Assembly (NCBI GenBank): GCA_020847545.1
Contig: JADLBV010000039.1
Span: forward strand, 1-39,332
DNA from: Phycisphaerales bacterium
GTDB lineage: Bacteria; Planctomycetota; Phycisphaerae; Tepidisphaerales; Tepidisphaeraceae
Reading direction: 5' to 3'
Length of the DNA stretch: 39,332 bases
Part shown: one piece after another, positions 1-39,332 of the stretch
Layout: each line of letters opens with the position of its first letter
How positions within the stretch are numbered: position 1 is the stretch's first letter
Program-made: the position numbers and the translations under genes
Notes under the pieces: generated by a model
Seen by the model: the letters and a program-made list of their open reading frames with translations, nothing else
What the model was told of the DNA's origin: nothing
Databases searched by the model: none

Positions 1-113
1 CCCCGCCTCAAAAAACGCCGAAACGACAGCTTCAGCCTGCTCACCCAACCCAGAAATCAGATGCGATTAGCCTCGCATAAAAAGAGGTGCCGATGCTAGA
101 TTTAGTGCCATTA

Positions 114-151
114 CTTCCTGACCCCTTAAAGGCTTTTATGGGGTCAGGAAG
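114..151. terminator. Strong hairpin, probable terminator
   Basis: Positions 114-125 and 140-151 are perfect 12-base inverted arms (CTTCCTGACCCC and its complement) around a 14-base loop. The right arm overlaps the stop codon of the minus-strand DUF488 gene (TGA at 146-144). On the plus strand the hairpin is followed by GTTTTTCT, a U-rich tail, so it looks like a Rho-independent terminator for a gene entering from the left. On the minus strand there is no clear U tract. It may act in both directions. Confidence 0.5.
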
Positions 152-698
152 GTTTTTCTGGGAATAGGTCTGTATCTTGCGGTGGGTAGGTGATTTTCAG
201 GCCGGTTACTTTGGCGAAGGGGGTCAGGTGGTGAGGGGGTTGTTTGTCGGTGTCCATCAGGTCCAGCACGGTCCAGCCGCGGACCAGCATTGCGTCGCCG
301 ATCAGGGAGCGGTGGCAGCGCCAGGGGACGGCCTCGGCGCACATGATGGCCGTGGGGGATTTCTGGGCGATTTTGATCAATTCTTCGATGCCGGCTGCAA
401 ACTCCGGGGTTTGCATGTCATCGGCATAGCCGCGAAAGCTGGCATTGCGCCAAGCGCCGTTGATGGAGTCCTTGCGGGTGTGGCGTCGGCCGCCCAGTTC
501 TGGAATTGGTAGATAGTGAATTTTGTGTTTGGGCAGCTCTATTTTGAGCGAATCCTGATTAAATTGCGGCACATGGCGGCTTTTGGGGATTGACCGCACA
601 TCCGCCAGCGTCTTCACACCATGTGCCTTGAGAATGGCAACAAGCTCATCCAGCGTGCGCGTGGAATGGCCGATGGTGTAGAGGGTTTTTTCGCTCAC
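144..698 (-). CDS. DUF488 family protein
   Basis: This 184-residue protein has the usual DUF488 layout: an N-terminal IGHSTR motif (residues 9-14), a following ADVRSIPKSR segment, and a C-terminal CAEAVPWRCHR segment with conserved Cys and His. The family's biochemical role is not established. It is short, soluble and has no signal peptide. The start is a GTG at 698-696 that overlaps the stop of the upstream response regulator in a GTGA arrangement, so the two genes are probably translationally coupled. The length matches the family, and a strong hairpin closes the gene at its 3' end. The family call is firm; the function is unknown. Confidence 0.85.
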   Translation of the reverse strand: MSEKTLYTIGHSTRTLDELVAILKAHGVKTLADVRSIPKSRHVPQFNQDSLKIELPKHKIHYLPIPELGGRRHTRKDSINGAWRNASFRGYADDMQTPEFAAGIEELIKIAQKSPTAIMCAEAVPWRCHRSLIGDAMLVRGWTVLDLMDTDKQPPHHLTPFAKVTGLKITYPPQDTDLFPEKPS

Positions 699-1087
699 GC
701 CGGGGGGATCAGCAGCCGTTCGGCCGTGGTGATGAGCTTGTCCATTTTCACCGGTTTGGTGAAATATTCGCTCACCCCGAGGCTTTCGGCATACATTTTG
801 TGGCGGGCGCCTTGGTTGCCGGTGATCATGATGACAAAGGGCTTGGTGTTGCGCGGTTTGCGGGCCTTGAGTTTTTCGAGGACCAGAAAACCGCTGCGGC
901 CGGGGAGCATCATGTCCAGCACGATGAGGTCCGGTTGCAATTTTTCGGCCATTTCGACGGCTTTGTTGCCGTTGTTGGCCAGTTCCACCTCGGCGCCGGT
1001 CGGTTCAAAGGCCGCCTGCATGCTGGTCAGGATGTCCGGGTCATCGTCCACCAGCAAAACACGTTTCCCATCAAGTTGTTGGCTCAT
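695..1087 (-). CDS. Single-domain response regulator (CheY-like receiver)
   Basis: This 130-residue protein is a stand-alone receiver domain with no output domain. The acidic pocket VDDD is at residues 13-16, the phosphoacceptor Asp58 lies in VLDMMLPG, the switch Thr89 in MITGN, and the conserved Lys111 in FTKPV. It should be phosphorylated by a histidine kinase and act through protein contacts, but no kinase is encoded in the window. An in-frame ATG exists at 1123, but the ATG at 1087 has a GGAG Shine-Dalgarno seven bases upstream and directly precedes the conserved fold, so it is preferred. The gene is coupled to the DUF488 gene by a GTGA overlap and is divergent from murI, with only about 80 bases between the two starts. 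Confidence 0.9.
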   Translation of the reverse strand: MSQQLDGKRVLLVDDDPDILTSMQAAFEPTGAEVELANNGNKAVEMAEKLQPDLIVLDMMLPGRSGFLVLEKLKARKPRNTKPFVIMITGNQGARHKMYAESLGVSEYFTKPVKMDKLITTAERLLIPPA

Positions 1088-1166
1088 AATGTGCTCCAAA
1101 TCGGGAGTTTGGGACGCCGACATGGAATTGTCAAGGTGTAATCGGGAAAGGTCCGATAATATACGG

Positions 1167-2030
1167 ATGAGTAGTGCGCCGATTGTGGTTCTGGACAGCG
1201 GGCTTGGGGGGCTGACGGTGGCCGCCGCGATTCGGCAGGCGCTGCCGTGCGAGGATATCCTTTACTTTGGCGACACGGCCCGACTGCCTTATGGATCAAA
1301 AAGCGCACAGACAGTGACTCGCTTCGTACGGCAAATTATCAAATATTTGCTACCGCACAACCCCAAGCATGTGGTCATCGCCTGCAACACGGCCACGGCG
1401 TTGGCGATGCCTTCGCTTCGACAAGCCTTTACGGGGTTGTCGATCAGCGGAGTGATCGAGCCGGGGGCGCGGGCGGCGATTGAGGCGGCCGGCGCCAAGA
1501 CAACACCCATCATCGGGATCATCGCCACCGAGGCGACGATTCGATCCAAGGCGTATGATCGGGCCATCATGCGTCGACGCAATCATGCCCATCTGCTCCT
1601 GCAATCCACCCCGTTGCTGGCGCCGATCATCGAGGAAGGACGATCGGAAGATGACCCGCTGGTTCGGCTGGCGCTCAAGCAATATCTCGCTCCCATGATC
1701 AATCGCGGCATGGATGTGCTGGTGCTGGGGTGTACGCATTATCCGATGCTGAAAAAGACCATTGCCAAACTGGTCGGTACGGGCGTTTCGGTCATTGACT
1801 CGGCCGAGCAGTGTGCCCAAGATGTCGCCGCCCGGCTGAATCGGTCGGCTTTGTTGCGAACCCAGACGGACCACACGGGCGAATTGCGTTGTTTTGTGAC
1901 CGATGATTCACCCCGGTTCGCGAAGCTGGCATCCGCCTTTCTGGGGATGAAAATCCAGGCGCCGACGTGGGTTTCGCCTGAAGCGTTGTTCGCGGCCGAT
2001 CCACCAACGGCCATACGGGAGGCGGTATAA
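1167..2030 (+). CDS. murI: Glutamate racemase
   Basis: This 287-residue protein interconverts L- and D-glutamate, supplying D-Glu for the peptidoglycan stem peptide in the cytoplasm. Family motifs are clear: DSGLGG at residues 10-15, the first catalytic cysteine in CNTAT (Cys73) and the second in GCTHYP (Cys189), with length normal for MurI. The reading frame is open far upstream (from 621), but that part antisenses the response regulator and lacks family similarity, so the ATG at 1167 is chosen although no strong Shine-Dalgarno precedes it. The stop overlaps the next start (TAATG), implying co-translation with the lipoprotein. An alanine racemase gene follows 1.7 kb downstream on the same strand. 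Confidence 0.93.
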   Translation: MSSAPIVVLDSGLGGLTVAAAIRQALPCEDILYFGDTARLPYGSKSAQTVTRFVRQIIKYLLPHNPKHVVIACNTATALAMPSLRQAFTGLSISGVIEPGARAAIEAAGAKTTPIIGIIATEATIRSKAYDRAIMRRRNHAHLLLQSTPLLAPIIEEGRSEDDPLVRLALKQYLAPMINRGMDVLVLGCTHYPMLKKTIAKLVGTGVSVIDSAEQCAQDVAARLNRSALLRTQTDHTGELRCFVTDDSPRFAKLASAFLGMKIQAPTWVSPEALFAADPPTAIREAV

Positions 2031-2671
2031 TGAAAATGCGATATACGAGCATGATTTTGCTGGCGGCGATGCTGGGCGGTTGCCAGACGGTTCGCCAACC
2101 TTTTGAGGTGATGGGGGGCTACACCGCCGAGCGCGCGGTCAAACGGATGGAAGACCCCAACTTCCCCGATGAGCGCCGGGAGGGGATTTTGTACTTTGTG
2201 GACCATGAATATGGCCGCAAACCCCCATATACCGAGCGGTATCGACAGATCGCGCTGGGAGACAGCGATTACACCGTGCGCGCCATGGCGGTGCGGGCGT
2301 TGAACATCTCGCGCGACAAGGAGGCCACGGCGGTTTTCATTCAGAGCCTTTCCGATACCCAACCACTGGTGCGGTTGGAGGCGGCCAAGGCGCTGGTGAA
2401 TCTGCCGGATGCCAACGCGGTCCCCAAATTGCTGCAAATCGTCTCCAATGAGGATGAGAACAAGGATGTGCGGATCGCGGCGGCCGATGCGCTGCGGCAC
2501 TATAAGTCATTGGAAGTGGCGCGGACACTGGTGGGCGTGCTGCAACAGCGTGAATTCGGCGTCGCTTGGCAGGCGCGAAAGAGCCTGATCCAACTGACCG
2601 GCCATGACCTGGGGTACAACGACGGGGCGTGGTTGAATTATCTCACCGGGCCGGACAAGCCCTTTGCATGA
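2030..2671 (+). CDS. HEAT-repeat lipoprotein
   Basis: This 213-residue protein starts with a lipoprotein signal: a charged N terminus, a hydrophobic core and a lipobox LGGC with lipidated Cys18. The mature part has at least three HEAT/PBS-lyase-type helical repeats, recognisable as a TVRAMAVRALN segment, a PLVRLEAAKALVNL segment (with the DVRIAAADALRHY segment following) and a final FGVAWQARKSLIQL segment. Such repeats usually form protein-binding scaffolds. It is expected to sit in the periplasm, anchored to a membrane. Its ATG overlaps the murI stop by one base, so the two are probably one transcript; whether it takes part in cell-wall work is an inference from that linkage. The specific function is unknown. 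Confidence 0.8.
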   Translation: MKMRYTSMILLAAMLGGCQTVRQPFEVMGGYTAERAVKRMEDPNFPDERREGILYFVDHEYGRKPPYTERYRQIALGDSDYTVRAMAVRALNISRDKEATAVFIQSLSDTQPLVRLEAAKALVNLPDANAVPKLLQIVSNEDENKDVRIAAADALRHYKSLEVARTLVGVLQQREFGVAWQARKSLIQLTGHDLGYNDGAWLNYLTGPDKPFA

Positions 2672-2680
2672 GGGGTGGTC

Positions 2681-3637
2681 ATGCGGGCGCTGGTTTTTGA
2701 CAAGACAGTTTCATTTCAACCCCGGCGAAATGAGCCGACGACGGCGGATGGGGACACGCTGATCAAGGTCATTCAGGCGGGGATTTGCGCCACCGATCTG
2801 GAAATCACCAAGGGTTACATGGGATTTACGGGGGTGCTGGGGCATGAGTTTGTGGGGGTGGTGGTTGATTCACCGCAAAAGGAACTGGTGGGCCAGCGGG
2901 TGGTCGGGGAGATCAACATCGTCTGCGGGCGGTGCGATTTGTGTTTGTCGGGGTTGTCGAGCCATTGCCGACAGCGAAGCGTGTTGGGGATTTCGGGGCA
3001 TGATGGGGCTTTTGCGGATTTCGTTCGGCTGCCGGCGTTGAATCTGCATATTTTACCCAAGACGGTGGATGATGATCAGGCGGTTTTTGTTGAGCCGTTG
3101 GCGGCGGCGTATCAGGTGATCAAGCAGATCAAGCTGGATGGCCGCAAATGGGTAACGGTGCTGGGGGATGGCCGGCTGGGGTTGCTGGTGGCGCAGGTTT
3201 TGCGCAACGCGGGATGTCCGGTGCGGGTGATCGGTAAATATCCGCAGAAGCTGGCTTTATGTGAAAAATGGTCAATTCGTTCGCGGCCGTTGGCGGACAT
3301 TGTGCCGCGACACGATCAGGACGTGGTGGTGGAATGCACGGGGACGGCGTCGGGGTTGGAACTGGCGATGGGGATCGTGCGGCCGCGCGGGACGATTGTA
3401 CTTAAAAGCACGGCCGCCGTGGGCAAGGCGATCAATCTCGCGCCGCTGGTGGTGGATGAGATCAACCTGATCGGCAGCCGGTGCGGGCCGTTCCGTGAGG
3501 CGATCGCGGGATTGGCGGAAAAGCAGGTGGAGGTGGCGAGTTTGATTCATCGGCGTTCCCGGCTGGAACAGGGGGTGGAGGCGATGGAATTCGCGGCCCG
3601 GCCGGGGGTGTTGAAGGTGATTGTCAGCATCGGTTGA
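2681..3637 (+). CDS. Zinc-type alcohol dehydrogenase family (MDR) oxidoreductase
   Basis: This 318-residue protein is a medium-chain dehydrogenase. The catalytic-zinc ligands are visible as Cys36 (GICATDLE) and His55-Glu56 (GHEF), and the structural-zinc cysteines as Cys82, Cys85, Cys88 and Cys96. A Rossmann segment GDGRLGLLVAQ follows near residue 160. It should oxidise an alcohol or polyol with NAD(P); the substrate cannot be read from the sequence. It is slightly short for the family (about 340-350 residues). A GTG at 2675 is in frame, but the ATG at 2681 has GAGGGG just upstream and is preferred. It lies 9 bases after the lipoprotein gene, so it is probably co-transcribed. Confidence 0.85.
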   Translation: MRALVFDKTVSFQPRRNEPTTADGDTLIKVIQAGICATDLEITKGYMGFTGVLGHEFVGVVVDSPQKELVGQRVVGEINIVCGRCDLCLSGLSSHCRQRSVLGISGHDGAFADFVRLPALNLHILPKTVDDDQAVFVEPLAAAYQVIKQIKLDGRKWVTVLGDGRLGLLVAQVLRNAGCPVRVIGKYPQKLALCEKWSIRSRPLADIVPRHDQDVVVECTGTASGLELAMGIVRPRGTIVLKSTAAVGKAINLAPLVVDEINLIGSRCGPFREAIAGLAEKQVEVASLIHRRSRLEQGVEAMEFAARPGVLKVIVSIG

Positions 3638-3757
3638 TTTTCAGGTAGAAATATTGGAATAATTGACCGGTGGATGATCGGATCGCGGGTGTTTTACGAG
3701 GGAGGATGTGATAGAATGTGCTATGTCGCCAATGGAGTAGACGACAAGGATGTTCGC

Positions 3758-4945
3758 ATGGATGCACACACCACCTTGGGCGAGCCACGATTATTGATTT
3801 CGCATGAGGCATTGCGGCACAACGCGGGGGTGTTGCGCGCGGCCGTGGGGGATTCGGTTCGGATTTGCGCGGTATTGAAGGCCGATGCGTACGGGCATGG
3901 AGCGGCGGCGGTGGCAAAGACGCTGGCGCGGGGGCGATTGGCCGATGCGCTGGCGGTGGCGACTCTGGACGAGGCGGCGGCACTGCCGGAGGTGGGGTTG
4001 CCGGTGATCGTCTTTCGGCCGGTGGAAAATGTTTATGTCGGCCGACAGCGGAGCCAGTTGGAGGAGGCGATTGAGCGCGGATGGACGTTGACCCTTTGCA
4101 GCGCGGCCGCGGTCGGGGATGTGGCCAGGCTTGCACAGGCCAGGGATAAACGGGCATCCGTGCAGGTGAAGATCGACACGGGGATGAGCCGGTCGGGTGT
4201 GGATGATTGTGATGCACATGGGGTGATCGAGGGGGTGTTGCGTCAACCGGCGCTGCGACTGGGTGGGTTATACACGCATTTTGCCTGCGCGGATGATGAG
4301 GATGATGTGGCGACGGGGGAGCAATTCCGACGATTTTGCGAAGTCACTGATGGATATGTCGAGGCGAATCGATCCGGCCGACGGCCAATTCGTCACGCGG
4401 CGAATACGGCCGCGTCGCTGTTGCACCCACACATGCACATGGACATGGTGCGGACGGGGTTGGGGATGTATGGAATCGACCCGATGGGGCCGGCAACCGG
4501 GCGAACGTTAAAACCGGTGATGAAGTGGGTGGCGCCGCTGCTGATGGTGCGAACCGTGCGAAAAGGGACATCGGTGGGGTATGGCCTGACATGGACCGCC
4601 CCGCGCGACACCCGGCTGGGGCTGGTTCCGGTGGGTTATGCGGATGGATACCTGCGGAGTTTTTCCAACCGGGCGAAGGTGATCATCAACGGAGTGGCGG
4701 CGAACGTGGTGGGAAGGGTGAGCATGGATCTGATCACGGTGGAACTGGGATCGGTCCCCTCAGCGCAACCGGGGGATGAGGTGACGTTGCTGGAGGATGA
4801 GGCGGCCTCCCCCGCCAGCGTTTATGCTTTGGCGGAGTTGGGAGGGACGATTCCGTACGAAATTTTCTGCCGGATTGGTGCGAGGGTGCATCGGGTGGCG
4901 GTGGATGAGGTTGCCGCGGAGGTGGAAGAGCGCGCGGCGGGATGA
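3758..4945 (+). CDS. alr: Alanine racemase
   Basis: This 395-residue PLP enzyme converts L-Ala to D-Ala for peptidoglycan. The PLP lysine is Lys41 in the KADAYGHG motif at the start of the TIM barrel, and the second catalytic base is Tyr275 in SVGYGLTW, at the junction with the C-terminal beta domain. Length is normal for Alr. The frame is open from 3674, but the ATG at 3758 has AAGGA seven bases upstream and begins close to the conserved fold, so it is used. It is on the same strand as murI, from which it is separated by the lipoprotein and dehydrogenase genes. The 120 bases before it hold no gene and may carry its own promoter, though no convincing -35/-10 pair was seen. Confidence 0.95.
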   Translation: MDAHTTLGEPRLLISHEALRHNAGVLRAAVGDSVRICAVLKADAYGHGAAAVAKTLARGRLADALAVATLDEAAALPEVGLPVIVFRPVENVYVGRQRSQLEEAIERGWTLTLCSAAAVGDVARLAQARDKRASVQVKIDTGMSRSGVDDCDAHGVIEGVLRQPALRLGGLYTHFACADDEDDVATGEQFRRFCEVTDGYVEANRSGRRPIRHAANTAASLLHPHMHMDMVRTGLGMYGIDPMGPATGRTLKPVMKWVAPLLMVRTVRKGTSVGYGLTWTAPRDTRLGLVPVGYADGYLRSFSNRAKVIINGVAANVVGRVSMDLITVELGSVPSAQPGDEVTLLEDEAASPASVYALAELGGTIPYEIFCRIGARVHRVAVDEVAAEVEERAAG

Positions 4946-4979
4946 ATCGGCGCGTGATTGGCGTTAGACTAAGGGGACT

Positions 4980-5759
4980 ATGTCATACAAAGGTTTGGAT
5001 GTATCGGGAAAAGTGTGTCTGGTGACCGGGGGAACCAGCGGGATCGGGCGGGAAATCGCGCTGGGGCTGGCATCGGCCGGGGCGCGGGTGGTGGCGGGAT
5101 CGAGCAACCCGGAGAAGGTGTCGGCGATCAAAAAAGAGTTGGGAGCCGAGCATGATGGGGTGGCGGTCAATGTCGCCGATGAATCGAGCGTCAAAGGGGC
5201 GGTGGAACTGGCCGTGAAGCGATTTGGGCGGATTGACGCCCTGATCAACGCGGCCGGGGTGATTAAAAAACAGCCGTCGATGGAGATGCCGGCCGATGAA
5301 TTTCGGCGGATCGTGGAGATCAACCTCACGGGGACATTCATCACCAACCAGCAGGTTGCGCGGGTGATGAAGGATCAAAAGCCAGGCGCCCGTGGGGAGC
5401 GGGGGTGCATTGTGAACATCGCCTCGCTCAATTCGTATGTTTCATTGAGCGAAGTGCTGGCATATGCGGCGTCAAAGTCAGGGGTTTTGGGGTTGATTCG
5501 CGGGTTGGCCAACGAATGGGGGCCGATTGGGATTCGGGTCAACGGCATCGCGCCGGGGGTCTTCCCAACCGAATTAAACCGAAAATTGATCGAAGGGACG
5601 CCGCGTGGGGAATGGTTGAAAAATCATACGCCGCAGGGGCGATTTGGTGAGGCACAGGAATTGGTGGGCGCGGCCATATACCTGATTTCACCCGCGGCCA
5701 GTTTCACCAATGGCGAGACGATCATCGTCGATGGCGGGTTTTTGGCGCGGGGGGTGTAG
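4980..5759 (+). CDS. Short-chain dehydrogenase/reductase (SDR)
   Basis: This 259-residue protein is a classical SDR. The cofactor motif TGGTSGIG is at residues 16-23, the NAAG motif at 90-93, and the catalytic Tyr162 and Lys166 are in YAASK with the serine at about 149-152. The protein ends in the usual INGETIIVDGG-type segment (seen as NGETIIVDGGF). The pattern resembles the gluconate 5-dehydrogenase/KduD group, but the substrate is not certain. AAGGGG precedes the ATG at 4980. It lies 34 bases after alr and 22 bases before the vWA gene, so it is likely part of the same long plus-strand transcript. Confidence 0.88.
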   Translation: MSYKGLDVSGKVCLVTGGTSGIGREIALGLASAGARVVAGSSNPEKVSAIKKELGAEHDGVAVNVADESSVKGAVELAVKRFGRIDALINAAGVIKKQPSMEMPADEFRRIVEINLTGTFITNQQVARVMKDQKPGARGERGCIVNIASLNSYVSLSEVLAYAASKSGVLGLIRGLANEWGPIGIRVNGIAPGVFPTELNRKLIEGTPRGEWLKNHTPQGRFGEAQELVGAAIYLISPAASFTNGETIIVDGGFLARGV

Positions 5760-5781
5760 GGCGGGAACAGACAGGTATTCG

Positions 5782-6876
5782 ATGGCCGTTCAATCCTCCG
5801 ATTCATCCCTGTCACAAACGCCGGCGGAATCGCCGACGGTGGATGAATTGCCCCAGGAGCATGTCGAGTTGCCACGGGGTGGGTTTTGGCAGTCCCCATT
5901 TGCGCAGAATGTATTGCCATTTTTGGGGTCGCTGGCGCTGCATCTGGGGTTGATCGTGCTGGTGTGGGCGACCTATGAGGGGATCAAGGTGGCGTACCAG
6001 GTGGTGCGCGAGCAGATCATCATTCCGGATTCGACCATTGTGGAGGGGGCGCCGGTGGGCGGGGTGATGAATCCGGGGTTGGGGGAGGATCCGAATCGGT
6101 CGGCGCAGCAGGATCAATACGCCGATGTGCCGGCCGGCAGTCAGGGGTGGGCGAGCAAGCCCTCGGAGACGTTGACGAATAATTTGATGAACGAAGGGGG
6201 AAAGGATGGGAAGTCGGCCGATTCCATGATCGGACTGGGGAGCGGGGCCGGTCGGGGCAAGGGATTGGGGGATGATTCGGGGTTGGGGGGTGGGCCGGGT
6301 GCGGATGGTGGGCCGATGGCGCCGTTTGGTGTGCCGGGGGGTGGTCAGGGGCTGGGTCCAAAATCGCAGTTCATGGGGTTGTCGGGGAATGCAACCCGCA
6401 TTGCGTTTGTGTGCGATGCATCGGGGTCGATGGTGGACAAGTTTGATGCGCTGCGGATCGAGCTGCGCCGATCTGTAGAGGGATTGAAGCCGATTCAGGC
6501 GTTTGGCATCATTTTTTTCCAGGAGCAGGAGGCGGCGACGCTGGATGCCAAGCTGGTGATGGCGACGGCGGAACACAAGAAGCAGGCGTTTGAGTTTCTC
6601 GATCAGACCACACCCCACGGGGGGACCGAGCCGATCCATGGGTTGAAGATCGCGTTTGATCAGGGGCCGCAGTTGATTTATCTGCTGACCGATGGGGATT
6701 TTCCGGACAATCAGAAGGTGATCGACTATATTCGCCAGCGGAATGTCGGGGGAAAAGTGAAGATCAACACGATTGCGTTTGTGGGGCGGGGTGAGGAATA
6801 TGAAAAGGTGCTGCGGCAGATCGCAGATGAGAATCATGGGTCGTTTCGATATGTATCCGATGGGGATTTGAGATAG
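5782..6876 (+). CDS. vWA-domain protein with TonB/TolA-like membrane anchor
   Basis: This 364-residue protein has an N-terminal cytoplasmic tail, one membrane helix at about residues 45-66, a long Gly/Asp-rich linker (about 95-195), and a C-terminal von Willebrand A domain. The vWA metal site is intact: DASGSM (Asp212, Ser214, Ser216), a Thr near residue 282, and LTDGD with Asp304. The membrane helix contains Ser50-x3-His54, the same spacing as the S-x3-H motif that couples TonB and TolA to ExbBD/TolQR. The gene immediately precedes ExbB- and ExbD-like genes. I infer that this is the energised partner of that channel, acting in the periplasm with a ligand-binding vWA domain in place of the TonB C-terminal domain. 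The upstream in-frame start at 5710 falls inside the SDR gene; the ATG at 5782 has an AGG six bases upstream. Confidence 0.82.
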   Translation: MAVQSSDSSLSQTPAESPTVDELPQEHVELPRGGFWQSPFAQNVLPFLGSLALHLGLIVLVWATYEGIKVAYQVVREQIIIPDSTIVEGAPVGGVMNPGLGEDPNRSAQQDQYADVPAGSQGWASKPSETLTNNLMNEGGKDGKSADSMIGLGSGAGRGKGLGDDSGLGGGPGADGGPMAPFGVPGGGQGLGPKSQFMGLSGNATRIAFVCDASGSMVDKFDALRIELRRSVEGLKPIQAFGIIFFQEQEAATLDAKLVMATAEHKKQAFEFLDQTTPHGGTEPIHGLKIAFDQGPQLIYLLTDGDFPDNQKVIDYIRQRNVGGKVKINTIAFVGRGEEYEKVLRQIADENHGSFRYVSDGDLR

Positions 6877-6906
6877 TGCGGGGCGGGTTGTTTTGGAGTG
6901 ACATTC

Positions 6907-7815
6907 ATGCGGCGATACGCGACTTCGCGGCTGAGGATTGGCGTGCTGGTGTTTTTGCTGGCGGCGGCGTTTGTGGCCGGCGGCAGGGCGCTGGGGCAAA
7001 GCGAGGCGGCGCCCGCCCCCACCGGACCGGCCGATACGAACGGTTCGACGGCCGTGCAAACCGGCCAGGAGCTGCATCGGACCAATCCGTTTCGGCTGCT
7101 GATGCGGCAGGACACGCTGACGGATTTTGTCTTTTGGACAATCGTCATCTGCTCCGTGACCGGTGTGAGTCTGATCATCCAGGGGTTCATCAAGGTGAAA
7201 TCCGAGGCGATGATCCCGCAGGCCAGCACCAACCGGATGCGCGAACTGATCTCGCAGCGGCAGTTCAAGGAATTGCTGGATTTCACGGAGGTTGATTCGA
7301 GCTTTGTCAGCAAGGCGCTGAACCCGGCATTGAAGCGGGCGCCGAGTTTCGCGGCGATGAAGGATGCGATGGAGACGGCCGTGGCCGAACAGACGGCCGA
7401 GCAGTTTCGGCGGATCGAATATCTGAACATCATCGGCAACCTTGGGCCGCTGCTGGGGCTGCTGGGGACGGTTTTTGGGATGATCGATGCGTTTCAGTCC
7501 CTCAGCGCCGCACAGGGGAACGCATCCCCGGCGCAGTTGTCGGCCGGTATTTCGTTGGCGTTGACGCACACGATGCTGGGGCTGATGCTGGCGATTCCGT
7601 GCCTGGCGGCCTTTGGGGTGTTGCGGACGATGGTGGATCGATTGACGGTGCGGGGGGCGCTGATCGCGGAGGATCTGCTGCTGATGATCAAGCCGGCCGA
7701 GGCCCGGCCGGCCACCGCGCCGGTGGTTCCACCCCGTCCCGTGGCCAGCCCGCAGCCGGATGCGCGGCCGGCCGGTGGCGTTGTGCCGCTGGTCGATTCG
7801 GCGACACAAACCTGA
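6907..7815 (+). CDS. ExbB/TolQ/MotA-family proton channel subunit
   Basis: This 302-residue protein starts with a signal-like hydrophobic stretch (residues 10-24) ending near AGGRALGQ. It then has three membrane helices: about residues 70-92, 176-199 (containing PLLGLLGTVFGM, the family signature) and 213-240 (AGISLAL...GLMLAIP). In E. coli ExbB a glutamate sits in the third-helix ISEAL motif; here the motif reads ISLAL, so that acid is missing. The C terminus is a Pro/Ala-rich tail. It should form the pentameric motor core with the ExbD proteins encoded next. GGAG lies eight bases before the ATG at 6907; an in-frame GTG at 6898 is less likely. The gap to exbD is nine bases. Confidence 0.88.
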   Translation: MRRYATSRLRIGVLVFLLAAAFVAGGRALGQSEAAPAPTGPADTNGSTAVQTGQELHRTNPFRLLMRQDTLTDFVFWTIVICSVTGVSLIIQGFIKVKSEAMIPQASTNRMRELISQRQFKELLDFTEVDSSFVSKALNPALKRAPSFAAMKDAMETAVAEQTAEQFRRIEYLNIIGNLGPLLGLLGTVFGMIDAFQSLSAAQGNASPAQLSAGISLALTHTMLGLMLAIPCLAAFGVLRTMVDRLTVRGALIAEDLLLMIKPAEARPATAPVVPPRPVASPQPDARPAGGVVPLVDSATQT

Positions 7816-7824
7816 ATGTGAACC

Positions 7825-8310
7825 ATGCGACGACAGCCGATGCCCAACATCCGCGAGGGAGGCGTCAATGTGACGCCGTTGATCGACGTCGTCATGTGCC
7901 TGATCATCTTTTTCATGCTGGTGGCGAAGATCGGCATCACCACCGGCGCTGAACCGATGGACCTGCCCGAAACGATCCTGGGCCAGAAGATCGAGGACCT
8001 TGGCAATACGCTGACGCTCAACGTGCATCGGGGGGCGGGAAACCAACCCCTGGTGACGTATTTGCCAAAGGATGAGCGGGCCAACCGGGAGATTCCTTTG
8101 GCGCGGAACGTGGGAGGCAAGGTGCATCATCCGCTGCTGGAGGTGTTGAAGGCCGCCCGGCGGAACAACCCGCGGTTCAAGGTGATCATCCGGGCGCAGA
8201 AGGATTTGGGATATGAGTTGATTGAACCGATTTTGCAGACATGCGCGGCCGCTGATCTGAACAACATCAATTTCGCCACCGCGCAGGTGACGGAATTGCG
8301 ACAGGAATAA
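7825..8310 (+). CDS. ExbD/TolR-family protein (first copy)
   Basis: This 161-residue protein has the ExbD layout: a short cytoplasmic N terminus, one membrane helix and a periplasmic domain. The essential proton-carrying aspartate is Asp21 in VTPLIDVV. The periplasmic part ends in a DLNNINFAT segment like other ExbD/TolR proteins. It has an insertion in the middle (about residues 60-100) relative to short ExbDs. It pairs with the preceding ExbB-like channel, and its gene starts nine bases after it. A second, different ExbD follows 14 bases later, so the motor may contain an ExbD heterodimer. Confidence 0.88.
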   Translation: MRRQPMPNIREGGVNVTPLIDVVMCLIIFFMLVAKIGITTGAEPMDLPETILGQKIEDLGNTLTLNVHRGAGNQPLVTYLPKDERANREIPLARNVGGKVHHPLLEVLKAARRNNPRFKVIIRAQKDLGYELIEPILQTCAAADLNNINFATAQVTELRQE

Positions 8311-8324
8311 ACCGGACATTTGCC

Positions 8325-8786
8325 ATGCGTTTCCCCGCTTCCAGAAAAATTCATTACGATTCAGGCCCCAACCTGACGCCGCTGGTGGATGTGGTGATGG
8401 TGATCCTGATCTTTCTGATGCTGGTGGGGAGTTTTGGCGCCAGCGAGCATTTTCTGACCAGCAACCTGCCGATCAAACAGGCCGGGACGGGGCAGACGCA
8501 CCCGCCGGCGGGATGGGTGGCGGATACGGCATTGGAGATTCGGGTCGATCCGCGCGGGGCGGGGTTTGAGGCCGTGGCGGGGCGAATTCGCGTCAATGAT
8601 GCCGTGCAACTGGAGAATCAGTTAAGACAAATGCTGGAACAGTTTCGCAAGGCCGGTACGCCGCCGGAAAAGGTGCAGGTGATCATCAGCCCCGGCAAGG
8701 TGGTGCGATATGAGCATCTGATCCGGGTGTATGAATCAGCGCTGAGCGCGGGGTTTACCAAGGTGGCGTTCGCCACATCTCATTAA
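8325..8786 (+). CDS. ExbD/TolR-family protein (second copy)
   Basis: This 153-residue protein is a second ExbD-type subunit with its key aspartate at Asp22 in LTPLVDVV and a single membrane helix at about residues 20-42. The periplasmic domain ends in a SAGFTKVAFAT segment typical of the family. It is clearly diverged from the first copy, so this is not a recent duplication. ExbD works as a dimer in the ExbB pore; two unlike copies beside one channel gene suggest a heterodimer, which is an inference. A palindromic repeat block follows the stop and may terminate or process the transcript. Confidence 0.87.
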   Translation: MRFPASRKIHYDSGPNLTPLVDVVMVILIFLMLVGSFGASEHFLTSNLPIKQAGTGQTHPPAGWVADTALEIRVDPRGAGFEAVAGRIRVNDAVQLENQLRQMLEQFRKAGTPPEKVQVIISPGKVVRYEHLIRVYESALSAGFTKVAFATSH

Positions 8787-8836
8787 ATATGATGCCATGG
8801 TACACATACATCAATTTCTAGAATTGTGCTTTGGTT

Positions 8837-8934
8837 CCCTCTCCCTGTACTCAGGGAGAGGGTTAGGGAGAGGGTGTATTATCTGATGTGAGGAACCCTC
8901 TCCCCAGCCCTCTCCCTGCGTACAGGGAGAGGGA
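8837..8934. repeat. Palindromic REP/MITE-like element
   Basis: Two arms, 8837-8876 and 8895-8934, are inverted copies about 40 bases long with a few mismatches, separated by about 18 bases. Each arm itself contains a smaller hairpin (CCCTCTCCCTG...CAGGGAGAGGG). The result is a nested palindrome that would fold strongly in RNA. It sits between the second exbD gene and the TPR gene and may act as a terminator or mRNA stabiliser. The structure is that of a dispersed non-autonomous repeat. Confidence 0.7.
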
Positions 8935-8963
8935 GTAATTACGAAAGTTGTTGATCCACCTTG

Positions 8964-11792
8964 ATGAACTCGATTCGATCCTTGTTGGCAAGCGGCATCA
9001 TCGCGGCCGTCGCGATGTGTGGATTGGCGCGCGCCCAGAGCAGGCCGGCCGGATTGGATTCATTGGGTGAGGATCGGTTGTATGCGGAGTTGGCCGCCCG
9101 AAGGCTCGATTCGCTGCTGGAATTCGCATTCAAGATTGACCATGTTTCGCAGGATCAGCAGCAGGCGATCCGAACCTTGTCGGCATTGCAGGAACTGGCC
9201 GACCCGCAAAGCCGACTGACAATGCGACAACGACAGGAACTGGTGGACAAGATCGTCCGGCAGATCGACACCACGTTGCCGCAAATCAATGATCCGCAGA
9301 TGCTCTGGCGGCAGGCGACGATGCTGATCCAGAATGGCGCCGCCCGGCAGGTCAACACGCTGGAATACTGGGGTGAAAATCCGCGCGTGCAGGCTTCATT
9401 GCGGCCGATTGTCGAGGCGATCATCAAGATTCTGGACCGGTGCCAGGCATTGGCCCTGGCGCAGGCTGAACAGATCGCCGGCACGATCCGCTCACCCGAT
9501 GATCCGGCCGCCAAGCAGTATATGGTGGTGGATAACCTGGCGACCATGGCGCGATACACGCGCCTGATGGTCGATTATGACCTGGCGCTGGCGATCGATT
9601 CGGTCGCCGGTGGGGATCAACGCCGACAGATCGCGGGCAAGGCCATTCAGGGGTTAGCGGAATTCGACAACGCCGACAGTTCGGTGCAGGCGCAGGTGCG
9701 CAACCGCGTCGCCAAGCTGAAAATGGCCGCAGGGGATTTTGCAGGGGCGAGCGAGACATTCGCCGAGGTGATCGGGGGGCAGACCACCCCGCCGCCGACA
9801 TTTGCCCAGCAGTATGAAGCTCGCTATTTTTCGGCCGTCTGTCTGGTCTTGTCGGGAAAACTGGATGGGGCACAGCGTGCGCTGGCGGAATTGATCTCCT
9901 GGCAGGAACAGAACATCCCCCCCGACAACGCCTCCGCCCGCCAGGGGGCGCAGGCGGCGGCCGAGATGCTGGAATATCGGCTTCACAGCGCCCGGGCGCA
10001 ATTGGCCAAAACGCCTGCCGACCGCGCCGCCGCCGACAAACTGGCGATGGAGTCGCTGCTGAAACTGGTCAAGGAGCGGCCCGACTTGCGCGGGATTGTC
10101 TATGAACAACTGGCCGGCCGGTTGCCCGAACATCCGGACATGAAGCAGCTCGATGTGCTGCTTTTACAGGCCCTGATTCAACGGGGGAATGTCGAGCGGA
10201 TGAAGAATGAATCGGAATCGGCCGACCCACAGACTCTCCAACATGCGATTGATGCCGCACGCGAACTGGTTCGCCGACGGGGAAGCGGTGTGGATGCCCA
10301 ACTGGTGGAACAGGCCGCCCTGCTGGAGGGGTTTTTTCTGGATCGGCTCGATCGCGATGCCCAGGCGGCCGGCGCGTTTTTGGATTTTATCCGTGATTTC
10401 CCGCACAGCGCTGATTTTGACCGCGTGGCGCTGGACAACGCCCGCGCCCTGGTGGGCCAACTGATGCGCGCCAATCCATCCGACCCGACCAACCTGAAAT
10501 TGTACGAGCGGTTTTTGTCGGTGGCGGTGGGGCAATTTCAACAGGTGCAGTTCGCCTTTGAATATGGTCGGCTGTTGCAGAAGAACGGCCAATATGCGCA
10601 GGCGATCAAGACATACCAATTGGTGGCGGAGGATGATCCCCGGCTGATCCGGGCGCGTTTTTATCAGATGGTGGCGCTGAATCAGATGCTCGACGATCCG
10701 CACAACAAACCGGCCGAGACCGATCGCAAGCGGATGGTGGCGGAGATTCAACGGCTGGCAACCGTGGTCGATCAGATGGCCGCCAAAGACTCCGCTAACC
10801 CGGAATTTCGTTCACTCAAGGTCAAGACCGCCCTCTTGGCGGCCAAGATCGCCAATCGTGAACAGCACGACCCGAAGCGCGCGTTGGAACTATTGGCCGA
10901 CTTTGAACCCTCCGTGCGCGGCATGAACGATGAGACCGATTTGTTGAGCGAAGCCCTCTTTCTGCGGGTCGATTCGTACATGGACCTGGGGCAGAACGCC
11001 AAGGCGACCGATGCCCTGGTGGAACTGTTAAAGACCCGCGAAGGGGGACAGGGGGCGCGGATCATCTTCGGCCTGCTGCAAAAGCTCGACCATGATCTGG
11101 ATGAGGCCCGTCTGCGCGATGATCGCCAACAGATGCTGTTGTTGGCCCGTTCGCGGGCGACGTTGAGCGGGTATCTGGTACAATGGGCCGCCGACAACCC
11201 CGATGAGCGCATTCGTCGATTCACGTATCGTTATCGCGTGTTCGATGCGGATACCCGGCTCCTGTCGGCACAACTGGAGGAAGACCCGGCCGCGAAAAAC
11301 AAGGGATTGCATGAGGCGCTGGCCCGTTATCAGGCGTTGCAAACCCCACAAGCGGTGGGTGAATATCAAAGGATGATCGCCGGCACGGAGGTGGATGTGA
11401 ATTATCCCGACCCGGCCGTCACCCTCGGTATCGCACGGGCAGAGTTTGATCTGGGCGATTTCAGGGCCGCGCAGCCGCTGTTTGCCCGGTTGCTGGCGGA
11501 CAAGAAACTGGGGACCGAACAGAAGCTGGTCGATGGCGAACTGGAGGAGAACGAATTATTCTGGGAGTCAACGTATAAACTGCTCTTTTGCAATGTCGAA
11601 CTGGCCAAGGCCGATGCGAATGGCGCTGCCTTGCTGGATGAAACCCGCCGGGCGCTGCGGTTTTTGTACATCAAAAACGGCCCCGCCACCGGCGGCCGCA
11701 AATGGCACGCGGAATTTGAATCGCTGCGTCAGCGGATCATTCCCGATTTCAAGGTGGAGCAACTAACCCCCGCCACACAACCCGCATCATGA
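8964..11792 (+). CDS. Large secreted helical-repeat (TPR-like) protein
   Basis: This 942-residue protein begins with a signal peptide (hydrophobic core at residues 6-20, likely cleavage after ARA near residue 24). The rest is almost entirely alpha-helical, rich in Ala, Leu, Gln and Asp, with many two-helix units of the TPR/SEL1 kind, for example around residues 530-560 (FEYGRLLQKNGQYAQAIKTY) and 820-850. No catalytic motif was seen. It should be periplasmic or outer-membrane associated and act as a scaffold. Its position directly after the vWA/ExbB/ExbD genes suggests it belongs to the same machine, though the repeat element in between may separate transcription. The start is ATG 8964, after an in-frame TTG at 8961. 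Its stop overlaps the hldE start (ATGA). Confidence 0.78.
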   Translation: MNSIRSLLASGIIAAVAMCGLARAQSRPAGLDSLGEDRLYAELAARRLDSLLEFAFKIDHVSQDQQQAIRTLSALQELADPQSRLTMRQRQELVDKIVRQIDTTLPQINDPQMLWRQATMLIQNGAARQVNTLEYWGENPRVQASLRPIVEAIIKILDRCQALALAQAEQIAGTIRSPDDPAAKQYMVVDNLATMARYTRLMVDYDLALAIDSVAGGDQRRQIAGKAIQGLAEFDNADSSVQAQVRNRVAKLKMAAGDFAGASETFAEVIGGQTTPPPTFAQQYEARYFSAVCLVLSGKLDGAQRALAELISWQEQNIPPDNASARQGAQAAAEMLEYRLHSARAQLAKTPADRAAADKLAMESLLKLVKERPDLRGIVYEQLAGRLPEHPDMKQLDVLLLQALIQRGNVERMKNESESADPQTLQHAIDAARELVRRRGSGVDAQLVEQAALLEGFFLDRLDRDAQAAGAFLDFIRDFPHSADFDRVALDNARALVGQLMRANPSDPTNLKLYERFLSVAVGQFQQVQFAFEYGRLLQKNGQYAQAIKTYQLVAEDDPRLIRARFYQMVALNQMLDDPHNKPAETDRKRMVAEIQRLATVVDQMAAKDSANPEFRSLKVKTALLAAKIANREQHDPKRALELLADFEPSVRGMNDETDLLSEALFLRVDSYMDLGQNAKATDALVELLKTREGGQGARIIFGLLQKLDHDLDEARLRDDRQQMLLLARSRATLSGYLVQWAADNPDERIRRFTYRYRVFDADTRLLSAQLEEDPAAKNKGLHEALARYQALQTPQAVGEYQRMIAGTEVDVNYPDPAVTLGIARAEFDLGDFRAAQPLFARLLADKKLGTEQKLVDGELEENELFWESTYKLLFCNVELAKADANGAALLDETRRALRFLYIKNGPATGGRKWHAEFESLRQRIIPDFKVEQLTPATQPAS

Positions 11793-13351
11793 ACAACCCC
11801 GCCCATCCAACTTCAACGACACCCCCACCCCCCGCCGCGGCCCGGCTGGTGGAGATCATGGAAAACCTCCCGGCCGCCACCATCGCCCTGGTGGGCGATT
11901 TGATGCTGGACCGGTACGTCTACGGCAACGCCGAAAGACTCTCCCCCGAAGCCCCCGTGCCGGTGCTTCATTTTCAACGACAGGAACACCGCGCCGGCGG
12001 CGCGGGATCGGTGGCGGCCAATCTGGCCGCGCTGGGCGCGGCCGTGCGAATGGTCAGCGCGGTGGGTGAGGATGACAATGGCAAACTGCTCCGCCAACAT
12101 CTGGCACAGGCGGGTGTGGATGATTCGGCCATTTTGCGCATCAACGGCCGGCCAACGGTCTGCAAATTGCGCCTGGTGGGCCTGGCGCAGCACCGCCATC
12201 CACAGCAGATGCTCCGGCTGGATGATGAGGATTGTCGCCCGCTGCCAGGTGAAGTGGTTCAACAGTTGCGACAAAATCTGGTCGATTCGCTCGATGGGGC
12301 GAGTGCGCTCTGTATTGAGGATTACAACAAGGGGTTGCTCAGCGATGATTTCTGCAAGCAGATCATCGCCGAGGCGCGCTCGCGAAAGATCCCGGTGCTG
12401 GTTGATCCGGCCGCCATCACCGACTATTCCAAATACGCCCACGCCACCGCGATCAAGCTCAATCGCACCGAAACCCAGCAGGTCACCGGCATCGACATGA
12501 ACGAGCCTGCCCATTTTGAGCCGGCCGCCCGGCGGCTGATCGACATGCTCGACCTGGAGGCGGCCATCATCACACTCGACAAGAGCGGGGCTTATCTGGC
12601 CACCCGCGACGGACCATCGCATTGGCTCAAAACCCGACCAAGGCAGGTGTACGATGTCACCGGCGCCGGTGACATGGTGCTGGCGATGCTGGCGATGGCG
12701 AGATCGGCCGGGGCCACCTGGGCGGAGGCGGTCGCCTTGTCGAACATCGCCGGCGGGTTGGAAGTGGAGCGATTCGGGGCTGTGCCGATCCGGCCGGGGG
12801 AGATCATCGAAGAATTGATGAGCGACCTGCGGCTGCATCTGGGCAAACAGCGAACGCTGCCCAATTTGCTGGTCGAACTGGGCCGCCACCGGGACGCGGG
12901 GCGGAAAATCGTCTTCACCAACGGCTGTTTTGACCTGCTGCACCTAGGCCACATCAAATATTTCCAGTTCGCCAAGGCGCAGGGGGATTTGCTGGTGGTG
13001 GGGGTCAACACCGACGACAGCATCCGCCGACTCAAGGGCAATTCACGGCCGATCATCCCGCAGGCCGACCGGCTGGCGGTGCTGGAGGAACTGGAGAGCA
13101 TCGACTATCTGGTGCAATTTGACGATGATACACCCTTGAATTTGATCCAACAGATCGCCCCCGATGTGCTGGTGAAGGGTGCGGATTATCAAAAGCAGCA
13201 GGTGGTCGGGTGGGATCTGGTGGAATCCAAGGGTGGCCGGGTGGCGCTGGCCCCGCTGATCGACGGCCGAAGCACCTCGGCGGTGATTCGGCGGATTCTG
13301 GAGGCGCACGGGGGGCAGAGAGGGGGAGAGGGGGAGAGTGGGAGCGGGTGA
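11789..13351 (+). CDS. hldE: Bifunctional heptose kinase/adenylyltransferase HldE
   Basis: This 520-residue protein joins two enzymes of ADP-heptose synthesis. The N-terminal ribokinase/PfkB domain (about residues 20-345) phosphorylates D-glycero-beta-D-manno-heptose 7-phosphate at C1; it has GDLMLDRYVYG near residue 36 and the catalytic GAGD near 291-294. The C-terminal nucleotidyltransferase domain (about 370-505) has TNGCFDLLHLGH near 377-388, containing the HxGH-type ATP motif. Both active sites look intact. The N-terminal 17 residues are a Pro/Thr-rich extension. Its ATG overlaps the stop of the TPR gene by four bases. The partner enzyme GmhA is encoded next on the same strand; the phosphatase GmhB is not in the window. 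Confidence 0.95.
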   Translation: MNNPAHPTSTTPPPPAAARLVEIMENLPAATIALVGDLMLDRYVYGNAERLSPEAPVPVLHFQRQEHRAGGAGSVAANLAALGAAVRMVSAVGEDDNGKLLRQHLAQAGVDDSAILRINGRPTVCKLRLVGLAQHRHPQQMLRLDDEDCRPLPGEVVQQLRQNLVDSLDGASALCIEDYNKGLLSDDFCKQIIAEARSRKIPVLVDPAAITDYSKYAHATAIKLNRTETQQVTGIDMNEPAHFEPAARRLIDMLDLEAAIITLDKSGAYLATRDGPSHWLKTRPRQVYDVTGAGDMVLAMLAMARSAGATWAEAVALSNIAGGLEVERFGAVPIRPGEIIEELMSDLRLHLGKQRTLPNLLVELGRHRDAGRKIVFTNGCFDLLHLGHIKYFQFAKAQGDLLVVGVNTDDSIRRLKGNSRPIIPQADRLAVLEELESIDYLVQFDDDTPLNLIQQIAPDVLVKGADYQKQQVVGWDLVESKGGRVALAPLIDGRSTSAVIRRILEAHGGQRGGEGESGSG

Positions 13352-13544
13352 CAAGGTGCTGGATACTAGGTGATAGGTGCTGGGTGCTAGGTGCTGGGTA
13401 CTGGGTGCTGGAGGAATTCCTAACCCCTTGCTCCTGGCCCCTAACTCCTGACAAGGTGATGGTTGCTAGGTGATTGGGTGTTGGGTGCTGGGTGCTGGGT
13501 GCTGGAGGAATTCCTAACCCCTTGCTCCTGGCCCCTAACTCCTG
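13351..13544. repeat. Tandem duplication (about 100 and 94 bases)
   Basis: Two adjacent units, 13351-13450 and 13451-13544, fill the gap between hldE and gmhA. The last 50 bases of each (13401-13450 and 13495-13544) are identical, while the first halves differ by small changes. The first half of each unit is itself a run of GGTGCTGGGT-type decamers. The second unit ends about 15 bases before the gmhA start, so the array lies in the gmhA leader. No gene is visible here. Confidence 0.85.
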
Positions 13545-13559
13545 GCAGGATGTGTGAAC

Positions 13560-14144
13560 ATGAACTCGATTGGAACAATGCTTGAAGAATCGATCGCCGA
13601 ACTGGCGGCGTTGTTGCCGGGGGTGGTGGCGCTGGGGCCGGCGCTGGGTCGGCTGGCCGATGCGATGGTCGATTGCTGGCGGCGGCGGGGGAAAGTGTTG
13701 ATCGCGGGCAATGGGGGAAGCTCGGCCGATGCGATGCACTTCGCCGAGGAGCTGGTGGTGCGGTTTGGCACAGATCGGCAGGCCTTGGCGGCAATCGCCT
13801 TGTGCGACCCGACCGTGCTGACCTGTTGTGCCAATGATTACGGGTTTGACCGGGTCTTTTCCCGGCAGGTGGAGGCGCTGGGCAACGCGGGGGATTTATT
13901 GATCATCATGAGCAGCAGCGGCCAAAGCCAAAATCTGATCCTCGCATTACAGGCCGCCAAGGCACAGGGCCTGATCACGGCCGCGTTCCTTGGCAAAACC
14001 GGCGGACAGGCGCTGGGCCTAGCCGACATCGAACTGCTGGTCCCCTCGGTATCCACCGCGCGGATTCAGGAATCCCACAAACTGCTCTTTCACACCCTCT
14101 GCCGGTGGGTGGATGAACGATATCAGACACAATCCGCCAACTGA
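13560..14144 (+). CDS. gmhA: Phosphoheptose isomerase (SIS domain)
   Basis: This 194-residue protein converts sedoheptulose 7-phosphate to D-glycero-D-manno-heptose 7-phosphate, the first step of ADP-heptose synthesis. The SIS fold is clear: AGNGGSSADAMHFAEEL near residues 48-64 and SSSGQSQNLI near 118-127, with a C-terminal ESHKLLFHTLCRWVDE helix that matches GmhA. Length is that of the family. An in-frame GTG at 13554 exists, but the ATG at 13560 has AGGA nine bases upstream. It sits 208 bases after hldE, across a tandem repeat, and 9 bases before the flippase gene. Confidence 0.92.
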   Translation: MNSIGTMLEESIAELAALLPGVVALGPALGRLADAMVDCWRRRGKVLIAGNGGSSADAMHFAEELVVRFGTDRQALAAIALCDPTVLTCCANDYGFDRVFSRQVEALGNAGDLLIIMSSSGQSQNLILALQAAKAQGLITAAFLGKTGGQALGLADIELLVPSVSTARIQESHKLLFHTLCRWVDERYQTQSAN

Positions 14145-14153
14145 TCATTTTCC

Positions 14154-15689
14154 ATGAGCAGCACGACAACGAAGACCACTTCGCCAACGACCCCGGCCCT
14201 GGGCCACGCGGTGGCCCGCGGGTTTTCGTGGATGATCGCCCAGACGCTGGGGACCAAGGGGATCAACACAACCGCCAACATTGTTTTGGCATGGTTGCTG
14301 GCACGGGAAGATTTTGGGCTGATCGGGCTGGCGTATACCGTGACGGCATTTGTTTCGGTACTACAACGAGCTGGACTGCGAGAAATCCTTATCCATCGCC
14401 ATGCGCAATTTCGCCGCTGGGCCAATCCGGTCTTCTGGATGTCTTTGACTCTCGGTATTGGTGGCATGTTGCTGACGCTGGCGAGCATACCACTGGTGGT
14501 GCGGATTTATCAGGAGCCAAAACTCGCTGGTCTGTTGGCGATCTTGTCACTAAATGCTCCGCTGAGCGCCTTGTTAGTGGTTCCGCAGGCTAAACTCTCC
14601 AATCAACTGCGATTTAAGGCTCAATCCCTAATTGTCGTCACCGTGGCGCTGGTACAGGCGATGATCGCCTGTACCTTGGCTTGGCGGGGGTGGGGTGCTT
14701 ACAGCATTGCCGTCGCAATGGTGACCTCAATAGCCGTCAATGCGTTGATCCAATGGAGCCTCGCGCCACACCGACCCGGGATCAGGCTGCGGATCCGCCG
14801 CTGGTGGTATCTAATGGGAGACAGCGCTGCGCTGACGATCATGTCGGCTCTTTGGACGGTCACCTCACAGGGAGACTTCATCATGCTAGGTATCTTTCAT
14901 GATGCAGTGCAGACCGGCCTTTATTATTTCGCCTTCAACCTATCAATGCAGACGGTAACTCTATTTACAGATAACTTGGGCAATGTGCTCTTCCCCACGC
15001 TGTCAAAATTGCAGGAAGATCCGCATCGCCAGACACAGGCCTTCATCCTTGCCTCACGCATGCTGGCGCTGGTGACGATCCCCGCCTGCTTTCTCCAAGC
15101 CGCACTGGCCGACCCAGCTATTCGACTGATCTTTCCGGACAAATGGGCCCCTGCGATCCCTGTCGTACAGATTTTATGCATTGGCATGGCATTTCGTGCC
15201 GTTGGTGCGCCAGGGCAATCCCTGATGCAGAGCCAAGGTCGATTCAAAACGTTGATGATATTTCACGGCGCACTGTCGGCCACATTCATCATCAGTGTAG
15301 GAATGGCGGCAGCCTTTGGCGGGTTGGTGGCGGTAGCACTTGCCGAATCACTGGTTTTTGTGGTCCTATGGCCAGTGGTTTGCTACCTCGGCATCCGCTA
15401 TGGAGGTGGGCGATGGCGTGAGGTATCGCGAATATACACCCCCGCGATGATCGGCTCTGTTCTGGCAATTACCCCCGGTTGGGCGGCGGCGATGATGCTC
15501 CCCTCCATGCCATATGGAAATGTCGTGCGCATCTCCCTCATCTGCGCCTCCTCATTATTGTTCTACTGGCTGATCATGCCCCGACTCGCCCCGGCGGACT
15601 GGAACGGATTATGGGAACGATTCCACCAAATGTTAAAACGTACCTCATCCCCCATAGCTGCCAGTGTGTCTGTGAATCGAGGAAATTGA
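14154..15689 (+). CDS. Polysaccharide flippase (Wzx/MOP family)
   Basis: This 511-residue integral membrane protein has about 12-14 hydrophobic helices and the N-terminal signature of O-antigen/teichoic-acid exporters (GFSWMIAQTLGTKGI near residues 23-37, LAREDFGLIGLAY near 49-61). It should move lipid-linked sugar units across the inner membrane. The gene starts nine bases after gmhA. From about 14,330 on, base composition by eye is less GC-rich than in hldE, and this continues to about 19,250, which fits the common picture of a replaceable polysaccharide cassette. The family call is firm; the substrate is unknown. Confidence 0.9.
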   Translation: MSSTTTKTTSPTTPALGHAVARGFSWMIAQTLGTKGINTTANIVLAWLLAREDFGLIGLAYTVTAFVSVLQRAGLREILIHRHAQFRRWANPVFWMSLTLGIGGMLLTLASIPLVVRIYQEPKLAGLLAILSLNAPLSALLVVPQAKLSNQLRFKAQSLIVVTVALVQAMIACTLAWRGWGAYSIAVAMVTSIAVNALIQWSLAPHRPGIRLRIRRWWYLMGDSAALTIMSALWTVTSQGDFIMLGIFHDAVQTGLYYFAFNLSMQTVTLFTDNLGNVLFPTLSKLQEDPHRQTQAFILASRMLALVTIPACFLQAALADPAIRLIFPDKWAPAIPVVQILCIGMAFRAVGAPGQSLMQSQGRFKTLMIFHGALSATFIISVGMAAAFGGLVAVALAESLVFVVLWPVVCYLGIRYGGGRWREVSRIYTPAMIGSVLAITPGWAAAMMLPSMPYGNVVRISLICASSLLFYWLIMPRLAPADWNGLWERFHQMLKRTSSPIAASVSVNRGN

Positions 15690-15926
15690 GGTACTTGCAA
15701 GGAAGAGCGAAACGAGGTGTGGGTATGATGCCGGGTCGAATACGAGTGGCGGCTCTTGTAAGCAAAACCTTTGAGAAGACGCCCTTGCAGTCAATGTTTT
15801 CACCGCCGACAATAGCTTTGAGACTGCCAGACCGTTCAAGCCGACATTGCACAATGTTGAAGAAGTGCAATTGATCAAAAGACGGACGAATTATGTTCAT
15901 GGGATGATTGCTGTCGCAAATACAAA
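15690..15926. other. Gene-free spacer with possible coding remnant
   Basis: No intact gene is seen in these 237 bases between the flippase and the polymerase/ligase genes. One plus-strand frame reads from about 15,780 to the TGA at 15929 with protein-like composition (segments such as NVFTADNSFETARPF and VEEVQLIKRRTNYVHG) but lacks a start and has an upstream stop. It could be the 3' end of a decayed gene or chance. Confidence 0.3.
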
Positions 15927-17279
15927 ATGAATACAACCCTGCAAAACATCCCTTCACCACTGGAGCAACTCCAATTCCTGATCCAAGCTCTCAATACACC
16001 CGGGGCCTGGGTGGCGATGGGCGCGTTGCTGGTTCTGCTGGTCTGCTTGATCATCTGGCCGAAATGGAAATGGGGGGTCATAAGCCTGCTGATCTATGTT
16101 GCTTCGCTGGGGTTCTTCATCCAGCCATGGTTCAAAACGCGATTCATTGCGCCGCTAGAGGTGATGCGTAGCCATGGAAGAGCGATCAGCATCGGACTTC
16201 TGATCGTACTGCTGATTCCGGCCTTTCAGTCACGCCGCGGCTGGCGACGTTGTTTGATTCTGGGTGGAACGCTACTTTTCTTCCTGTTTGAACTGACTTA
16301 TGTCGGCCGGGCGCTGGCTGGCGGCTTATATGGACGGGGCATGGGCGGTATTTTTATCTACAGCCTGACGATGCTGGTCCTGGGCATGGGCTTGTCAAAA
16401 TGGCTCCAGGATTGGGATGATGTCTATCGTGCGGTCGTGTGCATGGCAGGCGTGGGCGTTATTTTTTCGATTGCAACCATCTGTCAATTGGCCGTCAATC
16501 CCTCCGGCATCATTTGGCAAAACCGTCTTGCCGCCACCGGTTCGACAGCGACATTGTGCGCAGAATTGATTGTTTTGGCGCTGCTGCCGACCAGCATCCT
16601 GATTGTACACCCACGTACCGGCAAGACGGGTCGTATATTCTGGTCTGCCCTGACCGGGTTGCTGATCGTGTTCCTGATATGGACAGGTACCCGCAACGGA
16701 CTACTCATGGCCGTAGTAGGGTTGGGCCTCATTTTCCGTGGACGGCTGAAACAATTCACGTGGTTTGCCATCGCGGCTGTATTTTTTTACGTCATTGCAG
16801 TGTCTGTGTACCAAAGCAGTACGCTCACTGCAGGGCGTCTCTTTTCGACCCTGGATAACCGATCATATGCATGGTCCAACACATGGAAGCGGTTTGTGGC
16901 CAACCCTCTCGTCGGCGACATTCGCGATGCCTCGGTGGTCGAAAACTCATACATCGCTGTCGCCGCAAATTTAGGATTGATCGGGCTGGTGCCCCTGGCT
17001 CTCTTTATTTTCCTTACCTCACTTGCCATCCTCCGCATTCAGAAATTGAAAAACAGATTCGGGAATGAAGCGATTATCGCCGATCTGGTTGCCGGCGGCC
17101 TGGCCGCCATTGCCGTCGGTGCTATATTCGACGGTTATTTGCTGGGAATGCTCAACGCGCCGGTCTTCTGTATCTATATCTACCTGGCAATTGCCACATT
17201 TTTGCTGGATATAGTGCAGGTCAACGCATCATTGGATGCAGAAACATATGAATTGCGGACCGCCGCAGAAGCTTACTGA
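15927..17279 (+). CDS. O-antigen polymerase/ligase-type membrane protein
   Basis: This 450-residue protein has about 11-12 membrane helices with one larger loop. A GTRNGLLMAVVGLGL segment near residues 251-265 matches the Wzy_C/O-antigen ligase motif. It should join or polymerise oligosaccharides on the periplasmic side of the inner membrane; ligase (WaaL-like) and polymerase (Wzy-like) cannot be told apart by eye. The ATG is at 15927, with no strong Shine-Dalgarno. Its 3' end overlaps the convergent glycosyltransferase gene by seven bases. Base composition is lower in GC than the hldE region, as for its neighbours. Confidence 0.85.
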   Translation: MNTTLQNIPSPLEQLQFLIQALNTPGAWVAMGALLVLLVCLIIWPKWKWGVISLLIYVASLGFFIQPWFKTRFIAPLEVMRSHGRAISIGLLIVLLIPAFQSRRGWRRCLILGGTLLFFLFELTYVGRALAGGLYGRGMGGIFIYSLTMLVLGMGLSKWLQDWDDVYRAVVCMAGVGVIFSIATICQLAVNPSGIIWQNRLAATGSTATLCAELIVLALLPTSILIVHPRTGKTGRIFWSALTGLLIVFLIWTGTRNGLLMAVVGLGLIFRGRLKQFTWFAIAAVFFYVIAVSVYQSSTLTAGRLFSTLDNRSYAWSNTWKRFVANPLVGDIRDASVVENSYIAVAANLGLIGLVPLALFIFLTSLAILRIQKLKNRFGNEAIIADLVAGGLAAIAVGAIFDGYLLGMLNAPVFCIYIYLAIATFLLDIVQVNASLDAETYELRTAAEAY

Positions 17280-18472
17280 AAGATACCTACTGCGCGCAGC
17301 GCCCTACGCAATCCTTTCACCGGATCGTTGTGCTGCTGCCAATCCTCAAGAATGGGTTTCGAGGCGGCTTTCATTGCATCAATCCGCTTGTCGTCCGTAA
17401 CCTCCCGAAGGCAATCGGTCAGTTCATTCAGGTCTCCGACTGGAAAAGTATGGCCATTGACACCTTCCCTGACTAGCTCGGCAGCAGCGCCGACGATGTT
17501 GGACGCGACCACTGCCATTCCAGCGGCGACCGCCTCGTTGATGACCAGAGCCCACGGCTCATAGTCGCTGGGAAGCACCAAGACATCACTCAAGCGATAG
17601 AGTGCGCTGACTGCGGACTGATCATCAAGAAAGCCTGTCCAAATGACGCGTTCACGAAGCTCGGCCGGAAGACGTTGCTTCAAATACTCTTCCATCGGTC
17701 CCGAACCAGCCATAACCAAATCCCATTGCGACCGCTCGTCGGCGATTCGAATAAATGCATCAATCAGCAAATCCGGGCGCTTCACGTCAACCATCCTCGC
17801 GCAAAACACGATACGACGGCGATTGGGATTCAACTGAAAGCGTCGACGTGTATTCTCAATAACATCCGAAGGCAAGTTGCGTATCAACTCATAGTCCGGT
17901 TCGTAAGGGAAAAAGAAAATGCGATCTGGATCCGCGCCGTAACGCTCGAAGTAGGCCTTGCCCAACGTGCCGCACGGCAGAATCCCATCACACTTGCGGA
18001 CGACGCTTGACACCCACAAGCGTTTGATCATTGCCACGAGGCCGCGCGCCTTGTCGCTGTGTATATTGCTGTCGGCGACAAGAAAGCAATTGACCTGATG
18101 CCTTCTGCACCAGTGAATCAGGCGCAGCCGCCCCAAGTCATTGTACCCGCCCATAATCACGGCCCGGATGCGTTGCTGCTTCATCCAACGGATGATCCTT
18201 CCCGCCTTGCGCCATTCGCGCGGCCAATAACGTATCTTTCTTTGCTGGACAGCGGCCGGTTGTCCCTGACCCAGAAGGATCGGGTGAATGTCTGCCGGCA
18301 CCTCGCTGCGCCACAGTCCCCTGCCAGCATCATGGGTGCAGATCGTCCAGACACGAATCTCCGGTATCTCGCAAATAATTCGCCGATGCAAATGAATACG
18401 GTACGGCGGGATCTCATTGACGATAATCGCCACGGGAACCGCACCGCTGGAAATATCCATTCGCTGCGTCAT
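17273..18472 (-). CDS. Glycosyltransferase family 4/1
   Basis: This 399-residue GT-B glycosyltransferase has a C-terminal donor-binding half with typical segments: VFCARMVDVKRPDLLIDAF, then a DLVMAGSGP segment, and the E-x7-E region VLPSDYEPWALVINEAVAAG with both glutamates. The N-terminal acceptor half begins with AIIVNEIPPYRIHL. It probably adds a sugar from a nucleotide donor during polysaccharide assembly in the cytoplasm. The frame is open to 18523, but the ATG at 18472 is chosen because it lies just past the stop of the upstream methyltransferase gene (18477) and just before the conserved fold. The two genes appear to form a minus-strand pair. Confidence 0.88.
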   Translation of the reverse strand: MTQRMDISSGAVPVAIIVNEIPPYRIHLHRRIICEIPEIRVWTICTHDAGRGLWRSEVPADIHPILLGQGQPAAVQQRKIRYWPREWRKAGRIIRWMKQQRIRAVIMGGYNDLGRLRLIHWCRRHQVNCFLVADSNIHSDKARGLVAMIKRLWVSSVVRKCDGILPCGTLGKAYFERYGADPDRIFFFPYEPDYELIRNLPSDVIENTRRRFQLNPNRRRIVFCARMVDVKRPDLLIDAFIRIADERSQWDLVMAGSGPMEEYLKQRLPAELRERVIWTGFLDDQSAVSALYRLSDVLVLPSDYEPWALVINEAVAAGMAVVASNIVGAAAELVREGVNGHTFPVGDLNELTDCLREVTDDKRIDAMKAASKPILEDWQQHNDPVKGLRRALRAVGIFQ

Positions 18473-18476
18473 ATGA

Positions 18477-19229
18477 TCAGGCACGACGTGCCACATACAT
18501 CTGATTGACGCCGAACTGTGCAAGCAGCGGCAACCCCATTAATTTTCTTTCCAGTCGTTCAACGCGAACGCTGGACAATATGCGCATCGATTTATTGCCC
18601 AAGACCGCCGATCCCCAAACGGCTTCGATCTCCAGACCTGCCTGATGAGCCAATCGCAACACCTGCCGATGGGTCATGCAGTTGCCCTCGGATCGATGCC
18701 CTTTGCCTAAATTTCGCAATTCGTGAAAGGGCCACATGATGAGCTTATGGCTCATCAGATTGCCATGGTTGTTGAAGACCAACCGGCTGTCTGGACCTTT
18801 GAGACGTGTGGCCAGCGCCTTGAAAGCGGCCAAACGCAGCGACGGCTCGGCGTTCAAGATAAATCGAAATGCAGTAATCAGGTCATATTTGCCTTCCATT
18901 GACGAATTTGGCTCCGTAATATCGGCGCGGATGAGCTTGGCATGTTTGACCTTGGTCCGCGCCACATCGATCATCTGCTGAGAAATTTCGATGCCGGTGG
19001 CGCTATCCACCTTCTCCTCCATGAAGGAGATGATCCGTCCGGTCCCGGCCGCGAAATCCAGATAATCGATCCACGGATGAGATTGACGAAATTGAGCGGC
19101 AAAATGTGCCAGTTGTTCCTGCTCCATTCGCCATGTGATCTCTCCGTACGTACCAGCGGCATATTGGCGGGAATCGTAGTCCGTCGCCTTGGCTTGATCC
19201 GTAAAATGCTTACGATAGGTTTCAGTCAT
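18477..19229 (-). CDS. Class I SAM-dependent methyltransferase
   Basis: This 250-residue protein has SAM motif I as YLDFAAGTGR (near residues 57-66), followed by an acidic GIEIS at the end of strand 2 and a DLITAFRFILN motif IV. It is likely a sugar or small-molecule methyltransferase in the polysaccharide pathway; the substrate is unknown. Two starts are possible: ATG 19244 and ATG 19229. The second has AGG five bases upstream. With that start, the methyltransferase and the divergent kinase gene share a CATG palindrome (19227-19230), each using one strand of it as its start codon. Confidence 0.85.
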   Translation of the reverse strand: MTETYRKHFTDQAKATDYDSRQYAAGTYGEITWRMEQEQLAHFAAQFRQSHPWIDYLDFAAGTGRIISFMEEKVDSATGIEISQQMIDVARTKVKHAKLIRADITEPNSSMEGKYDLITAFRFILNAEPSLRLAAFKALATRLKGPDSRLVFNNHGNLMSHKLIMWPFHELRNLGKGHRSEGNCMTHRQVLRLAHQAGLEIEAVWGSAVLGNKSMRILSSVRVERLERKLMGLPLLAQFGVNQMYVARRA

Positions 19230-20277
19230 GACCTGCTGTTCCATAAAAAAGAGAATTCCCGCTGGTGACGGGTATTATATTTACGGTTTGGGAAAAATAC
19301 CAATCCTGGCATTCACCACCCGCGGCAGAATGGATCGCATCGCGGCACTGCAATTTTTCCCGGTCCACAGCCGCCGACGAAAAATCTACAAGTCGCTGCT
19401 GGTCTTCCTGGCCCGCATGAATCTGGACCGCATCTTCTTCCCGCGGGTCAAAAAAATACAATTCCCCGACGGCTTTGACTTTGAGCAATGGCTTGATGAG
19501 GTTCGCCAACTCACCGGCCATCGGGAAATGGATGCGGTCGTCGTCTGGCCCCCCCCGGCCCGCTGCGAGGCGCGGGTCTACATCCATCTGTTTGACGGCT
19601 CGCACCGTGTCGCCTTCGCCAAAATCTCCTTCAGTGAATACAACCACCGTAAACTCGCCAACGCGGTCGATATCCTGACCCGGATCGCCCGCGAGGATCG
19701 TTATGATTTCAAGGTGGTGGACATGATCCATTTCGGCCAATTTCAGGACCACCAGTATCTTCTTCTGCAACCCCTGCCGGAAAAATCCTCCCCCATGACC
19801 CATTCGTGGCAATGGGTGGAGTCAAACCTCCTGAACACGTTTGCTGGTCCCCGCCGACTCCTCCCCTGGTCAGAAATTGAGCAACAACCCTGGTGGCGTC
19901 AATACATGGAGAATATCAACCCCGACTCCCCCTTCCACCGCGAATTGATTCAACTGATGGGCGATTCGGCCGCCGTCCGCCGGGTGCATGGTGATTTCTC
20001 CCCCCACAACATGATCCTCTCCGATGGGAAGGTGTGGCTCTTTGACTGGGAGGAATACAGCGATGCCGGCCCCTGCCGGACCGATGAGATTCGCTTTGAA
20101 CTAGCGCTGCGGATGAAACCGATTCTCGCCTCTCCCGCCCGACAGGCCGAATTGTTCGCACAACGGCATGGCCGCGGCCGCGACCCCGCATGGCCCGATG
20201 CGATGCTGGCGCTCGCATTCCTGCATGGCGCCCGCGTCATGGAGGCCCGCGCCCTGATCGATCACTGGAAGGATTAA
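19228..20277 (+). CDS. APH-fold kinase (LPS/sugar kinase-like)
   Basis: This 349-residue protein has the aminoglycoside-phosphotransferase/protein-kinase-like fold. The catalytic loop is HGDFSPHN (His254, Asp256, Asn261), the metal-binding acid is Asp273 in LFDWEEY, and a likely ATP lysine is Lys132 in FAKIS. Such enzymes phosphorylate small molecules; in this setting a sugar or lipid acceptor of the envelope is more likely than an antibiotic. The start is uncertain: ATG 19228 keeps an in-frame YYIYGLGKIPI segment that reads like the family N terminus, but it overlaps the divergent methyltransferase start; ATG 19330 would avoid this. The gene lies four bases before the next glycosyltransferase gene. 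Confidence 0.75.
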   Translation: MTCCSIKKRIPAGDGYYIYGLGKIPILAFTTRGRMDRIAALQFFPVHSRRRKIYKSLLVFLARMNLDRIFFPRVKKIQFPDGFDFEQWLDEVRQLTGHREMDAVVVWPPPARCEARVYIHLFDGSHRVAFAKISFSEYNHRKLANAVDILTRIAREDRYDFKVVDMIHFGQFQDHQYLLLQPLPEKSSPMTHSWQWVESNLLNTFAGPRRLLPWSEIEQQPWWRQYMENINPDSPFHRELIQLMGDSAAVRRVHGDFSPHNMILSDGKVWLFDWEEYSDAGPCRTDEIRFELALRMKPILASPARQAELFAQRHGRGRDPAWPDAMLALAFLHGARVMEARALIDHWKD

Positions 20278-20281
20278 TTCC

Positions 20282-21421
20282 ATGAATCCCCCTCGTCGCA
20301 TTCTCATCAACGGTCTCTCCATCGGCTCCGGCGGCGGATACACCGTCGGCCGGGAATTGTTCCGCCACATGGCTGAACTTCGTCCCGATTGGACCTTCAC
20401 CCTCGCATTGATCGAAGGGCATACCCTTCACGACAACTTCAGGCGGGAATCGCTGCCGACCAACGCCCATCTCCTCTGGGCTCCCGCCACCACCCTTCGA
20501 CGGGTGGCGCGCAACAAGTATGAAAATGATGCGCTGGTCCGCTGGGCCATCGACAATCACGTCAACGCGGTCGTGCAGCTCAATGGGATGGTGATCAGAC
20601 GGATGCCCATTCCCACGCTGGCCCATTTTCAGGACCCCTGGCCCTATCGCACCGAAGCCTGGACCAGCAGAAAAGACCCGGTAATCGCCTTTCTCAAACG
20701 CCGGGCGCACGCCCGGGCGCTGCGGTTGGCCGCCTGCTGCGGATTCACCAGCGCCTATCTGCGCGACCTGATCGTCGGCCGACTGCGAATCCAACCCAAA
20801 CGCGCGGAGGTCTTCTACAACGGCCTCCCTCCCTCCTGGATCGAACGCGCCGGTGGTTTGTTGCCCGACTGGAACGCCCGCCCCATGGAGATGGCCTCGG
20901 TCAGCAATGTCGGCCCCTACAAGCGCCAGTCGTTGGTGATCGAGGCGCTGCCGCAACTGGTCAACCGGCCGGGATTGGAAAAGCTGATCTACCGCATCGC
21001 CGGACATTGCCCGGCCGACTATCGCGCCCATCTTCAATCGCTGGCGCGACGATTGAGTGTCGAAAAGCATGTTGTGATCGAAGGGCGGGTCTCCGATGCC
21101 CGCGTCGAGGAGATTCTTCGCCAATCCCGCTGTTTCGTCCTGATGAGCGTCTGCGAATCCTTCGGCATCCCCGCCATCGAGGCGATGAGTTTCGGCACCC
21201 CAACGGTCGTCAGCGACTGCTGCGCCATGCCCGAAGTCTGCGGCCAAGCCGCCGACCTCTCACCGGTCGACGACCTGCCCGCCCTCACCGAAAACCTCGC
21301 CCGCGCCCTGACCGACCCCACCCACGCCGAACAACTCCGCCGGGCCGGGGCGGCACAAGCCCAAAAGTTCCAATGGCGCCAAACCGCCCAGCAAATGGCC
21401 GAGTGTCTTGGGGGGTTTTGA
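20282..21421 (+). CDS. Glycosyltransferase family 4
   Basis: This 379-residue GT-B enzyme begins with ILINGLSIGSGGGYTVGREL, typical of GT4 N-terminal halves with a glycine loop, and ends with the donor site: CFVLMSVCESFGIPAIEAMSF containing the E-x7-E pair, then GTPTVVSDCCAMPEV. It should transfer a sugar from a nucleotide donor. It starts four bases after the kinase gene, so the two are probably co-translated. The repeat-rich block starts right at its stop codon (TGA at 21419-21421 overlaps an AT-rich interspersed repeat), so the last residues may have been altered by the repeat. Confidence 0.9.
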   Translation: MNPPRRILINGLSIGSGGGYTVGRELFRHMAELRPDWTFTLALIEGHTLHDNFRRESLPTNAHLLWAPATTLRRVARNKYENDALVRWAIDNHVNAVVQLNGMVIRRMPIPTLAHFQDPWPYRTEAWTSRKDPVIAFLKRRAHARALRLAACCGFTSAYLRDLIVGRLRIQPKRAEVFYNGLPPSWIERAGGLLPDWNARPMEMASVSNVGPYKRQSLVIEALPQLVNRPGLEKLIYRIAGHCPADYRAHLQSLARRLSVEKHVVIEGRVSDARVEEILRQSRCFVLMSVCESFGIPAIEAMSFGTPTVVSDCCAMPEVCGQAADLSPVDDLPALTENLARALTDPTHAEQLRRAGAAQAQKFQWRQTAQQMAECLGGF

Positions 21422-21453
21422 TTTACGATTTTAGATTTGCGATTTTCGATTAC
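21420..21453. repeat. AT-rich interspersed repeat, copy 1
   Basis: This is a run of GATTTTAGATTTGCGATTTT-type words starting at the stop codon of the glycosyltransferase gene. The same family recurs at about 22541, 22714-22761, 23599-23659 and 24639-24679. Translated, the complement gives a characteristic NRKSKI/NQKSKI peptide. Confidence 0.8.
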
Positions 21454-21484
21454 AGGTGAATACCAAGAATCCAGAATATAATGT

Positions 21485-21551
21485 GCCACCGAGGCACAGA
21501 GATCACAGAGAAGATAAGAGAATTTCTCCGTGTTCTCTGTGTCTCGGTGGC
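21485..21551. repeat. Inverted repeat with CACAGAG words
   Basis: Arms 21485-21512 and 21524-21551 are 28 bases long and complementary except for about three positions, with an 11-base loop. The arms are built of CACAGAG/CTCTGTG words bounded by GCCACCGAG. A related but split and expanded version lies at 22589-22708 in inverse orientation, on the other side of the unknown gene. Confidence 0.8.
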
Positions 21552-21614
21552 TTCTTCTTTCTTTATCATCTTATCACCCCTTCATCATCCCCCAATCCAA
21601 TATCCAAAATGAAA

Positions 21615-21650
21615 GGGCGGCGATCCCCGCAAGTGGGAGGACCGCCGCCC
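21615..21650 (-). terminator. Rho-independent terminator of the unknown gene
   Basis: GGGCGGCG (21615-21622) pairs with CGCCGCCC (21643-21650), with a further inner stem. Read on the minus strand the hairpin follows the stop of the 21685-22404 gene by about 35 bases and is followed by TTTCATTTT, a U-rich tail. Confidence 0.7.
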
Positions 21651-21684
21651 GGCGTAGCATCATAACCCAATCAAGGCGGTAACA

Positions 21685-22404
21685 TCACGCCGCCCGGCTG
21701 ATCGGCCCATCGCTGTCGCGAATCGCGCTCTGCGCGGTCGGGGGGCCGTACTGCACATAGGTGTTGATCGGCTCGCAGCTTGGGCCGCACTCCTGCATCG
21801 GGTTGAACCAGCAGGCCGTCAGCCAGACCCGGCTGCCGGTGGGGATGTCGGCCGCGAGGGTGATGCTGAACTTGGTGCGCGAATCGGTCCCTTCAAAGGT
21901 CCAGTCGCGCAGGTCCTGCGGGGCGGTTTCACCGACGAAGCTGAAAAGGCGCGCGCCCGCCACGCCGGTGGGTTTGCCGCGGCCGCTCCCCTGCTTGTGC
22001 AGGCGGATCGAGACCGTTCGGCCGCTGATCGACAAAATGTCCATCTGCGGCGCCTCGGTCGGCGCGGGGATCGGGGCGCGTTGGGCGCGGATGTTCAATC
22101 CCAGCGCCTGCCGCTGGGCATCGGTGACGATCGGGTTGCTGCGCACGAATTGGCCCAGTTCCCGGCTGATGGCGATCAGCGACAGCTTGGCGATGTTCTT
22201 GGCCAAGATGGTCGCATCGCCGCGGGTGGAGGGGTCGGTCGCGGCCGTCAGGGCGGTGGCGTAGGCGGAGCGCTTCTCCCCATAGCTGGTCGCCTGCGAG
22301 ATCGACAATCCGTAGGTGACGGGGGCCGCGTTGATGAGCGTGTCGAAATTGGCCGCCCAGTCGCGCAGACCGGAATCAGATTCCGGCAAATATTGGATCG
22401 ACAT
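21685..22404 (-). CDS. Protein of unknown function in a repeat-bracketed cassette
   Basis: This 239-residue protein is not assigned to a function. The N-terminal half (residues 1-110) is helical and contains ASYGEKRSAYATAL-like and AKLSLIAISRELGQFV segments; the C-terminal half (about 120-230) looks like a beta-sandwich with a TACWFNPMQECGPSCEP segment carrying three cysteines close together. There is no signal peptide or membrane helix. AAGGAAGTGG lies upstream of the ATG at 22404, giving a good start; the longer open frame to 22710 runs into repeats and is rejected. The gene has its own terminator and is flanked by inverted copies of a composite repeat. Similar helical N termini occur, to my recollection, in uncharacterised planctomycete proteins. 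Confidence 0.75.
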   Translation of the reverse strand: MSIQYLPESDSGLRDWAANFDTLINAAPVTYGLSISQATSYGEKRSAYATALTAATDPSTRGDATILAKNIAKLSLIAISRELGQFVRSNPIVTDAQRQALGLNIRAQRAPIPAPTEAPQMDILSISGRTVSIRLHKQGSGRGKPTGVAGARLFSFVGETAPQDLRDWTFEGTDSRTKFSITLAADIPTGSRVWLTACWFNPMQECGPSCEPINTYVQYGPPTAQSAIRDSDGPISRAA

Positions 22405-22504
22405 GATCCACTTCCTTTCCCGCGCTGAATTGATGCGCGGATGAATTGATCGCCCGATCCCGGCGGCGGCTCGACAATCGACCCGCACGGATGTCGGGTG
22501 GGCT

Positions 22505-22523
22505 TTTTGTTCATCGAACAAAA
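22505..22523. promoter_or_regulatory. Perfect dyad upstream of the unknown gene
   Basis: TTTTGTTC (22505-22512) and GAACAAAA (22516-22523) are perfect inverted arms around ATC, about 100 bases upstream of the start at 22404. The size and symmetry suit a repressor operator, but no regulator is identified. The spacing does not fit the usual LexA boxes. Confidence 0.3.
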
Positions 22524-22540
22524 TGGAGGAGAGACTTGAT

Positions 22541-22761
22541 GGGATTTTTGATTTTTGATGATGAAGGGGTGGCAAAGAAAAATTTTGCCACAGAGCCACA
22601 GAGAGCACAGAGAAAAACACAGAGGATTTTTCTTCTCTGACTTCGGCGAGCTCAGTCGAGTCGTGGCCTCTGACTTCGGCGAGCTCAGTCGAGCCGTGTC
22701 TCGGTGGCACATTTGATTTTCGTATTCAATCCAAAATCGCAAATCTAAAATCGAAAATCCC
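22541..22761. repeat. Composite repeat block, inverse counterpart of 21420-21600
   Basis: This gene-free stretch holds, in order, a GATTTTTGATTTTTGATGATGAAGGGGTGG segment split by a TTT run, CACAGAG words at 22589-22616, two 26-base direct copies of a CTCTGACTTCGGCGAGCTCAG-type word (22635-22660 and 22668-22693, period 33), CTCGGTGGCAC at 22700, and an AT-rich repeat at 22714-22761. Read in reverse complement, the AT-rich word, the GTGCCACCGAG word, the CTCTGTG words and CACCCCTTCATCATC appear in the same order as in 21420-21600. Confidence 0.7.
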
Positions 22762-22790
22762 ACCGCCGGCCATCGCCGATGCGGCCAAAA

Positions 22791-23000
22791 GAATCTCCGC
22801 AACGGTCAAAAGAGTCTCGTTGAAGTCCAAAAATGTCCCGGTATGCCGGAAAGAAGACTCGCTAAGCAAGATGGAAGTCTGGGCACGGTGGAAAGAAGCC
22901 TCGGTGCGCAAGAAAGAAGTCTCGTGACACCAGAACGAAGTCTCGGCAAGCAAGAAAAGAGTCCCGTCGCGCCCGAAAGTATTTGCCGCAACCGGTCAAA
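22791..23000. repeat. Degenerate 21-base tandem repeat, about ten units
   Basis: Units start at 22791, 22812, 22833, 22853, 22874, 22895, 22916, 22937, 22958 and 22979, nearly all exactly 21 bases. The core is GAAGTCTCG followed by variable bases and ending in AAA. Because 21 is a multiple of three, open frames read as seven-residue repeats on both strands: an xxxETSF-like heptad on the minus strand (open 22726-22953) and an RSLGxxE-like heptad on the plus strand. No start with a Shine-Dalgarno was found, so it is listed as a repeat and not as a gene. Confidence 0.75.
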
Positions 23001-23032
23001 GTCGTCCGGTGATGGTGGACCAACGGGTGGAC

Positions 23033-24586
23033 CTACGCATCGGGAATCTGGTCGGGGGCGCCTTCCAGCAGGCGCGGCTTGTTGGGGGGGGGGGGGTTGC
23101 CGGTGGCGATGATGCCGGGGGGGAGGTCCTTGAAGACACTCCCCCGCGCCCCCAAAAGAGAGCGGGCGCCGATCGTCACCCCCGGGCCGACGAAGGCATC
23201 GGCCGCGATCCAGACATCCTCCTCCAGCACGATCGGGGGACGAAGCAGGGGGAAGGAGCGCTGGCTGTGGTCGTGCGTGCCGGCGCACAAATGGGCGTAT
23301 TGGCTGATGACGCAGTGTCGGCCGATGGTGATTTTGCCCAGTGAATAGAGGATCGCGTGGTCCCCGATGATCGCCCCATCGTCGATGGAGAGATTCCACG
23401 GGATCTCAATGGTGGCCGAGGGGCGGATGCGCACCCCTTTGCCCACCTTGGCGCCAAAACCGCGCAGCAAAAAGCGCCGCCACCCGTACCAGTTGTGAAA
23501 CGAGTGGCGAAAGAGGGTGGCGCGGGTGATCATCCATATAACTCGCTTTATTTTTTCCATGGTGCTCCAGGGGCTTTGGTGGCGGGAGGGGGGAGTTTCG
23601 ATTTTTGATTTTTGATTTTGGATTTCATTCGACAATCGCAAATCCAAACTCGAAAATTCATCGGTGAGGGGAGAGGGGGAGGAGGGGGAGACGGGGGGTT
23701 CGATCAGTTGTTGGTGGTTGGTCTTCAGGGTGTCGATGTTCGGGTGGGCGGTCTCTTTGGCCCGTTGTTTGAGTTCGTACAACTTCAGGCTGGTGATCAG
23801 TTCGTGGGAGGAGATCAACAGGCAGAAGCGCAGGCCGGTCATTCCATCGAGAAACCCCAGTTTAAGAAAATACATCCAGAGGAACCGCCCCAGCCATTTG
23901 GCGGGGAGTCTGGGGTAGATGTGGGTCTTGAAAAAGCGCCGGCGCTCCACGCTGGAGCCGAAGGCATCGGGTTTGATCAGGTTGCGATCCGGCAGGGAGT
24001 GGGCGAAGTAGAGGGTCTCGGCCTCCAGGGTGGAGTAGCGGTTGTGCTTGGCGATGTAATGTTCAAGTCCGCGACGGTCGTTGTGTTCCAATAGGTGCTT
24101 GAGGAATCCCTGCGGGCCATCGACGATCATGTGTTCATGGACGGGTCGGTCTTCGTAGCGCGCTTTGCCCCGTTTGAAGAGGCGAAGGTTCCAACTGGGA
24201 AAGTAGCCGCAGTGGCGGATGCGCTTTCCCAGAAAGAGCAGATAGCGGTTGATGTAAAAGCCGCTTTGGGGGACCGAATCGGCCGGGCGGGCGCACAACT
24301 GTTCGATCTCCCGGCGCAGTTGGGGGGTGATCGCCTCATCGGCATCCAAAATCATCACCCAGGGGGACTCGAAGGGGAGGTTGTCCAAGGCCCAGTTTTT
24401 CTGGCGGGCGTAACCCTCCCATGCGTGTTCCACCACCGTGGCCCCGGATGCGCGGGCGATCTCCAGCGTCCGGTCGGTGGAGCCGCTGTCCACCACGAAA
24501 ACCCGGCCGGTCCAACCGGCCACGCTCGCCAGCGCGTGGGGGAGGTTTTGTTCCTCATTAAAGGTCTGGATCAGCACATCGAGCAT
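23033..24586 (-). CDS. Fused GT2 glycosyltransferase and hexapeptide acyltransferase
   Basis: This single 517-residue frame holds two enzymes. Residues 1-about 300 are a GT2 of the WaaE/KdtX-like type: LIQTFNEEQNLP at the start, DSGSTDRT near 32-39, and the metal site DADE near 80. Residues 343-517 are a WcaF-like left-handed beta-helix acyltransferase with hexapeptide turns (IGDHAILYS, IGRHCVISQYAHLCAGTHDH, VGPGVTIGA). The joining segment (about 305-342) contains the NEIQNQKSKIE peptide encoded by an AT-rich interspersed repeat, so the fusion probably arose when a repeat removed the stop between two genes. An internal ATG at 23560 with GGAG upstream could still give a separate 175-residue acyltransferase. 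The C terminus is altered by a 13-base C tract. The longer frame to 24718 is repeat sequence. Confidence 0.82.
   Translation of the reverse strand: MLDVLIQTFNEEQNLPHALASVAGWTGRVFVVDSGSTDRTLEIARASGATVVEHAWEGYARQKNWALDNLPFESPWVMILDADEAITPQLRREIEQLCARPADSVPQSGFYINRYLLFLGKRIRHCGYFPSWNLRLFKRGKARYEDRPVHEHMIVDGPQGFLKHLLEHNDRRGLEHYIAKHNRYSTLEAETLYFAHSLPDRNLIKPDAFGSSVERRRFFKTHIYPRLPAKWLGRFLWMYFLKLGFLDGMTGLRFCLLISSHELITSLKLYELKQRAKETAHPNIDTLKTNHQQLIEPPVSPSSPSPLTDEFSSLDLRLSNEIQNQKSKIETPPSRHQSPWSTMEKIKRVIWMITRATLFRHSFHNWYGWRRFLLRGFGAKVGKGVRIRPSATIEIPWNLSIDDGAIIGDHAILYSLGKITIGRHCVISQYAHLCAGTHDHSQRSFPLLRPPIVLEEDVWIAADAFVGPGVTIGARSLLGARGSVFKDLPPGIIATGNPPPPNKPRLLEGAPDQIPDA
23084..23096. repeat. Homopolymer tract of 13 G (13 C on the coding strand)
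   Basis: Thirteen consecutive G lie in the acyltransferase coding region near its end, encoding four consecutive prolines. A length change would shift the frame of the last 17 or so codons. Such tracts can be phase-variable or be sequencing errors. Confidence 0.85.
23560..23568 (-). promoter_or_regulatory. Internal ribosome binding site and start for the acyltransferase half
   Basis: On the minus strand GGAG (23568-23565) stands four bases before the ATG that begins at 23560. The ATG encodes the Met at residue 343 of the fused protein, exactly where the acyltransferase domain begins. It is likely the original start of a once separate gene and may still be used. Confidence 0.5.
23599..23659. 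repeat. AT-rich interspersed repeat inside the fused gene
   Basis: This copy of the GATTTTTGATTTTTGATTTTGGATTT family is arranged as an imperfect palindrome: the left half reads on the plus strand and the right half (to 23659) is its inverse complement. It lies in frame in the linker of the GT2-acyltransferase fusion and encodes a Lys/Gln/Ser-rich peptide. Confidence 0.8.
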
Positions 24587-24638
24587 GGGTCCATCTTGCC
24601 ATGAAAGGGGTTTGTTGGCCAGATGGGGATGAGGGTGG

Positions 24639-24679
24639 GATTTTTGATTTTTGATTTTTGATTTGCGATTTTGGATTGT
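24639..24679. repeat. AT-rich interspersed repeat, copy before the acetyltransferase gene
   Basis: Three tandem GATTTTT words are followed by GATTTGCGATTTTGGATTG. It lies between the divergent starts at 24586 (minus) and 24780 (plus), so it is in the shared upstream region of the fused transferase and the second acyltransferase. Confidence 0.8.
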
Positions 24680-24779
24680 CGGCAGGAGACGGTGCGGGGA
24701 GGTGGCTGTCATTCTCACCGTCGCCGTTTATACTTTGGCCATCGGCTGCCGATGTCGGGCCGATAGCAGCGGACATTTG

Positions 24780-25385
24780 ATGAATATGCAATTGGACCCC
24801 AAATCAGAGGCGCAGTTTCAGGGGAGGGAGGTGTGGCCTTACCCGCGCTGGTCATACCCGGTTCGGCTGGTGTGGCTGGTGGTCTGGAAGACGATCTGGC
24901 GGATGTGCTGGAGGAGAATCCCGCGGGGAAGGGGATTCATTCTGAAACTGTTCGGGGCGAAGGGGTCCACGCGCATCTGGGTGAGTGAAAATGTCTGGAT
25001 CGAGATGCCCTGGATGCTGACGATCGGGGATTTTGTCGCCATCGGCCCGCGCGTCCATCTGTACAACCTGGGTGGGATCGAGATCGGCCACCATGTGGTC
25101 ATCTCGCAGGATGCTTATCTGTGTGGTGGGACACACGACTATACGTCACTGGCCTATCCGCTGATCCGCAAAAAGATCACCGTCGGCAATTATGTCTGGA
25201 TCGCGGCCGGGGCCTTCATCGCGCCCGGCGTCACCATCGGCGATGGAGCGGTGATCGGGGCGCGGGCGGTGGTCACCAGGGATGTTGAGCCTTGGACGGT
25301 GGTGGCGGGGAATCCGGCACGGGTGATCAAGAGGCGAATCATGGCAAAAGAGAAATCACCGGCCCTCGCGGTTGCCAATGAATAA
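24780..25385 (+). CDS. Hexapeptide-repeat acyltransferase (WcaF-like)
   Basis: This 201-residue protein is a left-handed beta-helix O-acetyltransferase. It has the typical helical N-terminal part (residues 10-60), an IGHHVVISQDAYLCGGTHDY segment with the catalytic histidine region, and the family ending VVAGNPARVIKRR. It probably acetylates a sugar hydroxyl using acetyl-CoA. It resembles the acyltransferase half of the neighbouring fused gene, but that copy has a proline run where this one reads NPARV. The open frame extends to 24651 but starts within a repeat, so the ATG at 24780 is chosen. It overlaps the next gene by eight bases. Confidence 0.85.
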   Translation: MNMQLDPKSEAQFQGREVWPYPRWSYPVRLVWLVVWKTIWRMCWRRIPRGRGFILKLFGAKGSTRIWVSENVWIEMPWMLTIGDFVAIGPRVHLYNLGGIEIGHHVVISQDAYLCGGTHDYTSLAYPLIRKKITVGNYVWIAAGAFIAPGVTIGDGAVIGARAVVTRDVEPWTVVAGNPARVIKRRIMAKEKSPALAVANE

Positions 25386-26475
25386 CCCCCCTCCCCTGCG
25401 CATCGTGCATCTGGTCAACGCCTCCGATCCGGGCGGCCTTTCGCGGTATGTTTACAACCTTTGCGCGGCCTTGCACGATCGCGGACACGAAGTGGCTGTG
25501 GCCGGGGCGCGGGGGCCTTGGCATCATCTCTTTGAGAAGGCCCCCTGGCCCTGGATCGACCTGCCGGCGCACGGTGGGCCGTTGCAGACTTGGCGGGCGA
25601 TGCGGATGTTGCGGCGGTATCTCAAGGAACATCCGGCCGATCTGCTCCATTCCCACTATCGGCGGACCAATTTCATCGGCAAGTGGGCGCGGGTGGGGAA
25701 TGTGCCGCTGCTTTATACGCTGCATCTCTCCCACATGCCCCTGCCGCGGCCGCGGTGGCTCTTCAACAATTTCGGCGACCATGTGCATGTGGCATCGGCC
25801 GATGCGGGGCGATGGCTGCGAGACCAGGTGCATCTGCCGGAAAGCCGAATCACGCTGATCCCGCATGGGATCGACCCGGGGCGATTCCCACAGCGAACCG
25901 AGGGGGACAAGTTGGCCTCCCGCGCCAAGCTGGGGCTGGCGGACAATGGGCGGGTGGCGGCTTATGTCGGTCGGTTTGATGATCCCAAGAATGTCGATTG
26001 GCTGCTGGACCTGGCCTCGCGGATGCCAAAGTTGAAACTGCTGCTGGTGGGGGAAGGGCCGTATGAGGCACGGTTAAAGCAGCGCATCGCGGCCGAGGGG
26101 TTGGGTGATCGGGTGATCATGCTCCCCACGTGTGACCCGCTGGGGATCTATCAAGCCATCGACGCCCTGCTGCTCCCCAGCGGCCGCGAAGGTTTCAGCC
26201 TGGTCTGCGCCGAGGCGATGAGCGCCGGCGTGCCGGTGCTGCGGACCCGAACCTCTGGAACCAGCGAATTGATTATTGAGAATGTGACCGGCCGATCGGT
26301 CAACATCGACCACGATGCCTTCATCCAATCAGCACAGGATTTTCTGGCGGATGGGGAGATGCTGAATCAAATGGGCCAAAACGCCGCCCAACACATCCGC
26401 GAACACTATACCTTTAATATACAGGTGGATCGCACCATCGAGCTGTATCGAAGACTGCTGGCTCCAAAACAATAG
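25378..26475 (+). CDS. Glycosyltransferase family 4
   Basis: This 365-residue GT-B enzyme starts with IVHLVNASDPGGLSRYVYNL, the usual glycine-loop N terminus, and has a C-terminal donor site with AAYVGRFDDPKNVDWLLDLA, then LLLVGEGPYE and the E-x7-E region in REGFSLVCAEAMSAGVPVL. It likely transfers a hexose in polysaccharide assembly. The ATG at 25378 overlaps the upstream acyltransferase gene by eight bases (an in-frame TTG at 25372 is less likely). It is convergent with the next gene, with only one base between the stops. Confidence 0.92.
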   Translation: MNNPPPLRIVHLVNASDPGGLSRYVYNLCAALHDRGHEVAVAGARGPWHHLFEKAPWPWIDLPAHGGPLQTWRAMRMLRRYLKEHPADLLHSHYRRTNFIGKWARVGNVPLLYTLHLSHMPLPRPRWLFNNFGDHVHVASADAGRWLRDQVHLPESRITLIPHGIDPGRFPQRTEGDKLASRAKLGLADNGRVAAYVGRFDDPKNVDWLLDLASRMPKLKLLLVGEGPYEARLKQRIAAEGLGDRVIMLPTCDPLGIYQAIDALLLPSGREGFSLVCAEAMSAGVPVLRTRTSGTSELIIENVTGRSVNIDHDAFIQSAQDFLADGEMLNQMGQNAAQHIREHYTFNIQVDRTIELYRRLLAPKQ

Positions 26476-26476
26476 A

Positions 26477-27442
26477 TCAACCCAGCAGATCACGCAGAAT
26501 CGTCACCCACCCCCGCGCGATGCGGTGGTATCTCCCCATCCGCCACTGTCGCCAGATCAGCCGATAGCGGGAGCTTGGCGATTGTCTCATCCGCGCCCGC
26601 GCCTGCATGAAATCCACCTTCTCCTCCAGCAGTTGGATCACATCCGGCTGAGTGAACCCGCCCTGATGGGCGCCAAGCCGATTGAGCATCTGCTGGTATT
26701 GATCGGCATCGGTGGCCAGTCGACCCGCATCCGGCTTGCCGCGCAGCGCGAATTGCAACAGGGTCGTCTTGCGCCCTCCCACCGCCTGCTTGAGATGCTG
26801 ACGGTATCGGGAGAGCGGCTCATCCAGCAGCACCACCCGAGAAATCGCCGAGGAGACCCGCGCGATCCATGGGTCGTGCAGCCATCCCCGCGGTATGGGG
26901 ATGAGGGTCTGTCGTAATCGCGAGGAGAAGGCCATCATGTGGCCGGAGAGTGGGCAGAGTTTGAGAAAGGTTTCAAACGCGCGCCCCTGATTGACGGCGG
27001 CAACCCAAGCACCATCGAACCCCAATCCCTGCCAATGCAGATACCCCAGTGGATTCATCTCCTGATCGACCACATGCGCATTGGCGCAGACAAAACCAAC
27101 CTGCGGTGATTGCTCGAAGACCGCGGCGATGGTCCGCAACTTTTGCGGCTCCCAGACATCATCCTGATCCGAGAGAAAAATCACATCACCGCCGCAGCGG
27201 AGAATGGCGTTCTCAAAATTCCGCACCACTCCCAGTCGTTGCGTGTTGGACTGGATGTGGACGGGGAAAGGTGCTTTTTGGGCAAAATCATTCAGGAGAG
27301 CAATCGTCTGGTCGGTGGAGCCATCGTCATTGACCACCAGTTCATCGGGAAGACGCTCCTGATCCAGAAAACTTTGCAATTGCAGCGGGAGATGGGCCGC
27401 CCCATTAAAGGTACACATGGCGATGGAAAGGCGTTGTGGCAT
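26477..27442 (-). CDS. Glycosyltransferase family 2
   Basis: This 321-residue GT-A enzyme has LSIAMCTFNGAAHLPLQLQS at the N terminus, the nucleotide-binding NDDGSTDQT near residues 38-46 and the metal-binding SDQDD near 90-94. The C-terminal region (about 200-320) is helical and resembles rhamnosyltransferase-type GT2s, but the sugar cannot be named. The start ATG 27442 has AAGG about ten bases upstream; a TTG at 27451 is in frame. It is convergent with the GT4 gene and lies 54 bases downstream of the SGNH hydrolase gene on the same strand, suggesting co-expression. Confidence 0.9.
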   Translation of the reverse strand: MPQRLSIAMCTFNGAAHLPLQLQSFLDQERLPDELVVNDDGSTDQTIALLNDFAQKAPFPVHIQSNTQRLGVVRNFENAILRCGGDVIFLSDQDDVWEPQKLRTIAAVFEQSPQVGFVCANAHVVDQEMNPLGYLHWQGLGFDGAWVAAVNQGRAFETFLKLCPLSGHMMAFSSRLRQTLIPIPRGWLHDPWIARVSSAISRVVLLDEPLSRYRQHLKQAVGGRKTTLLQFALRGKPDAGRLATDADQYQQMLNRLGAHQGGFTQPDVIQLLEEKVDFMQARARMRQSPSSRYRLIWRQWRMGRYHRIARGWVTILRDLLG

Positions 27443-27496
27443 GCGAATCAACCTTTGCGCCGCGGTGGTTGGCCGAACATCCCCAACCCGGTTGCC

Positions 27497-28480
27497 CTAC
27501 TCTCCGGCCAATACGGCCCAATGGGCCATAATCCCCTCTGCCGCCAATTCATTCCCCCTGGGGCGCAGGTGAACCCCATCAAAATAAACCTCCCCGGCCG
27601 GCGCGGCCGCATACACCCCGGTCAAATCCAGCAATGGAACCTCCTTCGCATCCGCCCACTCTTTTAGCGATTCCAATCGCTGCGGATAGGGCGCTTCATT
27701 CCATTGCCGGCCGGCGCAGGGACTGTAGACGATTGCCATTGTCGCGCCCCCCTGTTGGCAAATCGACCGCGCCTCTTCGAGTTGGGCCAGAATCTCCTTG
27801 AATTCGATCTGCGATCCTTCCGCCACGGTGGATCCGGCATCCTGGCTGGGCTTTTGTCGAAAAATCCGCGGCTTGGCATATCGTGTCCACAATTCCGACA
27901 ACGCGCACCACGGCCGTCGATCCGGATACCCCGATACTTCCGACAGATGACCCGGATTGAACGGCTGTGTCAGATCCCCGTTGTTTAAGACAAAGACCAC
28001 CTCATCGGCGCCAAATGTCCCGCGCGATTTCAGATACCCCACCTCATTGCCCACCGCCCACGCCCCGGTGGAGGCGTTCATGATCTCCACCGGCCGGCCC
28101 AGCTTCTGGGGAAGCTGTTGGGCCAATATCGCGGTAAAGATCCGGCCCTGGTCCACATGGGTGGTTCCGTACGTCACCGAATCGCCGACAAACAGCACCC
28201 GCTCATGGCCGGGGGTTTTGTCGGCCGGCAGGTCGGCCGAGCGCTGACCAAAATGATTGATAATGTTCCAACATCCAAACCTTCTGATGTGCTGATCCGC
28301 CACCGGCAGATACCCGCAGGATGAATCGGCCTGATACAACACCGGATTGCCCAGCCCCGCCCCCCACCGCAGCCCCATCTCCGCCACCACCAACAACACC
28401 AAAACCGCCAGCAGCAATTTCCGGATCGTATGCCGCCGTTTTTTCCCGCCGGTTGTCGATGGGTTGTCCGTATTGTCCAT
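27497..28480 (-). CDS. Membrane-anchored SGNH/GDSL hydrolase
   Basis: This 327-residue protein has a short basic N terminus, one membrane helix at about residues 20-38, and an SGNH hydrolase domain. The nucleophile block is GDSVTYG with Ser101, and the final block is DGVHLRPRGN with Asp301 and His304. The domain faces the periplasm if the helix is a signal anchor. Relatives deacetylate or acetylate sugars, so a role in trimming or decorating the polysaccharide made by this cluster is plausible but inferred. The open frame starts at 28480. Confidence 0.85.
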   Translation of the reverse strand: MDNTDNPSTTGGKKRRHTIRKLLLAVLVLLVVAEMGLRWGAGLGNPVLYQADSSCGYLPVADQHIRRFGCWNIINHFGQRSADLPADKTPGHERVLFVGDSVTYGTTHVDQGRIFTAILAQQLPQKLGRPVEIMNASTGAWAVGNEVGYLKSRGTFGADEVVFVLNNGDLTQPFNPGHLSEVSGYPDRRPWCALSELWTRYAKPRIFRQKPSQDAGSTVAEGSQIEFKEILAQLEEARSICQQGGATMAIVYSPCAGRQWNEAPYPQRLESLKEWADAKEVPLLDLTGVYAAAPAGEVYFDGVHLRPRGNELAAEGIMAHWAVLAGE

Positions 28481-28547
28481 AATGGCAGGAATCTACCACA
28501 ACCCACCCCATCCGCCGAATTAGGCTCTGTCTGAGCGCAAAAAGAAA

Positions 28548-28574
28548 GCGAGGGTCGATTCATTCGACCCTCGC
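28548..28574 (-). terminator. Rho-independent terminator after the PEP-CTERM gene
   Basis: GCGAGGGTCGA (28548-28558) and TCGACCCTCGC (28564-28574) are a perfect 11-base stem with a 5-base loop. On the minus strand the stem is followed by TTTCTTTTT. It lies about 40 bases after the stop of the PEP-CTERM gene, which is therefore probably transcribed alone. Confidence 0.9.
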
Positions 28575-28615
28575 GGGGAAATTCACCGAATTCGACCTTC
28601 CGGCCGATCACCCTT

Positions 28616-29353
28616 TCAGGCGATGGTGCGGCGAGCCTTGCGGAAGGCGCCCACAGCGCCCAACCCCAGCAGGCTGCTCAGGCCCATCCAGGCGGCCGCC
28701 GGAAGCGGAATCACTTCGCCGCCGGGCAGTTCCTTGAAGACGAACCGTTTGGACCCATCGGTCGCCGGAGCGGCATGGATCACCAGCTCACCGCCGGCCG
28801 GACCCACGCCCGGACGCCAGATGTCGCCGTTGGCCAGCACGCCATCCCCAAGGGTGATGATTTGCGGCTGGGAAGTGATCCCACCCACGCCCACCACCGA
28901 GAAGGGGGAGACATCAAACGGAGGAACGCTGCCGAACGTCCGCGTCACGTCGAAGCTGGTGTCGGCCGACGTGTCGGTCGTCCCATCCTCGATGATGAAC
29001 TGGAAGCTGTTCCAATCCACGCCGCTGGCGTTGGTCACGCTTTCGCTGGTGACCACAATGTTCTTGGCGGCATCCGCCCGCGTCTGCTCGAAATTGATCT
29101 CGATCGGGGCAATCAACCCATGCTGATCGGGACCATCGGCGAAGACCGCGGTCTTCTGAATCACCACCGTGCTGTCCGTCTCGGCCAGCACTGTCAGCGT
29201 CACATATGTGTAATCGGCGTTGTCAAACGACGACGACCACGATGCGCGCCACCCGGAGTTTCCAAGCACCAGCGAACCGGCCTGGGCATACGACCCAAAC
29301 GCCAGCGCGCCCGCCAGAACTCCAACACCCAACAACCCACGCTTCAGACTCAT
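28616..29353 (-). CDS. PEP-CTERM/VPLPA-CTERM sorted surface protein
   Basis: This 245-residue secreted protein starts with a signal peptide (core at residues 8-20, likely cleavage after AQA near 25). The middle is Thr/Ser/Val-rich and probably beta-structured. The C terminus is a sorting tail: IPLPAAAWMGLSSLLGLG (a PLPA-type variant of PEP-CTERM), a short hydrophobic helix, then a basic RKARR end. Such tails are recognised by exosortases, and the protein is typically tied to exopolysaccharide export; no exosortase lies in the window. The ATG at 29353 is preceded by AAGGAGG, a strong binding site, while the longer frame to 29521 is not needed. It has its own terminator and lies beside the polysaccharide cluster. 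Confidence 0.88.
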   Translation of the reverse strand: MSLKRGLLGVGVLAGALAFGSYAQAGSLVLGNSGWRASWSSSFDNADYTYVTLTVLAETDSTVVIQKTAVFADGPDQHGLIAPIEINFEQTRADAAKNIVVTSESVTNASGVDWNSFQFIIEDGTTDTSADTSFDVTRTFGSVPPFDVSPFSVVGVGGITSQPQIITLGDGVLANGDIWRPGVGPAGGELVIHAAPATDGSKRFVFKELPGGEVIPLPAAAWMGLSSLLGLGAVGAFRKARRTIA

Positions 29354-29903
29354 AAGAGCCTCCTTAACAACTGCTGCACAACGGAGAAACTTGCCGACCC
29401 GCGGCACACCCACTTGCAGCCTGCCGCCTGGCATCTTGCCAGACCGGCCAACATCCTGAAAAACCCTGCTCCTCACAAAGAGTAACAGGCACAACCAAAC
29501 CAACCCCCTTTGGGTATCCATCCATGACCAATGACCGATAATCCGGCCTTTGTCTTTTCAACCCCTTTCTCGGGGCCCAAATCCAGACGCGGCAAGTTAC
29601 CCGTTTGCCGCCACCCATCTGATCAACACAACCACATGATCCAGATTCAACAGGACACATTTTATCGGGGCTTGGTCAATCTCTCAACGTCCAATATCGT
29701 TCGCAACAGGATTTGTTTTTCATCCCCTCCAAATCTCAACCCCACCCACAAATCCAACCCAATTTGCCGATTCGCATGATGTAAGTGCATTTATTCAATG
29801 CACTTATGACAGATTCGTCCCTTTCTTTCACCGCCCATCCCAAAAAACACCAGCCTCAACCACAACAAATTGATATTTGAAAAGCCAAAATTTCGATTTT
29901 TCT
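29354..29903. other. 550-base gene-free region with hairpin
   Basis: No convincing gene is seen between the CorC-like and PEP-CTERM genes. The part nearest the PEP-CTERM gene must hold its promoter, but no clear -35/-10 or -24/-12 pair was identified. At 29782-29806 TAAGTGCAT and ATGCACTTA form a perfect 9-base stem with a 7-base loop, about 100 bases past the stop of the CorC-like gene; it lacks a U tract. The stretch 29650-29900 is richer in A and T than its surroundings. Confidence 0.6.
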
Positions 29904-31337
29904 CTATTGACTCGATGACTGCGTTGAAGCATCCGATTCCGCCGGTTGTTTTGGCGTGATCAACGCCTGTCCCACCTGCTTTTGATGGACCGATAAGACC
30001 TGAATCGTATATCGCCCGATCGTCGTCACATCCCCCGCTCGCGGCCATCTTCCCAATTGCTGCACGATGTACCCTCCCACCGTGTCCACCCCGTCGGCCG
30101 ACAAGGGTTCAATCGCCAGCCGGTCACGCAGCTCATGCAGCGGATACAACCCCGCCACGCGATAATTCTCACCTTCCTTCACAAAATCGGCCGCCGGCGT
30201 GGTGTCAAATTCATCCTCGATCTCCCCTACAATCTCCTCCAGCACATCCTCCATCGTCACAATACCAACGGTCGATCCATATTCATCCACCACGATCGCC
30301 ATGTGATTGTGACTGTTTTGAAACTGCCGCAACAGCTTGGAAACCTCCAGCAATTCCGGCACAAAAACCACCTCGCGCTTGATCTTCATCAGATCAATGT
30401 CCCCCGATCCGATCACATGCACCGCCGAACCGGGCAACCCGCTGGCAATCGCCACCGCCTCGCCGTTGGGGGATTTTTCATCCAGAAATTTCAATCGCCC
30501 CGGCGTCAGTTTCAGATGATTAAACAAATCCTTCATGTGAATCAGCCCGATCACATGATCCAAATCCCCCTCGCACAACGGCAGCCGGGTGTTGGCGCTC
30601 TTCTGCACGATCCGCAAAATCTCACCCAACGGCTGATTCACCTTCAGAAAATCCACCCCCGGCCGCGGCGTCATGATCTGCCTCACCTTGCGATGCCCAA
30701 ACTCAAACGCGCTGGTCAACAGCCGCGCGTTGCTCTTGGCAATCGCCCCCGACTGCACCGACTCGCTCAACAGCGTCCGCAACTCCTGCTCCGTGTGCGG
30801 TAGCCCGCCATGAAAATCCCCATGAATCCGCACACCGCTCAGTCGCAACAACGCATTGCTGGCGGCATTGAGCAGCCAGATCACCGGATAAAAAAGATAG
30901 GTGAAGACCACCAACGGCAGCGCCACCACCGGCAACATGCGGTCAGGATGAAGAATCGCCCAGTTCTTGGGCGCCACCTCACCCACCACCACATGCAACG
31001 ACGTGCTGATCGCCAGCGCGATGGCAAACGCGACGGCGTGTATCTGCGATGCCGGAACCCCCAGCCAGTGCAGCGCCGGCCCGACAATCACCGCCACGGC
31101 CGGTTCGGTCACCGCCCCTAGCCCCAGACTGGCGATCGTGATCCCCAATTGGCAGGTGGAGAGATACAAATCCAGCTTGTGCTTGATCTGCAACGCCACG
31201 CGCGCCAGAAAACTCCCCTTGGCCAGAATCTCCAGCCGCGACAGCCTCGCCCCCACCGCCGAAAATTCGGCGGCCACGAAATAGCCGTTCAAAAACACCA
31301 ATCCCAACGTCGCGAGAATTTTCCAGACAATATCCAC
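29904..31337 (-). CDS. CNNM/CorC (HlyC) family membrane protein
   Basis: This protein of about 477 residues has an N-terminal CNNM domain with four hydrophobic helices (first one LATLGLVFLNGYFVAAEFSAV), a pair of CBS domains in the middle (second one with VVDEYGSTVGIVTMEDVLEEIVGEI), and a C-terminal CorC_HlyC domain ending near VLSVHQKQVG. The family is linked to magnesium or cobalt efflux. The frame opens at 31382 (ATG), but family members usually start just before the first helix; the GTG codons at 31340 and 31337, after AAAGGTGGG, fit this better. An overlong start is therefore possible. It seems unrelated to the polysaccharide genes around it. Confidence 0.85.
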   Translation of the reverse strand: MDIVWKILATLGLVFLNGYFVAAEFSAVGARLSRLEILAKGSFLARVALQIKHKLDLYLSTCQLGITIASLGLGAVTEPAVAVIVGPALHWLGVPASQIHAVAFAIALAISTSLHVVVGEVAPKNWAILHPDRMLPVVALPLVVFTYLFYPVIWLLNAASNALLRLSGVRIHGDFHGGLPHTEQELRTLLSESVQSGAIAKSNARLLTSAFEFGHRKVRQIMTPRPGVDFLKVNQPLGEILRIVQKSANTRLPLCEGDLDHVIGLIHMKDLFNHLKLTPGRLKFLDEKSPNGEAVAIASGLPGSAVHVIGSGDIDLMKIKREVVFVPELLEVSKLLRQFQNSHNHMAIVVDEYGSTVGIVTMEDVLEEIVGEIEDEFDTTPAADFVKEGENYRVAGLYPLHELRDRLAIEPLSADGVDTVGGYIVQQLGRWPRAGDVTTIGRYTIQVLSVHQKQVGQALITPKQPAESDASTQSSSQ

Positions 31338-31433
31338 CACCCCACCTTTTACCGCCAGTGCCGATCCCAAACAACCATGCACCCGACATTCACGGCATCA
31401 CCCAAAAGTCGCATATGGCTTACCGTTAATGAC

Positions 31434-32339
31434 TTACGCAAGCGACCGCATAAAATCCGCAATCCGTCCAAAGGCAGTCACCGCTTCAGGCAACAACGGC
31501 TCGTGCGATTGAAAGACATGAAACATCCCCGGATAAATCTCCAGTTTGACATCCACACCGGCCCGCCGGGCGGCGATTTCGGTGTTCACACTGTCATCCC
31601 GAATCACCTCATGCTCACCCACCTGAATCAACAACGGACAAACACCGGTGTAATCTCCAAAGATCGGTGAAATGTATGGATGGCGTACATCCTGATCGCC
31701 AACGTACAACCTGACAAAATCACCCAGGCAATTTGGATGCATGATCGGATCGAGATCTCTTTGGCTGCGTATCGAATCCCCTGTTAATGTCAGATCCGCA
31801 TACGGAGAGATCGGTATCGCGCCCGGCGGCATCGGCAACCCACGATCACGCAGCGCCAACACCATTGCCAGTGTCAATCCCCCACCAGCCGAATCTCCGG
31901 AGATAAAAACTGACTTCGCCCGCTTCGCGCCGCCCGGCCCATTGTCGCGCAGCCACAAGTATGCGCGGATGCAGTCTTCCAGACCGGCCGGAAATGGATG
32001 TTCCGGGGCCAGCCGATAATCCGGCATGAACACCGCGCACTTCGCCGCCGCCGATATTCGCGCGGCCATCGCCAGATAAAAACCGGGACACCCTGATACA
32101 TACCCCCCACCGTGCATATACAACAACCGAAAGTCCTCATCGGCCCCCGGCGCGATCACCCATTCCCCCTCCAGATCGCCGATGTTCGCCGGCAGACATC
32201 GCACACCCAACTCCGCGGGCGGCTCCCGGCGCACCGACATGTTCTTCCGCAACCCCTCCAGATCAAACCCATCAATTCCAAATGGGGTGCGTTCACGCCG
32301 CATTCGTTCGAGGTATTTCACACCTTCGGCAGACACCAT
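31434..32339 (-). CDS. Alpha/beta hydrolase of the HSL type
   Basis: This 301-residue esterase/lipase-like protein has the hormone-sensitive-lipase oxyanion motif HGGGY (residues 76-80), the nucleophile elbow GDSAGG with Ser150, an acid region near VGEHEVIRDDS, and the catalytic His in GMFHVFQ. There is no signal peptide, so it should be cytoplasmic. The ATG at 32339 has GGAG seven bases upstream; a GTG at 32342 precedes it. It follows the C45-type gene on the same strand by about 35 bases and may be co-transcribed. The substrate is unknown. Confidence 0.9.
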   Translation of the reverse strand: MVSAEGVKYLERMRRERTPFGIDGFDLEGLRKNMSVRREPPAELGVRCLPANIGDLEGEWVIAPGADEDFRLLYMHGGGYVSGCPGFYLAMAARISAAAKCAVFMPDYRLAPEHPFPAGLEDCIRAYLWLRDNGPGGAKRAKSVFISGDSAGGGLTLAMVLALRDRGLPMPPGAIPISPYADLTLTGDSIRSQRDLDPIMHPNCLGDFVRLYVGDQDVRHPYISPIFGDYTGVCPLLIQVGEHEVIRDDSVNTEIAARRAGVDVKLEIYPGMFHVFQSHEPLLPEAVTAFGRIADFMRSLA

Positions 32340-32373
32340 CACAAATCTCCTGAATGATCAATGATCGACTTGC

Positions 32374-34155
32374 TCATTGATTATCCAGCATTTTCGCTTC
32401 CTTTGCCAACTGCCCGAAATCATACTTCACATAACCCCGATCCGCCGCCGGGCGGTCGTGGTCGGCGTTGGCGATATAGACCACCCCATCCTGAGGCACA
32501 AACAGCACATCGTGCAGGTTGCTCTTCATCGCCACCGGCCGGGCCATCAACCCCATCGCGCTGGCCGCGTCCAGCTTCCCATATCCCTCCTCCACACGGT
32601 TTCGCAGCGTCTGCAACCGATCACTGGCGCTCATCAACACCGTATCGGCGATCCCCGGCCCCAGTTGCGGGTGCGAAGCCCCCTTTTCGATGAACTCAAT
32701 TTTCTCCGGCGTCGCCGCAACCCCCACCGCATCCGGAATCTTCCCATCGGAAAAGACATAATAATATTCACACGTCCGCGGGCTGTTGCTCCAATATTGC
32801 TTGACCTGCTCCAGCGTCGAACAATCCTGCAGCGCCTCCCGCATCATCGTCGCCATCGGAACCCCATCCCAGTTCCCCTCGCCACGCCCACCCATCTCTC
32901 CCAGCGAAATCTGCTGGTCGTTCATCCCCGACACCACGCCCATGAAGCCCGCATAGCCGGCCGCGACAAAAGTGTGTTTCCCCGCCAGCGCGATGACAAA
33001 CGTCACACACGCATCCTGCAAACCGATCATCGTCATGTAATCCAGCACCCTCCCGTGATACAGCTTGCCATCAACGGTCGCCTTCCCCATCACCGCGAAC
33101 CCGCTGCAATGAAACAGTTCCGGAAACACATTCGCCAGCCGCATCTGTTCACGATCCAGCCCGGCCGCATCGGCGGCCGCATCCATCTCCGCGATCTCGT
33201 CGGCCGGAATATGTTTCTCCAGCCTTCTCCACGCATTGCGCAGCGAATCCAAAAACCATCGCCCATCGTTCAACGTCGATGCAATGCCGACAATCCCCAG
33301 CACCGAATCCTGACACTTTTTCATCTCGGCCGCGATCAACTGTCCCTGTGCCGTACCGATCTGCTCAGGCGTTCCTCCCAGCAGAACCAACCGCTGATCC
33401 TCCACCCAGCGCAGCTCCCCATGCGCCACCTTGGCGGACTTCCTTGCCGGGTTCTTCAACGCCACCGACGGCGCCAAAACCTCCAGCCCGCGTCGAATCC
33501 CGCGCACCACCAGCGTCTCCATCTCGGTGCGATCCACCTTCTGAATCGAATACCCCTGCGGAATCTCCCCCGGCTGTTCATCGACCCCCAACTCCACCCG
33601 CCGAACCTCAACCACATCCTCCCCCCGCGACAGCCGCAGATGCTCCGCATCTACCTCCAGATTCGCCCCCAGTTTTGTCCGTTTCGCCAGATATTCCCCC
33701 GCCAGGATCGAAATCATCGCCTCGCTGTTGCCGCTCAACAGTTGAAAATAGGGCCGCACCATCGTGTCCTGATCGATCAGTCGATCCATCAACCCCACCG
33801 GCGACAACGTATCAACTCCGCGCACCTCACCCTCGGCCACAATCGCCGTCCGATGCGCCGGCAGCACCAGCACCGTCCGACCGGCCGTGCGAATCAGCCG
33901 AAACGGAAACTGCCCATGCTTCAGCTCCACCGCCATCGTCTGCGCATCCCACCGGCGTAGTTGCGCCTGCATTTTCTGTCCATCCACCTGAATCGACGCA
34001 TCCACCCCGAATCGCTCGACCCCGCCCGACAACAGCTTCGCCCAGGGCATCAGCTTTTGCGTCAGCTCCGCGGTCTCGTCCGCCCAGGTCCGCGCCGGCG
34101 CCACCAACAGCAACGCCGCCAACATCACCAGCCAAATCTTCGCAATTCGCATCAT
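32374..34155 (-). CDS. Secreted C45-type autoproteolytic acyltransferase/hydrolase
   Basis: This 593-residue protein has a signal peptide (residues 5-25), an N-terminal domain of about 230 residues of unknown type, and a C-terminal half resembling the C45/acyl-CoA:6-APA acyltransferase-like NTN hydrolases. The likely nucleophile is Cys350 in LFHCSGFAV, followed by DGKLYHGRVLDYM, matching the family's DGxxLxGRNxD pattern; self-cleavage before the Cys is expected. It probably cleaves or forms amide bonds in the periplasm. The open frame reaches 34191, but ATG 34155 after GGGAG starts right at the signal peptide (a second ATG follows at 34152). The fusion with the N-terminal domain makes it longer than simple members. 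Confidence 0.75.
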   Translation of the reverse strand: MMRIAKIWLVMLAALLLVAPARTWADETAELTQKLMPWAKLLSGGVERFGVDASIQVDGQKMQAQLRRWDAQTMAVELKHGQFPFRLIRTAGRTVLVLPAHRTAIVAEGEVRGVDTLSPVGLMDRLIDQDTMVRPYFQLLSGNSEAMISILAGEYLAKRTKLGANLEVDAEHLRLSRGEDVVEVRRVELGVDEQPGEIPQGYSIQKVDRTEMETLVVRGIRRGLEVLAPSVALKNPARKSAKVAHGELRWVEDQRLVLLGGTPEQIGTAQGQLIAAEMKKCQDSVLGIVGIASTLNDGRWFLDSLRNAWRRLEKHIPADEIAEMDAAADAAGLDREQMRLANVFPELFHCSGFAVMGKATVDGKLYHGRVLDYMTMIGLQDACVTFVIALAGKHTFVAAGYAGFMGVVSGMNDQQISLGEMGGRGEGNWDGVPMATMMREALQDCSTLEQVKQYWSNSPRTCEYYYVFSDGKIPDAVGVAATPEKIEFIEKGASHPQLGPGIADTVLMSASDRLQTLRNRVEEGYGKLDAASAMGLMARPVAMKSNLHDVLFVPQDGVVYIANADHDRPAADRGYVKYDFGQLAKEAKMLDNQ

Positions 34156-34171
34156 GGTCTCCCGAATCGTG

Positions 34172-35128
34172 TTATTTCTCCGCCGGCGCATTCAACAGAT
34201 GCCCGCGCAAAAATTCCGCCGTCCGCGCCAACACCGATGGCAGAAAAATCGCCACCGAATAATGATCCCCCGGCAACATCAACAATTCCGCATCCCCATA
34301 CGCATGGTTCAATTTCATCGTGCTGTCGGTTGGAAACACCTCATCATCCTTCGCGTTGACCATCAGCACCCCCTTGCCGCGCTGTGGCGTGGCATACGTC
34401 AACGGATCGACCGGCCGCAACATCTCCCTGGTCCACTCCAGATCATGCCCCATCCCGATGATGGCATTTTTCAACCCACGGGTCTCCCTCGATCCATGCC
34501 AGACCACATCCGCCAGATCGCCCCCGCACAGCACCAGCACCGCCGCCGAAAAATGATCGTCAATTGAATACGTCACCGAGGCGACGATGCTCCCCAGTGA
34601 AATCCCCACCAACCCCACCTTGTCCGGATCGATGCCGCGCTGGCTGACCAGCCATTGCCTCAATCGTCTCACATCCGACACCGCCTGATAAGTCCCTTGA
34701 AAAAACAATTTCAATCCCGTCTTCGGATCCGCCAAGTCCATCGCATTGGCCGACTTGGCATCCTTCCCGCGATCAAACTGATACGGCATCGGCATCACCA
34801 CTCCCAGAATGCCCTGATTGGCCAGATAGAGCGCAACCGCCTTTTCCAGCATCAAATTCCGTCCATTGGCGATCGGCAGCACAATCACCGCCGCCTTTGA
34901 TGGTTTTGCCGGCTCAAACCCGTACGCCAGAATGGTGTTGTTGGATTCAAATGGCGTGTGGATCGCCGATGGCATCCGCGCCTCCCACGTCGAACGCCCC
35001 GCCACCGCCTCGGTTGCCTCCACCGTCGCCTGAAAATCGGTCGGCGGCTCCGCAAAGCGCGTCGTCTGCGCCCCGGCCGGTCCACCCGCCAACCAGACCA
35101 GCATCATCAACCCGGCCAATCGCTTCAT
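34172..35128 (-). CDS. Secreted alpha/beta hydrolase
   Basis: This 318-residue protein has a signal peptide (residues 4-20, cleavage near GAQ) and an alpha/beta-hydrolase domain. The nucleophile elbow is GISLGS with Ser177, the acid is in VNAKDDEVFP (Asp261 or Asp262), and the histidine is His289 in GDHYS. It resembles dienelactone-hydrolase-like periplasmic esterases. The frame opens at 35272, but ATG 35128 with AAGG five bases upstream begins the signal peptide. The C45-type gene starts 16 bases after its stop, so the two secreted hydrolases are probably expressed together. Confidence 0.85.
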   Translation of the reverse strand: MKRLAGLMMLVWLAGGPAGAQTTRFAEPPTDFQATVEATEAVAGRSTWEARMPSAIHTPFESNNTILAYGFEPAKPSKAAVIVLPIANGRNLMLEKAVALYLANQGILGVVMPMPYQFDRGKDAKSANAMDLADPKTGLKLFFQGTYQAVSDVRRLRQWLVSQRGIDPDKVGLVGISLGSIVASVTYSIDDHFSAAVLVLCGGDLADVVWHGSRETRGLKNAIIGMGHDLEWTREMLRPVDPLTYATPQRGKGVLMVNAKDDEVFPTDSTMKLNHAYGDAELLMLPGDHYSVAIFLPSVLARTAEFLRGHLLNAPAEK

Positions 35129-35190
35129 CACGCCTTGTTCTCCTGAATTTCCCCGCTGTTGTCTGTGCATTTGAACCCTTTTGGGTTTAT

Positions 35191-35970
35191 TCACCACCCC
35201 GCAATTCGCATCAGACGATACGCCCACACGATCTTTTCCACATTCAATCGATGCGCCCATCTCGATCGCCAATCCCCATTAAAATACCGCGTCGCCACCC
35301 GAAATTGCTCATCAAAGTGCTCGCGATTCACCTCCCCCGACTTGCTTCGGGCATGAATCCGAAACCGAGCCAATTCCCGCTCCAGCAGCACCGGCTCACT
35401 TATTCTTCCCATCCGCAACCACAAATCATAGTCCATCGTATAATGCAACGACTGATCCAATGCTCCCACTTTCCCAATAAGTTCTTTTCGCCAAAACACC
35501 GCCGGCTGGCTGATCATGTTCTCTCGTAAGAGCTTTCGATAGCTGTATTTACGAAGCGAACGGTTTTTATAACGCGTCACCCCTTCTCGAATCTCCTTCC
35601 CCTGTGAATCCATGATCCCACACCGCCCGACCACCCATTGCGCCGTCGGCCGGCCGGCAAACACCCGCACCACCTCATCCAGCGCCCCCGGCAAATAAAG
35701 ATCGTCACTGTTCAGCCACCCGACAATCTCCCCATCCACCTTGGCCAAACCCTTATTCACCGCAGCCGACTGACCCCCATCCGGTTCGCTGCTCCAGCTC
35801 ACGCGGGAATCATTCAACCCATGAAGCAATTCCAACGTCCCATCCGTGCTTCCCCCATCCACCACCACCCATTGCAATTCAAATTCACCCTGCTGCGAAA
35901 GAATGCTCTCCATTGTCTGCCGCAGATAGGCGCATTGGTTCAGCGATGGCGTGATGATGCTGATTTTCAC
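35191..35970 (-). CDS. Glycosyltransferase family 2
   Basis: This 259-residue GT-A enzyme has ISIITPSLNQCAYLRQTM at the N terminus, DGGSTDGT near residues 39-46, and the metal motif NSDD near 87-90; a PAVFWRKEL segment near 148-157 resembles the acceptor loop of WfgS/WcaA-type enzymes. The start is a GTG at 35970 that overlaps the TGA of the upstream membrane glycosyltransferase gene (GTGA), so the pair is translationally coupled. The sugar is unknown. Confidence 0.9.
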   Translation of the reverse strand: MKISIITPSLNQCAYLRQTMESILSQQGEFELQWVVVDGGSTDGTLELLHGLNDSRVSWSSEPDGGQSAAVNKGLAKVDGEIVGWLNSDDLYLPGALDEVVRVFAGRPTAQWVVGRCGIMDSQGKEIREGVTRYKNRSLRKYSYRKLLRENMISQPAVFWRKELIGKVGALDQSLHYTMDYDLWLRMGRISEPVLLERELARFRIHARSKSGEVNREHFDEQFRVATRYFNGDWRSRWAHRLNVEKIVWAYRLMRIAGW

Positions 35971-37601
35971 GGCAAGGCATCCCGTTTCGATGGCCCCTTG
36001 GCCGCGGTGGCCAGATGCAATGTCCATTCGGGCCGATTTTTTCCCTGCAGGATAGTCGCAACAGATGGTGACAACGTAATCCCATGCTTATCAATGAGTT
36101 GCGACAACTCCTGCCCACCCGCCGCCGGGGGCATGATGACAAAAAATTGCGCCGGCCACGCCTCGTAATTGGAAAACTCCCGCGCCTCCACCACCCGCCG
36201 ATGACTCAGATAACTCAACACCCGCCCCATCCGCATCGGGGCGACCACCGGCATCGGCTCGGCGACATTTTTCCTTACCGCGTCGGCCAATTCTTCCATG
36301 TGCAAAAACTGACCGTTCTTATAATGCGCCAAAAAGGGTGCCCGCCGTTGCTCATAAACCATCTCGGCGGTCTTGCCGAGATTGGGAACCACCCACAACG
36401 CCAGCAAAACCCCAAACGCCAACGCCCCCCATGGACGGGGCAATTTTCGTTCAATCCACACGATCATCCGCCACCATCCATACGCCAGCAGCGGCAGCAC
36501 CGCCAGCAGGTATCTGGCCTGTGGACGTGGAACCACCACGATCATGGCGATCGTCAACCCAACCAGAAATCCCCACATCGGCCGATGTCTGATCAGTGCG
36601 ATCCCCGATCCCAAAATTACAATCGCCACCAGCACGTTCAACCATTTTGCCCCCAGCGATGTCCCAAAGGCCGCATCGGTGACCAGCGAGCCGAAAAATT
36701 TCGGCAGATTCTCCCGCACCGCCATATTCAAGGTGGGCATCAGCCGATCGGTGGCGGATTCAACCAGCGATTCCTCATACGCCCCCATCGCCCCGGAGCC
36801 GGCGTGCCGTCGAGGGTCAATCTGATAAAACGCCGCCACAATTCCAACCGCCAGCAGCAGGACAACCATTCGGCGCATCCGCCCCTGTCGTTGACGCAAC
36901 ACCGCCCACGCCGCCGTCAACACCACCGCCCCCAGCAGCGCCCACATCGCCGGCCGCATCACCACCGCCACCGCCAGCCCCAACACCAGCAGAATGACAT
37001 TCACCCACAATGGCCCCGGCTTTCGCGTAGTCTGATCGGATGGCGCGGCTTGTCGGCGCAACCCTTCATACCCGGCCAAAAACGCCAATATCCCCATCAA
37101 AAACGGCAAGTCATTTCGCAATTCAAACGCATACCGAAACACCGTCTCGGTCATCCCCACCATGCAGGTCAAAAACACCGCCATCGCCCGCCCGGCATAC
37201 AACCAAACCAACCGATACCACAACCCCAGCGACACAAATCCAATCAACAACATCACCAACTGCGCCGGCCATAAGTAGCTGGAACCAAACAACTTAAAGA
37301 CCCCCGCCCAAAGATAAGGCAACCCCGGATACGCCACCTGATTGATCTGCCCGTGATAGGTATACCCATGTCCCTCGGCCAAATTTCGGCCAATGGTCAA
37401 ATAGAGCGCGCTATCCGGCTCCAACCTCCACTGGCCATTAAACGAAGCCAGATAAATCAACACCATCAACCCCAGAAACCACCACCGATATCGGTCATAC
37501 AACCACAAAAGACCCTCCGACAACCGGCCATTGGGGCAAGTTGTCTCAAGCTCCGAATCCCGCTCGGCGTTGAGTTGGTCGATCCTCTTTGATGCACCCA
37601 T
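35967..37601 (-). CDS. PMT/ArnT-like membrane glycosyltransferase (GT39/GT83 type)
   Basis: This 544-residue protein has about 11-12 membrane helices. After the first helix it carries LEPDSALYLTIGRNLAEGHG, the luminal acidic motif seen in dolichyl/undecaprenyl-phosphate-sugar transferases. A soluble region of about 130 residues ends the protein. It should transfer a sugar from a lipid carrier to a protein or lipid on the periplasmic face. ATG 37601 is preferred over the in-frame GTG 37613. It is coupled to a GT2 gene by a four-base overlap. Confidence 0.82.
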   Translation of the reverse strand: MGASKRIDQLNAERDSELETTCPNGRLSEGLLWLYDRYRWWFLGLMVLIYLASFNGQWRLEPDSALYLTIGRNLAEGHGYTYHGQINQVAYPGLPYLWAGVFKLFGSSYLWPAQLVMLLIGFVSLGLWYRLVWLYAGRAMAVFLTCMVGMTETVFRYAFELRNDLPFLMGILAFLAGYEGLRRQAAPSDQTTRKPGPLWVNVILLVLGLAVAVVMRPAMWALLGAVVLTAAWAVLRQRQGRMRRMVVLLLAVGIVAAFYQIDPRRHAGSGAMGAYEESLVESATDRLMPTLNMAVRENLPKFFGSLVTDAAFGTSLGAKWLNVLVAIVILGSGIALIRHRPMWGFLVGLTIAMIVVVPRPQARYLLAVLPLLAYGWWRMIVWIERKLPRPWGALAFGVLLALWVVPNLGKTAEMVYEQRRAPFLAHYKNGQFLHMEELADAVRKNVAEPMPVVAPMRMGRVLSYLSHRRVVEAREFSNYEAWPAQFFVIMPPAAGGQELSQLIDKHGITLSPSVATILQGKNRPEWTLHLATAAKGPSKRDALP

Positions 37602-37730
37602 CGTGTTCCCCACTATACGTCACCACCAGCCAGTGCGAAAATTTGCCACGACGAGGTGCAATTCTATTTGCAACGATCGAGCCCAACCCGATAATGACAA
37701 CAAGCCCGCCCCCGGACCACAGCAACATTT

Positions 37731-38264
37731 TCACTTATAAGGCGGGATATCCAGCGGCAGGCCCACCCTCATGAAAAACCGGGCGAAACCTTGCGCGAGA
37801 TGCTCAAGATATGGACTTTGCAGCCTCGGTCTTTGCGGTAGCATTGTGGTATGCGCCTGAAGATATGCAAACGGCAGACTGAATACCTCGCGGAAGTGAG
37901 CGATCAACACAGATTGGTTGTCTTTAGGATCGGTTGGCGACGGCAGTAGATGCACACCCTCGATTCGGCCTTGCCTGGCCTTCTCACGAATATCAGCCTT
38001 CGCGAAATCCGACCTGACAACACCAAACTCATCCAAGGTGTAGACCCGACACAGCGCAACGGAATGTGCTTTTGGTTTGGTAAGTTTTGGCTGAATGGCC
38101 AGATCACAGCTTTGTGTCAGGATCAAAAGACGAACCTGCGCGGTAGGCAAATCCTCAACGACATCCGATATGCCGTAACCTGGGCCAAGAATCGGAACTC
38201 GACAACGGTCGAGCACGTCTCCTTGTCTTAACTCATTACCGGAAATGGAAGCCCATGCACTCAT
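37731..38264 (-). CDS. Unknown protein with a TQSCDL motif (third gene of TIGR04255 module)
   Basis: This 177-residue soluble protein is not assigned. It has a GNELRQGDVLDRCRVPI segment near the N terminus and an ILTQSCDLA motif near residues 47-55, a Ser-Cys-Asp core that I recall from other uncharacterised proteins of mobile or accessory regions. A PSPTDPKDNQSVLIAHFRE segment follows. No signal peptide or membrane helix. Its ATG overlaps the TAA of the 99-residue gene (TAATG), so it is the last gene of a coupled three-gene unit. Codon and base composition look less GC-rich than the genes at 34-37 kb. The function is unknown. Confidence 0.75.
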   Translation of the reverse strand: MSAWASISGNELRQGDVLDRCRVPILGPGYGISDVVEDLPTAQVRLLILTQSCDLAIQPKLTKPKAHSVALCRVYTLDEFGVVRSDFAKADIREKARQGRIEGVHLLPSPTDPKDNQSVLIAHFREVFSLPFAYLQAHTTMLPQRPRLQSPYLEHLAQGFARFFMRVGLPLDIPPYK

Positions 38265-38563
38265 TAATCGTCAATAAACTCGCCAACCTCATCCTCAAGG
38301 TTCATCGGGGGAAGCTGACCAATGTCTCGGAAACGCACACGAACCGTTTGCATCGGAACAAGCGGAATCACCAAATACTCGACAACTTCATCATCATACA
38401 CAGTCTGAACCGACGGCAGGTTCGATGAATGCAACCGGGCCATCGCTTCCTGTGTGACGACCGTAGCGCGTTCGTCGCTCCATGTTGGCGCAAATGAAAC
38501 ACGTCCCAGCGCTGTGGCAGCCCTGAGAAAAAGCGTATGATTGGGTGGTGCAAGTGCGGCCAT
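38264..38563 (-). CDS. Small unknown protein (second gene of TIGR04255 module)
   Basis: This 99-residue protein is not recognised. It begins MAALAPPNHTLFLRAATALG, has a beta-rich middle (EVVEYLVIPLVPMQTVRVRF) and an acidic C terminus (LEDEVGEFIDD). There is no signal peptide. The ATG at 38563 overlaps the upstream TAA and its own TAA overlaps the next ATG, both as TAATG, so expression in a fixed ratio with its neighbours is likely. Being small and sandwiched in a coupled operon, it could be a partner or inhibitor of one of the other two proteins, which is speculation. Confidence 0.72.
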   Translation of the reverse strand: MAALAPPNHTLFLRAATALGRVSFAPTWSDERATVVTQEAMARLHSSNLPSVQTVYDDEVVEYLVIPLVPMQTVRVRFRDIGQLPPMNLEDEVGEFIDD

Positions 38564-39318
38564 TATTTGAATGTCTCCTTCATCTTTTCGGTAATACAGC
38601 CCAAGAATATGTCATTCTTTTTGTCACGCAGTTGATCCATAAGCGCCCAGAATGGGCCTGGTTCTTGTGGAATGTCGTCAACGCGGAATAGATCAATATC
38701 GAGAATGACAGCGGTTGCGTTGGGCACCTCAGGCGAAACCAGTGTTTCATTGATGATACAATGCGCCTTGACATCATGGCAGGGTAGATGCAACTGCATG
38801 AAAAAACCCGCCAATTCTTGAGATAAAACCGGAGATACCTCGGGTCCGGTGCGAATCCATTCCTTCAAATCGACCTTCTGCCCCGGGATATCCAGTCGAT
38901 TGATCGTTCGGATGGCCACGCGTTGAATGGACCGTTTGCCGAACTCCGAAATATACAAATCGAAAAGCCGCCGTGCCTCTGCCTTGAATGTTGACCAGCG
39001 ATCATACGGCCGAAGTCGCGAAAAGACGAACCCGTTAATTCGAGGTTGCACAATTTGTTTGCGATCTTCAGAGATACACTGGTATCCCAGAGGCTCCGTA
39101 GCCGCCGTTTGCGTGAACCGCGGTGCCTCCGCCGTGCCAAGGTCGGCCCTCAGTTCAGCGCGAACCTCCCCTACTTTCTTTGCTTGTGGATAGTCAGCCT
39201 TTACCACCTCAACAAATCGTGCCAGACCCTCAAACGAAGGCGCCAACCCCTCGCCAAAACGGATATCAAGCACCGCCTCGGTGATCGGCGCGCTCGAAAA
39301 TGGTTCCAACTCCGCCAT
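38563..39318 (-). CDS. TIGR04255 family protein
   Basis: This 251-residue protein carries the hallmark N terminus of TIGR04255, FSSAPITEAVLDIRFGEG near residues 6-23, and the usual length of the family. TIGR04255 members are known only as sporadically distributed proteins of unknown function. A conserved-looking RVAIRTINRLDIP segment lies near 130-145. No signal peptide or membrane helix. The gene leads a three-gene coupled operon, and only 14 bases of the window lie upstream, so its promoter and any earlier operon gene are outside. Confidence 0.85.
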   Translation of the reverse strand: MAELEPFSSAPITEAVLDIRFGEGLAPSFEGLARFVEVVKADYPQAKKVGEVRAELRADLGTAEAPRFTQTAATEPLGYQCISEDRKQIVQPRINGFVFSRLRPYDRWSTFKAEARRLFDLYISEFGKRSIQRVAIRTINRLDIPGQKVDLKEWIRTGPEVSPVLSQELAGFFMQLHLPCHDVKAHCIINETLVSPEVPNATAVILDIDLFRVDDIPQEPGPFWALMDQLRDKKNDIFLGCITEKMKETFK

Positions 39319-39332
39319 ATTGTTCTATTTAC

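Follow-up and report, generated by a model that had tools for sequence, protein, structure and literature searches.

What does an ExbBD-type motor do when the adjacent gene encodes a vWA protein whose only membrane helix carries a TonB-like Ser-x3-His pair? The question is raised by a locus in a 39,332-nucleotide stretch from an uncultured Phycisphaerales bacterium of the Tepidisphaeraceae (contig JADLBV010000039.1; the whole stretch is referred to here as the window). The operon probably specifies a proton-driven inner-membrane ExbBD motor together with a dedicated vWA force transducer, docked by Ser50 and His54, that pulls on a partner. An initial annotation of the window proposed a similar machine, and as a whole it is partly supported by the comparisons described here.

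Organization of the locus and its proteins

ORF translations of the region 5782–11792 give five plus-strand genes in the order vWA, ExbB, ExbD1, ExbD2 and a helical-repeat (TPR) protein (Table 1); this order, with one ExbB-like and two ExbD-like genes, is as initially annotated and agrees with the Pfam matches. None of the five proteins exceeds the cut-off of an NCBIfam family.

Table 1. Genes and candidate functional motifs of the vWA-ExbB-ExbD locus.
Feature	Coordinates	Strand	Basis
vWA force-transducer candidate, 364 aa	5782..6876	+	Translation, Pfam VWA, predicted structure, Foldseek vWA/I-domains
Ser50-x3-His54, candidate motor-docking pair in membrane helix	5929..5943	+	Invariant in 18 and in 40 aligned relatives
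QIIIP, residues 78–82, hydrophobic plus Pro after the helix; candidate D-box-like ExbD contact (putative)	6013..6027	+	Analogy to the TonB D-box (PMC10907165) and partial conservation
vWA metal-site (MIDAS) span: D212, S214, S216, Thr of GGTEP, D304	6415..6693	+	Kept in 31/40 relatives
ExbB/TolQ-like motor subunit with N-terminal signal-like extension	6898..7815	+	PF01618 (MotA_ExbB)
ExbD1/TolR-like, membrane Asp16	7840..8310	+	PF02472, ExbD tree
ExbD2/TolR-like, membrane Asp22	8325..8786	+	PF02472, ExbD tree
Secreted-looking TPR-type helical-repeat protein, 942–943 aa	8961..11792	+	Pfam TPR_19, predicted structure

Residues 206–360 of the vWA protein match Pfam VWA_3/VWA, and its predicted fold resembles vWA/I-domains in Foldseek searches. 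The predicted structure consists of an N-terminal tail, a single membrane helix, a low-confidence Gly-rich linker (~78–191) and the vWA domain (194–363). The helix is predicted as one long element (39–74) with the hydrophobic segment inside it, and the translation confirms that Ser50 (codon 5929–5931) and His54 (codon 5941–5943) lie within it, as annotated. Pro82 of the QIIIP motif is present in 26 of 40 relatives, and the D-box comparison is suggestive only. MIDAS domains are of the vWA type, and all five MIDAS residues are present in 31 of the 40 aligned relatives if Ser/Thr exchange is allowed; the site is incomplete in the other nine, so metal binding is probably not essential in every member.

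The ExbB subunit scores 97.9 bits against Pfam MotA_ExbB, and its best named NCBIfam family is TolQ, below cut-off. Its key residues (numbered by hand on the translation) are Ser86 at the TolQ Ser28 position, Val90 at the TolQ Trp32 position, Thr191, Thr225 and Pro234. The PF02472 scores are 58.1 bits for ExbD1 and 64.1 bits for ExbD2, with membrane aspartates read from the translations as D16 and D22; this channel residue is kept in 105/105 first, 97/99 second and 6/6 third ExbDs among the relatives. The annotated divergence of the two ExbDs is borne out by a tree in which first-position and later-position ExbDs split with a support of 0.99, with 103 of the 105 first-position proteins on one side together with two others (the misfits, L131 and L132, have overlapping ORFs). 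By this tree, ExbD1 and ExbD2 are separate lineages.

The helical-repeat ORF starts either at a TTG (943 aa) or at the ATG that follows it (942 aa). Its product matches Pfam TPR_19 over cut-off, is predicted to be nearly all-helical and has a hydrophobic, signal-like N-terminus suggestive of secretion. A relative of this large protein is present in 24 of 26 own-family genomes (own genome counted) and, by sequence, in 8 of 35 genomes outside the family, where a profile search adds further genomes with a distant TPR-like ORF downstream of ExbD2. The best 50 Foldseek matches listed are generic solenoids (query TM-scores of 0.12–0.20), and a Campylobacter flagellar-motor periplasmic scaffold chain at rank 31 is too weak a match to be informative. 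With synteny as the sole basis, the TPR solenoid is the best candidate for a partner or scaffold of the vWA domain, a less well supported assignment.

The proposed docking pair and its counterpart in ExbB

Across an alignment of 40 vWA proteins with a mean column identity of 26%, neither Ser50 nor His54 varies. On the ExbB-bearing stretches of relatives, Ser-x3-His lies in the hydrophobic segment of 65 of 68 vWA ORFs and of one of 232 control ORFs; a set of named contigs gives 70 of 73 and 2 of 221. The controls are ORFs with an N-terminal hydrophobic segment, called mechanically and not curated as genes, and the two counts are not independent since the relatives' stretches (L036–L104) and the named contigs (L105–L183) partly overlap. 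The vWA ORFs without the pair are L086, L122 and L180 (cut by contig ends), L040:9158-9889 (identical to L106:9158-9889) and L098:3987-5315 on ExbB stretches, and L151 (cut) and L177 elsewhere.

The gene pair is also linked in other planctomycetes. Using locus profiles from one phmmer round seeded with the window proteins, a vWA gene with Ser-x3-His is found beside ExbB, on the same strand and stretch, in 51 of 61 genomes, at a distance of no more than 200 bp in 29 and no more than 1,500 bp in all 51; in another six of the 61 it sits on a stretch other than that of the fetched ExbB. The two results that the initial annotation named as refuting, homologues lacking the pair or rarely adjacent to exbB/exbD, are thus not obtained.

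Only Ser and His are kept from the four-residue SHLS motif, Leu being found at His+7 in 6 of 40 relatives and Ser at His+11 in none of the 40. As this motif occurs in many vWA transducers and not in all (PMC12204202), and as its final two positions are less well conserved in Ton systems according to PMC12215075, the vWA protein of the window is filed as a family member on its Ser and His.

In cryo-EM structures of TonB-ExbBD and TolA-TolQR, as described in PMC12215075, the transducer Ser and His contact a serine and a tryptophan in TM1 of ExbB or TolQ. The comparison set of 107 distinct ExbBs (>150 bits) was reduced to 101 by leaving out six from stretches without a vWA ORF. The TM1 serine is kept in 100 of these 101, the two pore threonines in all 101 and the tryptophan in none. 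Among 23 other motor proteins of the same genomes, taken from 18 stretches chosen for showing another motor and so not a random sample, 11 have the serine and two the tryptophan. TonB_C proteins at 13 such places comprise one with Ser-x3-His, one with Thr-x3-His, one with Ala-x3-His and ten without any of these; as the Ser-x3-His pair is seldom found there and the ExbB serine is present in only 11 of 23, the transducer serine and the ExbB serine tend to co-occur. Conservation, synteny and the matching serine in ExbB together give good support to the predicted Ser-x3-His-mediated coupling of the vWA protein to ExbBD. Counting against the preferred reading are the missing TM1 tryptophan, although it is rare at the other motors too, the reduction of SHLS to Ser and His, the six genomes with the two genes on separate stretches, the incomplete metal sites and the scarcity of the large TPR protein outside the family.

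Starting from the gene order, motifs, conservation, ExbD lineages and predicted domain architecture, a mechanism can be proposed. The motor would be of the 5:2 ExbBD/TolQR kind, with five ExbB subunits around single copies of ExbD1 and ExbD2. The vWA protein would dock outside the ExbB ring with Ser50 and His54 touching the TM1 serine, in the manner of TonB and TolA, and its flexible linker would span into the periplasm. Driven by proton flow, the ExbD pair would be turned or tugged and the linker would come under tension, while the vWA domain, at the place of the TonB C-terminal domain, would grip a partner, often via a metal ion. The TPR solenoid encoded in the same locus could be that partner or a scaffold.

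Other transducers and alternative roles

Two ExbD genes are detected in the genome, both at this locus, and no further ExbBD motor is found; the sole other MotA_ExbB match is a MotA-like gene adjoining a MotB-like gene with an OmpA domain. There is no match to the TonB-receptor plug (PF07715) in this genome, which is 95.6% complete. The annotated absence of TonB and TolA is correct for TonB as far as the window's contig is concerned, where profile searches find no TonB_C match, and fails genome-wide, as another contig (C83) encodes an unlinked TonB_C-like protein of 300 aa that itself carries Ser-x3-His. Considered as an argument against vWA coupling, this orphan corrects the earlier statement and leaves the coupling standing. 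It also makes the claim that a metal-binding vWA domain replaces that of TonB too strong, since a similarly anchored TonB-like protein is encoded elsewhere in the genome.

The ExbB-ExbD1-ExbD2 motor may therefore be shared, also driving the TonB-like protein, with the transducers competing for the docking site, which we regard as quite possible though short of probable. The only ExbD genes found and the anchored orphan are consistent with sharing, as is the presence of Ser-x3-His in 15 of 15 fetched own-family orphans (of 20 weak TonB_C matches), compared with one of 13 TonB_C proteins at other motors. Exactly two ExbD matches are present in 13 of 26 own-family genomes, treated as sole-motor genomes by equating match number with the operon's two ExbD ORFs, with positions listed for part of the matches, and nine of these 13 carry a Ser-x3-His orphan. 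In twelve genomes a single motor stretch carries two vWA genes with Ser-x3-His. However, most of the genomes are incomplete assemblies, and an orphan may serve another, undetected motor. Genome G010 encodes a classical TonB with Ala-x3-His and two receptor plugs, and no second ExbBD is found in its 86%-complete assembly; this TonB, which lacks the serine, either uses the present motor all the same or has a motor that is missing from the assembly.

A Tol-Pal-like envelope-constriction machine, in which the vWA protein takes the role of TolA and pulls on a periplasmic or outer-membrane protein, for instance the TPR protein or a lipoprotein with an OmpA domain, is rather unlikely. The locus resembles TolA-TolQ-TolR in its docking pair and in an ExbB that scores nearest to TolQ, and the genome encodes two OmpA-domain proteins with lipobox-like N-termini (judged by eye). 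ExbD is present in 59 of 61 genomes and the receptor plug in 20 of 61, which also fits such a role. The locus differs, however, in a transducer with vWA matches only, and profile searches of the window's contig detect no Pal-like protein with an OmpA domain.

It is less likely still that the vWA protein regulates the motor or assists its assembly, docking on ExbB and sensing the state of the periplasm while bearing no load. Anchored copies with a degraded metal site (e.g. L155:9097-10197) and an anchorless copy beside anchored ones (L040:9158-9889) are compatible with this role, but the anchor, long linker and globular end reproduce the layout of TonB and TolA, and the docking network is tied to Ton and Tol activity in PMC12215075. 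Finally, a chance occurrence in an unrelated vWA gene that lies next to exbB by accident is extremely improbable even for a motif of just two residues, being contradicted by its invariance among diverged sequences, the near absence from controls (1/232) and the linkage to exbB (51/61).

Relationship to known systems and wider meaning

The preferred reading, of a vWA force transducer coupled to ExbBD, places the locus in a family hypothesized by Williams-Jones et al. 2025 (PMC12204202, section 8), which includes Planctomycetes, a TPR gene and paired tolR genes, and for which those authors report no known phenotype. Shared features are the Ser/His helix, disordered linker and vWA domain (Fig. 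4a,b legend of that paper), as well as a neighbourhood with a TPR gene, a tolQ-like gene and two tolR-like genes that differ from each other. The vWA gene there is often downstream of the TPR gene, tolQ and two tolR genes, whereas here it is first; a further difference is that no other ExbBD is found in the present genome, which also encodes an orphan TonB-like protein. The idea of vWA-motor coupling is thus already in print, and is plausibly backed and extended by the present sequence comparison. A second vWA family in that paper, with an Asp-bearing transpore helix and a TolQ-like motor and said to be without the Ser/His motif and tolR genes, is rejected because two Asp-carrying ExbDs are present and the vWA helix contains Ser and His.

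TonB-ExbB-ExbD is similar in its type of motor and in a transducer that has a Ser-x3-His docking pair, a helix and a linker before its globular end, but the locus has a vWA domain for the TonB C-terminal domain, two unlike ExbDs and Val at the ExbB Trp38 position, and no receptor plug is found in the genome. The TonB C-terminal domain, a criterion of the Ton system, is not among the Pfam matches of the transducer. By analogy only, the MIDAS domain of Mdn1, a eukaryotic AAA protein, is likewise a metal-site domain at the pulling end of a mechanoenzyme, and forms catch bonds under load (PMC8837202).

As one ExbBD motor and no receptor plug are found, and as the docking residues of the two partners hardly vary, the locus is a clean test case in which the hypothesis of PMC12204202 is directly testable with TonB transport no confounder; one-motor genomes with two anchored transducers make transducer competition testable as well. 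Wide presence in the class suggests a role in envelope maintenance more than in nutrient import. We propose, tentatively and as a doubtful generalization, that the main envelope engine of Tepidisphaeraceae-type planctomycetes may be a single ExbB-(ExbD1/ExbD2) motor, common to several Ser-x3-His transducers (one or two vWA proteins and an orphan TonB-like protein), with the unlike ExbDs giving a built-in ring asymmetry and, as a receptor plug is undetected in 10 of the 13 sole-motor genomes, with its main work independent of TonB receptors.

Gene content and conservation of the vWA–ExbBD locus

The locus lies in a 3.75-Mb assembly of 162 contigs that is 95.6% complete. Translation, Pfam searches and an alignment of relatives confirm its five-gene order and the Ser-x3-His pair in the vWA helix, both reported in the initial annotation. 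An NCBIfam search of all five proteins gave no match above cut-off, and the genome's closest named relative in the scan is a Phycisphaerales MAG (90% identity in the vWA protein).

Genes of the vWA–ExbBD locus
Gene	Coordinates	Strand	Database match
vWA	5782–6876	+	Pfam VWA
exbB/tolQ-like	6898–7815	+	Pfam MotA_ExbB; nearest NCBIfam TolQ, below cut-off
exbD/tolR-like 1 (ExbD1)	7840–8310	+	Pfam ExbD
exbD/tolR-like 2 (ExbD2)	8325–8786	+	Pfam ExbD
Helical-repeat protein (TPR), 942–943 residues	8961–11792	+	Pfam TPR_19

In 51 of the 61 genomes of the class (with G023, G024 and G025 outside the fetched loci), ExbB shares its stretch and strand with a Ser-x3-His vWA gene, never more than 1,500 bp away and in 29 genomes within 200 bp. 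In six of the 61 the vWA gene is on a different stretch from the fetched ExbB, and in G020 it is beside ExbB and cut by the contig end. Search coordinates, which do not report on Ser-x3-His, place vWA, ExbB and ExbD on a single contig in G024. In twelve genomes a single motor stretch carries two Ser-x3-His vWA genes; in G032 and G040 the two lie on separate stretches. Outside the own family (26 genomes), many loci (L059, L061, L069, L074 and others) contain an extra ORF between vWA and ExbB, mostly ~350–400 codons long and often with a signal-like start; two were scanned, with a TPR match above cut-off in L069 and below it in L061.

The TPR protein is modeled as almost entirely helical (mean pLDDT 86.5), and its Foldseek matches among those listed are generic solenoids with low TM-scores. 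Sequence searches find it in 24 of the 26 own-family genomes and 8 of the 35 others, and profiles reveal a distant TPR-like ORF downstream of ExbD2 in further genomes, some low-scoring; the TPR protein's putative role as a partner or scaffold rests on synteny. The interval between exbD2 and the TPR gene contains a nested palindrome with 40-nt arms (8836–8934) that looks like a REP/BIME-type repeat, its 26-nt core being present at 40 places across the genome (0 for a reversed control). In L105, a contig from the same genus, the distance between these ORFs is 11 bp.

The vWA protein and the motor subunits

An AlphaFold2 model built with 40 sequences predicts one long helix containing the hydrophobic segment (residues 39–74), a low-confidence linker (residues ~78–191) and a confident vWA domain (residues 194–363); the Foldseek matches of the model are vWA and I-domains. 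An alignment of 40 relatives with a mean column identity of 26% shows no variation at Ser50 or His54. Ser-x3-His is located in the hydrophobic segment of 65 of 68 vWA ORFs on relatives' stretches with ExbB, versus 1 of 232 controls (ORFs with a hydrophobic segment at the N-terminus); of the three exceptions, one is cut by a contig end, one is 243 aa and one 442 aa. The numbers were 70/73 versus 2/221 in another set, made up of named contigs and overlapping in part with the first. Among the vWA relatives, conservation does not extend to the last two residues of the SHLS motif as published, and all five metal-site residues are present in 31 of 40. Motor-adjoining copies in L092, L102, L063 and L071 have a changed D-x-S-x-S metal-site motif (e.g. 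DHGGN) and retain Ser-x3-His. A third tandem copy in G004 (L040:9158–9889) has a signal-like N-terminus, lacks the Ser-x3-His helix and seems to be a soluble relative of the candidate transducer.

In the TonB–ExbBD and TolA–TolQR structures, as described in excerpts of PMC12215075, the transducer Ser and His touch a serine and a tryptophan of ExbB/TolQ TM1, which are linked to a TM3 proline. E. coli TolQ and ExbB served as references for an alignment of 101 distinct ExbBs whose stretches carry a vWA ORF. The serine is shared (100/101), as are the two pore threonines (101/101) and the proline (97/101), whereas the tryptophan is absent from all 101, with Val, Ile or Leu in its place in 92. With six ExbBs from stretches without vWA included, the serine, threonines, proline and tryptophan are present in 106, 107, 103 and 0 of 107; the corresponding numbers for 23 other ExbB-type proteins of the same genomes are 11, 23, 13 and 2. 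Thirteen TonB_C proteins at other motors include one each with Ser-x3-His, Thr-x3-His and Ala-x3-His, and ten without such a histidine. Together these sequence counts indicate that the transducer and ExbB serines tend to co-occur and that the TM1 tryptophan is not required. The ExbB N-terminus (window 6898–7200) has a signal-like extension ahead of TM1 that exceeds those of E. coli TolQ and ExbB.

The channel aspartate is present in 105/105 first-position, 97/99 second-position and 6/6 third-position ExbDs. Because a tree splits first- from later-position ExbDs with support of 0.99 (103 of 105 first-position proteins and two others on one side), ExbD1 and ExbD2 are separate, old lineages, which would fit an ExbD1/ExbD2 heterodimer within the ring.

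Relation to published work and a putative mechanism

The central proposal of the initial annotation, that the vWA protein couples to the motor, is already published as a hypothesis, since Williams-Jones et al. 2025 (PMC12204202, in excerpt) describe vWA proteins, many with an SHLS motif, adjoining tolQ-like, two unlike tolR-like and TPR genes; they cite Planctomycetes among these systems, present an AF3 complex and describe the function as unknown. PMC12905483, a 2026 review of the Ton and Tol motors, lists that paper among its references, and a term search of its text finds neither 'vWA' nor 'von Willebrand'.

Motifs, gene order and conservation are seen in the sequences and support the proposal in part; for topology, docking, stoichiometry, grip and force we infer that the system most likely works as a proton motor of 5:2 stoichiometry. 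Its ring would enclose ExbD1/ExbD2 and dock the vWA helix, with the flexible linker transmitting the pull to a periplasmic partner held by the vWA domain. In Mdn1 the pulling end carries a MIDAS domain that makes catch bonds under load (PMC8837202, abstract), showing that a domain of this type can act as a mechanical grip; its likeness to the vWA domain here is one of analogy.

One ExbBD motor found, and an orphan TonB-like protein

The source genome has two MotA_ExbB matches, the window ExbB and a MotA-like gene adjoining an OmpA-domain, MotB-like gene, and two ExbD matches, both in this operon; no TonB-receptor plug (PF07715) was found in it. Another of its contigs (C83; L078:8682–9584, leftwards) encodes an orphan, a 300-aa TonB-like protein unlinked to the operon, with a weak TonB_C/TonB_2 domain and a helix bearing its own Ser-x3-His. 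Two OmpA-domain proteins (L225:1363–2331 and L226:1447–2115, both leftwards) with lipobox-like N-termini by eye are Pal-like candidates.

By comparison of match numbers, with part of the ExbD places listed, 13 of the 26 own-family genomes have exactly two ExbD matches, equal to the operon's number in each; no plug was found in 10 of these 13, and nine have an orphan bearing Ser-x3-His. The pair is present in all 15 orphans fetched from 20 family matches (own genome and 14 others), and in the single-contig G013 the orphan is more than 1 megabase from the motor. These observations point to a single motor that would serve at least two transducers. The evidence from G010 is mixed: two plugs and a classical TonB were found in its 86% complete assembly but no second ExbBD, and that TonB has Ala-x3-His.

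ExbD matches occur in 59 of the 61 genomes versus plugs in 20, so receptor-driven import is unlikely to be the motor's main task in the class. Searches of the listings of an open-licence library showed no paper about either the sole-motor situation or this orphan TonB-like protein, and the sole-motor context makes this locus a good test case for the published vWA-transducer hypothesis.

Follow-up and report, generated by a model that had tools for sequence, protein, structure and literature searches.

Iteron and centromere arrays, for example parC upstream of parM or the iterons of plasmid origins, place helically phased tandem sites 5' of the gene for the protein that binds them, and RAYT transposases are thought to mobilise REPs. 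In the RAYT/REPtron layout, the gene lies between inverted palindromes that are dispersed through the genome and clustered in intergenic gaps (PMC2817692). In TIGR-Tas, a tandem array, in some cases composed of stem-loops, stands beside a dedicated gene (PMC12045711).

The locus described here lies in a window of 39,332 nucleotides (the whole stretch of DNA that was analysed) from a Phycisphaerales bacterium of the Planctomycetota. RAYT/REP and TIGR-Tas are its nearest systems, and for each of them at least one defining feature was looked for and found to be absent. As in the RAYT layout, the window gene stands between inverted palindromes that are dispersed genome-wide, here termed A (24 sites) and B (33 sites). 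Unlike a RAYT gene, which always lies between two inverted REPs, the gene is, among the copies examined, bracketed at the window copy only, and the others have one hairpin or none; the family also lacks a Transposase_17 (HUH/Y1) domain, reaches up to 21 copies per genome, is accompanied by palindromes that differ between copies and carries a 21-nt array that is foreign to the RAYT layout. The likeness to TIGR-Tas is that repeats resemble one another inside a locus and differ from those of other loci (PMC12045711), but the units measure 20-22 nt as opposed to the 36-nt tigRNA units, they are without the two repeats separated by 8-12-nt variable spacers, the protein combines a three-helix and an Fn3 domain with no recognised Nop domain, and the array is found upstream only. 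With iteron and centromere arrays the locus shares short, helically phased tandem units directly upstream of a gene, although here the binding by a protein is putative; in contrast to them, it is chromosomal and multicopy, its units differ at every locus, and no ribbon-helix-helix or HTH family is recognised in its protein. Palindromes A and B, in turn, resemble REP and BIME elements in being short, dispersed, clustered and often located just after genes, but are built of repeated 7-9-nt words. A non-exhaustive search of the open-access literature returned no account of any 20-22-nt self-complementary array in combination with such a protein and no report of 21-bp arrays in Planctomycetes.

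Layout of the locus and its dispersed palindromes

The preliminary description had read the locus as a possible mobile cassette, in which long inverted composite repeats enclose one gene with its own ribosome-binding site and terminator. All the modules it had named are present in both flanks, in inverted orientation, and the bracketed gene is indeed preceded by a ribosome-binding site (AGGAAG) and followed by a GC-rich stem that makes a candidate terminator, as judged from sequence. The features are as follows.

21420-21451, + strand: palindrome A, left copy, made of 7-nt words GATTTTN; dispersed type
21483-21553, + strand: hairpin B, left copy, made of CACAGAG words, with 28-nt arms at 89%; dispersed type
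21575-21589, + strand: 15-mer CACCCCTTCATCATC, left copy, common to both flanks only
21615-21650, - strand: candidate terminator, a GC-rich stem 3' of the gene (GGGCGGCG ... CGCCGCCC)
21685-22404, - strand: gene for the 239-aa protein, with an N-terminal three-helix domain and a C-terminal Fn3 domain, ending in -AA
22410-22419, - strand: predicted ribosome-binding site GGAAAGGAAG
22540-22559, + strand: A-like sequence words at the inner edge of the right flank
22557-22571, - strand: the same 15-mer, inverted copy, exact match
22584-22712, - strand: hairpin B, right copy, enlarged by two 33-nt direct repeats (22635-22698)
22713-22762, - strand: palindrome A, right copy, inverted relative to the left copy
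22758-23020, - strand: degenerate tandem array of about 11 units of 21 nt, reading CTTTCTTGCnnnCCGAGACTT on the strand of the gene, which lies about 350 nt downstream of the array

The left flank aligns with the reverse complement of the right flank at a score of 167, compared with at most 73 in 200 dinucleotide shuffles, and the 20-mer GATTTTAGATTTGCGATTTT is exact in both A copies. The 15-mer is private to the flanks, with exactly two matches in the 3.75-Mb genome, one per flank, which marks the flanks as mutual copies, as opposed to common repeats inserted twice by chance. Self-complementarity is likewise present within either flank (scores of 135 and 111 against its own reverse complement), so that the inverted relation between them rests mainly on the spacer and the 15-mer.

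Across the 3.75 Mb, the A pattern GATTTTNGATTTGCGATTTT is matched 41 times with up to 3 mismatches and the B pattern CACAGAGnnCACAGAG 52 times at 1 mismatch, as opposed to zero for the reversed control patterns of both. Compared side by side, the copies of A and B are ordinary intergenic palindromes of varying loop length, and the two adjoin at only two loci, that of the window and one on contig C97. In related genomes, the count of B ranges from 0 to 219 independently of the family gene: G002 has 219 matches and zero family genes, and G012 has ten family genes and zero B. Being dispersed, and in the case of B independent in number of the gene, A and B are therefore REP-like elements and not the terminal repeats of a cassette; they are independent of each other, and each flank is a complete palindromic repeat as opposed to half an element. 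The inverted composites around the window gene would be intergenic palindromes of this REP-like kind, which accumulate where genes of the family end and were in this case duplicated locally; they probably serve as terminators. An Rfam search of the B hairpin returned sub-threshold, microRNA-like noise only.

Several further observations concern these repeats and their surroundings. A 24-nt module, GGCTCGACTGAGCTCGCCGAAGTC, is inserted at the CAC^AGAG point of B hairpins at several loci, including L038, L057 and L058, and is present twice in the right flank of the window (22635-22698). In G012, TTAGGGCCTAGG or AACGCAAAG hairpins begin no more than about 50 nt from the stop codon of the family gene at loci L217, L219, L220, L222, L223, L225 and L226. 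Further along the window, a single open frame (23033-24604) comprises a family-2 glycosyltransferase and a hexapeptide acetyltransferase joined via an in-frame A repeat (23589-23657); the second half has its own ATG, and a same-genus genome has an equal-length gap at the matching place. Another A repeat (24636-24676) lies directly 5' of the next hexapeptide transferase gene, and the period scan marks a period-14 repeat stretch at 13308-13508 (z 7.7).

The protein family and its upstream array

The window protein matches no family in Pfam, NCBIfam, PHROGs, PADLOC or the PDB sequences, and members of its family gave scattered weak single-member matches only. Its structure model (pLDDT 91) places a three-helix domain at the N terminus and an Fn3 domain at the C terminus, the latter a beta-sandwich at residues 111-219 (Foldseek E 3e-5; VIA Z 12.3 at 2.0 A over 95 residues). 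Taken by itself, the helical domain has no fold match at E <= 0.001, and its weak S23/bAvd-like hits (E about 3.7, TM 0.5) are a lead only. Specifically, Transposase_17 (Y1/HUH) has no Pfam match in the window protein and is absent among 28 members of the family; the Nop domain has no Pfam match either, and the Foldseek and VIA hits are dominated by the Fn3 domain. The genome search that had been proposed for the 239-residue protein yields nine dispersed copies or relics, and a relative holds up to 21. The gene occurs in 13 of 61 genomes and, over the phylum, in 9 of 294, always with several copies each; named relatives come from the metagenome-assembled genomes of Phycisphaerales bacterium RYN_433 and Humisphaera sp., and no relative was found among plasmids, phages and viral contigs. 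The protein thus belongs to an undescribed multicopy family that is patchy across Planctomycetota. Nearly all family proteins in alignment A1 end in -AA, which is reminiscent of C-terminal degradation tags.

The array of the window (22758-23020; TRF period 21, 5.2 copies, 63% matches) lies just outside the stretch to which the preliminary description had drawn attention. A first scan of both sides of 31 copies indicated that period 21 recurs upstream. Among the 98 family copies with at least 450 nt available on each side, 48 are preceded within 450 nt by an array of 20-, 21- or 22-nt units and none is followed by one (sign test 7e-15), in counts that are not independent because the copies are related. 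Arrays precede 6 of 6 copies in G119, 5 of 5 in G071, 15 of 20 in G022, 3 of 6 in G001, 4 of 8 testable copies in G010, 3 of 6 in G011, 1 of 8 in G006 and 0 of 10 in G012; G071 and G119 come from other families of the phylum, and all 11 copies examined there have an array, which can come close to touching the gene. When 1.05 Mb were scanned for periods of 10-63, the strong matches were nearly all 20-22 nt or multiples, plus three others, and even among the 29 copies without a clear array the commonest best lag is 21 nt (8 of 29). In contrast to this constancy of length, the units are alike within a locus and different in sequence at every locus, and the 260 nt upstream of 71 copies hold no common motif except the ribosome site.

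No 20-22-nt array occurs in about 725 kb of this genome's long contigs. Strong 21-nt arrays without the gene do occur at G000:C60:2388-2779 (L195) and G000:C73:7251-7641 (L196), where they adjoin A and B hairpins, at loci that were chosen for their A and B sites and are hence no unbiased sample of gene-free arrays; the 360 kb examined of G022 contain several more. Arrays are thus not confined to the family gene. Nevertheless, the gene carries an array far more often than chance and on one side only, and these counts establish the pairing of array and gene into one module. In G022, gene-free arrays also occur as neighbouring pairs (L282 18121-18804; L288 10854-11608), one pair having periods 20 and 21 side by side.

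The units are self-complementary more often than chance. Compared with column-permuted units, a dyad reaches p <= 0.05 in 24 of 57 arrays (combined p 2e-14), and the folding of concatenated units as RNA gives a mean z of -1.9 over 51 arrays against the same kind of control, with within-unit pairing slightly above that after unit shuffling. The gene strand is somewhat favoured (p = 0.005 for the z difference with G-U pairs allowed, p = 0.055 by folding). Examples of such units are TGCCC-GCAA-GGGCA, which occurs with TGCTC-TCAA-GAGCA, and ATACTK-NNNN-MAGTAT. The window's own array is weak in this respect (dyad p = 0.19, folding z +0.3), being too decayed to show dyad symmetry.

On the midpoint-rooted family tree, the deepest split, as drawn, has arrays on either side. 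The array period in part follows the protein phylogeny: three of the four period-20 arrays fall in one protein clade (support 100/99), and array labels are more clustered on the tree than in most shuffles. Unit length, at about 21 nt, is kept while the unit sequence turns over. Specifically, two sister genes in G119 (L265 and L266) share 78% identity over a stretch that runs from the start codon to 600 nt beyond the stop, and their arrays differ, with the outer stem changed, except for a kept TGAA-nnn-TTCA core. Close paralogues in the genome of the window likewise have unrelated array units, and the array of the paralogue on C66, the closest to the window gene in this genome, also differs from that of the window. 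As to inheritance, a locus on C36 of this genome is syntenic with C40 in G001, and some copies are therefore vertically inherited; the polysaccharide cluster of the window is syntenic with G001:C60, where a different family copy lies at the opposite end of the variable part. Separately, the DNA similarity of L265 and L266 extends more than 600 nt past the stop, and a downstream part may belong to the module there.

Explanations of the locus

The best available explanation, to which we give an even chance, is that the locus is one copy of a two-part module, a 20-22-nt array followed by the three-helix/Fn3 gene, in which the array forms a putative chain of dyads or hairpins bound by the adjacent protein. 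Such a chain could act as DNA, with two helical turns per unit, or as gene-strand RNA; the protein encoded beside it would be its putative partner, and their binding would give control or maintenance of the module. Against this reading stand G012 and G006, in which clear arrays are absent or nearly so, the gene-free arrays at C60, at C73 and in G022, and the weakness of the window's own array.

Rather unlikely is a model in which a separate regulator uses the array as its operator, with iteron- or enhancer-like binding sites spaced by two helical turns, and the family protein does something unrelated. A unit of 21 bp does equal two DNA turns, and many loci have an array that starts 100-350 nt 5' of the gene, where it could precede a promoter, but a shared regulator would not allow units to differ even between sister genes.

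The excess of hairpins at gene ends and the proximity of B keep alive a REPtron-like rival, in which the protein mobilises dispersed palindromes (A, B and others) around its copies. At many family copies, a long hairpin of a dispersed word family lies within about 60 nt of the stop codon; long 3' hairpins accompany 19% of family genes as compared with 7% of control genes (p = 6e-4), the controls being drawn from two genomes only and the background in G022 being high. This gene-end test is fairer than the other excess of long hairpins near family genes, which is a comparison between different genomes. Additionally, 4 of the roughly 14 TTAGGGCCTAGG hairpin sites in G012 adjoin its 10 family genes, and in the genome of the window 3 of the 8 other copies or relics have a B within 1 kb (p = 7e-4). 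However, no nuclease or transposase family was detected in the protein, G002 and G012 have B without the gene and the gene without B, and different copies are accompanied by different palindromes, all of which argues against mobilisation by this protein and makes it an unlikely account.

The existence of gene-free arrays and the lack of a conserved unit sequence among close paralogues would suit minisatellites that tolerate any long intergenic gap and are unrelated to the gene. The strict upstream position (48 versus 0), a period fixed at 20-22 nt over the phylum and in part following the protein clade, and the dyads within the units render this decidedly unlikely.

As for a mobile cassette, the dispersed, multicopy gene family stands, as does the absence of a transposase, but the long terminal inverted repeats do not. 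The inverted flanks with their private 15-mer had made such a cassette plausible; it is now largely refuted and very improbable, since A and B are separate families that elsewhere occur alone (a finding qualified by the B hairpins near other copies), either flank is palindromic by itself, and the bracket is absent from every other gene copy examined, including the C66 paralogue (64% identity), which has a B hairpin upstream only and whose DNA similarity to the window covers the gene and not the bracket. At the position syntenic with C66, a same-genus genome is without the gene and the array, but the flanks are rearranged and offer no clean junction. The window copy is likewise missing from the matching place in that genome's polysaccharide cluster, where the left-flank glycosyltransferase has no orthologue, and no target-site duplication was seen.

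Finally, a guide-RNA-like function, with short RNAs processed from the array and used by the protein, as in TIGR-Tas, would fit locus-specific arrays with a dedicated neighbouring gene and the tandem, palindromic nature of TIGR stem-loop arrays (PMC12045711), but is extremely doubtful given 20-22-nt units without a pair of long variable spacers and a protein in which no Nop domain is recognised.

Meaning for the family

A unit whose length persists while its sequence is replaced at every locus points to selection that acts on size and symmetry and not on sequence. Tentatively, and with somewhat less than even confidence, the family could represent a chromosomal nucleoprotein module of a new kind, in which about 10-25 small hairpins or dyads of 20-22 nt, free in sequence, are combined with a three-helix/Fn3 protein, in multiple copies in Planctomycetota and with its ends associated with dispersed palindromes. 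In repeated instances, as with CRISPR, TIGR and partition sites, a tandem array and the gene dedicated to it have proved to be a whole biological system. The pairing may also be relevant to the way in which intergenic palindromes, the CACAGAG hairpin among them, come to adjoin the genes of this family, and, as the family is abundant and unnamed, a function for it would cover many genes that are at present annotated as 'hypothetical'.
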